DNA of 49,013 bases, taken from positions 1 through 49,013 of the forward strand of contig JAOZHU010000043.1 in assembly GCA_026014705.1 (NCBI GenBank), read 5' to 3'. Source of the stretch: Candidatus Bathyarchaeota archaeon (GTDB lineage Archaea > Thermoproteota > Bathyarchaeia > Bathyarchaeales > Bathycorpusculaceae). How positions within the stretch are numbered: the stretch's first letter is position 1; every line of letters starts with the position of its first letter. This document shows positions 1-49,013 of this stretch, in pieces. The notes beneath the pieces are model-generated. The model ran no database searches. It saw only the letters and a program-made list of their open reading frames with translations, and was not told the DNA's origin. Position numbers and translations under genes: made by a program.

Positions 1-1
1 G

Positions 2-529
2 AACTTTAAGAGCGGCGTTGGCGGTTTTACGCTTAGGCTGAGCCATGAGCCTTCTGCTGCGGAGGTGATTTCGGAGCTTAAGGAGGCTATTGGCAGGAAG
101 GCTTGGAGGGAGATTGTTTTTTGCGGTTTCGGTGAGCCTACTGCGAGCTTGGATTGTCTTGTTGAGGTGGCGCGGTGGATTAGGCGGAATTACGCTAAAC
201 CTGTGGTGATTCGGGTGAACACGAATGGGCATGGCTACGTGCTTAATGCTGGGAGGGATGTGGTTGCGGAGTTGAAGGCTGCTGGTGTGGATAAAGTCAG
301 TGTGAGTTTGAATGCGCATGATGAGGCAGTGTATTCTGAGGTTTGTAAGCCTGCGTTTGCTGGTGCTTACGATGCTGTTTTGAAGTTTATTGAGCGTGCA
401 AAGGCGGAGTTGGATGTGGAGGTTACGGCTGTGACGACACCTGAGGTTGACTTGCGAGAGGTAGAAGCTTTGGCGAAGCGGTTGGGTGTGAAGTTTCGGT
501 TGCGGGTGTGTGTCCCGTGTTTTTGGTAG
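2..529 (+). CDS. TatD-linked radical SAM protein, C-terminal part (gene open at window start)
   Basis: The frame is open from base 2, so the N-terminus and the CxxxCxxC cluster motif lie outside the window. The visible residues match the TatD-associated radical SAM family: a GVGGFTLRL stretch, a PSAAEVISEL helix start, VFCGFGEPT (the GGE-like SAM-binding strand), RVNTNGHG and KVSVSLNAHD. Family members are about 200 residues and are thought to act with TatD-type hydrolases; the reaction is not established. A GTG at 65 could be mistaken for the start, but the conserved residues upstream of it show that it is internal. The end is TAG at 527-529. Only the C-terminal 175 residues are visible, so the assignment rests on these motifs. 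Confidence 0.8.
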   Translation, partial: NFKSGVGGFTLRLSHEPSAAEVISELKEAIGRKAWREIVFCGFGEPTASLDCLVEVARWIRRNYAKPVVIRVNTNGHGYVLNAGRDVVAELKAAGVDKVSVSLNAHDEAVYSEVCKPAFAGAYDAVLKFIERAKAELDVEVTAVTTPEVDLREVEALAKRLGVKFRLRVCVPCFW

Positions 530-641
530 CACGGTGTTTTGGTTGAGGTTTATGTTTTTCCTTGCTGAGGCAGAGGCTGCTGTTTTCTGAAGGGTGTCTA
601 TGGACAGCGAACTGGCGGTTTATCGGCGTCTAAACGTGGAA

Positions 642-676
642 AGCGCGTGGAGCAGTCTATAGCCCCCCTTTAAATA
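642..676 (+). repeat. 35-base repeated element, copy 1
   Basis: AGCGCGTGGA, five variable bases, then CTATAGCC followed by C-rich and T/A-rich sequence. It aligns without gaps to 7465-7499 at 28 of 35 positions, with the same spacing between the two conserved blocks. The last bases (CCCTTTAAATA) could be a BRE/TATA pair that drives the RNA candidate beginning near 707. The function is unknown. Confidence 0.6.
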
Positions 677-706
677 GTTTATATAGCGTTGGAAGCGCTG
701 TGCGGG

Positions 707-761
707 ATAGACCCTCTATAGGTTTCTGCAATGAACCACTAATAGGCTCCAAATATGCTGG
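707..761 (+). ncRNA. candidate structured RNA or repeat, copy 1
   Basis: A short hairpin ATAGA-CCC-TCTAT (707-719) overlaps CTATAGGTTTCTGCA (716-730), then a 7-base variable linker, then ACTAATAGGC.CCAAATATG..GG (738-761). The same arrangement recurs at 36377-36433, with 36 of 46 identical positions in an ungapped alignment. In the second copy the hairpin reads ATAGG-CCCT-CCTAT, so one A-U pair has become G-C, a compensatory change. A TATA-like stretch (TTTATATAG, 678-686) lies about 25 bases upstream, as expected for an archaeal promoter. Transcription is inferred. Confidence 0.45.
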
Positions 762-1170
762 TGTGGTTGATTGTGTGTGAGTTGGTGGTGACGCTTTCTC
801 TTGTTTCTGCATTGTTTTGATATTTGACGGCAGATATGTTAGTGTATGCCGTTGCAGAATTGCCCATGGGTTTGGAGTTTAAGCGGTTCTCCTTTTATGA
901 CAGATTTTCCTGTGCGGTCGTCGTTTGATTGAAAAATCTAGTTTAACCAGGATACGTTTATCGGCGTTGTGAGTTGCATGGCGTTTTACATCATATCTTT
1001 GTTTTGTTATTTTTTTGATTCGTATCTAAAGGAAAGGCTTGCACAAGAGGAGACTCTCGATTCGTGATCTGTCTTAGCGGATTTCTCTGAACAATTGAGG
1101 ATTTCTATTTGCCATTGTTGGAGAATTGAGGATTTGTTTTTGTTTCAATGCGACATAGAAACACGTAAAT

Positions 1171-1180
1171 GTTATAAAAA
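1171..1180 (+). promoter_or_regulatory. TATA box of the restriction endonuclease gene
   Basis: GTTATAAAAA about 33 bases before the ATG at 1213 predicts transcription starting near 1200, giving a very short leader. Two identical 12-mers about 50-80 bases further upstream could be regulatory sites. Confidence 0.55.
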
Positions 1181-1212
1181 GTATCAGCCCATACTGACTG
1201 ATTGATTTTGCT

Positions 1213-1968
1213 ATGGACTATGGAGAATTTGTTGAACGAATCAAGCAAATAAAAGAAAGGGGCTTTGTTGAGTCATGTCGAAGCGGGGACACGGGCATAG
1301 GCAAAACTTTGGAGGATTTGTTAGGCATCGCGGAGAATAATATTGCTGGCCCCGACTTTGGCGTTTATGAGTTAAAATCAGGCAGGAAAGATTCTCTCTC
1401 AATGCTTACGTTATTTACAAAGGCACCTATGCCGAAAGGCGCAAACAAGAGCCTTTTGGAAGCATTTGGATATAAGCAGCGCGTCAAGAAGAACCAAAAA
1501 CAGCGGAATGTGACAGATTACATAGATGCTGAAATCCGTGAACAAGAATGCAATATTAGGGAAAAAGAACTTCATGTTACAGTTGATTCCAAATCTGTCA
1601 ATAGTGTTGGTCTAAGGCTAGAAATTAAGAATAAGCGAATTTACATCAGCAACACCAAGAATGTGTTGGCTTATTATGATGAAGCTGTTTTGAGGGAAGC
1701 TTTTGAGAAGAAATACAAGAAATTGATACTCGTTTTAGCCTCAAGCAAGAAAGAGCAGGGCAAAGAGTGGTTCTGGTTTAACGAGGCATATTTGCTTGAA
1801 GGGTTCAGTTTTGACAGATTCGCTGAACTCGTTAAAGAAGGAACTATCAAGCTAGACCTGAGAATTGGGCACTACCCAGATGGCAGACCACATGACCACG
1901 GAACGGGTTTTCGAGTACTACCGAAAGATAGACCTAAGTGCTTCGAGAAGATTGTCAGACTAATCTAG
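1213..1968 (+). CDS. MvaI/BcnI-family type II restriction endonuclease
   Basis: A 251-residue protein with the characteristic N-terminal block of the MvaI/BcnI family: SGDTGIGKTLEDLLGIAENN at residues 24-43, then a PD-(D/E)xK nuclease core GPDFGVYELKSGR with D48, E53 and K55 as likely metal-binding and catalytic residues. Known members cut CC(W/S)GG-type sites as monomers; the site here cannot be read from sequence. The gene runs tail to tail with a DNA methyltransferase, the two stop codons overlapping by 3 bases (1965-1968), which completes an R-M cassette. The start is the ATG at 1213, just after a good TATA box. The length is normal for the family (about 240-250) and no frame damage is visible. 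Confidence 0.88.
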   Translation: MDYGEFVERIKQIKERGFVESCRSGDTGIGKTLEDLLGIAENNIAGPDFGVYELKSGRKDSLSMLTLFTKAPMPKGANKSLLEAFGYKQRVKKNQKQRNVTDYIDAEIREQECNIREKELHVTVDSKSVNSVGLRLEIKNKRIYISNTKNVLAYYDEAVLREAFEKKYKKLILVLASSKKEQGKEWFWFNEAYLLEGFSFDRFAELVKEGTIKLDLRIGHYPDGRPHDHGTGFRVLPKDRPKCFEKIVRLI

Positions 1969-3212
1969 GGTTTCCAGAAATCTAGAATAAACTCCATTGT
2001 TGCACCCAAGGATATGAAGTTGCTTGGCCAGCCGAATATGCCTACTCTGTTCACGAGATTGCGTTTATCCCAGATGAAAGTGTTTCTAAACTCGAAACCA
2101 GCTTTCTGCAAGGCGCCGAGAATGTATACGTGCGTTGGAATTCGTTTGTTGTTTTCCCAAACATCATTAACATTTATTATGCAATGAGCCCGCTTTCTCA
2201 TCAAAGGCAAAATTCCCGAGTATATCTCTTGGATCGCTTTGCTATAGCCTTCATGATTCATAGTGCCGAGGTCAGAGGGGTTATTGGAGTATTGCTGCAC
2301 TTTCAGGTAGTGACTGTTTTTTCTGAGGTCGCCTCTTATGCTTTTGTTTAGCCGTCTATGTGCTAACATATTAGCGTAAGGCGGCGAAGTAATGCACAAT
2401 GAGACTGTGTTTTCCTCTAAATACGCAGGTATATTATGTGCGTCGTCTAAAATTGCAATCTGCTGAGTCCCATCATCTAATATCTTCTTTTGCCCAAGCC
2501 TTTTTCTGCTAATCTCGATGTACTCTTCCTTCAAATCAAAGCCCACGGCGTTTCTGCCTAAGTCTTGCGCCGCTAAGAGAGTACTGCCAATTCCAACAAA
2601 GGGATCTAAAACAAGCTCGCCTCTGTGAGTCAACGTTTTGATAAAATGGGCAGGCAATGCTATGGGGAAAACTGCTGGATGCACATCCTTATCACGTATA
2701 TCTCTGCCCTCATAATAAAATTCTTTAATTTCATCGTTGGTTATCGGAAATTGCTGAATTGCAACTTGGCTTTTTACCCATTCCTTGGCTGTAATGCAGC
2801 TGATATGACGCGAGTCGCAATCGCAGGTTTTTACGAACCCTATTTTCAGCTTTTTCCCACTGTCTGCAGCAGGGGGGACTTCAGCGGCGAGAGGAACAAA
2901 GGCATTTGGAGATTTTGTTTCTGGTTCAAAATTATAATTTTTGCGCTCGTTTGCTAGGATTTGGAAGCCGCCATTATTTTTAGAAATAATTATCTGCGTA
3001 TTTACGGTAAATCTGTTCTTCAGATAATCCGACCAGAGCCTCCCGAATTTATCCACTTTGGCAGCCACGCCATTCAGCTTTGTCTCAAACGGAACTGCGC
3101 TATCACCGATTAGCTCCGCTCGATGCTGAACAGGAATATGAATAAACCCCAAGCTTACTTCCATCTTCTTAAGGGTCTTTACGACCATAGCCACCATTAC
3201 TTCTATTTGCAT
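1965..3212 (-). CDS. site-specific DNA amino-methyltransferase (m4C or m6A) of the R-M pair
   Basis: A 415-residue protein. The AdoMet-binding motif LDPFVGIGST is at residues 202-211, followed by the catalytic TSPPY motif at 275-279. TSPPY is typical of exocyclic amino-methyltransferases, and in BcnI/MvaI systems usually of N4-cytosine enzymes. The order (motif X/I before IV) fits the alpha/gamma arrangement rather than beta. The N-terminal ~150 residues have no motif I recognise and may include target recognition. ATG at 3212 is preceded by GAGGA, and a TATA-like TTAATTAAAA lies near 3253-3262. It faces the nuclease gene tail to tail, so the two have separate promoters. Its role is to protect host DNA at the same site as the nuclease. 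Confidence 0.88.
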   Translation of the reverse strand: MQIEVMVAMVVKTLKKMEVSLGFIHIPVQHRAELIGDSAVPFETKLNGVAAKVDKFGRLWSDYLKNRFTVNTQIIISKNNGGFQILANERKNYNFEPETKSPNAFVPLAAEVPPAADSGKKLKIGFVKTCDCDSRHISCITAKEWVKSQVAIQQFPITNDEIKEFYYEGRDIRDKDVHPAVFPIALPAHFIKTLTHRGELVLDPFVGIGSTLLAAQDLGRNAVGFDLKEEYIEISRKRLGQKKILDDGTQQIAILDDAHNIPAYLEENTVSLCITSPPYANMLAHRRLNKSIRGDLRKNSHYLKVQQYSNNPSDLGTMNHEGYSKAIQEIYSGILPLMRKRAHCIINVNDVWENNKRIPTHVYILGALQKAGFEFRNTFIWDKRNLVNRVGIFGWPSNFISLGATMEFILDFWKP

Positions 3213-3369
3213 TTCCTCTTCTATAAATCTAATCTCCGAAGCTTTTCGCGAGTTTTAATTAACCACAAGCGCAATGAGAAGATTAAACAAAGAGGGAATG
3301 GGGATTATGAACCTATTTTCTTGTGGTGAAGGTTTTTATTTGTTGTGTGCAAAGTGCTTATTGCGCAGT

Positions 3370-3443
3370 GCCTCGATAGCTCAGCCCGGTAGAGCGGCTG
3401 CCTTGTAAGCAGCAGGCCGCGGGATCAAGGCCCGCTCGAGGCT
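3370..3443 (+). tRNA. tRNA-Thr (anticodon TGT)
   Basis: Cloverleaf read by eye: acceptor GCCTCGA/TCGAGGC, D arm GCTC/GAGC, anticodon stem GCTGC/GCAGC with loop CTTGTAA (anticodon TGT), T stem GCGGG/CCCGC, discriminator T as usual for archaeal tRNA-Thr. No intron, no encoded CCA. The T loop reads ATCAAGG, so position 54 is A instead of T/U. A TATA-like TTTTTATTT (3330-3338) lies about 35 bases upstream. It is identical to the tRNA at 6111-6184 except for the first anticodon base. Confidence 0.95.
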
Positions 3444-3458
3444 CCTCTTATGCTCTAT

Positions 3459-3689
3459 TTATTCAGGCATTTCAGGCTCGTCGTCCTTCGCGGCGCTTGG
3501 TTTCTCAGCGGCAAGTTTGTATTTACGGGCTTGCGTGTCCACCAGTTCGTTCTCAAACAGTTTCCGCAACGACTTGAAAACTTTTTTAGGCGATTCGCCT
3601 GTTTTCTCGCAGATTTCCTGAAGACTCAACTCGCCGCATTCTTTCAACGTGGCTATCACGCTTTCGTCTGTCTTGTTAAGCTTCACCAT
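3459..3689 (-). CDS. small winged-helix DNA-binding protein
   Basis: A 76-residue protein with a compact winged-helix pattern at residues 5-55 (DESVIATLKECGELSLQEIC, then ESPKKVFKSLRKLFENELV) followed by an acidic, proline-rich tail. It resembles small MarR/ArsR-type archaeal regulators, but I cannot name a family. I chose the ATG at 3689, which has GGGAG about 11 bases upstream; a TTG at 3707 would add six residues. It converges on the tRNA-Thr gene and lies 140 bases from the divergently transcribed Lrp-type domain gene, whose promoter it might control. Confidence 0.72.
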   Translation of the reverse strand: MVKLNKTDESVIATLKECGELSLQEICEKTGESPKKVFKSLRKLFENELVDTQARKYKLAAEKPSAAKDDEPEMPE

Positions 3690-3785
3690 AGCAGAGCCAA
3701 CTCCCAATTAGCTTTACTCTTATGCGTAGCAAGGCTTTTTCAATTTATCGGTCGCAAAACCCGCAAACTCTTAATACACAAACCC

Positions 3786-3798
3786 ACTATAAATAATA
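3786..3798 (+). promoter_or_regulatory. TATA box of the trmY operon
   Basis: CTATAAATAATAG lies about 35 bases before the first codon at 3829, and AAGGAG at 3814-3819 is the ribosome-binding site. It would drive both small Lrp-domain genes and trmY. Confidence 0.6.
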
Positions 3799-3828
3799 GT
3801 GTAGCCACACTTCAAGGAGAAACCAACC

Positions 3829-4086
3829 TTGGAAGCATACATTCTGCTGAAAATAATCAACCAAACCGAACTCTGCGGGCAATACCGCTCCATAATCGAA
3901 CAAATCAAGAAAATGAACGGCGTAAAAGAAGCACAACTCCTATTCGGCGACTTCGACGCCATAGTCAAACTTGACATGCCCAAAATCCACGACATAGAAA
4001 ACATGGTGCTCGAAGACCTCTGCATGATCCAAGGCGTAGAATCCACATTGACGCTCCTCTGCGTAGACGAACAACTCGTAAAATAG
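3829..4086 (+). CDS. stand-alone Lrp/AsnC ligand-binding (RAM) domain protein, copy 1
   Basis: An 85-residue protein consisting only of the alpha-beta RAM domain of Lrp/AsnC regulators, with no helix-turn-helix. Recognisable elements are an opening strand EAYILLKI, the helix IIEQIKKMNGVKEAQLLFGDFDAIVKL, and a closing strand GVESTLTLLCV. Such single-domain proteins assemble into rings and bind amino acids; some modulate full-length Lrp proteins. The start is TTG at 3829, preceded by AAGGAG. A second, similar gene begins 14 bases after its stop, so the pair is a tandem duplication co-transcribed with trmY. Confidence 0.85.
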   Translation: MEAYILLKIINQTELCGQYRSIIEQIKKMNGVKEAQLLFGDFDAIVKLDMPKIHDIENMVLEDLCMIQGVESTLTLLCVDEQLVK

Positions 4087-4099
4087 GGGGAAACAGAAA

Positions 4100-4345
4100 A
4101 TGGAAACAGGATACATACTCATCAACCTCAAACCAGGCCAGAAAAAACCGTTCCTCCAAAACATCAAAAAAATAAACGGCGTAACAGAAGCGCGCCTCGT
4201 ACTAGGCAACTGGGACGCAATCGCAAAAATCCAAGCGGAAAACATCCAAGAACTCGAAAAAATCTACCTCAACGAAATTGACAAAATCCCCAACATAACC
4301 CAAGCAAGACTGCACATCGTAGCCTGCCCAAGAACACGCAAATAG
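4100..4345 (+). CDS. stand-alone Lrp/AsnC ligand-binding (RAM) domain protein, copy 2
   Basis: An 81-residue paralogue of the preceding protein: opening strand TGYILINL, then KINGVTEARLVLGNWDAIAKI and a closing strand NITQARLHIVA. It also lacks a DNA-binding domain. ATG at 4100 follows GGGGG with normal spacing. The two copies differ at many positions, so they have probably diverged into hetero-oligomer partners or bind different ligands; that is inference. The trmY gene starts 34 bases downstream in the same direction. Confidence 0.85.
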   Translation: METGYILINLKPGQKKPFLQNIKKINGVTEARLVLGNWDAIAKIQAENIQELEKIYLNEIDKIPNITQARLHIVACPRTRK

Positions 4346-4378
4346 CATAAACAGCACACAACACAAAGCGGAAACACG

Positions 4379-4933
4379 ATGCCCGAATACATCCTCTACT
4401 CACGCCAAGGCAAAACCGACCCAAACTTCACTAATCTACACGACGCAGGGCGCTTAGACATCACACATGAATGCATAGTCGCCAGCCTATTCCTCTCTCA
4501 CGGCATACGAAAAAACGTAACCTTCCACGCCATACTAAACGGACCACCAAACCCGCCGCTGCACATACAAATCAACGGCGAAACGCTCTATGACGTACGC
4601 ACAGATGTGGGCACATGGCAAAACATCCTCAGAAAAGTCATCGCGGGCAAACCCCACCCCGGCATCAGCCTAAGCAAAACCAGCTTCGAAGCCCTGCTAA
4701 AAGCCAAAGCCGAAAACAGCGAAATATACATCCTCGAGGAACACGGCAAAAACATTCACCAAACCCAGCTGGCTGACGACGCAGTTTTCGTGCTAGGCGA
4801 CCACATTGGCTTACCCAAAAAAGCCGAAACCTACGCCCTAAGATACGGAGAAAAAATCAGCCTCGGAAAACAGCCCTACCTCGCAGCCTCATGCATAACA
4901 ATCATCAACTACCTACTGGACAACCAACGCTAA
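4379..4933 (+). CDS. trmY: tRNA (pseudouridine-54-N1)-methyltransferase TrmY
   Basis: A 184-residue SPOUT-family methyltransferase. Family features are the RLDITHECIVASLFLSHGIRKNV stretch near residues 22-44, the GPPNPP segment, and the knot-forming C-terminal motif FVLGDHIGLPKKAE at about residues 137-150, which binds AdoMet. TrmY converts pseudouridine-54 of archaeal tRNAs to N1-methylpseudouridine. The length matches the family (about 190-200). It is the last gene of a three-gene run and overlaps the stop of thiL by 4 bases tail to tail. Both tRNA-Thr genes nearby have A54 and so cannot be substrates. Confidence 0.93.
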   Translation: MPEYILYSRQGKTDPNFTNLHDAGRLDITHECIVASLFLSHGIRKNVTFHAILNGPPNPPLHIQINGETLYDVRTDVGTWQNILRKVIAGKPHPGISLSKTSFEALLKAKAENSEIYILEEHGKNIHQTQLADDAVFVLGDHIGLPKKAETYALRYGEKISLGKQPYLAASCITIINYLLDNQR

Positions 4934-5952
4934 ACTCGACTCTTAAAATGCTCCCAACCACGCGGCTCAACCAAACGCTTTTTCCCATCAGCCTCCAAGA
5001 CAACCCGCTTGTCACGCGTCACTTTGCCAATTGGTAAAAGGCAACCGCCAACAGCCTCAACACCAGCCTCAGCATCAGTCCACAACTTGGGCTTAACCGT
5101 AACCACTAGCTCGTACTCTTCACCGCCGTAAAGAGCCAACTCCAACGCGTCTAAGCCGTTAAACTCAGCGAAGCGCCGAACCTCACTAGCCACGGGCAAA
5201 CTGTTAACTGAGAGACCCACGCCGCTCATCCGCGCAAGCTCATGCAAACTCCAAGCCAAACCGTCACTGGAATCCACAGCAGCCGACACCGCGCCTGAGC
5301 GGCTTAAGGCTAAACCTTCCTGCAAACGCGCCTGCGGCATAAAAACCGCCCCCACCAAAACCTCGCGCAACTCCTTCGAAACTGCGTATCCGTCCAGCAA
5401 AACCCGCAAACCCGCAGCAGACTTGCCGAAAAAACCCGTAACCGCTACAATATCGTCAACCCTTGCGCCGCCACGCAGCATCAAAGCGTCCCGCTCAGCA
5501 ACACCGAAAACCGAAACAGCCACTGTAAGGTCTGAAGCCTCACCAGTGTCCCCGCCAACAATGTAAGCACCGTACTGCCGTGCACCAGCATTCAAGCCTC
5601 GCGCAATCTCCTCCACATCTCCACGCAGCAGATGCCTCGGCAACCCTAAAGAAACAAGCACAGCGCTCGGCGGCACGCCCTTAGCCGCAAAATCACTGAC
5701 GTTCATGACAACCGCTTTCCGCGCCGCCTGCCAAAAACTCATCCCCTTGGGAACATCAGTCTTACCCACAAGCATATCAGACTTCAAAACCGCAACTTTG
5801 CCACCGCCAAGAGCCACAGCGGACACGTCATCCCCAAAAGGCACAGGCGCATCAGGCATCATGTCCAAGCAGCCGCGAATGAGCTCAATTATTCTCCGCT
5901 CACCTAAATCACCGCCCAAACCATTCGAGCGGTTATGCCTATTTTTATGCAT
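4930..5952 (-). CDS. thiL: thiamine-monophosphate kinase ThiL
   Basis: A 340-residue member of the AIR-synthase/PurM-like ATP-grasp-unrelated kinase fold. Mg-ATP-binding features are FGDDVSAV at residues 39-46, KSDMLVGKTDVP at 57-68, NVSDFAAKGVPP at 84-95, VGGDTGE near 142, and ALYGGEEYELV in the C-terminal domain. It phosphorylates thiamine monophosphate to the active cofactor thiamine diphosphate. ATG at 5952 is used; the first dozen residues are poorly conserved in the family, so a slightly later start is possible. A TATA-like CTTAAATGTT (minus strand) lies about 80 bases upstream. No TPP riboswitch is visible in the leader. Confidence 0.93.
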   Translation of the reverse strand: MHKNRHNRSNGLGGDLGERRIIELIRGCLDMMPDAPVPFGDDVSAVALGGGKVAVLKSDMLVGKTDVPKGMSFWQAARKAVVMNVSDFAAKGVPPSAVLVSLGLPRHLLRGDVEEIARGLNAGARQYGAYIVGGDTGEASDLTVAVSVFGVAERDALMLRGGARVDDIVAVTGFFGKSAAGLRVLLDGYAVSKELREVLVGAVFMPQARLQEGLALSRSGAVSAAVDSSDGLAWSLHELARMSGVGLSVNSLPVASEVRRFAEFNGLDALELALYGGEEYELVVTVKPKLWTDAEAGVEAVGGCLLPIGKVTRDKRVVLEADGKKRLVEPRGWEHFKSRV

Positions 5953-6067
5953 GACTCAGTCCTCCAAGCGAAAAAGACCACCACAAATCAAATCGCCTCT
6001 CCAAGAACTGTTAACAGCAGAAACAACATTTAAGATTGGCGCTTGCCACCACAGGGGTTTCCGAACA

Positions 6068-6077
6068 TTTAAAAATG
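6068..6077 (+). promoter_or_regulatory. TATA box of tRNA-Thr(CGT)
   Basis: ATTTAAAAAT lies about 35-43 bases before the tRNA gene, a typical archaeal position that leaves a short 5' leader. Confidence 0.6.
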
Positions 6078-6110
6078 CGGGGTGCATCACTGATTAAGCG
6101 TTTGCGTGGT

Positions 6111-6184
6111 GCCTCGATAGCTCAGCCCGGTAGAGCGGCTGCCTCGTAAGCAGCAGGCCGCGGGATCAAGGCCCGCTCGAGGCT
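6111..6184 (+). tRNA. tRNA-Thr (anticodon CGT)
   Basis: Same cloverleaf as the tRNA at 3370-3443, with anticodon loop CTCGTAA (anticodon CGT, reading ACG). The 74 bases differ from the TGT isoacceptor at a single position, the wobble base. It keeps the unusual A54 T loop (ATCAAGG) and discriminator T. A T-rich run follows directly (6185-6189) and can serve as a terminator. No intron and no encoded CCA. Confidence 0.95.
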
Positions 6185-6296
6185 CTTTTTGTGTTTTTGT
6201 TGTTTTGTAGTTGTGTTGTTCATGTAGACGGAAAAGTTTATAAAATATTAATATTGCAGATATTCGCAGGCGCACGAACCGGGGGAGTGACGAAAA

Positions 6297-6629
6297 GTGA
6301 CGCTGTTTCACCTGCATGAAGATAAGCTTCGTTGCCCGTACAAGGGCTGCGAGAAGACGTTTGATAAGCCTACGGTGTTGACTGATGCGTCAACAGTTCC
6401 TCGTCAGTCGTTTTATGCGTGTCCTTTTTGTATGTCTAAGTTGGAAATTGTTACGGAGGGGTTGAAGATTGTGGATGTGCGGGCTGTTGATTACCCGACG
6501 GTTTTTGATTCTCCTGCCAAGTGCGCGCATTTTTCTGGGCTTTTGAATGGGTTGCCGTCTGATGGGACGTTGCCTGATGAGTGCCTCGTGTGTCCGAAGG
6601 TGCTTCAGTGTAACATCCGCAAGAAATAG
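6297..6629 (+). CDS. zinc-ribbon protein of unknown function
   Basis: A 110-residue protein with a broken CxxxxC...CxxC zinc-ribbon in the N-terminal half (CPYKGC at residues 13-18, CPFC at 42-45) and a second cysteine cluster at the end (ECLVCPKVLQC). Between them it has no recognisable domain. The start is GTG at 6297; upstream GGGGGAG is about 10 bases away. It lies just downstream of tRNA-Thr(CGT) and converges on the eRF1-like gene. I do not recognise a family; a nucleic-acid or redox role is possible from the cysteines alone. Confidence 0.75.
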   Translation: MTLFHLHEDKLRCPYKGCEKTFDKPTVLTDASTVPRQSFYACPFCMSKLEIVTEGLKIVDVRAVDYPTVFDSPAKCAHFSGLLNGLPSDGTLPDECLVCPKVLQCNIRKK

Positions 6630-6636
6630 CTGTTTC

Positions 6637-7368
6637 TCAGGTAGCTTTCGTTAAGAGCGTTATTCCGCCGAGTTGCGCTAGGCGTTTTCCTGCTGGTGAT
6701 TCCGCGTTTAGTATGCGGGTTTGGATGTTTCTGTTGGCGGCGATTTGCATTAGCCTGTTCAAGCGGTTTTTTGCGCGTGCGTTCGCCAAGTAAACGTCGG
6801 TTAACAGGAGGATTTCGGGTTTGGGTTTGCTGGGTTTCCACGGGGTGAGGATGGCGGTTTCTATTTCTGTGAATTCGTAAAGTACAAGCGTGTCTTGGCT
6901 TGATGTGCTGAGGCGTTTTTCCAGTGTCTCTATTATGTTTTCTGATTCCTGTGCGGTGGTTTCGTTGATTGTTTGGCGGAATAGGGGGTTTTTCGCGAGC
7001 GCAGCTACTTCGGGTTGGGTGCGTGCGGAGCCTGTGATTTCTGAGATGACGGTTTTGTTTGGTCCTTGCGTTAGCCACGTGTGGTGCGTTTGAATGTGGT
7101 TGAGGAAGTTTTTCGCGTGGTTGCTTTTGGCTGGTGAGGCGATGATTATGCTTTTTACGCCTTCTTTCAGAATGGGTCTTAACGCGTTTATTGTGGCTTC
7201 GTAGAAATTGTATTGGGCTTTCGGACTGTTTTCCGCGTCGTTGAGCGGGATGGTTTTTTCGTGTTTGGCTACGTTGCTGTATATTCTCCATAATGCTGCT
7301 TGATTTGCTTCTACGCCTATGAGAATTGCTACAGGGTAGCCTCGTTTGTAGCTTTTTTTCGGTTTCAA
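6637..7368 (-). CDS. eRF1/Pelota-like protein lacking the N-terminal domain
   Basis: A 243-residue protein that aligns by pattern with the central and C-terminal domains of the eRF1/Pelota/Vms1 group: an RNase H-like start (PVAILIGVEANQAALWRIYS, residues 12-31), the helix-strand SIIIASPAKSNHAKNFLNHI near 73-92, and an L7Ae-like end where ILLLTD and SPAGKRLAQLGGITLLTK resemble the Pelota C-terminus. No N-terminal Sm-like or NIKS domain is present and no GGQ motif is visible. A role at stalled ribosomes is plausible but inferred. The start is TTG at 7368. The family assignment is moderate. Confidence 0.65.
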   Translation of the reverse strand: MKPKKSYKRGYPVAILIGVEANQAALWRIYSNVAKHEKTIPLNDAENSPKAQYNFYEATINALRPILKEGVKSIIIASPAKSNHAKNFLNHIQTHHTWLTQGPNKTVISEITGSARTQPEVAALAKNPLFRQTINETTAQESENIIETLEKRLSTSSQDTLVLYEFTEIETAILTPWKPSKPKPEILLLTDVYLANARAKNRLNRLMQIAANRNIQTRILNAESPAGKRLAQLGGITLLTKAT

Positions 7369-7464
7369 TGAAACTTCACTCTGCGCATCAAGCTAAGCTT
7401 GACTTCTGAGGGGCTATTTATGTTTGCGGGCTGCTTGTTGGCGTTTTCAGTGCTGGTGTATAAT

Positions 7465-7499
7465 AGCGCGTGGAAAAAACTATAGCCTCCCTTCACATA
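7465..7499 (+). repeat. 35-base repeated element, copy 2
   Basis: AGCGCGTGGA (7465-7474), five A bases, then CTATAGCCTCCCTTCACATA (7480-7499). It matches 642-676 without gaps at 28 of 35 positions. It sits between two divergent genes, 40 bases before the start at 7538, and could be a regulatory site for either. Confidence 0.55.
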
Positions 7500-7537
7500 A
7501 CCATAACTGGGTATGAGACGAGGCAGGTAGGGCAGCT

Positions 7538-8305
7538 TTGAGATTGAGTTTGTCTAATGGCGTTTTTTCTAGGAAAGCTTTAGCTGACAACATAGCTTGC
7601 GTTCGAGAGTTGGGTTTTGATAGTTTGGAGTTTAACATGAAATGCGTGCAGAGAGATGATGAAGAATGCGTTTACGAAGCTAAGCGGCTTATTGAGGCAA
7701 ACGGCTTGGAGTGCTTAACGCTGCACGCAGCTACGATTCATGTGCAAAGCGAGGATGAACTAGCCACGGCGGCTTATTACGGCAAGGTGTCAGCGGATTT
7801 TGCTTACAAGCTCTCTGCGCCAGTTCTCGTGGTTCACTCGAACGTCTCGCGAAGGCTGCCTGAAAACGTTAGAGCCGAGTTTCTGGCGAGAATCTTCAAG
7901 GTGCTGCGCAGCTACGCTGAAGGTTTAAGCCTCAAGTTGGCTTTGGAGAACCTTTCTTACGCGTCAAGCGGCTTCGGCAAGAATGTGCCTGAACTCGAAG
8001 AGGCATTCGGGATTGTCGATGACGGCGCTATGGGGGTGACTTTGGATTTTTGCCACGCAGAAGCCACTGGGCAAACCTTTAATCTTCTTGAAAAGTACGG
8101 CGGGAAACTGTTGAATGTGCATTTGAGCAACCGAGCCCACAAACCCTTTGACGCTGAAACGCCCAGCCTGAACAGTTTTCTGGCACAGCTTCGAAAACAC
8201 AATTACCAAGGTCCATTAACACTTGAGCTGAGCCCCAAGTGCACTCGTGAGCAGATTTTACAGACGAAGCTTACTGTTCAAAGAAGCTTGAGCCGAAAAG
8301 GTTAG
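7538..8305 (+). CDS. sugar phosphate isomerase/epimerase-like TIM-barrel protein (AP endonuclease 2 superfamily)
   Basis: A 255-residue protein with the TIM-barrel pattern of the xylose-isomerase/endonuclease IV superfamily. Metal-binding positions can be followed through FNMK (residue 28), TLHAATIHV (59-67), VVHSN (residues 98-102), LALENLS, GVTLDFCHAEA (residues 167-177), NVHLSNR and LTLELSP. The substrate cannot be deduced; known relatives act on sugars or abasic DNA. The start is TTG at 7538; there is no ATG before the first strand. It is transcribed divergently from the eRF1-like gene. Confidence 0.8.
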   Translation: MRLSLSNGVFSRKALADNIACVRELGFDSLEFNMKCVQRDDEECVYEAKRLIEANGLECLTLHAATIHVQSEDELATAAYYGKVSADFAYKLSAPVLVVHSNVSRRLPENVRAEFLARIFKVLRSYAEGLSLKLALENLSYASSGFGKNVPELEEAFGIVDDGAMGVTLDFCHAEATGQTFNLLEKYGGKLLNVHLSNRAHKPFDAETPSLNSFLAQLRKHNYQGPLTLELSPKCTREQILQTKLTVQRSLSRKG

Positions 8306-8621
8306 TCTCCGCGGTTACTTGTTGCTGCATCATAAGCATTTTTCCTTTGTGAAAGCCGCGGCGCCGTCTTTTTTGACCAGCGCCAAATTCCTTGGGGGTG
8401 TAGTTTCGTGTGACGGCTTCAGAAAATCTAAATTCTTGCGGGTTTTGTGTGTTTTTGTTGCTGTGGCAGAGCAGGTTTTTGTGTAGGTTGTATGGGATAT
8501 ATCGGGTTTTGGAATATGTCGGCGGTTAAAACAAGCTATATATTAAGTCTTGCGAAGTAATATGTGTAGCTGGGTAAAACACAACAACTGTTTAACACAA
8601 CTACACAAAAAGGCGAAAAAA
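8306..8621. other. intergenic stretch with the promoter of the NitrOD5-like gene
   Basis: No gene is supported. A TATA box CTATATATTA (8533-8542) predicts transcription from about 8560. A second TATA-like GATATATC (8489-8496) reads either way. On the minus strand an open frame covering about 8330-8460 has coding-like composition but no start codon, so it is left out. Confidence 0.5.
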
Positions 8622-9092
8622 ATGATAAGCACCCTGCAATCAAACACTCCATGCATAATAGAACTAAAAACAAGAAAAACAAACACGAGAGAAACAAAAT
8701 TCGAAGAAATCATGCTGGAGACAGTTGACGAAGTTTTCTCCTCACTCGGACACACATGCAAACAAGCCATATACGCGCAACTAAAAGAAACATTCAAAAT
8801 CAAAAAACGAGAAATCCCCATTAAACTCGAAGAATTCGCCAACGCAATCGAGCAAATCTTCGGACCCGGCGCAAGATTCATCGAACTGAAAATAATTGAA
8901 AAACTCCATCAAAAAACTCCGAACTTCCTCTATATCCCGCACATAAAAAGCCTAGTTTTCGCAGACTACGTAACGAACCTGCGCCGCTTTTTCACAATCA
9001 CCCATTGCGAATTCAACAGCGTTCACTCCGCCCAAAGAAAAAGAACCTCCCCCCAACACTTGGTTAACAAACCCTATTTCATAGCGCCCTAA
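8622..9092 (+). CDS. NitrOD5-like (DUF3227-type) small archaeal protein
   Basis: A 156-residue protein. Residues 27-110 (FEEIMLETVDEVFSSLG, then AIYAQLKETFKIKKREIP, then FANAIEQIFGPGARFIELKIIEKL) fit the helical NitrOD5 pattern that is common as a stand-alone domain or kinase output domain in TACK archaea. The function is unknown. I chose the ATG at 8622, because the TATA box at 8533-8542 places transcription after the earlier in-frame ATG at 8550. The C-terminal 40 residues look unrelated to the domain. It converges on the hypothetical gene at 9161-9496. Confidence 0.65.
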   Translation: MISTLQSNTPCIIELKTRKTNTRETKFEEIMLETVDEVFSSLGHTCKQAIYAQLKETFKIKKREIPIKLEEFANAIEQIFGPGARFIELKIIEKLHQKTPNFLYIPHIKSLVFADYVTNLRRFFTITHCEFNSVHSAQRKRTSPQHLVNKPYFIAP

Positions 9093-9160
9093 ACACTGAA
9101 CAGCCACTAACCATGTCGCAAAAACCCATTTCACGCATAAAACACGAAAACAAGCCGCAG

Positions 9161-9496
9161 CTACAGCGAATCCTTAATCGCCCGCACACCACGCAGAGTG
9201 TCCTTGAAAGTTTTGCCCACATCTTCCAGAAACAAAGCCCTACTACGTATACCTTGCTGAACCGCTCCCGCAGCCACAAAACAAGCACCCACACACTCAG
9301 TAATCGGCGAAGGATCTGGAAATACTATCAAAGCCACACCAATCTTAATTAGCCTAGATTTGTTGCCAGCCCGCCACAACTTCTTAGTAGCCTCAGCGCT
9401 GCATGCTGCGCCGTGTAACGCATAGGCTAAGTCACTATAGCTCTCGCTCAACTCATTTACAGCCTTAGTCACAGCCTTCGCGTCATTTGGCTTCAT
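9161..9496 (-). CDS. conserved-looking small protein with a hydrophobic hairpin
   Basis: A 111-residue protein. A hydrophilic helical N-terminus is followed by two hydrophobic stretches at residues 49-59 (LIKIGVALIVF) and 66-80 (ECVGACFVAAGAVQQ), joined by a PDPSP turn, then a charged C-terminal helix. This fits a membrane hairpin or a buried helical pair. I do not recognise a family. ATG at 9496 is preceded by a weak GGTG. Possible TATA boxes lie far upstream near 9670 and 9728 (minus strand), implying a long leader. Confidence 0.6.
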   Translation of the reverse strand: MKPNDAKAVTKAVNELSESYSDLAYALHGAACSAEATKKLWRAGNKSRLIKIGVALIVFPDPSPITECVGACFVAAGAVQQGIRSRALFLEDVGKTFKDTLRGVRAIKDSL

Positions 9497-9805
9497 TGCG
9501 CATCACACCAGTCTTCTGTACACTGTGAGGCTCGAAGCAGAAAAACCTTAGCACGCTGAAAAACCCGCCGAACAGCCCTTTTCTGCTGGCAACTGCTATT
9601 TTTTTATCGGAGAGGCTGCATTTCGCTGCATCCAACAGGCACTATTTCGGCAATAATCAGTCAATTACGCAAGATAGGCAGTTTAAAAGGCGTCTAAGCC
9701 ACCGCGCCACTGGGCACTCAGCGTTTTATACGAGGCTGAGAAACGTTGAATCTATCTGAACGCTGCTCTTGGACGCCCTGTGGAAAAAGGAAAACGCTTG
9801 TGCAC
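9497..9805. other. 309-base intergenic stretch
   Basis: Between a minus-strand gene start and the 3' end of apt. On the minus strand CGTATAAAACGC (around 9728-9739) is a good TATA box, followed by another at CCTTTTAAACTG (around 9680). No tRNA fold or open frame is supported. It may be the leader of the gene at 9161-9496. Confidence 0.5.
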
Positions 9806-10354
9806 TTACCCGTTTGTGGTGTTAAGTTGTATAAGCGAGTATACGTCGTACTTGTCGCCGAGGGTTTTTCTGCCGTTAAGATAGCCAAGCTCTATCAGGA
9901 AACCTACGCCCACGATTTCCCCGCCGAGCTTCTCAACCAGCTCGATGTTTGCTTTGACGGTGCCGCCTGTCGCCAGCAAATCATCAACAATCAACACTTT
10001 TTGTCCGCTGGTAATAGCGTCTTCGTGCATCTCAATAGTGTCGCATTCATACTCCTTCTTGTAAGTCAAATCCACGCATTTAAACGGCAATTTCCCCTTC
10101 TTGCGCACAGGAACAAAACCGACACCAAGCTCATAAGCCAACGCTGCACCGACAATAAAACCCCGAGCCTCATTCGACACCACGACATCTATGGCTTTAC
10201 CCTGATAATGCTCAGCCAACCGCCTAATGCATTCACGGAAACAGCATTTGTCCTTCAGCAACGGCGTAATATCCCAGAAAACCACACCTTTAAACTCAGG
10301 TATCCTGCGAACTTTCGACTTAAGATCCAACTTTCTACCTTCACCTTTTTTCAT
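9806..10354 (-). CDS. apt: adenine phosphoribosyltransferase
   Basis: A 182-residue type I phosphoribosyltransferase. The PRPP-binding motif VLIVDDLLATGGT is at residues 120-132, and the N-terminal IPEFKGVVFWDITPLL stretch (residues 18-33) is the adenine-type hood signature. It converts adenine and PRPP to AMP. I chose the ATG at 10354, preceded by GAGGTG at a spacing of 9; the reading frame extends further up but overlaps the upstream gene. It follows mtnP by 20 bases, so adenine released from methylthioadenosine can be salvaged by the next gene product. The length is normal for the family. Confidence 0.93.
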   Translation of the reverse strand: MKKGEGRKLDLKSKVRRIPEFKGVVFWDITPLLKDKCCFRECIRRLAEHYQGKAIDVVVSNEARGFIVGAALAYELGVGFVPVRKKGKLPFKCVDLTYKKEYECDTIEMHEDAITSGQKVLIVDDLLATGGTVKANIELVEKLGGEIVGVGFLIELGYLNGRKTLGDKYDVYSLIQLNTTNG

Positions 10355-10374
10355 TCCACAATACACCTCAATGA

Positions 10375-11163
10375 TTACACAAACGCGCTCTTCAACGCGC
10401 TGCCGCATTCACAGCAGCCACGTTCCCGAGGCAACCGCGCAATAGCCTCAACAATTATTCGCTTAACGTTTTCAATGTTCGCACGCATAGTTCGCACAAT
10501 ATCATCCACGCAAACAGCATGGTCCTTCCACACGTCATAATCTGTAACAGTCGCAATCGTCGCGTAGCACAACTCAGCTTCACGTGCAAGCACACATTCA
10601 GGCACAAGCGTCATGCCCACCACATCCGCACCCCAACCCCTGTACATTCGAGACTCAGCCTTAGTCGAAAACCGCGGACCCTCAATGCAAACGTAAGTGC
10701 CAATGCTGTGCGAGCTAACGCCAAAATCCTTAGCAACACCTATCAAAACTTGCCTCAATTCTGGGCACATAGGCTCAGCCACAGAAATATGACACACGCG
10801 CTGCTCAGCATAAAACGACTGCTCACGTCTCGTAGTGCGGTCAATAAACTGGTCAACAAAAACTATGTCGCCCGGCTTGTACTCCTCCCTTAAAGAGCCC
10901 ACGGTTGAAGGCGCAAACACTCTCTTCACGCCAAGCTGCTTCAGAGCATAAATGTTCGCGCGTGAATTAACATCCGTAGGTCTTATCGAATGCGTTTTCC
11001 CATGCCGCGGCAGAAACGCCACCCGCTTGCCCGCCAACTCGCCTATCGTGATGGCGTCGGAAGGCGCACCGTAAGGCGTATCCACCGTCACTTCCTCAAT
11101 GTCCTTAAGCAATTTCGGGTCATAGAGGCCTGTTCCGCCGATGATACCAATCTCTGCCTGCAT
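10375..11163 (-). CDS. mtnP: S-methyl-5'-thioadenosine phosphorylase
   Basis: A 262-residue trimeric-type purine nucleoside phosphorylase. Motifs are [10 protein letters not shown] at residues 6-15 (phosphate binding), [10 protein letters not shown] at 51-60, [19 protein letters not shown] at 161-172, [14 protein letters not shown] at 183-196, and TDYD at 207-210, which marks adenine rather than guanine specificity. The C-terminal CCEC resembles the CXC motif reported to stabilise the Sulfolobus MTAP II. It cleaves methylthioadenosine from polyamine synthesis. TATA-like TTTTTATAAGG (minus strand, about 11187-11197) lies just before the ATG, so the message is nearly leaderless. It heads a two-gene operon with apt. 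Confidence 0.94.
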
Positions 11164-11285
11164 GGCAACTAACTTCCAGCTTTTGCCTTATAAAAATAGC
11201 GACCTTAACCTGCAACGGATTCTTTAATAGCTCCGCACACTCAATAATTTCGCGGAAAACGATTTTCTCAGGAAGGCACATTTTC

Positions 11286-13358
11286 ATGCAAAACAAATTA
11301 AAGCGAGAAGGAACACCAAACAGGCTCATACGTGAAAAAAGCCCATACCTGCTCCAGCACGCCTACAACCCAGTAGACTGGCAACCATGGAGCAAGGAAG
11401 CATTCGAACAAGCAAAAGCACAAAACAAACCTGTTTTTGTCTCCATAGGCTACTCCGCTTGCCACTGGTGCCACGTCATGGAGAAAGAATGCTTCAACGA
11501 TGAAGAAGTAGCCAAACTAATGAACAAAGAATTCATATGCGTAAAGGTTGACCGGGAAGAAAGACCCGATATAGACAATGCCTACATGGCAGCATGCCAT
11601 GCAATGGGACGAAGCTGCGGCTGGCCATTAAATGTGATAATGACGCCGGAAAAAACCCCGTTTTTCGCCGCAAGTTACATCCCTAAAAACAGCAGATTCG
11701 GCTTGGTCGGACTGATAGACCTCATTCCCCAGATAAGCACCATTTGGCGAACACGCCGAACTGAACTGGAAACCCTCGGCGAAAACATTAAACACAGAAT
11801 AGCCGCTTTGGAGCGGAGACAGCCTGAAACAGAACTAAGCGAAGAAACGCTGCACTCAGCTTATGAACAACTTGAAGCAAATTTTGACGCGGAAAACGGC
11901 GGGTTCGGACATGCGCCAAAATTTCCCATGCCACACAATCTACTTTTCCTAATCAGATACTGGAACCGAACCAAACAAAAAACAGCGTTAGAAATGGCAG
12001 AAAAAACCCTGCAAGCAATGCGCCGAGGCGGAATTTTCGACCACATAGGCTTCGGTTTTCACCGCTACTCCACCGACCCCCAGTGGCTGGTTCCACATTT
12101 TGAAAAAATGCTATACGACCAAGCGCTATTAGCCATGGCGTACACTGAAGCGTACCAAGCAACAGGCACTGAGGAATATAAGCAAACAGCTGAAGAAATC
12201 TTAGAGTACGCACTAAGAGATTTGACCTCACCTGAAGGCGGATTCTACTCAGCAGAAGACGCAGACAGCGAAGACGAAGAAGGAAAATTTTACCTGTGGA
12301 CAGAAACGGAAATCAGAAAAAACCTGCCACCCGAAGACGCAGACTTAGCCATTAAAATCTTCGGAATCCAGAACAGAGGAAACCACACCGAGCATGGTCG
12401 CACATCAAAAGGCAAAAACATACTCCACCTTCCCAAACCACTAAGGCAAATTGCCTCAGAAAACAACATCCCCCTTGACAGGCTCAGCCACAAACTCGAA
12501 AAAACCCGCAAAATGCTCTTCGAAAGCAGAAAAACACGAGTTCACCCGATAAAAGACGACAAGGTGCTTACTGACTGGAACGGCTTAATGATTGCAGCCT
12601 TGGCAAAAGCATACCAAGTTTTCGGCAAAAAAGAATACCTGCAAGCCGCAGAGAAAGCCGCGGATTTCCTGCTAAGCCAAATGAAACAAGAAAACGGAAA
12701 GCTCTATCACCGATACGCAAAAGGCGAAAAAGCAGTAGACGGCTTCCTAGATGACTACGCCTTCCTCGTGTGGGGGCTAATCGAAATCCACCAGGCAAAT
12801 TTCAAAACTGGATATCTGCAGGAAGCACATGAACTATCCAAAACCATGATTAAACAGTTTTTGGATGAAAAAAACAGCGGCTTCTACTTCACTGCAGAAA
12901 ACGCCGAATACTTCATTCATAGAAAAAAAGAAACATACGACGGAGCATTACCCTCAGGCAACTCCGTAGCGATGTTTAACCTGCTGCGTCTGTCACGACT
13001 AGTCAACGAGCCTACATACGAAGAGGCAGCCAGCAGAATCAGCAAGGCATTCGCTGGTGAAGTCAAAACTGCGCCTACTGCCCACACGTTCCTGCTTCTA
13101 GCCGCAGATTTTGCTATTGGACCAGGGCACACGGTAAACTTGGTAGGTGAAATTGATGAAGAAAATCTGCAAAACATGCTGGTCGCCTTAAGGAAGAAAT
13201 ACTTACCGACCGCGGTTATTTCGTTGAAGAAACCCAGCCAAGAAAGCGGGGGCTACACGAAAATTAACGGCAAAGCCACCGCCTACATATGCCGAGGGCA
13301 AACGTGCATGCCGCCAACAAACGAGCCACTGAAGATGTTGCAGTTGCTTGAGCCTTAG
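11286..13358 (+). CDS. DUF255 / YyaL (SSP411-like) thioredoxin-fold protein
   Basis: A 690-residue cytosolic protein. The N-terminal ~170 residues form a thioredoxin-like domain with [10 protein letters not shown] (C59 and C62) and [11 protein letters not shown]. The remainder is an (alpha/alpha)6-barrel resembling N-acylglucosamine epimerases and glycoside hydrolases, with [26 protein letters not shown] and [15 protein letters not shown]. The family is conserved from bacteria to animals (SPATA20), but its reaction is not established. The start ATG at 11286 follows AGGAAGG. It is divergent from mtnP. Full length and intact. Confidence 0.93.
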
Positions 13359-13388
13359 CAGCAAGCAAATAAGTAACGTTGGGAAAGC

Positions 13389-14627
13389 TCACGTGGCTGC
13401 TGGACGCGTTCCAAGCTTAAGTGAAACATTCATCGTTGCGCCATCCCTGACAATCGTCACAGTAATTGTCTGCCCAGGCAAGGTGTTTTCTTCCAGATAA
13501 CTTGAAAGGTCGTCTATACCTCTGATTCTTGCGCCGTTGATGGCGATGATTATATCTCCACCCACCACGACTGATTGCCCGCCAACAGTAACCTGCCGTG
13601 TTCCCCCATGCAAGCCCGCACTAGCAGCCGGCCCACCAGTGGTGACTTGGGCGATTAGCCAACCGTAAGTCACATCCACGCCCATTGCTTTGGCTATGCC
13701 GTAAGTCATGTCTGTTCCCGACGCGCCTATCGTCGGGTGCTTATCATAGGAACCAGTGGTCACCAATGATTCAATCTCGCGCAGCACCGTGCTGGAAGGA
13801 ATTGCGAAACCGACGCCCTGCGACTCGCTTACGATAGCGGTGGTTATGCCTACCACTTGACCCTGATAATTCAGCAGAGGTCCGCCTGAGTTTCCGGGGT
13901 TGATGGGCACGCTCATTTGTATCACGTTTGCTATTGGATAGCCGCCGCTCATGTCTTCGGTAATTGTCCTGCCTAGTGCGCTCACGATGCCAGTGGTCAT
14001 TGTGCCAGCTAACCCGTAGGGACCGCCAACGGCTATTAGTGCATCGCCTACGCTTAAGGTTGAGGAGCTAACCATTTCCAGTGGTTTGCACTCGCTCTGC
14101 GGAGCCTCGGTTGAGAGCACTGCAAGGTCTGCGTAGGGGTCAGAGCCAAGCAATGTAGCGGCGTAGCCGTTTCCGTTTATGAAGGTTACAGTGATGTTAA
14201 TCGTGTTTTGAACTACATGGTAATTTGTGATGGTAACCATTTGCCCGTTAAAGTTGTAGATGAATCCTGAACCTTGAACTTCACTGTAGTAGGGACGACG
14301 GAAGACATCGTACTGCACAGTTAACCCTTGAATGACTACAACTGAGTCCTTGACTTTAGCGTACAATTGTGCAAGGGAACCGTTTTCCCCTGCAACGTAA
14401 GTGTTGCTTTGGGTGGCTATGTTCTGCCCAGACTGCAGAGCGTCTAGCTGCCCTTGAAGCGTTAAGAGTTGACCCTGAAGGTCATTAAAGTTAGCTGAAA
14501 TGGCTGAGCCTGTTATCAGGCAGCCTAGCAGCCCACCCGCTGTCAAGCTTACAGCGATAATCATTACGAGGAGCGCTGTTGAGAAACGAGGCGCTCTATC
14601 TGCTTGGCTACTTTCCAAGCACGACAC
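13389..14627 (-). CDS. HtrA/DegP-type membrane-anchored serine protease with PDZ domain
   Basis: A 412-residue protein. An N-terminal transmembrane anchor at residues 17-40 is followed by a coiled-coil-like QGQLLTLQGQLDALQ segment, then a trypsin-like domain with the catalytic triad H137 (TNYHVV), D167 (DPYADLAVL) and S247 (GNSGGP), and a C-terminal PDZ domain at about 310-405. It would act outside the membrane on misfolded proteins. It is the last of three minus-strand genes with an ABC exporter, 12 bases after the ATPase gene, so it may work in envelope quality control. All catalytic residues are present. Confidence 0.93.
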   Translation of the reverse strand: MSCLESSQADRAPRFSTALLVMIIAVSLTAGGLLGCLITGSAISANFNDLQGQLLTLQGQLDALQSGQNIATQSNTYVAGENGSLAQLYAKVKDSVVVIQGLTVQYDVFRRPYYSEVQGSGFIYNFNGQMVTITNYHVVQNTINITVTFINGNGYAATLLGSDPYADLAVLSTEAPQSECKPLEMVSSSTLSVGDALIAVGGPYGLAGTMTTGIVSALGRTITEDMSGGYPIANVIQMSVPINPGNSGGPLLNYQGQVVGITTAIVSESQGVGFAIPSSTVLREIESLVTTGSYDKHPTIGASGTDMTYGIAKAMGVDVTYGWLIAQVTTGGPAASAGLHGGTRQVTVGGQSVVVGGDIIIAINGARIRGIDDLSSYLEENTLPGQTITVTIVRDGATMNVSLKLGTRPAAT

Positions 14628-14639
14628 TCCCCCTTGCGG

Positions 14640-15422
14640 CTACAGTTTCTTCTGGCAAGAAGAGCATACGGCGTCACCGTGCTCAATTTTACTGCCGCAG
14701 CAGGGGCAAATAAGCTTTTTCTTGGCTGAGTGAAGCCCCTGCCTTTCCTTCAGGATTCTGCCATCCTTAAGAAGCACTACGCGCTCGGTGTGGGCGGCTA
14801 CTTGACCATCATGAGTAACCAGAATTATGGTAGTATCCTGCTTGAGGTTAAGGTTCGCGAGCAAAGTGACGATTTCCCGCTTGTTTTTTGCATCCAAGTT
14901 TCCAGTCGGTTCATCCGCCAAGATTATTGCTGGATTATTAGCCAAAGCTCGTGCAATAGCGACGCGCTGCTGCTCGCCTGCGCTTAGTCGGTGAGGTCTG
15001 TGCTCTTCTCTTCCAGAAAGACCGACCATGCCTAAAAGCTCGCTTGCCCTCTGCTTTCGCTCGGTTTTAGAGGTTTTCGTGTTTTCCATAGGTAACTCCA
15101 CATTCTCTCGAGCGTTCAAATAAGGCAGCAGATTAAAAGTCTGGAAAACAAACCCAATTTTGCTCCTCCGTATCTTATACAGCGCGTTTTCAGGCATCCT
15201 GACAACGTCAACGCCGTCCAGCAGCACTGTTCCAGTGGTTGGTTTATCAAGGCACCCCAGCACGTTCAGCAAAGTCGTTTTGCCTGAACCTGAAGGCCCC
15301 ATAATCGCCACGAATTCGCCCTTATTCACCTGGAGGTTAACGTTGGAAAGAGCTGGAACGCTACGCTTGCCAAGCGTATAGGTTTTGGAGAGTTTTTCTA
15401 ATTTCAATACTGCTTCACTCAT
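14640..15422 (-). CDS. LolD/MacB-type ABC transporter ATPase with a C-terminal zinc ribbon
   Basis: A 260-residue ATPase: Walker [10 protein letters not shown] at 42-50, signature [15 protein letters not shown], Walker [13 protein letters not shown] and an H-loop in VTHD. After the normal ATPase end near residue 225 there is an extra zinc ribbon, with CPCC at 239-242 and CSSC at 253-256. Such a tail is not part of the standard LolD/MacB ATPase. It overlaps the permease gene by 8 bases. The partner permease carries an in-frame stop, so whether the transporter functions is uncertain. Confidence 0.92.
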
Positions 15423-16863
15423 AGCGCATCGCCTCCGCAGGTCTTGTTCTGGAAGCCCTCCACGCAGGATAGAGGCTGCCGACTGCGCCTAAGAGTACGG
15501 CGGCTCCAAGTGCAATAAGCACAAGCTCAGGCGTCAAAGCGATGGAAGCAGTTGTTTGAGTGTTAGTCCCCATAGCGAAACCTCGCCCGAAAGTGCCTTG
15601 ACTTGCAGCGGGAAGCAGCAGCCCTGACAACACTGGCGCGGCGACGCTGCCTATCGCAATGCCTACTACGCCAGCTATAGCGCTGAGTAGTGTGCCTTCA
15701 AGCATGAACTGGCTCATTACTGTCCAGTTGCTGAAACCTATCGCCTTGAGAGTACCAATTTCTTTGGTTCGCTCGCGCACCGTGTACAACATTACGAACA
15801 GCACTATGAGGCTTGTAGCTGCAACTGCGACTATGATTTCTTGAAACGCCACGCTTTGCGTTTACGCAAGAGTTGACTCCGCATTCGCCAGTGAGGCTTC
15901 GTAGCTCGTTTTTAGAGCTTCAAGCTGTGTTAGGCGCTGTTGACTCGTAGTCACTGAGAGCTCTGGGTGCAAGGCACTTATGGCGCTTGCCACTTCAGTT
16001 ACGACGTTGCTGCTTTCCGCGAAGACTGTTACTGAGGTTATATAGCCAACATTATTGGTTAGCGCTTGTGCATCAGACAAGTTCATGTACAGCGTAGTGA
16101 TGTCCTCAACTCCTGATGAGCTGTATACGCCTATCACCACGAAAGATTCGCCTAAAATTTCTATCGTATCGCCTACTTCAGCGTTAAAGAACTTGGTGTT
16201 GTTTTCGCTGAGGAGCACAACGCCGCTGTCTCCTGCTTGCAGGTTTCTTCCTGCTGTAATATTCGTTGGCAAAACTGGGTAGTTGTTAATGAGCTCAGAA
16301 GTTAACGGAATGCCTTCAATTACATAGTCGGGCACAAGGCGAGTGAACGTTCGCCCGTTTGGGGCGGTTATTGTTTGGTTTGTTCCTTCAGACACGGTTA
16401 AAGTTGGACACACGGCGACAACGCCGTCTATGGAGCTCAAGTCTGAGTAGAGGCTTTCGTTCATGGCAGTGGTTCCCCTGCCACCGAACGCGCCGCCTCC
16501 GAAAGCTCCGGGTATACCTGTACCGTTGCCGAACTGCCCAAACTGGAAGCCTGAATCGCCGCTGGGCGGCGTGAAGCCGGAGCTGCCGCTGTTTTCCCTG
16601 CTTGGAGGCGCGAAGCCGAAGCCTTCCATGCTCGGCGTTAGAGTGCAGTCAATTTGGGTTTGTGTCTGGTTGATTGTCGCTTCAGTTTGGGCAATTGTGT
16701 TGCCGAGGTTCTGTGTTAGACTCAGGGTGGATTCTTGATTTGCAGTTATTCCCGCTGGAATGGAAATCATTATCGCCATAGAAAACCCTAAGGCGATTAT
16801 TACTAGGAGCGCTCTCATTTTTCGTCTTGAAATGTTTCTAACGGCTCTTGTTACTATACCCAA
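15415..16863 (-). pseudogene. MacB/FtsX-type ABC permease interrupted by an in-frame TAA
   Basis: Two frames, 16863-15862 and 15852-15415, lie in the same reading phase and are separated only by a TAA at 15864-15862. The first part holds the N-terminal transmembrane helix (RKMRALLVIIALGFSMAIM) and the large extracellular MacB core, rich in Gly/Phe/Pro near residues 80-130. The second holds the last three helices of the FtsX domain (FQEIIVAVAATSLIVLFVML and on) and the ...[18 protein letters not shown] end that contacts the ATPase. Together they make a normal 482-residue permease. It overlaps the ATPase gene by 8 bases. A GTG at 15852 might allow a separate second peptide, but no strong ribosome-binding site precedes it. 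Either a real nonsense mutation or an assembly error. Confidence 0.85.
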
Positions 16864-17193
16864 TTCAGTTCACCCTTGGAAAGCTCTTGAGAAAAAAATC
16901 CTAGACAACCAAAAAGGGAAAATGAGGAGAGAGGGGTTCGGGTGCTCGATTTACTCGTCTTTGTCGGCAACAAGTTTGTGACCTTGCTTGTGTTCGTTTT
17001 TACCCATTCTCCCGTTTTTGGTTGTCTTTGTTTGCTCAGCGGGGAAGAGTTATTAAACGATTTTTCAAAATTATACCCAATTCTATACCAAATCTGAAAA
17101 CGCCAGTTGACTCCGGCTTGGAAAACGTGAGTTATATTTATTATGGTAACCTGAATAAATGCTATAAAGAATCTCTAAGCGGAGCAGTATCGC
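16864..17193. other. divergent promoter region between the ABC permease and wHTH genes
   Basis: 330 bases without a supported gene. It contains the imperfect inverted repeat at 16903-17027 and a TATA box (TTATATTTATTATGG, about 17131-17145) for the + strand wHTH gene at 17194. An 18-codon minus-strand frame beginning with the ATG at 17007 overlaps one repeat arm and is not called. Confidence 0.55.
16903..17027. repeat. imperfect inverted repeat with ~25-base arms
   Basis: Arm 1 at 16903-16927 begins AGACAACCAAAAA then GGGA; arm 2 at 17002-17027, read on the minus strand, begins AGACAACCAAAAAC then GGGA. About 21 of 25 positions match, and 75 bases separate the arms. It sits upstream of the ABC permease/ATPase/HtrA genes and of the wHTH gene, so it could be a regulator-binding pair or form a transcript hairpin. 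Confidence 0.6.
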
Positions 17194-17496
17194 ATGGCTA
17201 CCAATGCGCGTCCATTGAAGCATTTGCTTGGCTGGCTAATCGCGGGCACAAGAGGAGGTATGACGCGTGCTCGCATAATCAAAGCGGTACATGAGACTCC
17301 GCAGAACGCAAATAAACTGGCAACGTTGCTCAAGATGGACTATAAGACAATAAGGCACCACTTGGATGTTCTTGAGAAGAACAGGCTTATCACTTCTGTC
17401 GGCGACAAGTACGGTGCAACATATTTTCTATCTCAAATCATGGAAGACAATTATGGCTTGTTTGAAGAGATTCTGAATAAAATCTGGAAAAAGTAA
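17194..17496 (+). CDS. ArsR-like winged-helix transcriptional regulator
   Basis: A 100-residue protein with a canonical wHTH: GGMTRARIIKAVHETPQNANKLATLLKMDYKTIRHHLDVLEKNRLI at residues 21-65, followed by the wing (SVGDKYGATYFLS). Start ATG 17194; TATA TTATATTT lies about 55 bases upstream. It is followed 17 bases later by a four-helix membrane protein, an arrangement often seen in archaea for regulator-membrane partner pairs. It is divergent from the permease/ATPase/HtrA genes and is their obvious candidate regulator (inference). Confidence 0.82.
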   Translation: MATNARPLKHLLGWLIAGTRGGMTRARIIKAVHETPQNANKLATLLKMDYKTIRHHLDVLEKNRLITSVGDKYGATYFLSQIMEDNYGLFEEILNKIWKK

Positions 17497-17513
17497 AAAA
17501 AGGAGAAACCGAC

Positions 17514-17960
17514 ATGGGAAATCAAATGAACAAGACTATGTGGATTTGGGTAGTAATACTTGTAACCTTAATAGCCGTAGCGCTCTTGGCAGGATTATGG
17601 GCGGCGTCAACATTCTATAACCCCCAGTTTTCCTGGCGGCAACTCCCGCGTCCAGGAAGCAATCCAGGGGATATAGAGTTCTACTACATAGCAAAAACAG
17701 TCGTTTCTACGCTTAACATAGCTCTTTTGTCCTTCTTGACGCTCACGTACGCTGACATTTACAGGAAGACGCGGTCGCAGTTTACGATTGGGTTGCTGAT
17801 TTTTTCGATTGTTTTCCTCTTGAAGGAGTTCGCGTCGAATCCTATGGTGATTAGGGCTTCTGGCTTCGCCCTTTTTGGTCTTGGGCCCTTCGCGTTGCTG
17901 CCAGATATATTTGAGTTCGTAGCCTTGACTGTACTGCTGTACTTAAGCGCGAAATACTAA
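17514..17960 (+). CDS. four-helix membrane protein partner of the wHTH regulator
   Basis: A 148-residue protein with hydrophobic segments at about residues 9-31, 55-79, 88-107 and 117-145, joined by short polar loops; the loop after segment 1 is the largest (YNPQFSWRQLPRPGSNPGD). No family is recognised with confidence. ATG at 17514 follows AAAGGAG. It is probably co-transcribed with the regulator at 17194-17496 and may sense a membrane signal or regulate its partner; that is inference from position. Confidence 0.72.
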   Translation: MGNQMNKTMWIWVVILVTLIAVALLAGLWAASTFYNPQFSWRQLPRPGSNPGDIEFYYIAKTVVSTLNIALLSFLTLTYADIYRKTRSQFTIGLLIFSIVFLLKEFASNPMVIRASGFALFGLGPFALLPDIFEFVALTVLLYLSAKY

Positions 17961-17970
17961 GGAACGGTTC

Positions 17971-18393
17971 GTGCAAGCAGCAATGAAAAAGACGGTGTTC
18001 ATTTCTGGTCCTATTCAAGGCATGGAAACCAATCAGGATTACAGAAAAAAAATCGCAAGAATTTGTGAGCGAGTGAATTGCGAAACGATTGACCCGTGGC
18101 TTCGAGAGAAAATAATCTACCGAAAAGATGAGCCATGCTGGTGGAACAATGTTCCAGCGCCAGATTTTGTTGAACGAGATTTGGCAGATATTGAAAAATG
18201 CGACGTGCTAATTGCCTATTTGCCTCAGCTTTCAGCAGGAACCTGCATGGAGCTTTTTCACGCCAAACGCAAAGGCAAAAAAGTCATAGTCATCTCAGAT
18301 ATGAAATGTTTGAGTCCATGGATTGTGGTGCACGCAGACAAGATTGTGAAGCACTTTGATGAACTTGAAGACTCATTAAAACAAGTGCTGTAG
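17971..18393 (+). CDS. nucleoside 2-deoxyribosyltransferase-like protein
   Basis: A 140-residue Rossmann-like protein of the nucleoside 2-deoxyribosyltransferase/DNPH1 superfamily: VFISGPIQGMETNQDY at residues 8-23, ERDLADIEKCDVLIAYLP near 68-85, and SAGTCMELFHAKRKGKKVIVIS, where the Glu of MELFHA is the expected catalytic nucleophile. Members hydrolyse or transfer the deoxyribosyl group of nucleosides or nucleotides. The GTG at 17971 has AAGGA seven bases upstream; an ATG at 17983 is an alternative start. It is 10 bases after the membrane protein gene. Confidence 0.82.
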   Translation: MQAAMKKTVFISGPIQGMETNQDYRKKIARICERVNCETIDPWLREKIIYRKDEPCWWNNVPAPDFVERDLADIEKCDVLIAYLPQLSAGTCMELFHAKRKGKKVIVISDMKCLSPWIVVHADKIVKHFDELEDSLKQVL

Positions 18394-18460
18394 AGTCTAC
18401 TTGGCGCAATCAAAGCTTTATCAGCCCTGCGCAATCTAGAGAGTGCAAAGGTTGAACATT

Positions 18461-18880
18461 GTGAAAGGCGTTTACGTCTTAATCATCGAGATAACCGCTG
18501 ATGTGGAAATACAAGTAGGCGCGCTGGGCACATTAGCCTTCAAAAAAGGCTTCTACGTCTATGTAGGCTCTGCACAGAATAATCTGGAAAAACGCGTGCA
18601 ACGGCATCTTAGGAAAGAAAAGCGCCTCTTTTGGCATGTAGACTACTTGCTCAATAATGAAGCGACAAAAATTGTGGATGTACGTTGCAAACAAGGAGAC
18701 AAGACTGAAGAATGCAAGATTGCCAGTTGGATGGCTGAGACCAATGCAGGCGTGGCGGGTTTTGGGTGTTCTGATTGCCGCTGCAAAAGCCACCTGTTCT
18801 ATGTAGAAAACATAAAGTTATTCACGGAAGAAATTCAAGTGCTTAACATTCGGAAACAAAAGGAACTGATCCAAAGCTGA
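18461..18880 (+). CDS. DUF123 GIY-YIG nuclease-like protein
   Basis: A 139-residue protein of the archaeal DUF123 (GIY-YIG) family. The GVYVLIIEI start at residues 3-11 and FYVYVGSAQNNLEKRVQRHLR with conserved Y, G and R residues form the degenerate GIY-YIG core, followed by WHVDYLL and GFGCSDCRCKSHLFY, whose cysteines could bind zinc. Family members are small, of unknown function, with the nuclease fold. I chose the GTG at 18461 because AAAGGTTG precedes it; in-frame starts at 18443 (GTG) and 18452 (TTG) are possible. It converges on the gene at 18888-19214. Confidence 0.85.
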   Translation: MKGVYVLIIEITADVEIQVGALGTLAFKKGFYVYVGSAQNNLEKRVQRHLRKEKRLFWHVDYLLNNEATKIVDVRCKQGDKTEECKIASWMAETNAGVAGFGCSDCRCKSHLFYVENIKLFTEEIQVLNIRKQKELIQS

Positions 18881-18887
18881 AAGAAGC

Positions 18888-19214
18888 TTATTGTTTGCTT
18901 TTTTGGCACTGATTGAAGAAAGCCAAGGTCTCCTTTGCAGAGGTCACTCGCCTTGTTTCAATGTGATTGAACGTGACCACCTTCAGGTTTTCTGCTTCCA
19001 ACTCGAACTTGGTAAATGCGTCCATGTTTGGAACTTCATAGATTGCCCATGAGGTATGCCCCCAACGGTCGGTCCAGACGCCTGAGACTTTGATACCGTG
19101 TTTAGCGGCTAAGGCGTCAATGTTTTCAAGCCAGTTTTTCATTGTTTCTAGATTTTCGGGTTTGCCTATAGGGCAGTTTTCCGCTGAATGGCTCAACGTT
19201 TGCAGCACATGCAT
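18888..19214 (-). CDS. DUF3303-like dimeric alpha-beta barrel protein
   Basis: A 108-residue protein with a ferredoxin-like pattern: HVLQTLSHSAENCPIGKPENLETMKNWLENIDALAAKHGIKVSGVWTD and then HTSWAIYEVPNMDAFTKFELEAENLKVVTFNHIETRRVTSA. The predicted strand-helix pattern (LQTLSH, W(T)DRWGHTSWAIYEV, VVTFNHIETRRV) is that of small stress-type Dabb proteins. The function is unknown. ATG at 19214 is preceded by GGAGG at a good distance. Confidence 0.65.
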   Translation of the reverse strand: MHVLQTLSHSAENCPIGKPENLETMKNWLENIDALAAKHGIKVSGVWTDRWGHTSWAIYEVPNMDAFTKFELEAENLKVVTFNHIETRRVTSAKETLAFFNQCQKSKQ

Positions 19215-19471
19215 TCAATTTTTCCTCCATCCGAAGATTGCTCATTAATTTTAACTTCGCGCTTAAAATTGTTTAAGCTGCAGTAGGCACATAAAGCAAC
19301 AATAAACGGATGCAACAAAGCCTCATGAAACGGTGGGATTCCGTTAATTGGGATATTCTTTTGTTTGCCTCATTTTTATTCGCGTTAACAAGTTTTGCCG
19401 TCGGAAGTAAACCTTTAAGAGAATGACATAAGTAATATTCTCATGGGAGCCAGCCTTAGAAGGCAAACCAA

Positions 19472-20257
19472 ATGAAAAAGCAACTTTTCCAATTAACGCT
19501 AGCCGCAATGGTTCTGGGACTCATACTGTCCTGTGCCTCAACAGGAGACTTGGCCTTTGAAGCACCTAACTGCCTACTTGTTTCAGCAAACGGGTATTCA
19601 GGCTGGAAACTGCAAATAGACACATTGAATGACACAGTTGTTTTAACGCTTGACGACCTCACAGCGATGCCAAAAACAATTGTGAACGCTGAACTCTTTT
19701 GTTCAGGTCAACTAGTTGACAGCGGCGCATGGGGTGGCGTGAAACTCGCATATTTACTTCAAAAAGTCGGGTATGAATCTACAATAATAGGCATAGAGCT
19801 TTTTGCACTTGACGGGTACACTACTACCATCTCAATCTACCCAAGCATACCCGATAACGTTATAATCGCCTACGAAAAAGACGCCACGCCTTTGCCTGAA
19901 ACGCTACGCTTGGTGATCCCCGGAGCTAACGGCAACTCATGGATAAGCATGATAACCAGAATTTCACCCAAAAACGCAATCGACCCGCGTTCACCAAACC
20001 CGCATGCCGCTTCAATCATAACCGACCAACTTGAAATAATAGAGCCTCTAACCACGCCAGCGCCGCCCCTGACGCCGGAACCGAGCAATCAAACACTGAA
20101 CCAACCAATCGCCGAGCCACCAAAAGACCAACACGGACACCAACAAGATGTCTCAAACCCAGATTTCCAGCATGAATACTTGTACCTGACGATGTCAGTC
20201 TTGTTCATAGCAAGCGCAGCAGCAGGCTGCTTATTCCAAAAACGCAAAAAGAAATAG
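19472..20257 (+). CDS. exported molybdopterin-binding-domain-like protein with C-terminal membrane anchor
   Basis: A 261-residue protein. An N-terminal signal segment (residues 5-20) and a C-terminal hydrophobic helix (about 235-255) followed by KKRKKK frame one domain that resembles the oxidoreductase Mo-cofactor domain (SUOX type): GWKLQID, TLDDLTAMPKTI, AELFCSG with C77 in the position of the molybdenum-ligand cysteine, and WGGVKLAYLLQKVGYE. A Pro/Thr-rich spacer joins it to the anchor. It would sit outside the cell membrane; many small relatives may not bind the cofactor. ATG at 19472. A possible TATA box is CCTTTAAGAG about 60 bases upstream. Confidence 0.75.
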   Translation: MKKQLFQLTLAAMVLGLILSCASTGDLAFEAPNCLLVSANGYSGWKLQIDTLNDTVVLTLDDLTAMPKTIVNAELFCSGQLVDSGAWGGVKLAYLLQKVGYESTIIGIELFALDGYTTTISIYPSIPDNVIIAYEKDATPLPETLRLVIPGANGNSWISMITRISPKNAIDPRSPNPHAASIITDQLEIIEPLTTPAPPLTPEPSNQTLNQPIAEPPKDQHGHQQDVSNPDFQHEYLYLTMSVLFIASAAAGCLFQKRKKK

Positions 20258-20423
20258 CTAAATCTAATTAGCACAGGAAAGAAAAAAGCCTCTTCTCCAG
20301 CCTGTTCCACTTCTGAACACTCAAATCAAAACTTGCGGGATAGGCTTCATCTGGAGCTAAAGTGCTGATTGAGGAAGGATTCGAAGACTTCATGGACAAA
20401 GACGGCGTAAGCTTGTTCAGAAA

Positions 20424-20436
20424 ACTTAAATAAATC
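20424..20436 (+). promoter_or_regulatory. TATA box of tRNA-Gly
   Basis: AACTTAAATAAAT lies about 40-48 bases before the tRNA gene. It overlaps the end of a coding-like 22-codon remnant (20362-20430). Confidence 0.5.
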
Positions 20437-20472
20437 GCCAATGTTGGTAAACACTACTGAAAACGTCTATCA

Positions 20473-20582
20473 GCGGTTGTAGTCTAGCCTGGTTTAGGAC
20501 ATCAAAGTGTTACTAACAATTAGTGACACTGTGTAAGCCTGCCACGTTGACGACCCGGGTTCAAATCCCGGCAACCGCACCA
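20473..20582 (+). tRNA. tRNA-Gly (anticodon GCC), intron-containing, CCA encoded
   Basis: Acceptor GCGGTTG/CAACCGC, D stem GTCT/GGAC, T arm CCGGG-TTCAAAT-CCCGG, discriminator A, then CCA (20580-20582). The anticodon loop CTGCCAC (20539-20545) gives GCC. The 5' half of the anticodon stem TCAA (20502-20505) is separated from its fifth base C (20538) by 32 bases; removing these restores the stem TCAAC/GTTGA and a 75-base tRNA. This places the intron between positions 30 and 31 rather than at the canonical 37/38. Confidence 0.93.
20506..20537 (+). other. tRNA intron at non-canonical position 30/31
   Basis: The 32 bases contain a hairpin: AGTGT and ACACT arms, a U-G wobble, ACTA/TAGT and a 5-base loop (20506-20530). 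It would be cut by the archaeal splicing endonuclease; no endonuclease gene is in the window. Confidence 0.85.
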
Positions 20583-20606
20583 CAATTCTTCTAAGAAGAG
20601 CCTCTA

Positions 20607-21581
20607 TTATTTGGTGAGCGAACGCGCCTGCTTGATGTAATCTTTTGTTTGGTTGTATAGAAAGAAGGGGTCAGAAACATGCGCAGTCGCGTCATAGTGG
20701 GGTTCAATGGCTGTTCTTTCAGGGTACTCGTTCCACGAAGTTATCATTATCGTGTCAATTCTTCTCTCTGTCAAGAGGCGAATGGCGTTTTTCCACTCTT
20801 CATCGTATACAGTTTGGCTTAAGTCAGCGTTAACAATGCAGTTTGGGCTTCTAACTCGCGAATCATCGTATCGGGGAGTTACGCTGATCTCTGCAGTGTA
20901 CGGAATGCGAGCGGGCTTGGCGTGGCAGTTCAGATCAGTGTATATCCATTGGCAATAAGGTTCGTGACCGACCAACACAATGTTGAATCTATCATCAACC
21001 AAGGGAACGCTACCGTTTTTGGTCAAGTTCTTGTCGTTGAAGAAAAAGAGAAAAGGTTTGCTTCCATTGTAGTAAACTGATGGAAAAGGCGAGACAAACT
21101 CGTCGTAAACATGCGCGCAAATTGCCGCGTAATCGTAGAAATCTCCGCTTCTATTGTAGGGCTCAACCATGATTGCAAACTTCAAATCGTCTCCAATTTC
21201 CCCAGCTAACTTGAAGACTGCCTTTGCAGCAGCATCCGTGAATCTTCCATAGGAATCGCATAGCCCCCACCACGAAACCACAACGAAATCCACATCCAAT
21301 TCACTTAACCAAAAAATATGCTGCCGTATTACAGCAGAGTCGCAACTGTTATAAAAGCCCAAAATTGGCTCATCTACAATTTTCGCGTTATCCCACGACA
21401 CTTCCGAACAAGGGTCATACCAAACATAATAGAATATCCCGATTTCTACATTAAGCGAAGAATCAATCGTGAATATGCACGCGACGATAGCGCCAAGAAT
21501 AACCATGCAACACAGGACAGCAACGAGTGTTCTCGGTTTTCTAGCAAGCACGCGAGAAACCACTGTATGGAAAATAAGCAT
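20607..21581 (-). CDS. membrane-anchored GH99-like (endo-alpha-mannosidase-type) glycoside hydrolase
   Basis: A 324-residue protein with an N-terminal signal anchor at residues 17-40. The remainder fits the GH99/MANEA-like TIM barrel: GIFYYVWYDP at the first strand, DFVVVSWWG, KFAIMVEPYN, and the C-terminal signature TSWNEYPERTAIEP, matching the family's SWNEWxEGTxIEP active-site block, which carries the catalytic glutamates. It would act on extracellular alpha-mannoside or a related glycan, perhaps surface N-glycans. Minus-strand TATA GTATTAAAAAG lies just upstream near 21590-21600. It ends 25 bases past the tRNA-Gly CCA on the other strand. Confidence 0.85.
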   Translation of the reverse strand: MLIFHTVVSRVLARKPRTLVAVLCCMVILGAIVACIFTIDSSLNVEIGIFYYVWYDPCSEVSWDNAKIVDEPILGFYNSCDSAVIRQHIFWLSELDVDFVVVSWWGLCDSYGRFTDAAAKAVFKLAGEIGDDLKFAIMVEPYNRSGDFYDYAAICAHVYDEFVSPFPSVYYNGSKPFLFFFNDKNLTKNGSVPLVDDRFNIVLVGHEPYCQWIYTDLNCHAKPARIPYTAEISVTPRYDDSRVRSPNCIVNADLSQTVYDEEWKNAIRLLTERRIDTIMITSWNEYPERTAIEPHYDATAHVSDPFFLYNQTKDYIKQARSLTK

Positions 21582-21837
21582 CTGTTGCTTTTTAATACTT
21601 GCGAATTCAGTAAAGTTTCACCATAAATCTTGGCTCTCCGCATTGCGCATAAAGGCACAAGGCTCAGCAGCAATGGTTAATAATCGCTTGAAAAGCAAAA
21701 CACAGCAGGTATCCACAGACCGCAGCATGTATCAACACGAGTGGAACAGTGGCTAAACTGTCTGCCGCGTTTGAACACTAGAACCTGCCTGACTGCACTT
21801 GAAATGTGTACATCAGAATTATATAGCGCCGTCGTGA

Positions 21838-22737
21838 ATGGTAGTACGTGATTTGTCTCCGTCTCAAGCTAAATACGAAGAGGTCAATACTTTGCCGATA
21901 GCCAACCGCAACGTGAAGTCATGGTTAGCAATCACATTAGTCTCCCTAATTGTCTGGCTTTTCTATTGGCTATCCAAAACTCCAAGTTTACCCGCTTCGT
22001 ACATAAGCAATTTAGGCATCGTGTTTTGGGCTGGACTGATCGGACAAGTTGCGCTTTTCACCGGAGCCATCCTTGGACTAATAGGCATTTTCCTTTCGCT
22101 GAGCTTATCAAAGCCATTCGCAGAGATTAGAAGCCTAATAGCAGCAACGGTTTTCTCCGCGGGCGTGTATTACCTTGGCTTTCTCCCAAGCGTCTACTGG
22201 CTGACAAGACCAGGAACCATTGTATATTCGCCGTTTCTCGGCGCTGCATACTTGCTTCAAGCCCTCTTGACCGCACCGTTCTTCATGATTCTAGCTTTAA
22301 AAGTGAAAAAATACAATGACCCCGCCCAAATGCCGAGCTTGCTAAAATGGGCTGGACTTGCGTTCTTGGGCTTCACTGGCGCATTGTGGGCTAATGCTGT
22401 CATGAGGTGGTTCGACATGCTTTTCTCACCACAAGGCGGAATAGCGTTCCTGCTTAGCGGAATCAGAGCCTTAGGATTTTTCAACGCCGTCATTTTTATG
22501 TCCTTAGCCGTAGTTTTCGCCGCTTTCGCCTGCCATCGCCTCGTCAAGAAAAACACAGGCTCCGCCACTAAATTGTTTGGGCTGTCACTGACAATGATTG
22601 GAATACAATATGCCCTGTTATTGGTTTACGCGCAGGTTGTCAACGCATGGGCTTTAACACTCTTAATAGACGTGTGGACAGCCCCATTCCTAGGTTTAGG
22701 AGCAGCATTGCTTATTGCAAAAACCAAACAGGCATAA
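21838..22737 (+). CDS. polytopic membrane protein of unknown function
   Basis: A 299-residue protein with about eight predicted transmembrane helices (about residues 28-48, 58-86, 98-120, 128-152, 164-185, 200-232, 240-262, 270-295) and a short cytosolic start. No conserved charged motif is evident. The start is ATG 21838, but a TATA box (ATTATATAGC, 21819-21828) lies only 10-20 bases upstream, so the true start may be a later codon such as the TTG at 21853. No obvious operon partner. Confidence 0.68.
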   Translation: MVVRDLSPSQAKYEEVNTLPIANRNVKSWLAITLVSLIVWLFYWLSKTPSLPASYISNLGIVFWAGLIGQVALFTGAILGLIGIFLSLSLSKPFAEIRSLIAATVFSAGVYYLGFLPSVYWLTRPGTIVYSPFLGAAYLLQALLTAPFFMILALKVKKYNDPAQMPSLLKWAGLAFLGFTGALWANAVMRWFDMLFSPQGGIAFLLSGIRALGFFNAVIFMSLAVVFAAFACHRLVKKNTGSATKLFGLSLTMIGIQYALLLVYAQVVNAWALTLLIDVWTAPFLGLGAALLIAKTKQA

Positions 22738-22865
22738 TTAATGTCAACACGCCGTCAGCTGGCACGCTAAAAAGACACCACCCCCTCTAAATAACTTCTC
22801 CACCCTAACAAAAGAAAAAACGCAGTGGCACAAAGCACAAGCACCTCACAAAAGACACGCATGAC

Positions 22866-23459
22866 TCAGGTTTTGCCTATTTTCTGCAATACGCGCTCAA
22901 CAGGAAAAACCTGCAATTTCCTTGCGCTGCCACCTACAGAGATTAACTTAGAATCCACGAAACCGCGTCTTTCACGGCTCAACATTTCACGCTTCAGCGC
23001 TAAGCCTCCGCCGTAACCACCCAAAGTGAAACCAGCGCCAACAACCCTGTGACAGGGAACAATAGGCGCAAAAGGATTCGCAGCCATAACGTTTCCAACA
23101 GCCCTTGGGCTACCGCCGACGGTTTCAGCAACAGCACCATAAGACGCTACATACCCAATGGGAATCGAAGCTGTCGCTTCAAGCACCCTCCGTGTATAAA
23201 CAGACAAATGCTCCATGGCAAGCTGGAAACTATACGAAATGTCCTTTCCGTCGAAAATATTCTTCACCGTCAAAAGAACACTCTCGGCAAATTTTGAGGG
23301 CTCCGGGAAAATTTGAAAAGGAACATTGAATGGGACGCCAGCTAAGAGACACTTTAGCGCTTCTTCTTGGCTGTCGGCAAAGGATGTGCCGAAGACCCGC
23401 GGCTCGTCGCAGGCAACTCCAGCCCATACGGCACCAAACTTTTTGGCGTAGAGACCCAT
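22866..23459 (-). CDS. ogt: methylated-DNA-protein cysteine S-methyltransferase
   Basis: A 197-residue DNA-repair methyltransferase. The C-terminal domain carries the active-site motif PCHRVV (C about residue 139), GGSPRAVGNVMAANPF, the helix-turn-helix recognition region and the Tyr/Arg-finger IPIGYVASYGAVAE. It removes O6-alkyl groups from guanine by irreversible transfer to the cysteine. ATG at 23459 is used; a TTG at 23462 directly precedes it. It is the second gene of a probable pair with the small zinc-ribbon gene at 23540-23692. Confidence 0.93.
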   Translation of the reverse strand: MGLYAKKFGAVWAGVACDEPRVFGTSFADSQEEALKCLLAGVPFNVPFQIFPEPSKFAESVLLTVKNIFDGKDISYSFQLAMEHLSVYTRRVLEATASIPIGYVASYGAVAETVGGSPRAVGNVMAANPFAPIVPCHRVVGAGFTLGGYGGGLALKREMLSRERRGFVDSKLISVGGSARKLQVFPVERVLQKIGKT

Positions 23460-23539
23460 CAATCTTAACAGTTCCTTACGTTATTGAGAGGTTAATGGCT
23501 GTAAAAGCTTTACTGGTTCACCTGCGTTCATGGTGCAGG

Positions 23540-23692
23540 CTAGTTTTTCCGCTGGGCGCATTCAATGCAAACGGCAACAACTTTAACGCTCTGAAGTGGC
23601 TGCTGCAAACCCAGCAAACCCTTCGCAAGCACAGTCACGTAACCCAATGGTTTCCCGCATTTCTGGCATCTTAAAGGTTTGCCTTCACTCAT
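23540..23692 (-). CDS. 50-residue zinc-ribbon protein
   Basis: A short frame with ATG at 23692 and TAG at 23540-23542. The product has CQKC at residues 9-12 and CIEC at 42-45, with a conserved-looking KPLGYVTVLAKGLLGLQQ between. This is the CxxC...CxxC zinc-ribbon pattern of small archaeal proteins. The cysteine spacing and sense codons argue for a real gene despite its length. It lies 80 bases upstream of ogt on the same strand and 80 bases from the divergent psmB. The function is unknown. Confidence 0.72.
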   Translation of the reverse strand: MSEGKPLRCQKCGKPLGYVTVLAKGLLGLQQPLQSVKVVAVCIECAQRKN

Positions 23693-23772
23693 TGCACTAT
23701 CGCCACATGCTTCACAGTTATAAGTAACCTTAATAGGTTCCCGTTGCCTATATCAACGGCAAAGGTGAAATC

Positions 23773-24402
23773 ATGGAAATCCCCCAATCGCAACCGCACC
23801 AAGGAGGATACGCGTGGGTGCCAGGCGCCACAACCATCGGCGTAGTCTACAAAGACGGCGTAATCTTGGCCTCTGAAAAACGCGTAGCTTACGGCTATCT
23901 AGTCATCAGCAAAGGCGGCAAAAAAGTATTCAAAATAACCGACCGCATAGGCGCAGCATGCGCAGGATTAGTAGGCGACATGCAAATCCTCACCCGAGAA
24001 ATCGAAGCGCAGGCAAACCTGTTTAGCATGGATGTCGGCAGACCCATCTCAGTGCGAGCCGCAGCCAAACTCATGGCGAACATCCTTTTCAACCGCCGAT
24101 ATGCGCCGTTGATTACGCAAACAATCGTCGCAGGCTTAGACGAGGAAGGCGCATCGCTTTACGTGCTGGATGTGTTAGGCTCGCTGATTCCTGACAAGTA
24201 CGCTGTTGTGGGATCAGGGACAGAAATAGCCGTCGGTGTTCTAGAAGAAGGCTACAAGGAAGAGATGACGCTTGAAGAAGCGAAAGAACTGGTAACCCGA
24301 GCAGTCAAATCAGCAGTAAGCAGAGACGTAATGAGTGGAGACGGCATAGATTTCCTCATAATAACCAAGGACGGCACAACAGAAGAGTCGACAAAGTTTT
24401 AA
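23773..24402 (+). CDS. psmB: 20S proteasome beta subunit with Ala in the Thr1 position
   Basis: A 209-residue proteasome beta subunit with a short propeptide of 18 residues. The mature part aligns without gaps to the active archaeal beta subunit TTTVGI..., so conserved E17 and K33 fall at ILASEKRV and SKGGKKVF. The residue aligned to the nucleophile Thr1 is Ala19 (GATTIGVV): the chain starts Ala-Thr-Thr rather than Thr-Thr-Thr. It would be catalytically silent unless Thr2 acts, as in the regulatory beta1 of Crenarchaeota. ATG 23773. An AMMECR1-family gene follows 81 bases downstream. Confidence 0.93.
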   Translation: MEIPQSQPHQGGYAWVPGATTIGVVYKDGVILASEKRVAYGYLVISKGGKKVFKITDRIGAACAGLVGDMQILTREIEAQANLFSMDVGRPISVRAAAKLMANILFNRRYAPLITQTIVAGLDEEGASLYVLDVLGSLIPDKYAVVGSGTEIAVGVLEEGYKEEMTLEEAKELVTRAVKSAVSRDVMSGDGIDFLIITKDGTTEESTKF

Positions 24403-24483
24403 ATTTAGTCTTTTCTAACAAACAGAAACCAGACAGCAGCCTGCCGTAGAAACATTACGGCTGCACCGTGGAGGAAACAACAC

Positions 24484-25104
24484 TTGCCATTCACACTGAG
24501 TTTAGAGGAAGGAAAATTCCTAGTTGAACTCGCGCGAAACGCCGTGAAAGAACACCTGAAAACAGGAAAACACCTTGCGGCGCCAAAAAATACACCTAAG
24601 AAACTTTTTGAAAAATGCGGCGTCTTCGTCACCATAAACAAAACACGAAACAGCGAAAAACAACTCCGCGGCTGCATAGGCTACCCTTATCCCACATTGC
24701 CGCTTGTGGAGGCAGTTATAGAATCAGCCATAGACGCGGCAACCCAAGACCCACGTTTTTATCCGCTTCCGCTAAGCGAGTTAAGCGACGTAGTTTTCGA
24801 AGTAAGCGTGCTCACGCCACCAGAAGAAATAGAAACGCAAAAGCCAAGCGAGTACGTAGCTAAAATCAAGGTGGGCGAACACGGATTGATCGTTGAAAAA
24901 GGCGCTTTCAAAGGGCTGTTGCTGCCACAAGTGCCTGTGGAATGGGAATGGGATGAAGAAGAGTTCCTCTGCCAATGCTGCATCAAAGCGGGGCTTCCGC
25001 CAGACACCTGGCTGACAAAGGGCACTAAAATTTACAAGTTCCAAGCCATAATCTTCGAAGAGGAAACCCCAGAAGGCAAAATTAAGCAATTATCGCTCAA
25101 GTGA
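24484..25104 (+). CDS. AMMECR1 family protein
   Basis: A 206-residue protein of the AMMECR1 family. Conserved elements are the LRGCIGYPYP motif at residues 61-70, AAAATQDPRF-like ATQDPRFYPLP at 82-92, PLPLSEL, the EVSVLTPPEEI stretch and GLLLPQVPVEWEWDEEEFL. Members are conserved in archaea and eukaryotes; the reaction is not known. Start is TTG at 24484, with GGAGG about 10 bases upstream. In the same direction as psmB and probably in one unit with it, 81 bases away. Confidence 0.92.
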   Translation: MPFTLSLEEGKFLVELARNAVKEHLKTGKHLAAPKNTPKKLFEKCGVFVTINKTRNSEKQLRGCIGYPYPTLPLVEAVIESAIDAATQDPRFYPLPLSELSDVVFEVSVLTPPEEIETQKPSEYVAKIKVGEHGLIVEKGAFKGLLLPQVPVEWEWDEEEFLCQCCIKAGLPPDTWLTKGTKIYKFQAIIFEEETPEGKIKQLSLK

Positions 25105-25121
25105 TGAAAATAGCATTGTGC

Positions 25122-26261
25122 CTATCTTGCGGTGTTTTCGATAATTTTCACTGCGCGCTCCAAACCATTAAACTTGCTAGCAAACCTGTTCAGCTCTTCA
25201 ACTTTGCTTTTGAACGTTGGCCTCTGCTCTTCAATTCTCTGAACAGCCAACTTCAACTGCACACTACTTTGAGCAACTACTGAGCAGCCTAAACGCTGAA
25301 GCTTCACAGCGTTCCCCAACTGCTCAGGCTGCGTGGGAACACAAACACTAGGCTTCGCATACTTTACAGTTTCCAGACATGTTATGTGTCCGCCGCTGAA
25401 AATTATCAAACGTGAATTCCGCATGCACTCTTGCCGTTCTTGCACTGATAGCCACGTGTGCACGATGCAGTTGCCGATTCTTGCGGTTTTTTTCTCGCCG
25501 GGCACCCCCAAGCTCAAGATGCTTTTCATGTTAAGTTCTTTCAGTACAGGCAGTATAATCTGCGTTAGTTTTGCTCTAGTGCCAAAAGGACCGCTTACTG
25601 AAGCGAAAACATGTTCGTCACAGCCTTGCACGGGTGCCATGTCAAGGAAACCGCCTGCAAACTCTGTTTTCTCCGCGATTTCCATGCTGTCTATGCTGCT
25701 CAGGTTGTATTCGCAGATGGTGTATGGCGGCGGAAGGTCAGGAACAATTATCTTGGCGCATTTTTTCACGTAGCGCTCGGTGAACCGCTCACCTGGGTTG
25801 AGGAAAGGTGAAAAGCCGTAACTTGGTCTGATGAGATTCGTGATGTACGCCACGGGGAATTTCCATCTGTGAGCAAGCCGCAGCGCGTGCATATCGCCGT
25901 CGGCAACTATCAAGTTGGGTTTAATCTTCTTGATGTGCCGTCTGAGGTCGTAGTAACGATGCGTGGTTTCCAGTGCATTTGAATTTTTGATTTCAAACGA
26001 GCGTGTCTCATAGTTGAATTGGAGGAGCGGAAACAAGATGTTGATGAGCGACGCGGCGGTGTCTATGCCATGAGCGTTTTCGTACCAAGCCACTGGCGTG
26101 CAGGGGTAAACGTTTCTGAATTCTTTCTGGAGCAGCTGGTAGGCTTTTCCGCCTGAGAAAAAATGCACTTCATGCCCATTCTGCTCTAGCCGTTTTCCAA
26201 GCGCCATGGTGCGTGAAGCGTGCCCTAAACCCAGTTCGGAGCAGCTGTACAGCAGTCTCAT
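25122..26261 (-). CDS. UGT/MurG-type glycosyltransferase
   Basis: A 379-residue GT-B glycosyltransferase. The N-terminal Rossmann half starts MRLLYSCSELGLGHASRTMALGKRL (HASR loop), and the donor-binding half carries SRLIIFSGGHITCLETVKYAKPSVCVPTQPEQLGNAVKLQRLG (about residues 286-330), a match to the GT28 nucleotide-sugar-binding block. The acceptor is unknown; lipid or protein glycosylation is possible. ATG at 26261 is chosen: an AT-rich TATA (ATAATTAAAATA, minus strand, about 26288-26300) places transcription there, making the earlier ATG at 26285 unlikely. Confidence 0.85.
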   Translation of the reverse strand: MRLLYSCSELGLGHASRTMALGKRLEQNGHEVHFFSGGKAYQLLQKEFRNVYPCTPVAWYENAHGIDTAASLINILFPLLQFNYETRSFEIKNSNALETTHRYYDLRRHIKKIKPNLIVADGDMHALRLAHRWKFPVAYITNLIRPSYGFSPFLNPGERFTERYVKKCAKIIVPDLPPPYTICEYNLSSIDSMEIAEKTEFAGGFLDMAPVQGCDEHVFASVSGPFGTRAKLTQIILPVLKELNMKSILSLGVPGEKKTARIGNCIVHTWLSVQERQECMRNSRLIIFSGGHITCLETVKYAKPSVCVPTQPEQLGNAVKLQRLGCSVVAQSSVQLKLAVQRIEEQRPTFKSKVEELNRFASKFNGLERAVKIIENTAR

Positions 26262-26316
26262 AAACCACAAATGCGCGGCAGGCATATTTTAATTATGATG
26301 CCAAAACAAGCCCTTT

Positions 26317-27081
26317 TCAGGCTTGGGCTTGCAGTATATAGAATACACTGCCGTAGTATGCCGAGTATTTTCGGAACATTTCAATCTCCCTCTCTTCCCA
26401 GGCTATGATGCTCAACGCTTCGGCGTTGCTCTGATACTTGGATTTTAACGCGGGCAACTTCGCCTCAATCGGTGCATAATAGTTTTTCCACCAACTGCTT
26501 TCTGGAACAGGGAACCAGCCGACTACGCGGTAGCCTGCGTTTCGGGCAATCGCCAAATTATCCTCCACCGTCTTCATCTGAGGGTAAACTTCAGCGAAGA
26601 ACTTTTGAATTTCTTCGGGTGCTTCACGCTTAAACCAAGATAACTCTGAAGCCACGAGGTAACCTTTGTCAGTTAGCAGTCGTTTCCAGTCGTGAAGACC
26701 TTTTTCGAATCCGATTATGAATATTGAGCCTTCAGCCCATATCACGCCGAAACTTTTAGCCGCGTAATCCATTGCGCACATGTCGCCTTTGACTATTTGG
26801 ATTCTGTCGCTGACGCCTTCTGCTTCGGCTTTTCGCTTCAAATTCTCCAGAAACGGCTGATGCACATCTAACGCAGTTATCTGCCCATGGGACAGCATAG
26901 CTAACGCGACGGTCTGAGCACCTGAACCGCAGCCTACGTCAAGTATGTGCGGGTGCTCTGGGAGATTACTAAGCGTTTGGTAGGCTTTCTTTGTGGTTTC
27001 GTCGTCACCAGGGTTTTCTCGGGGAAGCCCACTGTGCACTTCAAAGAAAACCTTCCAGTCTGCGTCGCTCCAAGCTTGCAT
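26317..27081 (-). CDS. class I SAM-dependent methyltransferase
   Basis: A 254-residue protein with the Rossmann methyltransferase core: PHILDVGCGSGAQTVALA at about residues 39-56 (motif I), ITALDVHQPFLENLKRKAE, IQIVKGDMCAMDY, and FGVIWAEGSIFIIGFEKGLHDWKRLL. The substrate is not predictable. The C-terminal ~90 residues resemble UbiE/Coq5-like caps. Spacing to the neighbours is ordinary and no operon is evident. Confidence 0.85.
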   Translation of the reverse strand: MQAWSDADWKVFFEVHSGLPRENPGDDETTKKAYQTLSNLPEHPHILDVGCGSGAQTVALAMLSHGQITALDVHQPFLENLKRKAEAEGVSDRIQIVKGDMCAMDYAAKSFGVIWAEGSIFIIGFEKGLHDWKRLLTDKGYLVASELSWFKREAPEEIQKFFAEVYPQMKTVEDNLAIARNAGYRVVGWFPVPESSWWKNYYAPIEAKLPALKSKYQSNAEALSIIAWEEREIEMFRKYSAYYGSVFYILQAQA

Positions 27082-27188
27082 GAATGCCGGTTATGTCTTT
27101 AATCTAATAAAACTTCCACATGCACAGAGCTTGTTTCGATGTTGAATCAAGGTAAGTGTTTTAAGCTTAGACGCAAAGAATACCAGTC

Positions 27189-28091
27189 ATGTTTGTGCCG
27201 CGCAAGATTCTGGAAGAAAAACTCAAACAGTTCCTCGCCGAAGACATTGGATTAGGCGACGTGACCGCTGCAGCGGCTGTGCCTTCAGGACTAACAGTCG
27301 AAGCGGCAATTATAGCTAAAGAAGCAGGAACCGTAGCTGGCCTAGAAGAAGCGGTTGTCCTCGCGGAAAGCCTCGGATTAGATGTTAAAGCAGAAGTTGC
27401 GGATGGCGCAGAAGTCAGAAAAGGACAGCTAATCATGAGACTTTCTGGAGATGCGCGGACTATTTTGTCGGTTGAGCGGACGATTTTGAATATAGTTACG
27501 CGCATGAGCGGCATCGCAACTACAACGAAGACGTTAACTGAAAAACTGAGGAAAGCCAAAGCGAAGGCGAAAATTGCAGCAACGCGGAAAACTGCACCCG
27601 GTTTACTTTACTTTGACAAGAAAGCTGTTTGCATAGGCGGAGGTGACTCGCACAGGCTGAATTTGAGCGATATGATTCTGTTGAAGGATAATCACATTGC
27701 AGTTGCTGGAAGCATTGAAAACGCGGTTAAAAACGCCAAGAAAAACGCCTCGTTTAGTAAGAAAATCGAGGTGGAAGTCACCCGAGCCGCAGACGCTCTT
27801 AAAGCTGCTGAGGTAGGCGCGGACATAATTATGTTCGACAATTTCTCGCCCAAACAAATCAGAGAAGCAGTTGAGTTATTGAAGAACTCTGGGTTTTTGG
27901 GAAAAATCCTGTTGGAAGCCAGCGGCGGAATAACGGCAGACAACCTTCTGGATTACGCTGCTACACAAGTTGACATAATAAGCTTGGGCGAGCTCACTCA
28001 CAGCGCTAAGGCGTTAGACATGAGTCTGGAGATTACGCAAGTCGGCAAAAAAGGAAAAACGCCAAGTTCCAGCAAACCTGTTTCTCGTTGA
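27189..28091 (+). CDS. nadC: nicotinate-nucleotide pyrophosphorylase (quinolinate phosphoribosyltransferase)
   Basis: A 300-residue enzyme of the NadC fold. Recognisable parts are EDIGLGDVTAAAAVP near residue 18, ERTILNIVTRMSGIAT near 97, AATRKTAPGL at about 129-138, ILLKDNHIA at about 162, KIEVEV, MFDNFSPKQI and LLEASGGITADNLLDYAATQVDIISLGELTHSAKALDMSLEI near the end. It converts quinolinate and PRPP to nicotinate mononucleotide in de novo NAD synthesis. ATG at 27189. The length is normal and all recognised motifs are present; no NadA or NadB gene is in the window. Confidence 0.95.
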   Translation: MFVPRKILEEKLKQFLAEDIGLGDVTAAAAVPSGLTVEAAIIAKEAGTVAGLEEAVVLAESLGLDVKAEVADGAEVRKGQLIMRLSGDARTILSVERTILNIVTRMSGIATTTKTLTEKLRKAKAKAKIAATRKTAPGLLYFDKKAVCIGGGDSHRLNLSDMILLKDNHIAVAGSIENAVKNAKKNASFSKKIEVEVTRAADALKAAEVGADIIMFDNFSPKQIREAVELLKNSGFLGKILLEASGGITADNLLDYAATQVDIISLGELTHSAKALDMSLEITQVGKKGKTPSSSKPVSR

Positions 28092-28092
28092 T

Positions 28093-28641
28093 TCACACGC
28101 CTATAGATAGTAAAGCCGTTTCGATGACTGCGCCAACCAGCAGCAGAACAGCGCAAACGGTGACAAAGAAGCATGCGTTTCTGAATTCATGCTTAAATCT
28201 GCCCTGCAGAATACGGCGGAACAGCCAAACGCTTTCACCCATGGAAACAGAGTAAGCTGCAAACTCTAACCAAGCAACAGGCGTCAAAAACAAGGCGACG
28301 AACGCTATGATTAACGGGTAGCCCTCAGCCACAGCAATGGCACCGACTACTGTACCAGTGTTGAAAAGCGCATAGCAGCCAAGCAAAGGACCAACTACAG
28401 GGACAAACATGAGCAAACATATGAAGAAATTGTTACCAAAAATATACTGCATCAACGCGCCGTTTGCACTCAACGAGTCTACAGTCTGGTTAAGTTCATC
28501 ATTAATCTGCTCCGCTCTTTGCGCATCAATCGGCATAAAACTGCCTGCAACCGTGACCACCAAAGCAACCACCAAAACCGCAACAGTCGACAATATTCGT
28601 TTTCTTCTCGGCGAAGCCTTCATCCAAAAATCAAAATTCAA
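28093..28641 (-). CDS. SpoIIM (stage II sporulation protein M) family membrane protein
   Basis: A 182-residue integral membrane protein of the SpoIIM/DUF95 family, which occurs in many archaea without sporulation. Hydrophobic segments at about 17-35, 63-92, 96-120 and 150-178 with the family pattern IFGNNFFICLLMFVPVVGPLLGCYALFNTGTVVGA and YPLIIAFVALFLTPVAWLEFAAYSVSMGES. The function in archaea is unknown. It is the last gene of a four-gene minus-strand run (TFE-beta, rlmE, DUF4152, SpoIIM) with 25-28-base gaps. Confidence 0.88.
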   Translation of the reverse strand: MNFDFWMKASPRRKRILSTVAVLVVALVVTVAGSFMPIDAQRAEQINDELNQTVDSLSANGALMQYIFGNNFFICLLMFVPVVGPLLGCYALFNTGTVVGAIAVAEGYPLIIAFVALFLTPVAWLEFAAYSVSMGESVWLFRRILQGRFKHEFRNACFFVTVCAVLLLVGAVIETALLSIGV

Positions 28642-28666
28642 CTAAACAGCAGACTCCTCTTTTCAT

Positions 28667-29371
28667 TCAACTTTTAGGGGTTATTTTTAAAGCACGGAAA
28701 CCTCGCGCACATGGGTTTAACGTTTCCATAATATTAACCTTGCCGAGACTTTCTGCTGCACATTCAGCGTAGCCGCGAACATCGTGCTCTGCAGCCATAA
28801 GCGAATGCAGATAAACACGGTTTCCAGAGATTCTATACTGGCACTTAGATGGCAACCCCAAAAAAACTGGTGTTTCATCATCAGCAACCTTGGCGCAGGC
28901 ATATGCAATGGCGTGCGCGCCCGCTGTCAACTCGGCAATTCGCACGGGAACGCTTTCTTTGCCTATAGCTAAGACTTCTAAGCCGTGTTTTCTGCGAATT
29001 TCACCCGCAATCGGTCGAAGTTTAGGCAAGATTTTCAAGAGATGCTGCCTTGCCTTGTTCGAAAGCTTCATATTTGCAAGTTCAATCGGGGACAACTCTT
29101 CGATGGGAAATGCGCCTAAGGACATGTCCAAATGTACAACGTCAGCTTCCACTGTATCGAGCAAATTTCTGCAGAGTTCAGCTTCATGCACTATGACAGC
29201 GTATCCATCTTCTGCCTCTCTGAAAATGGGTTCGCCCAGCAGCGCTGAAGGCTCTCGATAAGGGGGTTTAACAGATACTGCGGCAGAAGCGACAATCTGC
29301 AAAGGCTTGAATTTCGTATCCAGTATAGCCGCTGCAGAGCCTGCTGAGATAACCCGCAAACTTTTCACCAT
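28667..29371 (-). CDS. DUF4152-like archaeal protein
   Basis: A 234-residue protein without a clear enzyme motif. The segments VISAGSAAAILDTKFKPLQIVASAAV, VVHLDMSLGAFPIEELSPIELANMKLSNKARQHL (about residues 78-111) and VLAIGKESVPVRIAELTAGAHAIAYA resemble the archaeal DUF4152 family, whose structure is known but role is not. ATG at 29371. It lies in the run with TFE-beta and rlmE, consistent with some link to RNA or transcription, but that is only association. Confidence 0.6.
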   Translation of the reverse strand: MVKSLRVISAGSAAAILDTKFKPLQIVASAAVSVKPPYREPSALLGEPIFREAEDGYAVIVHEAELCRNLLDTVEADVVHLDMSLGAFPIEELSPIELANMKLSNKARQHLLKILPKLRPIAGEIRRKHGLEVLAIGKESVPVRIAELTAGAHAIAYACAKVADDETPVFLGLPSKCQYRISGNRVYLHSLMAAEHDVRGYAECAAESLGKVNIMETLNPCARGFRALKITPKS

Positions 29372-29399
29372 TCAAGGGTATAGACGCAGTTTCAGAAAA

Positions 29400-30062
29400 T
29401 TAACTTTGCTCTATTACACGGCTATGCGATTTAAGCTTCATAGCTAAAAGGAACATTTCGGAACTCTTGGCGCGGCTTGCCTTCGGCTTTATGAGCTTGA
29501 CAACCTCAAAATTATTCTTAACAGTGTTCACAAAGCCATCAAGCAAATCACCTTCGAACACTTTAACGAAAAAGTTGCCTGAAGGACGCAAAATACTCAA
29601 AGCAATCTGCAAAGCCTGAGTGGCCAAGTCTATTTGGCGAGCATGGTCCACTTCCCATATTCCAGAAATATTAGGCGACGCATCTGAAACTACAACATCC
29701 GCTTTTCTAGGCAGAAAAGCAAGTATCTGCTGCAGCGTCTCCGGTTCAGTCACGTCACCTATAATTGTCCTCACGTATTCCTGCGGAAATGGTTCAATGG
29801 GTTTCAAATCTACACCCAACACGAACCCTGTTTTTCCAACAATTTTTCTTGCCGCCTGAATCCAGCCGCCAGGAGCCGCACCTAAATCAACGACAACATC
29901 GCCTCTTTGCAAGAAATGATACTTCATTGCAGCTTGAGACAACTTGTAAGTTGCCCTTGACCTGTAGTTTTCCGCTTTGGCTTTCTTGTAGTAATACTCT
30001 TTTTTCCTATCTTGGATCCAAGCCTTGGGCAAAATAACCGTCACCTGATGGGACTGGCGCAC
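29400..30062 (-). CDS. rlmE: FtsJ/RlmE-type 23S rRNA 2'-O-methyltransferase
   Basis: A 220-residue SAM methyltransferase. The family entry RKKEYYYKKAKAENYRSRATYKLSQA (about residues 19-44) is followed by VVVDLGAAPGGWIQAA at 56-71, DVTEPETLQ, DVVVSDASPNISG (D-K-E type catalytic tetrad region), and NFFVKVFEGD with the catalytic Lys. It adds a 2'-O-methyl to a uridine of the 23S A-loop. The start could be the GTG at 30062 or at 30044; either overlaps the TFE-beta gene by 38-56 bases, so the two are translated from one message. Confidence 0.92.
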   Translation of the reverse strand: MRQSHQVTVILPKAWIQDRKKEYYYKKAKAENYRSRATYKLSQAAMKYHFLQRGDVVVDLGAAPGGWIQAARKIVGKTGFVLGVDLKPIEPFPQEYVRTIIGDVTEPETLQQILAFLPRKADVVVSDASPNISGIWEVDHARQIDLATQALQIALSILRPSGNFFVKVFEGDLLDGFVNTVKNNFEVVKLIKPKASRAKSSEMFLLAMKLKSHSRVIEQS

Positions 30063-30411
30063 CTCTATCTAAGGAGAGAATCCAATCGGTCAGCTTCGCG
30101 CAGCTCTTTGGCGAAATAGTAGTCGTCGGATCGCACCTTGCGTTATCTTGACACAGCAAACACGGACAGTCAGCGATTGATTCTATCGAAGCGGGAAGTC
30201 TTTTGGGGAAAAGACGGTAAGTCCACCTGCCACCCTGCAGTTCTTTGTCTCTGCGTATTAAGCCCTTTTCTTCCAGTTTTAGGGCTATTCGTGAGCCTTC
30301 TCGGCTGCTCGCGCCCAGCTCTCGCCAGAGTTCTGATTGAAGCACGCCTTCGTAACCTGTTTTAACCACGAAATGAAGGGCTTTTTGTTCTAAGTCATTG
30401 CGTTTCGGCAT
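30007..30411 (-). CDS. transcription factor TFE-beta (RPC39/RPC34-like)
   Basis: A 134-residue protein: N-terminal winged helix (residues 5-70, with VLQSELWRELGASSREGSRIALKLEEKGLI) followed by a cysteine motif CLLC-(5)-C-(10)-C with C84, C87, C93 and C104. The C-x2-C-x5-C-x10-C spacing and the ISPKSC stretch match the 4Fe-4S domain of human RPC39 as I remember it, which defines archaeal TFE-beta. It pairs with TFE-alpha at the RNA polymerase pre-initiation complex. ATG at 30411; TATA-like CATATATTTAAT (minus, about 30435-30446) places transcription near the ATG. It starts a four-gene run and faces kae1. Confidence 0.86.
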   Translation of the reverse strand: MPKRNDLEQKALHFVVKTGYEGVLQSELWRELGASSREGSRIALKLEEKGLIRRDKELQGGRWTYRLFPKRLPASIESIADCPCLLCQDNARCDPTTTISPKSCAKLTDWILSLDRGAPVPSGDGYFAQGLDPR

Positions 30412-30509
30412 TATCGATCAGTTCCAACCAGCACATTAAATATATGCGTGGCTTCCAGATAAAAACATGTATGCTGAAAACTTAAAAACTGATGAAGGAA
30501 TAGGCAGAA

Positions 30510-31526
30510 ATGAAAGAACCCGAAGAAGCGTACTGTCTAGGAATAGAATCCACAGCTGACGACTTCGGCGTTGGAATATCCACTTTCCAAGGCGAAATCT
30601 TAGCCAACATCTCAGACGCCTACATACCAGAAGAAGGCGGAATACACCCCAGAGAAGCCGCAAGGCACCACGCTGAAGTAGCCGACAAAGTGCTCAGCGA
30701 AGCTCTTACAAAGGCAAACATAAACCCCAAAACCCTCAGAGTAATCTCTTTTGCTCAAGGTCCAGGCTTAGGACCATGCCTCCGCACAGGCGCAACCGTA
30801 GCGCGAGCTTTAGCATCGTATCTTGATGTACCGCTTGTAGGTGTAAACCATTCAGTTGCACACATTGAAATAGGAAAACTCAAAACATGCACACGTGATC
30901 CAGTGGCGCTGTACGTTTCTGGCGGCAACACGCTTGTCGCAGCGTTTGAATGCGGGCGCTACAGGATTTTCGGCGAAACGCTGGACATAGCTCTTGGAAA
31001 CTGTTTAGACGTGTTTGCGAGGGAAGCAGGCCTAAGACATAGACAAGGCTTGCCGCTTGGCGCTGCGTTAGAGCAGTTGGCAACGAAAGGCGAAAAGCTT
31101 GTTTCGTTACCGTACACGGTAAAGGGCATGGACCTGTCACTAAGCGGGTTGCTAACGGCAGCGGTTACTCTGCTGCAAAAAGGCAAGCATAAAGTGGAAG
31201 ATTTATGCTATAGCCTCCAAGAAAACGCTTTTTCGATGGTTGCGGAAGTTACTGAGAGAGCGCTGGCGCATACTGAAAAGAAAGAGCTTCTGTTAACAGG
31301 CGGAGTAGCAGCCAACAAGCGGTTGCAGACCATGTTGAAATCCATAGCTGAGGAACATAATGCACGGTTTAATGTTGTGCCGCATGAATTTGCAACGGAT
31401 AACGGCGCCATGATTGCTTGGACAGGCGTTCTATCATACACACATGGCTTAGTAACTCCCGTTGAGGAGAGCTTTGTCAAGTTAAGATGGCGGGTGGACA
31501 AGGTGGATGTGCCATGGCTGAAGTAA
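30510..31526 (+). CDS. kae1: KEOPS complex tRNA t6A synthase subunit Kae1
   Basis: A 338-residue ASKHA-fold enzyme. GIESTADDFGVGI at residues 11-23 (nucleotide binding), HPREAARHHAEVADKV with the metal-binding His pair at about 50-55, PGLGPCLRTG near 88, VNHSVAHIEIG, VSGGNTLV, LDIALGNCLDVFAREAG, LTGGVAANKRL and ATDNGAMIAW. With Bud32, Pcc1 and Cgi121 it adds the threonylcarbamoyl group to A37 of ANN-reading tRNAs. ATG at 30510. It overlaps bud32 by 13 bases. Full length. Confidence 0.96.
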   Translation: MKEPEEAYCLGIESTADDFGVGISTFQGEILANISDAYIPEEGGIHPREAARHHAEVADKVLSEALTKANINPKTLRVISFAQGPGLGPCLRTGATVARALASYLDVPLVGVNHSVAHIEIGKLKTCTRDPVALYVSGGNTLVAAFECGRYRIFGETLDIALGNCLDVFAREAGLRHRQGLPLGAALEQLATKGEKLVSLPYTVKGMDLSLSGLLTAAVTLLQKGKHKVEDLCYSLQENAFSMVAEVTERALAHTEKKELLLTGGVAANKRLQTMLKSIAEEHNARFNVVPHEFATDNGAMIAWTGVLSYTHGLVTPVEESFVKLRWRVDKVDVPWLK

Positions 31527-32179
31527 ATTCGCGGCAACTGCTCAAAAAGGGCGCAGAAGCCAGCCTGTCACGGGCAGAAAGGTATGGTAGACAAGTAGTC
31601 ATCAAAGCGCGGTTGCCCAAAAAGTATCGTCCCGCAGAGTTAGACACCTCAATTCGCAGTTACCGCACCGTGCACGAGCCGCAACTGATGAATGAAGCGA
31701 AAAAGGCTGGAGTGGCGACGCCGACGATATTTCTTGTGGACGTGAAGAACACCGCCGTGACAATGGAGTTTATAGAGGGAAAACAGGTGAAACAGCTGCT
31801 GAACTACCTTTCGCCAAGCGAGCAACGCGAACTATGCGTTAGAGTCGGTGAGTTAATCGGGAAACTTCACGCGCATGGATTAATTCACGGCGACTTGACA
31901 ACATCGAACATGATTGTGAACGGAGAAGGCAAAATTTTTCTAATCGATTTCGGATTAGGTGAGAAAAACATGGAACTCGAAGCCAAAGGAGTCGACTTAC
32001 ACTTGATGAAACGCGCGCTGCAGAGTACACACTATAACTTGGCAGAAGAATGCTTCGAAAACGTAATGAAAGGGTACACTGCAGTTGTAGGCAAAGAAGA
32101 AGCAGAAAAAGTGACGGAAAAAATCAAGGAAATAGAAAAACGCGGCAGATACATCACAAAAAGACAAGAGGAAACATAA
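31514..32179 (+). CDS. bud32: KEOPS complex kinase/ATPase Bud32
   Basis: A 221-residue RIO-like atypical kinase: KKGAEASLSRAERYGRQVVIKAR (ATP-binding Lys), LIHGDLTTSNMIVN (catalytic loop, HGDL) and IFLIDFGLGEKNME (DFG motif). In the KEOPS complex it regulates Kae1 through its ATPase. I chose the ATG at 31514, with AAGGTGG upstream, instead of the GTG 27 bases earlier. It overlaps the end of kae1 by 13 bases, so the pair is translationally coupled, and rdgB follows 1 base after its stop. Confidence 0.95.
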   Translation: MAEVNSRQLLKKGAEASLSRAERYGRQVVIKARLPKKYRPAELDTSIRSYRTVHEPQLMNEAKKAGVATPTIFLVDVKNTAVTMEFIEGKQVKQLLNYLSPSEQRELCVRVGELIGKLHAHGLIHGDLTTSNMIVNGEGKIFLIDFGLGEKNMELEAKGVDLHLMKRALQSTHYNLAEECFENVMKGYTAVVGKEEAEKVTEKIKEIEKRGRYITKRQEET

Positions 32180-32180
32180 C

Positions 32181-32774
32181 ATGAAATTCAAACTGCAAGG
32201 CAAAGTAATCTTCTTCGCAACCAACAACATGCACAAGTTTAACGAAGCACACAGAATCCTCGCACAACACAAAATAGCCGCAGGAATGCTCCGCGTCAAA
32301 GCACTTGAGATCCAAAACGACATGCTCGCTGACATAGCAATCGCAAGCGCCATAGACGCATTTACCCGATGCCGCTTGCCAATCATAGTTGAAGACGCTG
32401 GGCTATTCATTAATGCGCTGAATGGATTTCCAGGACCTTACGCAGCGTACGTTTACAAGACAATAGGCAACGCAGGACTGCTGAAACTCATGGCAAACGT
32501 GGATGAGAGAAAAGCCACCTTCAAATCCGCAATAGCATATTACGATGGACATGCTGCGCCGCTATGCTTCGAAGGTGAAGCAGCTGGAATAATTACCCTC
32601 AAAGAACGCGTAGGAAACGGCAAATCGGGCTTCGGTTTCGACCCCATCTTCCAGCCTGTCGGAAGCCCTAAGACGTTTGCGGAGATGACGCTTGAAGAAA
32701 AAAACGGTTTCTCACACCGCGCAAAAGCAATCAACAAATTTGCACAATGGTACAAAGCACTAGTAATGGCGTAA
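32181..32774 (+). CDS. rdgB: XTP/dITP diphosphatase (RdgB/HAM1)
   Basis: A 197-residue protein of the HAM1 family: FFATNNMHKFNEAHRIL at residues 12-28 (T/SGNxxK-like substrate motif), VEDAGLFINALNGFPGPYAAYVYKTIGN with the metal-binding Glu/Asp, GKSGFGFDPIFQP and SHRAKAINKFAQW. It removes non-canonical purine triphosphates from the pool. ATG at 32181, one base after bud32, makes this the third gene of a coupled unit. The next feature is the 23S gene. Confidence 0.95.
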   Translation: MKFKLQGKVIFFATNNMHKFNEAHRILAQHKIAAGMLRVKALEIQNDMLADIAIASAIDAFTRCRLPIIVEDAGLFINALNGFPGPYAAYVYKTIGNAGLLKLMANVDERKATFKSAIAYYDGHAAPLCFEGEAAGIITLKERVGNGKSGFGFDPIFQPVGSPKTFAEMTLEEKNGFSHRAKAINKFAQWYKALVMA

Positions 32775-33244
32775 CCTTAACCTGAAAAATGCTTCCAAAC
32801 AGAAATGACCACCGAAAACATGTTTTAAAGAAAACAGACTCGCCACTCAGCTACAAACATGCATTCACAATTGCACATCAACCACAATCCACAATACATC
32901 GCCTCACCTAAACGCCATCACAACGCGTCTGCCACAAAAGATAAAACAAAAACCACAATAAAACAACCACAACAAACCTTAACAGCCAGTTAATTTCTCC
33001 AACACAACCATTCAAAATCTTTATACCCCACGACACAACACTTATATTAGCGAAACCCGCTTCTAAGAGAACTCAGCAACATAGAATACATCATCAAACA
33101 AAATGCAACTCCACACCTAACCCGTGCGGAGTGAAGGGTGAATGAGCTTGAAGACAACCAAGCTCAAGATGACACCATGCATAGGCCAAACGACGCGCGC
33201 ACACTATAAGTGAGGTTTTCACCAAACGCCAAACAGACACTACC
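32775..33244 (+). promoter_or_regulatory. 23S rRNA promoter and 5' leader
   Basis: A/C-rich non-coding sequence up to 33000, then two TATA candidates (CTTTATACC near 33019-33027, CACTTATATTAG near 33038-33049). The inferred leader of ~170-190 bases contains two clean hairpins: ACTCCACAC/GTGCGGAGT (about 33110-33132, one mismatch) and GAGCTTG/CAAGCTC (33144-33165, 8-base loop). Bases 33174-33187 are perfectly complementary to 36326-36339 in the mature 3' domain. No open frame is supported. Confidence 0.7.
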
Positions 33245-36366
<3,122 letters not shown>

Positions 36367-36376
36367 AAAACGCGAT

Positions 36377-36433
36377 TATAGGCCCTCCTATAGGTTTCTG
36401 CATAAATTGACTACTAGGCGCCAAATATGTCGG
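36377..36433 (+). ncRNA. candidate structured RNA or repeat, copy 2, just after 23S
   Basis: Hairpin ATAGG-CCCT-CCTAT (36378-36391), CTATAGGTTTCTGCA at 36388-36402, 7-base variable linker, ACTACTAGGC.CCAAATATG..GG at 36410-36433. It starts about 10 bases after the inferred 3' end of 23S, so it is probably in the rRNA precursor. See copy 1 at 707-761. Confidence 0.45.
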
Positions 36434-36507
36434 TTATCTGTGCAACCTAATTACTATTAGTAATCGTTTTTTGTTGAAATTGCCACTTTTTTGTTGGTTA
36501 CTGCGGT

Positions 36508-36969
36508 TTATTTTTCTTGGGTGCCTGAGTGGTTTTTGGGTTTGGTTTTTCTCTGTAGTGAGATGCCTTCAACGAGGAAGAGAATCATCGCTACCGCAGT
36601 CATCCCTGTGAGAAAGAGGAAGCTTGCTTCGACAACTAAGCCGCTGACAAACCTGCTGAGCAGGATGATGGCGATTTCTGCGCTGAGTGCGCCCATAAAA
36701 AAGAAGGAGTAAAAAATCAGCCGCGGCACGAGGTTTCTGCCGACCCAGACGTGCCCGCTGACGCCTGTTTTTTCTTTAAGCACGTAGTCGCCGTACGCGT
36801 TTTTCTCGATTAAGCCCAAGTCTTCCAGTTTCTGCAAATGCCTGTGTGCAACGCTTGTGCTGCTGAGGCTTGCGCCGCGTGTGACGTCTCTTGTGCCTAC
36901 TGGCTTGTTTGCGTGGACGATGTACGCGTAGACGTTTAATGTGTTTCCTTCGAGTTCTTCGTTAGCCAA
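36508..36969 (-). CDS. winged-helix regulator with two transmembrane helices
   Basis: A 153-residue protein. N-terminal wHTH at residues 5-68 (LNVYAYIVHANKPVGTRDVTRGASLSSTSVAHRHLQKLEDLGLIEKN), then two transmembrane helices at about 83-104 and 113-134 and a short charged tail. Membrane-tethered one-component regulators of this kind are common in archaea. It follows the exported protein gene (37013-37831) on the same strand by 43 bases; together with the operator at 37883-37957 it is a plausible controller of both flanking genes (inference). Confidence 0.75.
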   Translation of the reverse strand: MANEELEGNTLNVYAYIVHANKPVGTRDVTRGASLSSTSVAHRHLQKLEDLGLIEKNAYGDYVLKEKTGVSGHVWVGRNLVPRLIFYSFFFMGALSAEIAIILLSRFVSGLVVEASFLFLTGMTAVAMILFLVEGISLQRKTKPKNHSGTQEK

Positions 36970-37012
36970 GTCTACAGCAACCTACGGAGTTGATATAGCA
37001 TCAGCATCTGTT

Positions 37013-37831
37013 TCAGCTGCTCGGCGCCATGGGCGCGAGTCCTGCTTGAGGTCCTTCCACTGGGAAGGGTATTTCGTTTGCATACGCGCCATATACGAAT
37101 CCGAACCCGCTGCCTATATTTGTTAGCTCTATGTGTTGTAGGATTTGGTCGGTTGCTGGTGTGGTCACGGTGACGTTGCCTTTGACGGTGACCGTGCATA
37201 TTTTGCTTACATCAATGTATAACGTTTGAGCATTCTTGAGCATAACGGCTGCTTGCGGTAGATTATTGGGGTCAGTTGCGAATATGTATTTGCTGACAAA
37301 GCCCATCGTATAGCCACTTGGCCATGCCTCATAGTTTATTGCTTGGCCACCGCAATCGTAATATATTTCTTGATCTTCACCGCGCGGTCCCTTAAAGGTC
37401 AAGCCGTTTGCGAAGTTTATTGTTCCTTCAGAGCCTCCGATGCCGACAATGCTGTATGGGTTGAAGTCTACTACCACGTAGTAGCCCATGTTGAGGATTG
37501 GCCCTTCGTCGGATGAAACTGCGAATTTGTAGTATTCAATCTGAGCGTCTGCGTTATCTAGAGCGTCGACGTTCAAAGTGAAGTTTGCGACCACTTGAAT
37601 ATTTGCTCCGTAAAGCGTCATTGTAGCGTTTCCAGTGATTTTGTTGGGGTTGCAGTAGGCGTATGTTATGCCAACACCATTCAACAAGGGCTCGACTTTC
37701 GGTAGCGCAGTATTTGCCTGCTGAGCGTTTTCTTGGGCTTGCACCGCCATCATGTATTCCAGCGGCACAATTGCTGCTATTCCGATTGCTATGGCGAGTA
37801 TGCTGCATGCGATTAGTTTTTTCTCAACCAT
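37013..37831 (-). CDS. exported or signal-anchored protein of unknown function
   Basis: A 272-residue protein with an N-terminal hydrophobic segment (residues 5-28) and an extracellular part rich in Asn, Gly, Thr and aromatic residues, with repeated short strands typical of a beta-sandwich. No family recognised. The ATG at 37831 has GCGGTG upstream and is preferred to GTG and ATG codons 10 residues earlier. TATA-like ATTATTAGCC (minus, 37867-37876) predicts transcription about 20-25 bases downstream. The palindromic operator lies directly upstream of that TATA. Confidence 0.68.
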   Translation of the reverse strand: MVEKKLIACSILAIAIGIAAIVPLEYMMAVQAQENAQQANTALPKVEPLLNGVGITYAYCNPNKITGNATMTLYGANIQVVANFTLNVDALDNADAQIEYYKFAVSSDEGPILNMGYYVVVDFNPYSIVGIGGSEGTINFANGLTFKGPRGEDQEIYYDCGGQAINYEAWPSGYTMGFVSKYIFATDPNNLPQAAVMLKNAQTLYIDVSKICTVTVKGNVTVTTPATDQILQHIELTNIGSGFGFVYGAYANEIPFPVEGPQAGLAPMAPSS

Positions 37832-37882
37832 TGGTTTTTCACCGCTCACAATAAGTGCCAAATGAGGCTAATAATTCTCCCC

Positions 37883-37913
37883 GAAGAACAAAAGTGTTCT
37901 TCAAAAGAACACT
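37883..37913. promoter_or_regulatory. palindromic operator with overlapping dyads
   Basis: GAAGAACA (37883-37890)-AAAG-TGTTCTTC (37895-37902) is a perfect 8-base dyad; AGTGTTCTT (37893-37901)-CAA-AAGAACACT (37905-37913) is a perfect 9-base dyad overlapping it. It lies between two divergent promoters: that of the exported protein (minus, TATA near 37867-37876) and that of the ABC exporter (plus). Confidence 0.8.
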
Positions 37914-37941
37914 ATGCAGCACACAGCTTGAGTTTACGATT

Positions 37942-37957
37942 CGAAGAACATAAAAGG
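37942..37957 (+). promoter_or_regulatory. further GAAGAACA half-site overlapping the BRE/TATA of the ABC operon
   Basis: CGAAGAACATAAAAGG: the half-site (GAAGAACA, 37943-37950) runs into a TATA-like CATAAAAG. Transcription from it would start about 25 bases downstream, about 20 bases before the ATG at 37999. A bound regulator would compete with TBP/TFB here. Confidence 0.65.
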
Positions 37958-37998
37958 CAAGCTGGCAGTAAATGTTAGTTAACGGTTGATGCAGAAAC

Positions 37999-38973
37999 AT
38001 GGCTAGTGGCAACGGCGCCAACACTGGGAAACCTTTCGTTGTTCTTCGCAGCGTGACAAAAAACTACTTCAGTTTCCGCGCGTTAGACAATGTTTCTTTC
38101 GAAATCAGCGAAGGCGAAATCTTCGGGTACATTGGTCCGAACGGCGCTGGGAAAACAACTACCATGAAAATCTTGGTCGGGTTAATCAGCGACTTCACGG
38201 GCGAAGTACGCGTAGGCGATTATAGCTTGCCCAAGCAGAAAGAGGAAGCGCATAAACTGCTAGGCTACCTCCCGCAGAACATTGCGTTCCAAGAGTGGCG
38301 AACCGTAAACCATGCGCTAACAACTTTCGGCAGACTTTCAGGGCTCACCGCGGAGCAGGTTGAAAACCGAATCCCCGAAGTGCTGGAGCTGGTTGCTTTA
38401 TCGGATGCTAGGCACAAGAAGATTTCTCAGCTGTCAGGAGGCATGACCCAGAAAGTCGGCTTAGCACAAGCACTTCTCCACGAGCCAAAACTACTGGTTC
38501 TGGACGAGCCGCTGGGCGGGCTTGACCCGTTGAGCCGCTACCAATTCAAAGAGGTTGTCTTAGCGCTGAGCAAAAAAGGAACTACTATTCTGTTTTCCTC
38601 GCACATACTCAGCGACGTGCAGGATGTGGCTGACCGAATCGGAATCCTAAGCCATGGCAGAATCAGGCAAGTTGGCACGCTGAACGAGTTAAAAGCTCGG
38701 ATGACAATAGAAAAAACCATAGAAGTGCTCTTGTCACACCAAAGCGACAAGTGGCAACAACTCAAAACGTTAAATGGCATAAAGAGCGTTGAGCAGGCTT
38801 CCCCGGGAAGGATTCACGCAAAATTAGAGACGAACGCTGACGCCGATGAAGTAGTCAACAGCGTGGTTCAGAGCATAGTAAAGTTGGGGATTAAAGTGCA
38901 GGGCGTAACGCTGTTGCAGCCGTCGCTGGATGAAATTTACCTCAAACACGTGCAGGAGGGCGAGAACGCGTGA
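37999..38973 (+). CDS. ABC-2-type exporter ATPase
   Basis: A 324-residue NosF/CcmA-like ATPase: Walker A GYIGPNGAGKTTTMKILVG near residues 49-67, Q-loop LGYLPQNIAF, signature LSGGMTQKVGLAQALLHEP, Walker B LLVLDEPLGGLDP and the H-loop SSHILS. The C-terminal ~90 residues are the usual regulatory extension of this subfamily. Start ATG at 37999. Its stop overlaps the permease start by 4 bases (GTGA). It is under the palindromic operator and opposite the exported protein. Confidence 0.93.
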   Translation: MASGNGANTGKPFVVLRSVTKNYFSFRALDNVSFEISEGEIFGYIGPNGAGKTTTMKILVGLISDFTGEVRVGDYSLPKQKEEAHKLLGYLPQNIAFQEWRTVNHALTTFGRLSGLTAEQVENRIPEVLELVALSDARHKKISQLSGGMTQKVGLAQALLHEPKLLVLDEPLGGLDPLSRYQFKEVVLALSKKGTTILFSSHILSDVQDVADRIGILSHGRIRQVGTLNELKARMTIEKTIEVLLSHQSDKWQQLKTLNGIKSVEQASPGRIHAKLETNADADEVVNSVVQSIVKLGIKVQGVTLLQPSLDEIYLKHVQEGENA

Positions 38974-39635
38974 AGCTGCCTCTGCTCTACTCAGATGAAC
39001 TGAAGGGCTTCTACAAATCCAAAGTGATGCTCTTCCTGTGGGTAGGCTTGCCCATTGTCGCTGTGCTTTTCCGCTTCGTTCAATACGGCTCCAGTGGGCA
39101 GGCTATACCGTTCACGGTTATTTCAGCGTTGGTTGTTTCCAGCCTAGCGGGGACATTGGCGGCGGTCATGCTGGCGGTTTCGATTATCAACGAGAAGAAC
39201 AGGCACGTTTACGAGTTGTTCCTGATTAGACCGCTGAAACGCCGAGACATTGTGCTCGCCAAGTTTCTGTCAGTGTACACTTGTGTTGCCGTAGCCAGTT
39301 TAATAGCAGTCGCCGTCGGCGTCGCAGCCGATTACACCACGGCAAACGCGTTCCCACCGACCATACTCAACGACACCGCCCAGAGCCTAGCCATTAGCCT
39401 CTCCATGGTTGCAGTATCATGCTCAGCAGGCGTGCTCATCGGCATCGCCTCGCCCACAGTTCTCGTTGGAGCGATACTGGTCATCTACGGAGGAAACCAA
39501 ATTTCAGTAATTCCTCTGGTGCCGACTATGCTGAACTTGCCTGAAGCGCCATTGTTCACGGTCGCTTTAGCTGCAGCAGTCGCCGCCTCGCTACTGATAA
39601 GCGCGGTTGCGTTGTTTGAAAGAAAACAGTTCTAG
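38970..39635 (+). CDS. ABC-2-type exporter permease
   Basis: A 221-residue protein with six predicted transmembrane helices (about 18-35, 45-70, 95-118, 135-150, 155-178, 195-215) and the cytosolic start KLPLLYSDELKGFYKSKVMLF. The middle motif SIINEKNRHVYELFLIRPLKRRDIVLAKFL is typical of NosY/ABC2_membrane permeases. It starts with GTG at 38970 and overlaps the ATPase by 4 bases. The substrate is unknown. Confidence 0.9.
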   Translation: MKLPLLYSDELKGFYKSKVMLFLWVGLPIVAVLFRFVQYGSSGQAIPFTVISALVVSSLAGTLAAVMLAVSIINEKNRHVYELFLIRPLKRRDIVLAKFLSVYTCVAVASLIAVAVGVAADYTTANAFPPTILNDTAQSLAISLSMVAVSCSAGVLIGIASPTVLVGAILVIYGGNQISVIPLVPTMLNLPEAPLFTVALAAAVAASLLISAVALFERKQF

Positions 39636-39670
39636 AAAAGAACCGCATGAGAAAGGAGAGTTTTTAACTG

Positions 39671-42115
39671 CTACTTCTTTCTCTTCAGCATGTTCTCTAT
39701 TATTGGGCGCAGCTTCGCGTTTTCAGCTTTGATTTTCTCTTTGCCCAGCGCCTTCATGTCCGCGTCGATCTCCGTAATCACTTCAGCGTAGTGAATTCCC
39801 TCTGCGGCGGAAACGTATTCCACTCGGAACCTTTCAGGACTCATGCCCAGTTTCGTCAACATGCCTTTCAGCGCGTCAGTGCGGGCTTTCATCTTGTAGT
39901 TGCCGCTGATGTAGTGGCAGTCGTAGGGCAAGTGGCACGCGCCCACCAGCACCATGCCTGCGCCTAAACGGAACGCTTCCAGAATGAAGTCGCGGTCAAC
40001 CCTGCCTGAGCACATGACGCGTATGGCGCGTACGCTGGGCGGATACTCAAACCTGCTTGTGCCAGCCAAGTCTGCGCCTGCGTAGCTGCACCAGTTGCAG
40101 AGAATAGCTAAGATTTTGTCTTCTGGGTCTTTCTCCAGTGCTGCACGTATCTGCGCCAGAATCTGCGCGTCAGTGAAGTGCATCTGCGTAATCGCGTCTT
40201 GTGGACATTCGGCGACGCATGTTCCGCAACCGTGGCAGCTGGCAGTGATAACTTGCGCGGCTTTGTTAGGTTCAGCTTTGATGGCGCCGTAGGGGCACTT
40301 GTCAACGCATATGCCGCACTTCGCAGTTACGTTTCTGCATCGGCTCTCATCAATCACCGAAATAATGGGCTCGATTTTCCACTTGGGCTTGGAAATAACG
40401 GTTGCCGCGCGGGCTGCTGCACCTGAACCCTGCGCGACACTTGCGGGAATATCCTTTAATCCTTGACAAGCGCCAGCATAGAAGACACCGTCAGTCGGCG
40501 CGTCTAAAGGCTTAAGTTTCGGGTGGCTCTCCATGAAGAAGCCGTCTGCGCCGCGTGACAAATTCAAAATCCGCGCAATCTCATCGGAGCCTTTTTTGGG
40601 TATAGCCGCGGTCGCCAGCACAACCATGTCCGCTTCGATTTCGATTGGTTGCCCTAGGGTTTGGTCTTCGCTGTGCACCACCAAATTGTGCGTTTTCGGG
40701 TCTTCGTCGATGCGGCTTACGCGTCCGCGAATGAAGTTCACGCCGCGTTCACGTGCGCGGTCGTAAAACTCTTCATAGCCTTTGCCTGGGCTGCGGATGT
40801 CCATGTAAAACACGTAAACTTCCACATCTTCCTTGTACTTCTCCTTAAGCTGTACCACGTGTTTGAGCGTGTACATGCAGCAGAAGTTGCTGCAGTAGGG
40901 ATATTTGTTTTTGTCGCGGCTGCCTACGCATTGGATGAACGCTACTGTGTGCGGTTTTTTGCCGTCTGATTGCCTGATGACTTTGCCGCCTGTTGGACCC
41001 GCAGCTAGAATTAGCCTTTCGAACTCCATGCTTGTGATGACGTTGGGATATTTTCCATAACCCAGCAGCGGCATGTCATACGGCAAGTAAACATCGAAGC
41101 CTGTGCTGACGATTATGGCGCCAACTTCGATTTCGACCTCTTCAGGCTTCTGCTCGAAGTCTATGGCTTGTCTGGCGCCGCAGACGTCTACGCATTTGAA
41201 GCATTCGATGCAGTAGTCTTTGTTGACGGCGTAAATCAGTGGAACGGCTTGGTCGAACGGCACTGAAATGGCTTTGCGCGTGCCCAAGTTCATGTCCCAC
41301 TCGTTCGGGTACTCGATGGGGCAGACGTCTTTGCATTCGCCGCAGCCTGTGCAGCGGTCAGGTATCACGTAACGCGGGTTTTGGCGAATCTTCACCTTGA
41401 AATTGCCGATGTAGCCGTCTACTCTGACTAGGTCAGCGTTGGCGAAGATTTTAATGTTCGGGTGGCGCCCGCAGTCCACCATTTTTGGTCCTTCAATGCA
41501 GATGCTGCAGTCCAGAGTCGGAAAAGTCTTGTCCAATGCTGCCATGTGTCCGCCGATGCTCTGCGTGTTTTCTAGCATGTAAACTTGAAAGCCCATTTCC
41601 GCCAAGTCCAACGCGGCGTTCATGCCTGCAATGCCTCCGCCGACTATGAGGGCTTTGTTGGTGACGGGTACTTCGATGGTTTGCAGCGGCATCAGCAACC
41701 TTGCCTTGGCTACTGCCATGCGCACTGCGTCTTTGGCACGTTCCGTTGCCGCTTGCGGGTTGCTCGGGTGGCACCATGAGGCGAATTCGCGGATGTTAGC
41801 CATCTCGAATAAGAACGGGTTTAAGCCTGCTTCGGTGACTGTGCGTCTGAACGTGGGTTCATGCATTCTCGGTGAGCATGCGGCTACGACTACGCGGTTG
41901 AGTTTTTGCTCCCGTATGGCTTTGCGGATTTCCTCTTGCCCCGGGTCAGCGCATGTGTAACGGTTTTCTTTAACGAACACGACATCGGGAATGGTTTTTG
42001 CGTATTCGACGATTTGTTTGATGTCAACGGTGCCTGCGATGTTTAAGCCGCAGTGACACACGAACACGCCTATGCGTAACTCTTCAGGCTTCTTGACGTT
42101 TTCTGGCTGGCTCAT
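39671..42115 (-). CDS. hdrA: heterodisulfide reductase subunit A fused to MvhD-like domain
   Basis: An 814-residue flavoprotein. N-terminal Cys motif CHC (20, 22), FAD/Rossmann KALIVGGGIAGMNAALDLAE (154-173), CSIC...C near 203-215, two 4Fe-4S motifs CTGCGECKDVC (255-265) and CIECFKCVDVC (302-312), a large FAD domain, two further 4Fe-4S motifs in CRNVTAKCGICVDKC and CHGCGTCVAEC, and from about residue 668 an MvhD-type 2Fe-2S domain with C673/C676, C702, C727 and C733. HdrA is the electron-bifurcating flavoprotein of Hdr complexes and MvhD its hydrogenase connector; here they are one polypeptide. The polyferredoxin gene ends 4 bases into its start. No HdrBC or hydrogenase gene is present within the window. 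Confidence 0.94.
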   Translation of the reverse strand: MSQPENVKKPEELRIGVFVCHCGLNIAGTVDIKQIVEYAKTIPDVVFVKENRYTCADPGQEEIRKAIREQKLNRVVVAACSPRMHEPTFRRTVTEAGLNPFLFEMANIREFASWCHPSNPQAATERAKDAVRMAVAKARLLMPLQTIEVPVTNKALIVGGGIAGMNAALDLAEMGFQVYMLENTQSIGGHMAALDKTFPTLDCSICIEGPKMVDCGRHPNIKIFANADLVRVDGYIGNFKVKIRQNPRYVIPDRCTGCGECKDVCPIEYPNEWDMNLGTRKAISVPFDQAVPLIYAVNKDYCIECFKCVDVCGARQAIDFEQKPEEVEIEVGAIIVSTGFDVYLPYDMPLLGYGKYPNVITSMEFERLILAAGPTGGKVIRQSDGKKPHTVAFIQCVGSRDKNKYPYCSNFCCMYTLKHVVQLKEKYKEDVEVYVFYMDIRSPGKGYEEFYDRARERGVNFIRGRVSRIDEDPKTHNLVVHSEDQTLGQPIEIEADMVVLATAAIPKKGSDEIARILNLSRGADGFFMESHPKLKPLDAPTDGVFYAGACQGLKDIPASVAQGSGAAARAATVISKPKWKIEPIISVIDESRCRNVTAKCGICVDKCPYGAIKAEPNKAAQVITASCHGCGTCVAECPQDAITQMHFTDAQILAQIRAALEKDPEDKILAILCNWCSYAGADLAGTSRFEYPPSVRAIRVMCSGRVDRDFILEAFRLGAGMVLVGACHLPYDCHYISGNYKMKARTDALKGMLTKLGMSPERFRVEYVSAAEGIHYAEVITEIDADMKALGKEKIKAENAKLRPIIENMLKRKK

Positions 42116-43050
42116 CTGATTTTCTCCTCCATACTGAACCTTCGGCTAACCTGCTCCTTTGCCTTCCGCGAGCCTGCAGCTTTAAGCTCTTTCACGGCGT
42201 CCACTGGCGACGCGAGCCGCTGCAACGCCTTGTTCCACGCTCCCGAGCGCACGGGCGTGTGGATAATTTTGGTTCGCTTCAGCGTTAAAGCCTCATCAAC
42301 CGGGCACACGGCTTTGCAGGCGCCGCAGTAAACGCAGAACAACTCGTTAACGTACACTTTATTATCAGCCACAGACAGGTACAGTGCGCCCGTGATGGGG
42401 CAAACATCTAAGCAGTCCCGGCAGCCTCCAGGGCATTTGGCTTGGTCTATTGCGATTTTACCTTCTGTGAACTTGCGCACTTTAATGACGCCGGGCGCGC
42501 ATTTGAACTCGCACACTCGGCACGTGGGGCAATACTCCTTCTGAATGGCAAGGTTGATTTGCACGCGTTTTTGCTGGCTCGGCGGCAAAGCCGCAACGCT
42601 TTCCACGGGCTTGCCGTCGAAACCTACACGAGTAACCGTTATCAAGTCTAAGGGGCAAGAGTCTTCGCATTCGTCGCAGTCTTTTGGGCATTGCTTCGTG
42701 TCCACTTTGATGTCGCGCACCAGTTCAGGGTAGCTTTCTTTCTGAAGCAGCAGCAGGTCATGCCCGTCGTTCAGGGTAAGTTTAATAGCGCCATATGGAC
42801 AGGAGACGTCGCAAACTCCGCAGAAGTTGCATTTCGCCAAGTCAATGTCCACTTTGGCTTTTTTCGCCTTCTCACCCTGCGCTTTGAGCTGTTTCTCCAG
42901 CTTAATCGCGTCTTTGGGGCAAGCTAAACTGCAGATTTGGCAGCCCACGCAACGTTTCTTGTCAAGCGTCAACTTATAGTGCTTGACGTGTAAAAGCCAT
43001 TCTAAAGTTAACGCGTCTGCCGTGTCTTTCTTCACGTTTTTAAACGGCAT
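42112..43050 (-). CDS. polyferredoxin of the HdrA-MvhD module
   Basis: A 312-residue iron-sulfur protein. It has about six 4Fe-4S-type Cys motifs, including CVGCQICSLAC near residue 35, CNFCGVCDVSC near 74, CDECEDSC with a preceding CPKDC, CPTCRVCEFKC, CPGGCRDCLDVC and CVYCGACKAVC near 240, plus a Lys-rich N-terminal extension and a basic C-terminal tail. It would carry electrons to HdrA-MvhD; the overlap of 4 bases (ATGA) with hdrA implies coupled translation. ATG at 43050, TATA CAATATTTATATC (minus, about 43124-43137) with a ~55-base leader. Confidence 0.9.
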   Translation of the reverse strand: MPFKNVKKDTADALTLEWLLHVKHYKLTLDKKRCVGCQICSLACPKDAIKLEKQLKAQGEKAKKAKVDIDLAKCNFCGVCDVSCPYGAIKLTLNDGHDLLLLQKESYPELVRDIKVDTKQCPKDCDECEDSCPLDLITVTRVGFDGKPVESVAALPPSQQKRVQINLAIQKEYCPTCRVCEFKCAPGVIKVRKFTEGKIAIDQAKCPGGCRDCLDVCPITGALYLSVADNKVYVNELFCVYCGACKAVCPVDEALTLKRTKIIHTPVRSGAWNKALQRLASPVDAVKELKAAGSRKAKEQVSRRFSMEEKIR

Positions 43051-43121
43051 TTATTCTTCCACCAAGCCCTAACATGTATGCGTCAAATAACCATCTTGTT
43101 AGAATGTTTCAATGCAGCGTT

Positions 43122-43137
43122 TGTGATATAAATATTG
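43122..43137 (-). promoter_or_regulatory. TATA box of the polyferredoxin-hdrA operon
   Basis: AATATTTATATC on the minus strand, 73-88 bases upstream of the ATG at 43050; transcription would start about 25 bases after it, giving a leader of about 50 bases. Confidence 0.65.
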
Positions 43138-43195
43138 CTTGGCAGCAACGCCCGTTCGCATGTGAATTCCACGGAAAACAAAGCACCCTTGTTCG

Positions 43196-43750
43196 TCACA
43201 GATTTTCAAGGATAACCGCCACGTAGCACTTTAAGGCTTCATCAGCCTTAATTGAAACCGCATGCAAACCAGCCTGCCGCAGCAACGCTTCGAAAGCTTC
43301 CAAAGAGAATGCCTTCTTTAAACCAGTAACCACGATTGCACAGTTATGTTTTGCAGCACGCTTGAGCTCTGTTAAGGTTTCAGCGGGTTTCGGCATGTTC
43401 TGCAGCACAGTGATAGCAAAAACCACATTGAAACAGTTGCTTTGGAAAGGTAAGTAGTCAGCGTCAGCTTGAATCACGTGTACATTGTGAAAGGTTTTGG
43501 CGCGTTCTTTTGCCTTAAGCAGTAGCTTCATGGAAATATCCACGCCCGCACACGTATCAGCTTGAGCAGCAACTTGATTGAACAATAGTCCTGTGCCGCA
43601 ACCCACGTCTAAGACGGCGCCAGTTACCTTCAGCCCTTCCAAGGCTGCTTTGTACTTGGCTTCTTGCTCCTCAGCGTAGCGGGAATCGTATATATCCGCC
43701 GTGACATCGTAACGGTGCTTAACACTGTGCTTATGGTTCCACTTCTTCAT
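43196..43750 (-). CDS. class I SAM-dependent methyltransferase
   Basis: A 184-residue protein with the methyltransferase core: ALEGLKVTGAVLDVGCGTGLLFNQVA at about residues 37-62, CAGVDISMKLLLKA, VHVIQADADYLPF, NCFNVVFAITVLQNMPKP. The frame continues 118 residues upstream, but that part is unconserved and overlaps nucS; the ATG at 43750 has AAGGA six bases upstream, so I use it. The substrate is unknown. Divergent from nucS, with only 63 bases between the starts. Confidence 0.82.
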   Translation of the reverse strand: MKKWNHKHSVKHRYDVTADIYDSRYAEEQEAKYKAALEGLKVTGAVLDVGCGTGLLFNQVAAQADTCAGVDISMKLLLKAKERAKTFHNVHVIQADADYLPFQSNCFNVVFAITVLQNMPKPAETLTELKRAAKHNCAIVVTGLKKAFSLEAFEALLRQAGLHAVSIKADEALKCYVAVILENL

Positions 43751-43813
43751 CGATAATCCTTCGAAAACTCTTATGTACGCATTGCGCCTTCTAAAACTAT
43801 TGCTGAACCCAAA

Positions 43814-44605
43814 ATGCGCGAAACGGACAAACTGGCTGTGCTTACTAACCCAAGCTTGTCGGAAGCCGCAGAGCTCATGGTTAAAGCGTTCGCACAGCGG
43901 AAAACCCTCATCGTAGCAGGCAACTGCCGCGTGCGTTATGTGGGAAGGGCGAACTCGACGCTTGAGCCCGGCGAACGCTTGCTCATAATCAAAGCAGACG
44001 GCTCGCTTCTTGTCCACAGACCAGTCGGCTATGAGCCTGTGAATTGGCAACCGCAGGGCAGCGTTTTTCACGTTCACGCGCGCGAAGGCACATTGGAGGT
44101 GCATGCTGTTAGGCAGAAGCCACGAGAAAATGTTTCAGTGGTCTTCAGCAGCGTGCAGATGGTTTCCGCGTTAAGCCTTGATGATTCAGGCGAGTTTCTG
44201 CTGTACGCCAGCGAAGAGGACATGCACAGGGCGATTCTGCTGAAGCCCACGCTTTTGGAGGAAGGTTTCACACCCATAAGCTACGAGAAGAAGGTGGAAC
44301 CAGGGTTCGTAGACGTTTACGGCGTGGACAAAGCGGGCAGGCTGGTGGTTGTTGAAGTCAAGCGGAAAACCGCGGGAAAAGAAGCCGCTTTGCAACTTGC
44401 CAAATACATTGACGCCGTAAAAGCCAAAGCCAACCGAGAAATACGGGGGGTTCTAGCTGCGCCAAGTTTGGGCAAGGATGTGCAGCGGCTTCTGGAAACG
44501 CTTGGGCTAGAGTTTAAGGCGCTAGACCCGAAAAAATGTGCTGCGGTGTTGAAGAAAGCTGGAACCGCGAAGTTGGAAACTTTCTTCAGGGAAAAAAGCC
44601 AATGA
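43814..44605 (+). CDS. nucS: mismatch-specific endonuclease NucS/EndoMS
   Basis: A 263-residue protein. N-terminal beta-sandwich with GYEPVNWQP (residues 72-80), then the PD-(D/E)xK nuclease domain: EEGFTPIS (149-156), GFVDVYGVDKAGRLVVVEVKRK (164-185) with D167, E181 and K183, and QLAKYID with Q194/Y198. It cuts mismatched DNA on both strands and is activated by PCNA. The C-terminal KLETFFREKSQ (253-263) resembles a PCNA-interacting tail without the leading Gln. ATG at 43814. NreA, another PCNA client, is 1.1 kb downstream. Confidence 0.95.
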   Translation: MRETDKLAVLTNPSLSEAAELMVKAFAQRKTLIVAGNCRVRYVGRANSTLEPGERLLIIKADGSLLVHRPVGYEPVNWQPQGSVFHVHAREGTLEVHAVRQKPRENVSVVFSSVQMVSALSLDDSGEFLLYASEEDMHRAILLKPTLLEEGFTPISYEKKVEPGFVDVYGVDKAGRLVVVEVKRKTAGKEAALQLAKYIDAVKAKANREIRGVLAAPSLGKDVQRLLETLGLEFKALDPKKCAAVLKKAGTAKLETFFREKSQ

Positions 44606-44675
44606 AATTGCTGTTGCCTGTTCAGAAAGCTTAAATCACTGCTTTCTCTTTTGCCTTGTAAAGGTGAATAGCAAC

Positions 44676-45221
44676 ATGAACTTTTGGCGAGACTTGCCAG
44701 CAGGAGACAAGCCTCCTGAACTGCTTAACATGGTTATTGAGGTTACAAGTGGCTCCCGAGACAAATACGAGTATGAAAGTGATTGGGAAGCTTTCGTCCT
44801 AGACAGAATCATCCCCTCATCCGTGGTGTTCCCAGTCGAGTACGGCTTTGTTCCGCAAACATGGTTCGATGACAACGACCCGCTGGATATTATGGCTTTA
44901 AGCTTTGAACCACTGCAAGTAGGTGGTGTAGTTAAAGTCCGAGTTATCGGTGCATTGATAATTGAGGATGAGGAAGGCTTGGACGCAAAAATTCTCTCCG
45001 TGCTCGTGAACGACGCAAGGTTCGAGGGCATTCACGACATGACTGACGTACATGCACATCAACTTCGGGAAATACAGGAGTTTTTTGAAACTTACAAGCG
45101 GTTGGAGCCGCACAAGTGGGCAGTAGCGAAGGAATGGAAAAGCGCCAAGGAAGCCATGGAAATCGTGAACTACGCAATGAAGCAATACCGCGAACTAAAC
45201 GAGAAAAAGAAAACCAAATAA
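44676..45221 (+). CDS. ppa: inorganic pyrophosphatase (family I)
   Basis: A 181-residue soluble pyrophosphatase. KYEYESDWEAFVLDRIIPSSVVFPVEYGFVPQTWFDDNDPLDIMAL carries the catalytic Asp residues (DDNDPLD) and the Lys/Tyr ligands, followed by FKVRVIGAL and DAKILSVLVND (D ligand). Mg-dependent hydrolysis of PPi drives biosynthesis. I chose the ATG at 44676, preceded by AAGGTGA, over the GTG at 44664. The normal family length is 170-185. Confidence 0.95.
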   Translation: MNFWRDLPAGDKPPELLNMVIEVTSGSRDKYEYESDWEAFVLDRIIPSSVVFPVEYGFVPQTWFDDNDPLDIMALSFEPLQVGGVVKVRVIGALIIEDEEGLDAKILSVLVNDARFEGIHDMTDVHAHQLREIQEFFETYKRLEPHKWAVAKEWKSAKEAMEIVNYAMKQYRELNEKKKTK

Positions 45222-45225
45222 CCGC

Positions 45226-45699
45226 TTAGCCTTCTATCTTCCCGAGTTCTTTAGCCATTGCGTTGGCAAAGCGCTTCCACAAAGCAGAATCCTCTTTTCG
45301 CAATTTGGCAGCAAGCTGTTTGACGCCGTCAGCGCCCAAGTTTTCCGTGTGCTCAAGGTGCAGAGCAGTAAAAGTCAGCCGCGAAGCATCATCGCCTTCA
45401 GCTGAAATCTCATACAGAAACTGCGAATACTTGTTCGGGCCAGTCAAATGCGTGGACACCCAGCGCAGTTGTTCTGGATAAAGCTGCACAAGCTTCTGCT
45501 TCTCGATAATGCTCTTACTAGTACGGAAGGTGTCGGTGAGGATAACGGTGGCGTCGGTGAGCCGCGTCACGTGCCGCGCTGCTGATTCATCGCCCATCAG
45601 CGCAGGGTCTGAAGGCGAAAAATCAGTGCACCACTCGTAAGCTTTCCGAGCGGAAACAGAGAAACATTGAGTAAACCTGTATCGAATCACGCAAGGCAC
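45226..45699 (-). CDS. SRPBCC/START-like lipid- or ligand-binding protein
   Basis: A 157-residue protein with the SRPBCC pattern: IRYRFTQCFSVSARKAYEWCTDFSPSDPALMG at the N-terminus, then ARHVTRLTDATVILTDTF, VQLYPEQLRWVSTHLTGPNKYSQFLYEISAE, SRLTFTALHLEHTENL and a C-terminal helix KRFANAMAKELGKIEG. The START-like cavity fold binds hydrophobic ligands; no ligand is predicted. The GTG at 45699 with GAGGT upstream is the likely start; the open frame continues further into nreA. It follows nreA by 38 bases. Confidence 0.78.
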   Translation of the reverse strand: MPCVIRYRFTQCFSVSARKAYEWCTDFSPSDPALMGDESAARHVTRLTDATVILTDTFRTSKSIIEKQKLVQLYPEQLRWVSTHLTGPNKYSQFLYEISAEGDDASRLTFTALHLEHTENLGADGVKQLAAKLRKEDSALWKRFANAMAKELGKIEG

Positions 45700-45737
45700 A
45701 GACGCAACCTCAGCCTGTTTAAAGCAGAAAAGGCTTA

Positions 45738-47150
45738 TTACGCTTGTGCTTTCGCTGACGCTTGCGTCGCGGCGAAGAAATCTGTTATCTTCTTCTGGAA
45801 AAGTGCATTCTTCAACAACTCGCTCTGAAGAATCCACCGCCGCAGCGGAATCTCGAACCTGTCAGCGATAAACTGCAACGCTCCGCTCAGCGTTTTGAAC
45901 ATGAAAGGCTTCTGACGCATGGCGTTGCGCACGTTTTCACGCACCTGCCACACACCCACGGGCATAATGTAGCCTGGTCGTGCTTCGCGTAGCACGATTA
46001 CTGTTGCTTGCCGCCGCTCTTTAACCAGTTGCTCGCAGACAGCCAAGCGCGCGGAGTAGTAGCAGCCGCCTATCGCCGCGTAGGTCGTCCTGCCGTTGTT
46101 ACCTTCGTAATCGGAGAATATGGCGGTGGTTTTGCCGTTGGGGTTCCACACTGTGCCTGGGTACCAGGCTTCCATTGCTTCGTAGCGCCAAATGTCTGGA
46201 ATCATCAGAACCTCAAACACGTTGTCCAAGTAACGGGATTCGTAGACGCGGTACTCGTTTATTTCAGGGAAAGTTTTCACCTGCTCGGCTAGGCTTTTAG
46301 AAACTATGTCATCTACCGCTGTGATGCTCCACCGGGTAGGCACGAGACGCCTGTTTTTTTCCACGCCGAAGGCGCCTACGCTGAACGCTCGTTGGATTCT
46401 GGTTACCATGACGCCGCGGTTGTAGAGCTCCAGCACCGCGGGCAACGCTCGCAAATCTGTATCGTAGTACGCTTTTTCTATGCGGTGGTCGAACCGTGCG
46501 TTGCCAACGTGCAAATCTCGTATAGGAGCTGAAGGACCGAACGGTTGCACGTCGTCGCTTAGGAACAGGGAGCCTCTGGGTTTCTTGGTGAGGTTTAACT
46601 CGATGTCCACACTGTTCTCCGCCAACGCTAACTCGCGCGTTTGCTCCACTATTTTGCCTGCTTCGTTGAATTTTTGCACGTGAACTGGGTGTTTACCTCG
46701 TACAAGCAGAGAGCGGAAGCCCACGATTTCGTCTATCGACTTTCCAAACCAGAGTTCAGGCAAATCATAAAGGCTCGTGTCCTCAGCGATAGGCGGCACG
46801 AGCGGTCCAGCGTACACGTGTGGGTACCCCATGCGCCCGATGAACACGCTGGGCGGGGAAACGCCTGCGATGTCTTCACTTGCCATCAGCGGCACGCTTT
46901 TCAGGTAATAGTTGACTTTGACCATTAGTGGACAGCGGGTTTTGCCGCAGAGAAAACGTGCGCCTTTGCAGACGACACAGATGCTGTCTCGCGAAGCGCG
47001 GGTGACTATCTGTTTTTCCGCGGCTGAATTGCTGCTGGACTTTAGAATGCTGAGTAGCCAGTTGTCCTGCACTGTTGCACCTGCATGATTGCCTGTGAAA
47101 TTCATAGCCGCCTTTGAAGATGCCGCGGCGGCTTCATATGTTTTCCGCAT
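45738..47150 (-). CDS. DNA repair protein NreA
   Basis: A 470-residue archaeal Nre protein. The N-terminal zinc motif CVVCKGARFLCGKTRC has C58, C61, C68 and C73; the family core follows (GVSPPSVFIGRMGYPHVYAGPLVPP, SLLVRGKHPVHVQK, IQRAFSVGAFGVEKNRRLVPTRWSITAVDD, NNGRTTYAAIGGCYYSARLAVCEQL). The C-terminus carries a perfect PCNA-interacting motif: Q452-K-K-I455-T-D-F458-F459. NreA works in recovery from DNA damage with PCNA; loss sensitises cells to DNA crosslinks. ATG 47150 used, ATG at 47102 is an alternative. Confidence 0.94.
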   Translation of the reverse strand: MRKTYEAAAASSKAAMNFTGNHAGATVQDNWLLSILKSSSNSAAEKQIVTRASRDSICVVCKGARFLCGKTRCPLMVKVNYYLKSVPLMASEDIAGVSPPSVFIGRMGYPHVYAGPLVPPIAEDTSLYDLPELWFGKSIDEIVGFRSLLVRGKHPVHVQKFNEAGKIVEQTRELALAENSVDIELNLTKKPRGSLFLSDDVQPFGPSAPIRDLHVGNARFDHRIEKAYYDTDLRALPAVLELYNRGVMVTRIQRAFSVGAFGVEKNRRLVPTRWSITAVDDIVSKSLAEQVKTFPEINEYRVYESRYLDNVFEVLMIPDIWRYEAMEAWYPGTVWNPNGKTTAIFSDYEGNNGRTTYAAIGGCYYSARLAVCEQLVKERRQATVIVLREARPGYIMPVGVWQVRENVRNAMRQKPFMFKTLSGALQFIADRFEIPLRRWILQSELLKNALFQKKITDFFAATQASAKAQA

Positions 47151-47273
47151 GCGAAAAACTCAAAAAATGACTTATCTTAAGCGTTTGTTGAGGAAAGTCT
47201 ACACATGAATCTGTCAAAAATAGAGGCAAGAGCTAAATTCTGAAACTGCACAGAATAACTCTGAGGATTATGC

Positions 47274-47678
47274 ATGAAGACGGTACTGTTTATCTGCACG
47301 CATAATTCTGCCCGTTCGCACATGGCAGAGGCTTTCCTGAACGCGCTTTGCGGAGACAAATACAAGGCAGAAAGCGCTGGAGTAACGCCCACGAGGCTTA
47401 ACCCGCATGTTGTCAAGGCGATGGCGGAAGCAGGCATTGACATGTCAGCGCATCGTTCGAAGAGCATAATGGAGTTTTGGGGAAGAACCTTTGATTACGT
47501 TGTCACCGTGTGCGATTCAGCGCGTGAAGTTTGCCCCTTTTTTCCCGGAGAAAAAGAGATGCATAAGAGCTTCCCAGACCCTGCGGCTTTCACTGGAACT
47601 GAAGCGGAAATCATGGAAAAAGTGAGAGCAGTGAGAGACGAAATCCGTGCTTGGGTGGAGCAGACTTTCTGCCGATAA
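47274..47678 (+). CDS. arsC: thioredoxin-coupled arsenate reductase ArsC
   Basis: A 134-residue low-molecular-weight phosphatase-fold protein: nucleophile motif CTHNSARS (C8, R14), redox cysteines C80 and C87 (seven apart as in the pI258-type ArsC), and the acid FPDP with D102. Reduces arsenate to arsenite with thioredoxin. ATG at 47274; TATA-like GAGCTAAATTCTG about 40 bases upstream. Converges on an MFS transporter; no ars operon regulator is seen in the window. Confidence 0.93.
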   Translation: MKTVLFICTHNSARSHMAEAFLNALCGDKYKAESAGVTPTRLNPHVVKAMAEAGIDMSAHRSKSIMEFWGRTFDYVVTVCDSAREVCPFFPGEKEMHKSFPDPAAFTGTEAEIMEKVRAVRDEIRAWVEQTFCR

Positions 47679-47728
47679 ACAGAGAAGCGGATAAGCCCCA
47701 GATGCTTTAGGACGGTGCAATTACTGAT

Positions 47729-48943
47729 TCAGCTTGTTTGTGACGAGGGTGTTCTCTTTTTGTTTAGAAACAGCGTCATCAATGCGATTGCGATGACTGA
47801 AGTCGCAATGCTGTAAACCGCTGCAGTCGATGCACCAAAATACTCCCACAGGCTGCCAACCACAGTGTTTGAGACGAAAAATGCCGTGCCAACCAGCAGG
47901 TAGTAGATGCCGTACGCTGTTCCCCGTAGGTTGCTGTCAACGTATTCAGGAATTATAGCCCGCTGCAGAGTCTCCACGATCCCGAAGTAAGCGCCGTAAA
48001 ACACGGCAACCAAGAAAGCGTTGAAACCGTTGACTGGAAGGAACAGAATCAGCAGAACACTCAGAAGGAACAAGCCGTAGCCCAAAAGCATGCCTTTCTC
48101 TTTGCCTATTCTGTCCGACAACACTCCAGCGGGAATAGAAATCGCAGCGTGTGCCACGTTAACAACCGCGTAAACAATAGGAATAAACGAATCAGCAACA
48201 CCTGCTTCCTGCGCGTTAAGCAAAATAAAAGAGAAGTTGAATGCGCCTAAAGAAAAAACGCTGACCACAACGAGCAAACTAGAAAAATGCCCATTCAGCA
48301 CAGCTTTGACCCCGACGCGCAGTTGAAAGCCGGCGTCAACGGCTTTCCCAACGCGTTCCTTGACAAAAAAGACGAGAATTATAAGTGCCGCAGTGCCGGG
48401 TATCAGCGACAGCCAGAAAACATCGCGCATCGTGAAACCTAAAACCAGCATAACGGCGGAAGCAATTACGGGACCAACAATGGCGCCTGTTTGATCCAGC
48501 GTCCGGTGCAGACCGAATGCTGCGCCACAGTGTTTCTTGGAAACGGACTCGGCGAGGAGGGCGTCACGGGGTGACGTGCGCACGGCTTTGCCTACTCTGT
48601 CGGCTACGCGTATTGTAAGCACTTCCAATGGTCCGCTGGTCACGGCGAAGAGGGGTTTGACAACGTTTGAAACACCGTATCCGACTAAGACAAGGAGTTT
48701 TCTCTTTCTGATTTTGTCGGAGATTATTCCCGAAATTGACCTCAAAGCGTAACCCAACGCTTCAGCGAAGCCTTCAATAAAACCCAATATGGCTCTGCTG
48801 CCACCCGGTAAGCTGAGGAGGAACGTGGGCAGGATGCTGAAAACCATTTCGCTGGAGAAGTCTGTGAAGAAGCTGACTACGCCTAAGGCGAAGATGTTCC
48901 GCCTTGAGTTCACTTCGTCTTTGGCGTTGTCTTCTGTTTTCAT
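47729..48943 (-). CDS. MFS transporter (about 12 transmembrane helices)
   Basis: A 404-residue major facilitator protein with 11-12 helices. Family-typical loops are GIISDKIRKRKLLVLVGYGVSN (between TM2 and TM3) and IRVADRVGKAVRTSPRDALLAESV (between TM4 and TM5), where DR.GK..RTSPRDAL is a recognised subfamily signature. The second half repeats the pattern (GVLSDRIGKEKGMLLGYGLFL). Substrate unknown; drug or metabolite efflux is likely. Start ATG at 48943. It converges on arsC. Confidence 0.9.
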   Translation of the reverse strand: MKTEDNAKDEVNSRRNIFALGVVSFFTDFSSEMVFSILPTFLLSLPGGSRAILGFIEGFAEALGYALRSISGIISDKIRKRKLLVLVGYGVSNVVKPLFAVTSGPLEVLTIRVADRVGKAVRTSPRDALLAESVSKKHCGAAFGLHRTLDQTGAIVGPVIASAVMLVLGFTMRDVFWLSLIPGTAALIILVFFVKERVGKAVDAGFQLRVGVKAVLNGHFSSLLVVVSVFSLGAFNFSFILLNAQEAGVADSFIPIVYAVVNVAHAAISIPAGVLSDRIGKEKGMLLGYGLFLLSVLLILFLPVNGFNAFLVAVFYGAYFGIVETLQRAIIPEYVDSNLRGTAYGIYYLLVGTAFFVSNTVVGSLWEYFGASTAAVYSIATSVIAIALMTLFLNKKRTPSSQTS

Positions 48944-49013
48944 TTCAGCAGTCCCCTTGTGGTTCAGACTATTTTGGCTTTCTTAATGGTTCTCAGCGCA
49001 AACAAGAACATGA

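What the first reader, a model, noticed from the sequence alone, without database searches (positions are those of the whole stretch)
707..761. Candidate structured RNA duplicated next to the R-M cassette and next to 23S
Two copies (707-761 and 36377-36433) align without gaps at 36 of 46 positions: CTATAGGTTTCTGCA, a seven-base variable linker, and ACTA.TAGGC.CCAAATATG..GG. Each starts with a short hairpin (ATAGA-CCC-TCTAT versus ATAGG-CCCT-CCTAT) that shows a compensatory base-pair change. One copy is 10 bases after 23S, the other has an upstream TATA box. Conserved blocks with a length-fixed variable linker fit an RNA or a protein-binding site. I know of no described archaeal RNA with this pattern.
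Basis: seen in the sequence. Interest (0 to 1): 0.68.

Follow-up and report, generated by a model that had tools for sequence, protein, structure and literature searches.

The report
Genome-wide intergenic DNA repeat in Bathyarchaeia
The two look-alike stretches are two of about thirty copies of a short DNA element scattered between genes in this uncultured archaeon and in many of its relatives; it does not behave like a structured RNA but like a protein-binding DNA repeat that keeps its place and direction beside the same genes in different genera.

Summary
In detail: two ungapped copies match at 36 of 46 positions, and the pattern occurs in none of 100 shuffles. They belong to a dispersed family with about 30 copies in this genome. 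Forty-five to 66 sites were counted in two near-complete relatives, and a second "dialect" occurs in another family of the same order. A sample of 398 genomes across the phylum gave matches only in this order. The constant part is CCCYCTATAGGTTTCTGCA-N8-CTAWTAGGCKCCAAATATG, preceded by interchangeable modules and sometimes tandem.

The RNA reading is not supported. There is no consensus fold, no long-range covariation, fold energies no better than shuffles on either strand, no Rfam match, and a TATA box in only about half of the own copies and not in several other genomes.

Copies lie between genes with no orientation rule. Across genera they sit at the same end of the same gene in the same direction in 36 of 49 independent gene families (25% expected), although flanks have diverged. 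Sequences are nevertheless homogenised within genomes, and presence is patchy even inside a genus. Spacing is more even than random in three of seven genomes.

Best reading: an order-specific, BOX/REP-like interspersed DNA element whose core is a protein-binding site evolving in concert. A chromosome-organising role is open.

The parts
657..706 (+). Upstream module A of copy 1: CTATAGCCCCCC + two TATA-like stretches (669-676, 678-685) + inverted repeat AGCGT-TGGAA-GCGCT (685-699)
   Evidence: Same module precedes 14 of 30 own copies and many copies in genome G024; not general in other genomes
707..719 (+). Inverted repeat ATAGA-CCC-TCTAT overlapping the start of the core of copy 1
   Evidence: Sequence; pairing capacity kept in 69% of copies vs 16% with shuffled arm
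712..761 (+). Copy 1, conserved core: CCCTCTATAGGTTTCTGCA-N8-CTAATAGGCTCCAAATATGCTGG
   Evidence: 63.6 bits, best-scoring copy of this genome
731..738 (+). 8-base variable linker of copy 1 (ATGAACCA)
   Evidence: Mean information 0.70 bits per base in own copies against 1.28 and 1.51 in the blocks beside it
739..756 (+). Imperfect DNA dyad CTAATAGG-CT-CCAAATAT (right block of copy 1)
   Evidence: Sequence; perfect palindromic variants TATTAGTATACTAATA and CTATTAGGCTCCTAATAG occur in relatives
803..840 (+). Decayed tandem copy behind copy 1
   Evidence: R1 match 13.4 bits, E 0.0025 over the window; tandem copies are common in the family
36384..36433 (+). Copy 2, conserved core, in the spacer behind the 23S rRNA gene; no module A
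   Evidence: 51.9 bits
36378..36391 (+). Inverted repeat ATAGG-CCCT-CCTAT at the start of copy 2
   Evidence: Sequence; for the family

Best explanation
The finding is two copies of an order-specific family of short interspersed, intergenic DNA elements (BOX/REP-like) in Bathyarchaeia. A ~50-bp core carries two sequence blocks with dyad symmetry separated by a fixed 8-bp spacer, preceded by interchangeable modules. Shown: high copy number, intergenic position, no orientation rule towards neighbouring genes, place and direction kept between genera, homogenisation inside genomes, tandem and mosaic forms, absence of an RNA fold. Inferred: the core is bound as double-stranded DNA by a lineage-specific protein. 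Copies are refreshed at old sites by recombination or by insertion beside existing copies (tandem arrays), which would make old places carry each genome's own dialect. When the protein is lost the whole family decays, which would explain patchy presence inside one genus.
For: Dispersed family: 33 own copies; 45 sites in G164 and 66 in G148 after merging tandems; 53 of 257 genomes of the class with dialect 1 and 41 of 257 with the dialect-2 model. All 80 listed rows of the (truncated) genome-contig scan are Bathyarchaeota, and a sample of 398 genomes of the phylum gave matches only in the same family and order. Intergenic, orientation-neutral: ++40, --43, -+37, +-33. Conserved place: 36 of 49 gene families agree in gene end and element direction, p = 1.5e-12, with most flanks aligning no better than random (first pass). 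Concerted: cores at shared places are no more alike than random pairs of the same genomes. G148 copies are 90-97% identical over up to ~107 bp while the closest congener's genes are about 79% identical. One place is shared by G148, G132 and G154, each with its own dialect, and is empty in six congeners examined. Fixed 8-bp linker, low information in the linker and high in the blocks. No RNA fold.
Against: No binding protein or recombinase was identified. Y1/RAYT transposases are not associated. No transposase-like gene was identified among recurrent neighbours, though these were not annotated systematically. Terminal inverted repeats and target-site duplications were not seen but not formally tested. 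Conserved places could also mean selection for a host function rather than old insertions. A C-to-T-only drift in the module A hairpin of own copies (read by eye) hints at RNA-level pairing in that module.
Confidence: 0.6

Rival explanations
1. Host-functional chromosome sites: the element is the recognition site of a chromosome-organising, segregation or division-timing protein (working like archaeal SegB sites or Bacillus Noc sites), so that copies are selected to stay in place and be spread over the chromosome.
For: Places and direction kept between genera while flanks diverge. Spacing more even than random in G164 (CV 0.65, P 0.0014), G148 (CV 0.66, P 0.0003) and G032 (CV 0.54, P 0.0023); Fisher over seven genomes 2.8e-6. 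Numbers (30-70 sites) are like those of SegB (32-49, PMC12284271) and Noc (about 70, PMC4331003). Dyads and fixed linker; whole-genome dialects.
Against: No even spacing in G160 (P 0.53), G142 (P 0.73) or G103 (P 0.26), borderline in G161 (P 0.053). Total absence in close congeners is odd for an important function. Near-identity over ~107 bp in G148 is more than a binding site needs. In G103 12 of 38 copies lie between convergent genes against 15% of background gaps, as expected for tolerated insertions.
Confidence: 0.25
2. A family of small RNA genes with a constant module, transcribed from the TATA boxes upstream.
For: TATA-like stretches at -60 to -40 in many G000 and G024 copies. Pairing capacity at the 5' end of the core. 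Nearly all variation in the module A hairpin of own copies keeps G-U pairs on the sense strand (read by eye).
Against: No TATA enrichment in G032, G148, G132 or G017. No consensus structure, no covariation in the core, fold z-scores about zero on both strands, no Rfam match. The module A hairpin would lie upstream of a start site placed about 25 bases after either TATA box, so outside the RNA.
Confidence: 0.08
3. A purely selfish miniature mobile element moved by an encoded transposase, without function for the host.
For: Near-identical copies in unrelated flanks (G032: many copies with the same 46 bases; G148). Patchy presence inside a genus. Tandem and micro-duplicated forms. Copies at contig ends in G058 and G104.
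Against: Places and direction conserved between genera and cores intact there, which neutral dead copies would not be. No Y1 transposase in most copy-rich genomes. No recurrent neighbour gene recognised as a partner.
Confidence: 0.3

Closest known systems
BOX elements of Streptococcus pneumoniae (boxA-boxBn-boxC; PMC3049150)
   Same: Short, modular, interspersed, intergenic; variable and tandem modules; many insertions shared between strains; no proven mover
   Different: BOX is conserved among strains of a species and predicted to fold strongly as RNA; here the core does not fold, the family spans genera of an archaeal order with genome-wide dialects, and place plus direction are kept between genera
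REP / REPIN sequences with RAYT transposases (PMC3116915)
   Same: Extragenic, palindromic, tens of copies, homogenised in each genome
   Different: REPINs are inverted pairs of ~16-mers tied to a RAYT; here the unit is a directional ~50-bp core and RAYT (PF01797) is missing from most copy-rich genomes
SegB binding sites of Sulfolobales (TCTAGASTCTAGA, STAGASTCTAKAG; PMC12284271)
   Same: Tens of dyad-symmetric sites scattered over an archaeal chromosome; the 5' part ATAGA-CCC-TCTATAG shares the half-sites TAGA/TCTA
Noc binding sites of Bacillus subtilis (PMC4331003)
   Same: About 70 palindromic sites distributed over the chromosome
   Different: Bacterial, shorter, no tandem modular form; only the working principle is comparable

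Membership tests
Structured non-coding RNA family | Conserved secondary structure with covariation | tested here: not met
   RNAalifold 0 pairs on 43 copies; MI only between neighbouring columns
Structured non-coding RNA family | Fold more stable than shuffled sequence | tested here: not met
   Mean z between -0.61 and +0.78 for the core in seven genomes, both strands; z -0.37 to 1.49 for single copies
Structured non-coding RNA family | Own promoter | tested here: inconclusive
   TATA-like enrichment in G000 and G024 only
Structured non-coding RNA family | Transcript | not testable with these tools
   No RNA-seq data available
Known Rfam family | Covariance-model match | tested here: not met
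   No match at 600-900 up to E 5; in the window only LSU rRNA and tRNAs
REP/REPIN | Companion Y1 (RAYT) transposase in the genome | tested here: not met
   None in G000, G012, G122, G132, G133, G142 although copy-rich; 28 of 257 genomes of the class have one, without regard to the element
BOX-like modular interspersed repeat | Intergenic, multi-copy, built of interchangeable and tandem modules | tested here: met
MITE | Terminal inverted repeats and target-site duplication | tested here: inconclusive
   None seen by eye at the ends in G032 or G000 listings; no formal test
Polar chromosome motif (KOPS/Chi type) | Orientation skew along replichores | tested here: not met
   25 orientation runs in G164 against 22.9 +- 3.3 expected
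SegB sites | Dyad AGA-S-TCT with one central base | tested here: not met
   Core has AGA-CCC(CC)-TCT in part of the copies, ACCTA-CCCCC-TATAGG in others; motif from PMC12284271
SegB sites | Bound by a SegB homologue | not testable with these tools
   No binding data

The most novel reading that the evidence does not exclude
The elements are the recognition sites of an undescribed chromosome-organising or segregation system of Bathyarchaeia: tens of sites of ~50 bp, kept in place and direction between genera, roughly evenly spaced in some genomes, with site 'dialects' that co-evolve with their binding protein and are lost as a set when it is lost.
Probability: 0.25. Interest if true: 0.8.

Novelty: new variant of a known kind. 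Interest (0 to 1): 0.55.

Why it matters
Short interspersed repeats are well known in bacteria and usually read as mobile debris. Here an archaeal family combines features seldom seen together: a core kept in place and direction between genera, homogenised inside each genome, absent as a set from close congeners, and in some genomes more evenly spaced than chance. That makes it a marker of concerted evolution of dispersed sites and a handle on an unknown DNA-binding protein of a lineage that is almost uncultured. If the protein organises the chromosome, it would open chromosome organisation in Bathyarchaeia to direct test.

Tried and rejected
Structured RNA: rejected on fold, covariation and Rfam. 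Part of the rRNA operon: rejected; the 23S 3' flank is conserved in relatives without the element; only G012 has a decayed module A-like element there. Cis-regulatory leader or terminator: rejected, no orientation preference. RAYT/REPIN: not associated. Viral element: 0 matches in IMG/VR. Polar motif: no orientation runs. A gene that travels with the element: neighbour ORFs clustered; clusters looked like shared gene neighbourhoods rather than one partner family, but they were not annotated. Even spacing: strong in three genomes, not in three others, so kept as a tendency only. Two literature searches for Bathyarchaeota repeats or ncRNA and for Bathyarchaeota MITEs found nothing, and one for Bathyarchaeia small RNA found one unrelated paper. 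A counting call failed on a wrong string length and was not repeated.

Full report
OBSERVATION. A TATA-like region and a short inverted repeat precede copy 1 as described. Copy 2 is not 10 bases after 23S: the Rfam LSU match ends at 36270, and a conserved stretch beyond it (GCCTATGCATGG) is found behind 23S in relatives that lack the element. A decayed tandem copy follows copy 1 at 803-840.

A DISPERSED FAMILY. The pattern with up to three mismatches finds 13 places in this genome, and 50, 37, 23 and 13 in four other genera of the family, with none for the reversed pattern. Aligning 223 distinct copies gives the core CCCYCTATAGGTTTCTGCA-WNGAAYCN-CTAWTAGGCKCCAAATATG. A sequence-only model of 43 diverse cores finds 33 copies in the own genome at E <= 0.01 and matches in 53 of 257 genomes of the class. 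In a sample of 398 genomes of the phylum, matches occur only in the same family and order. The viral collection has none.

ANATOMY. Copies are built of modules. In 14 of 30 own copies the core follows module A (CTATAGCCCCCTTTTAAATAGTTTATATAGCGYTGAAAGCGCTGTGCGGGATAGACCC), as in many G024 copies. In others it follows module C (TTTTCAACATGCTATTGGC-N-GCCAATAGCGACCTACC), and in G032 only GGGATAGACC. Tandem copies have periods of about 61 to 103 bp. The right block is an imperfect dyad, CTATTAGG-NN-CCAAATAG, which becomes a perfect palindrome in some relatives (CTATTAGGCTCCTAATAG; TATTAGTATACTAATA). The linker is variable but always 8 bases. A second dialect, TTTTCAACA-N8-YTATTAGTCTTCAAATATG, is frequent in another family of the order and has 38 sites in 1.2 Mb of genome G103, with the same 8-base linker.

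NOT A STRUCTURED RNA. RNAalifold predicts no pair on the core alignment. Mutual information links only neighbouring columns. Single copies fold no better than shuffles, and over seven genomes mean z-scores of the core range from -0.61 to +0.78 on either strand. Rfam gives nothing. TATA-like stretches are enriched at a fixed distance only in G000 and G024. The short 5' inverted repeat is better kept than with a shuffled left arm (69% against 16% with five or more pairs), but three different left arms pair with different right segments, and the sequences are related by descent, so this shows an inverted repeat, not an RNA helix.

PLACE AND DIRECTION ARE KEPT. Copies lie between genes without orientation preference. 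Comparing genomes, 75 pairs of loci share an ortholog-like nearest gene, and 57 agree both in the gene end and in the direction of the element (25% expected). Using one pair per gene family, 36 of 49 agree (p = 1.5e-12), while about 80% of the 90-bp flanks align no better than random flanks. So many copies predate the split of these genera, yet their cores are intact. At the same time the cores at shared places are no more alike than random pairs from the same two genomes, and inside G148 copies are 90-97% identical over up to ~107 bp although the closest congener's genes are about 79% identical. One place beside the gene of L273 carries the element in G148, G132 and G154, each in its own dialect, and is empty in six congeners examined. 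This is concerted evolution of old sites. Presence is also patchy: 12 of 32 congeners of G148 have the element and the rest none.

SPACING. In G164 (one contig, 45 sites), G148 (66 sites) and G032 the gaps are more even than random (P 0.0014, 0.0003, 0.0023), with no orientation runs in G164. Three further genomes give P 0.053, 0.53 and 0.73 and G103 0.26. Fisher's combination is 2.8e-6, but the effect is not general and the first three genomes were examined first; treat it as a lead.

MECHANISM. I read the core as a double-stranded DNA site for a lineage-specific protein (inferred from dyads, fixed linker, low information in the linker, lack of RNA fold). Old copies are refreshed from other copies by recombination or by insertion beside existing copies (inferred from tandem arrays and genome dialects). 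Y1/RAYT transposases are not the mover, and no partner gene was recognised among neighbours, which were clustered but not annotated. Whether the system serves the host (chromosome organisation, like SegB or Noc sites) or only itself is open: kept places and even spacing in some genomes speak for the first; patchy presence, near-identical long copies and an excess between convergent genes in G103 (12 of 38 against 15% of background gaps) speak for the second.

COMPARISON. Closest in anatomy are pneumococcal BOX elements (PMC3049150); REPINs (PMC3116915) differ by their RAYT. SegB sites (PMC12284271) and Noc sites (PMC4331003) are comparable as scattered dyad sites, but membership is not claimed. 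No description of this repeat was found in the paper library.

Noticed in passing
Downstream of 14 of 263 copies, e.g. L042, L048, L172, L185: A second palindrome, GTCAAG-N-CTTGAC, lies within 200 bp downstream of 5% of the copies and never upstream (0.4% expected), often 6-8 or 39-42 bp after the core; it may be another module or another repeat that targets the element.
   Followed up: partly
L289 (G144), L304 (G131), L291 (G132): Module A-like stretches (TATAGCCCC/TATACCCCC followed by TATA-like sequence) occur beside an orthologous gene also in genomes where the core was not detected, so module A may be an element of its own.
   Followed up: no
G058 and G104 contig ends (L257, L265, L259): Divergent relatives of the right block sit within 10-50 bases of contig ends, as expected for a high-copy repeat that breaks assemblies.
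   Followed up: no
window 1213-3212: MvaI/BcnI-type restriction endonuclease (PF15515) and converging DNA methylase (PF01555): an ordinary type II R-M pair next to copy 1.
   Followed up: partly
window 20473-20579: Rfam tRNA match spanning 107 bases that ARAGORN does not report: possibly a tRNA with an intron.
   Followed up: no
L233 (G012, behind 23S): A decayed module A-like element with TTTTCTGCA lies behind 23S in the same direction as copy 2 in this genome.
   Followed up: no
own copies, module A hairpin (e.g. window 685-699): Variants of AGCGC-N5-GCGCT among own long copies are nearly all C-to-T and keep G-U pairs on the sense strand, none G-to-A; few independent events (read by eye).
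   Followed up: partly

Follow-up and report, generated by a model that had tools for sequence, protein, structure and literature searches.

The gene considered here raises a simple question, namely whether a proteasome beta subunit that carries Ala in the place of the catalytic Thr1 acts as the inactive partner of an active beta subunit, or whether the adjacent Thr2 takes over as nucleophile. It lies in a stretch of 49,013 nucleotides (hereafter the window), which is one contig of a 1.99-Mb, 44-contig genome of a Candidatus Bathyarchaeota archaeon, and its features are collected in Table 1. The encoded protein is a member of the proteasome family (PF00227, 186.8 bits vs. a cut-off of 22.4), scored 232.9 bits with the NCBIfam model TIGR03634 (cut-off 224), and had 6z46 as its best Foldseek match (E 1e-20).

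Table 1. Features of the proteasome beta gene in the window, with the evidence on which each assignment is based.
Feature	Position	Strand	Basis
Thr1-less (very probably non-catalytic) proteasome beta gene	23773..24402	+	ORF, ATG start, 209 aa + stop; PF00227, TIGR03634, Foldseek best match 6z46
N-terminal extension ahead of position 1, 18 codons	23773..23826	+	Low-confidence part of model
Codon 19, GCC, giving Ala in place of catalytic Thr1	23827..23829	+	Sequence alignment and predicted structure
Glu17 codon (residue 35), kept	23875..23877	+	Alignment
Lys33 codon (residue 51), kept	23923..23925	+	Lys in 176/176 rows
Ser129-equivalent codon (residue 148), kept	24214..24216	+	Alignment
Asp166- and Ser169-equivalent codons (residues 185, 188), kept	24325..24336	+	Alignment

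The ORF translates as MEIPQSQPHQGGYAWVPG-A-T-T-IGVVYKDG..., the region around the expected nucleophile reading ..YAWVPG-A1-T2-T3-I4-G5-VVYKDGVILAS-E17-KR... Against the active beta subunit of the same genome (L001, ..KGTTTIGVTCKDG.., which reads ..LTLKG-T1-T2-T3-IGVTCKDG..) the alignment is ungapped here, with Gly(-1), T2, T3, I4 and G5 common to the two proteins and Ala opposite Thr1. The AlphaFold prediction had a mean pLDDT of 83.8, with residues 1-15 below 50; its alignment to solved beta chains placed model residue 19 opposite residue 1 of the chain in the majority of the 50 listed rows, among them 1ryp_I, 3unb_H and 4r3o_I. A shifted register was considered and ruled out, as the Gly(-1) and T2-T3-I4-G5 motifs are aligned and the structural match starts with residue 19 of the model on residue 1 of the chain. 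The preliminary description had placed Ala where Thr1 is expected and had considered E17 and K33 to be correctly positioned. Both statements hold: the alignment with L001, the 285-row alignment presented below and the predicted structure confirm that the Ala occupies the catalytic Thr1 position, and E17 and K33 are residues 35 and 51.

The conservation of this substitution was followed in an alignment of 285 rows, consisting of the 284 different sequences among the 324 fetched plus the window gene, which is so present twice; for both counts and trees, rows were assigned to a type by their best BLAST match (window protein vs. L001) and not by residue 1. Position 1 was Thr in 109/109 rows of the L001 type and in none of the 176 window-type rows, which displayed Ala (171), Gly (3), Ser (1) or a gap (1). 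Elsewhere in the window-type rows, position 47 was Gly in 176/176, the Asp166 equivalent was Asp in 175/176 and the Ser169 equivalent Ser in 171/176, while position 17 was occupied by Glu (155) or Asp (21) and the Ser129 equivalent was Ser in 119 rows and Thr in 56. The active-site frame of the window-type betas is intact and the nucleophile alone is absent. K33, E17, D166 and S169 are far better conserved in this Thr1-less archaeal type than in eukaryotic inert subunits, and the kept catalytic frame may reflect some chemical role, or structure simply. Glu17 was evaluated as a sign of decay and discarded, since Glu is present at this position in active archaeal betas too (T. acidophilum 1pma and 10/109 Thr1 rows). 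The sole Ser1 among the 176 rows belongs to L196 (genome G159), a beta of the Thr1-less type with the sequence ELP-S-T-A-I-G; this protein might be active, because Ser1 can serve as a weaker nucleophile in yeast (PMC4792962).

The Thr1-less type is widely distributed. The search gave a match in 299/299 genomes of the window's phylum, and Ala1 was accompanied by E17 and K33 in 80/80 named loci. Among 53 representative Thermoproteota genomes, chosen as one or two per listed family, the Thr1-less type was found in 51, i.e., in 50 together with the Thr1 type (G036 among them) and in G189, which had no Thr1 match; the remaining exceptions were G037, with no Thr1-less match, and G276, with no intact beta, and all three are fragmented assemblies. 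Two of the 80 named loci come from Borrarchaeum, assigned by NCBI to Promethearchaeati, i.e., the Asgard archaea, and a Thr1-less beta was present in 30/30 Asgard genomes read at position 1, these being the best-matching 30 of the 79 searched. These counts indicate that the sampled Thermoproteota usually encode a dedicated inert beta, that Asgard archaea have one too, and that such a subunit is not an oddity of Sulfolobus. The Borrarchaeum genome G330 has six proteasome genes, apparently three beta and three alpha (including L273, L276, L277, L279 and L280), and in another genome a Thr1-type beta (L263, G133:C1:1111321-1111884, minus strand) lies within a 1238-aa open frame.

In an alpha-rooted tree all 51 sampled Thr1-less rows fell in a single clade (SH-aLRT 99). 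After removal of all columns before position 4, and of L261 and L226 for their long branches, the remaining 50 Thr1-less rows again constituted a single clade (100/100). The clade covers the sampled Thermoproteota and Asgard archaea; in the sampling as a whole, the Euryarchaeota were represented by two PDB sequences only. The simplest reading of these sequences would be a single ancient loss of Thr1, predating the split of the sampled Thermoproteota and Asgard lineages, and the inactivation would be ancient because the sampled members of both belong to one clade; an early gene transfer between the two lineages, instead of a loss before their split, is a possible alternative.

A genome-wide profile search revealed three proteasome genes, i.e., the window beta, the alpha gene L003 and another beta gene, L001 (G000:C23), whose product has a normal GTTTIG start, with the window beta separate from the other two (contigs C1, C38 and C23). 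The preliminary description had proposed to look for a second psmB with TTTVGI elsewhere in the genome, and the GTTTIG psmB, along with one alpha, is what this search recovered; loss of the active partner was hence ruled out, L001 and L003 being both encoded. The name "endopeptidase subunit" given by TIGR03634 overstates the function of the window protein, since a catalytic beta has Thr at position 1 as its nucleophile and the window protein has Ala, and in this way inert subunits get called endopeptidases by automatic annotation. An Asgard member (L296) scored 213.1 bits with the same model, under the cut-off of 224. As to the surroundings of the gene, the one directly downstream (24484-25104, plus strand), whose product we take to be AMMECR1-like, lies next to the Thr1-less beta and on its strand in 67/80 named loci, and the divergent gene upstream (22866-23462, minus strand), presumably coding for a methylated-DNA-cysteine methyltransferase-like protein by its PCHRV motif, has a relative in 53/80.

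The best solved match of the window protein by sequence is the Saci0662 chain of 6z46 (8.8e-55), which is also the best structural match, and the gene L192, whose product equals this chain in 184/186 letters, is in the same Thr1-less clade as the window gene. According to the S. acidocaldarius study of Anjum and co-workers (PMC4569737), alpha and truncated Saci0662 yield a 28-subunit particle that is inactive, Saci0909 alone does not hold alpha, and alpha, Saci0662 and Saci0909 together yield an active particle, with Saci0909 as the minor beta. This pair is a published crenarchaeal instance of the arrangement claimed earlier, a second, inactive beta subunit assembling with an active one. The authors identified a T1-equivalent threonine in both Sulfolobus betas; the alignment made here instead puts the threonine of Saci0662 (P-A-T-A-I-G) at position 2 and Ala at position 1, which would explain why Saci0662 is inert. 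The window protein fits an inert beta of the Saci0662 type, having no Thr1, belonging to the Saci0662 clade and being encoded in a genome that also has genes for an alpha and a Thr1 beta. The further suggestion that the window gene plays the inactive-partner role finds support, by analogy, in the presence of L001 and the alpha gene and in the clade and best match shared with Saci0662.

By the same analogy, the window protein very probably serves the 20S proteasome as a structural beta subunit that has no catalytic function and makes up most of each beta ring, the cutting sites being supplied by L001. It would fold and pack like an ordinary beta subunit, but, as Ala1 offers no nucleophile, it would be unable to cleave substrates or to free itself of its N-terminal extension; in yeast betas with Thr1 replaced by Ala, both propeptide removal and activity were abolished, as reported by Huber and co-workers (PMC4792962). 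As regards the assembly, stoichiometry and trimming of the window protein, we infer that it would most likely dock on the alpha ring and prevail in each beta ring, where L001 would be inserted at some positions and provide the cutting sites, and that its extension would be retained, or trimmed in trans by an active neighbour. Such an arrangement would keep active sites few in each ring.

Other explanations were weighed against this structural role. Had the chain been trimmed between Ala1 and Thr2, Thr2 could serve as the N-terminal nucleophile, as the preliminary description had proposed in alternative to an inactive subunit. Conservation of Thr2 in 163/176 rows of the Thr1-less type may seem to favor this idea, but Thr2 is just as conserved in the active type (109/109 rows), position 2 is Cys, Ala or Val in 13/176 Thr1-less rows, and in the predicted structure residue 19 (Ala), rather than 20, superposes on Thr1. 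Moreover, the truncated Saci0662 chain of 6z46 has the threonine of TAIG as residue 2, behind one leading residue, and its particle with alpha was inactive (PMC4569737), so that a takeover by Thr2 appears highly unlikely. A private mutation, a pseudogene or a sequencing error at the Thr1 codon is hardly credible, although one base separates GCC from ACC: Ala1 recurs in 80/80 named relatives, the 285-row alignment is equally contrary to it, and the differences from orthologues fall mainly on third codon positions (0.13/0.09/0.47 for positions 1/2/3 against L093), a pattern as in a working gene under purifying selection.

The window protein could also be a regulated or specialised subunit, part of an alternative ring or conditionally swapped in, and not the main structural part of every ring. 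Its gene is apart from those of the alpha and of the Thr1 beta, and its expression could then be separate. Nonetheless, the presence of the Thr1-less type in 51/53 Thermoproteota representatives and the behavior of the Sulfolobus subunits, where alpha is bound by the inert beta but not by the Thr1 beta on its own (PMC4569737), make such a function unlikely.

A Thr1-less archaeal beta of this age invites a comparison with the non-catalytic betas of eukaryotes, among which beta3 and beta6 lack Thr1 and have Gly at the aligned position. Three trees, all computed after removal of six long rows, grouped beta3 and beta6 with the archaeal Thr1-less clade. Support was 86/84 in the tree including beta4 and beta7, whose end branches exceeded 3.6 and gave no placement, and which were hence omitted from the two later trees; it was 95/94 in the first of these and 91/88 in the second, based on another row draw. 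The alternative, a single clade uniting every eukaryotic beta tested, was not rejected by the AU test in either case (p-AU 0.293 and 0.166, respectively), and in the tree with the second row draw the three catalytic yeast betas were not one group. Eukaryotic beta3 and beta6 are highly diverged, and the yeast rows are long. Comparison of the Thr1-less with the Thr1 profile gave 102.7 vs. 90.0 for yeast beta3 and 120.4 vs. 114.3 for beta6, with beta7 about equal (70.6 vs. 69.3) and beta4 against the link (90.9 vs. 106.4); for the three catalytic yeast betas the Thr1 profile was ahead by 20-25 bits, partly through the catalytic residues themselves. Anjum and co-workers reported that the inert Sulfolobus subunit resembles yeast beta7 by BLAST (PMC4569737).

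Tentatively, and with somewhat less than an even chance of being right, the division between cutting and non-cutting betas could predate the eukaryotes: the Thr1-less beta would have arisen once, before the split of Thermoproteota and Asgard archaea, with beta3 and beta6 (perhaps beta4 and beta7) descending from it, and beta1, beta2 and beta5 from the Thr1 subunit. If true, this link would explain the source of some non-catalytic subunits of the eukaryotic proteasome, and ideas on how mixed beta rings arose could be tested in archaea.

An inert archaeal beta is already known from Sulfolobus, and the window gene adds a member from the Bathyarchaeia to a kind that appears old and widespread; a search of the PMC literature, partial in its coverage, found the Sulfolobus result and no inert beta described in Bathyarchaeia or Asgard archaea. 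Like the window protein, Saci0662 (L192) has Ala at position 1 and a Thr1 beta partner in its genome, although about half of the residues differ between the two proteins and the N-terminal extension is shorter in the Saci0662-type gene (L192) than in the window gene. The archaeal Thr1 betas, represented by T. acidophilum 1pma, A. fulgidus 1j2q and L001, have the same fold and the same active-site frame, with Thr1 where the window protein carries Ala1.
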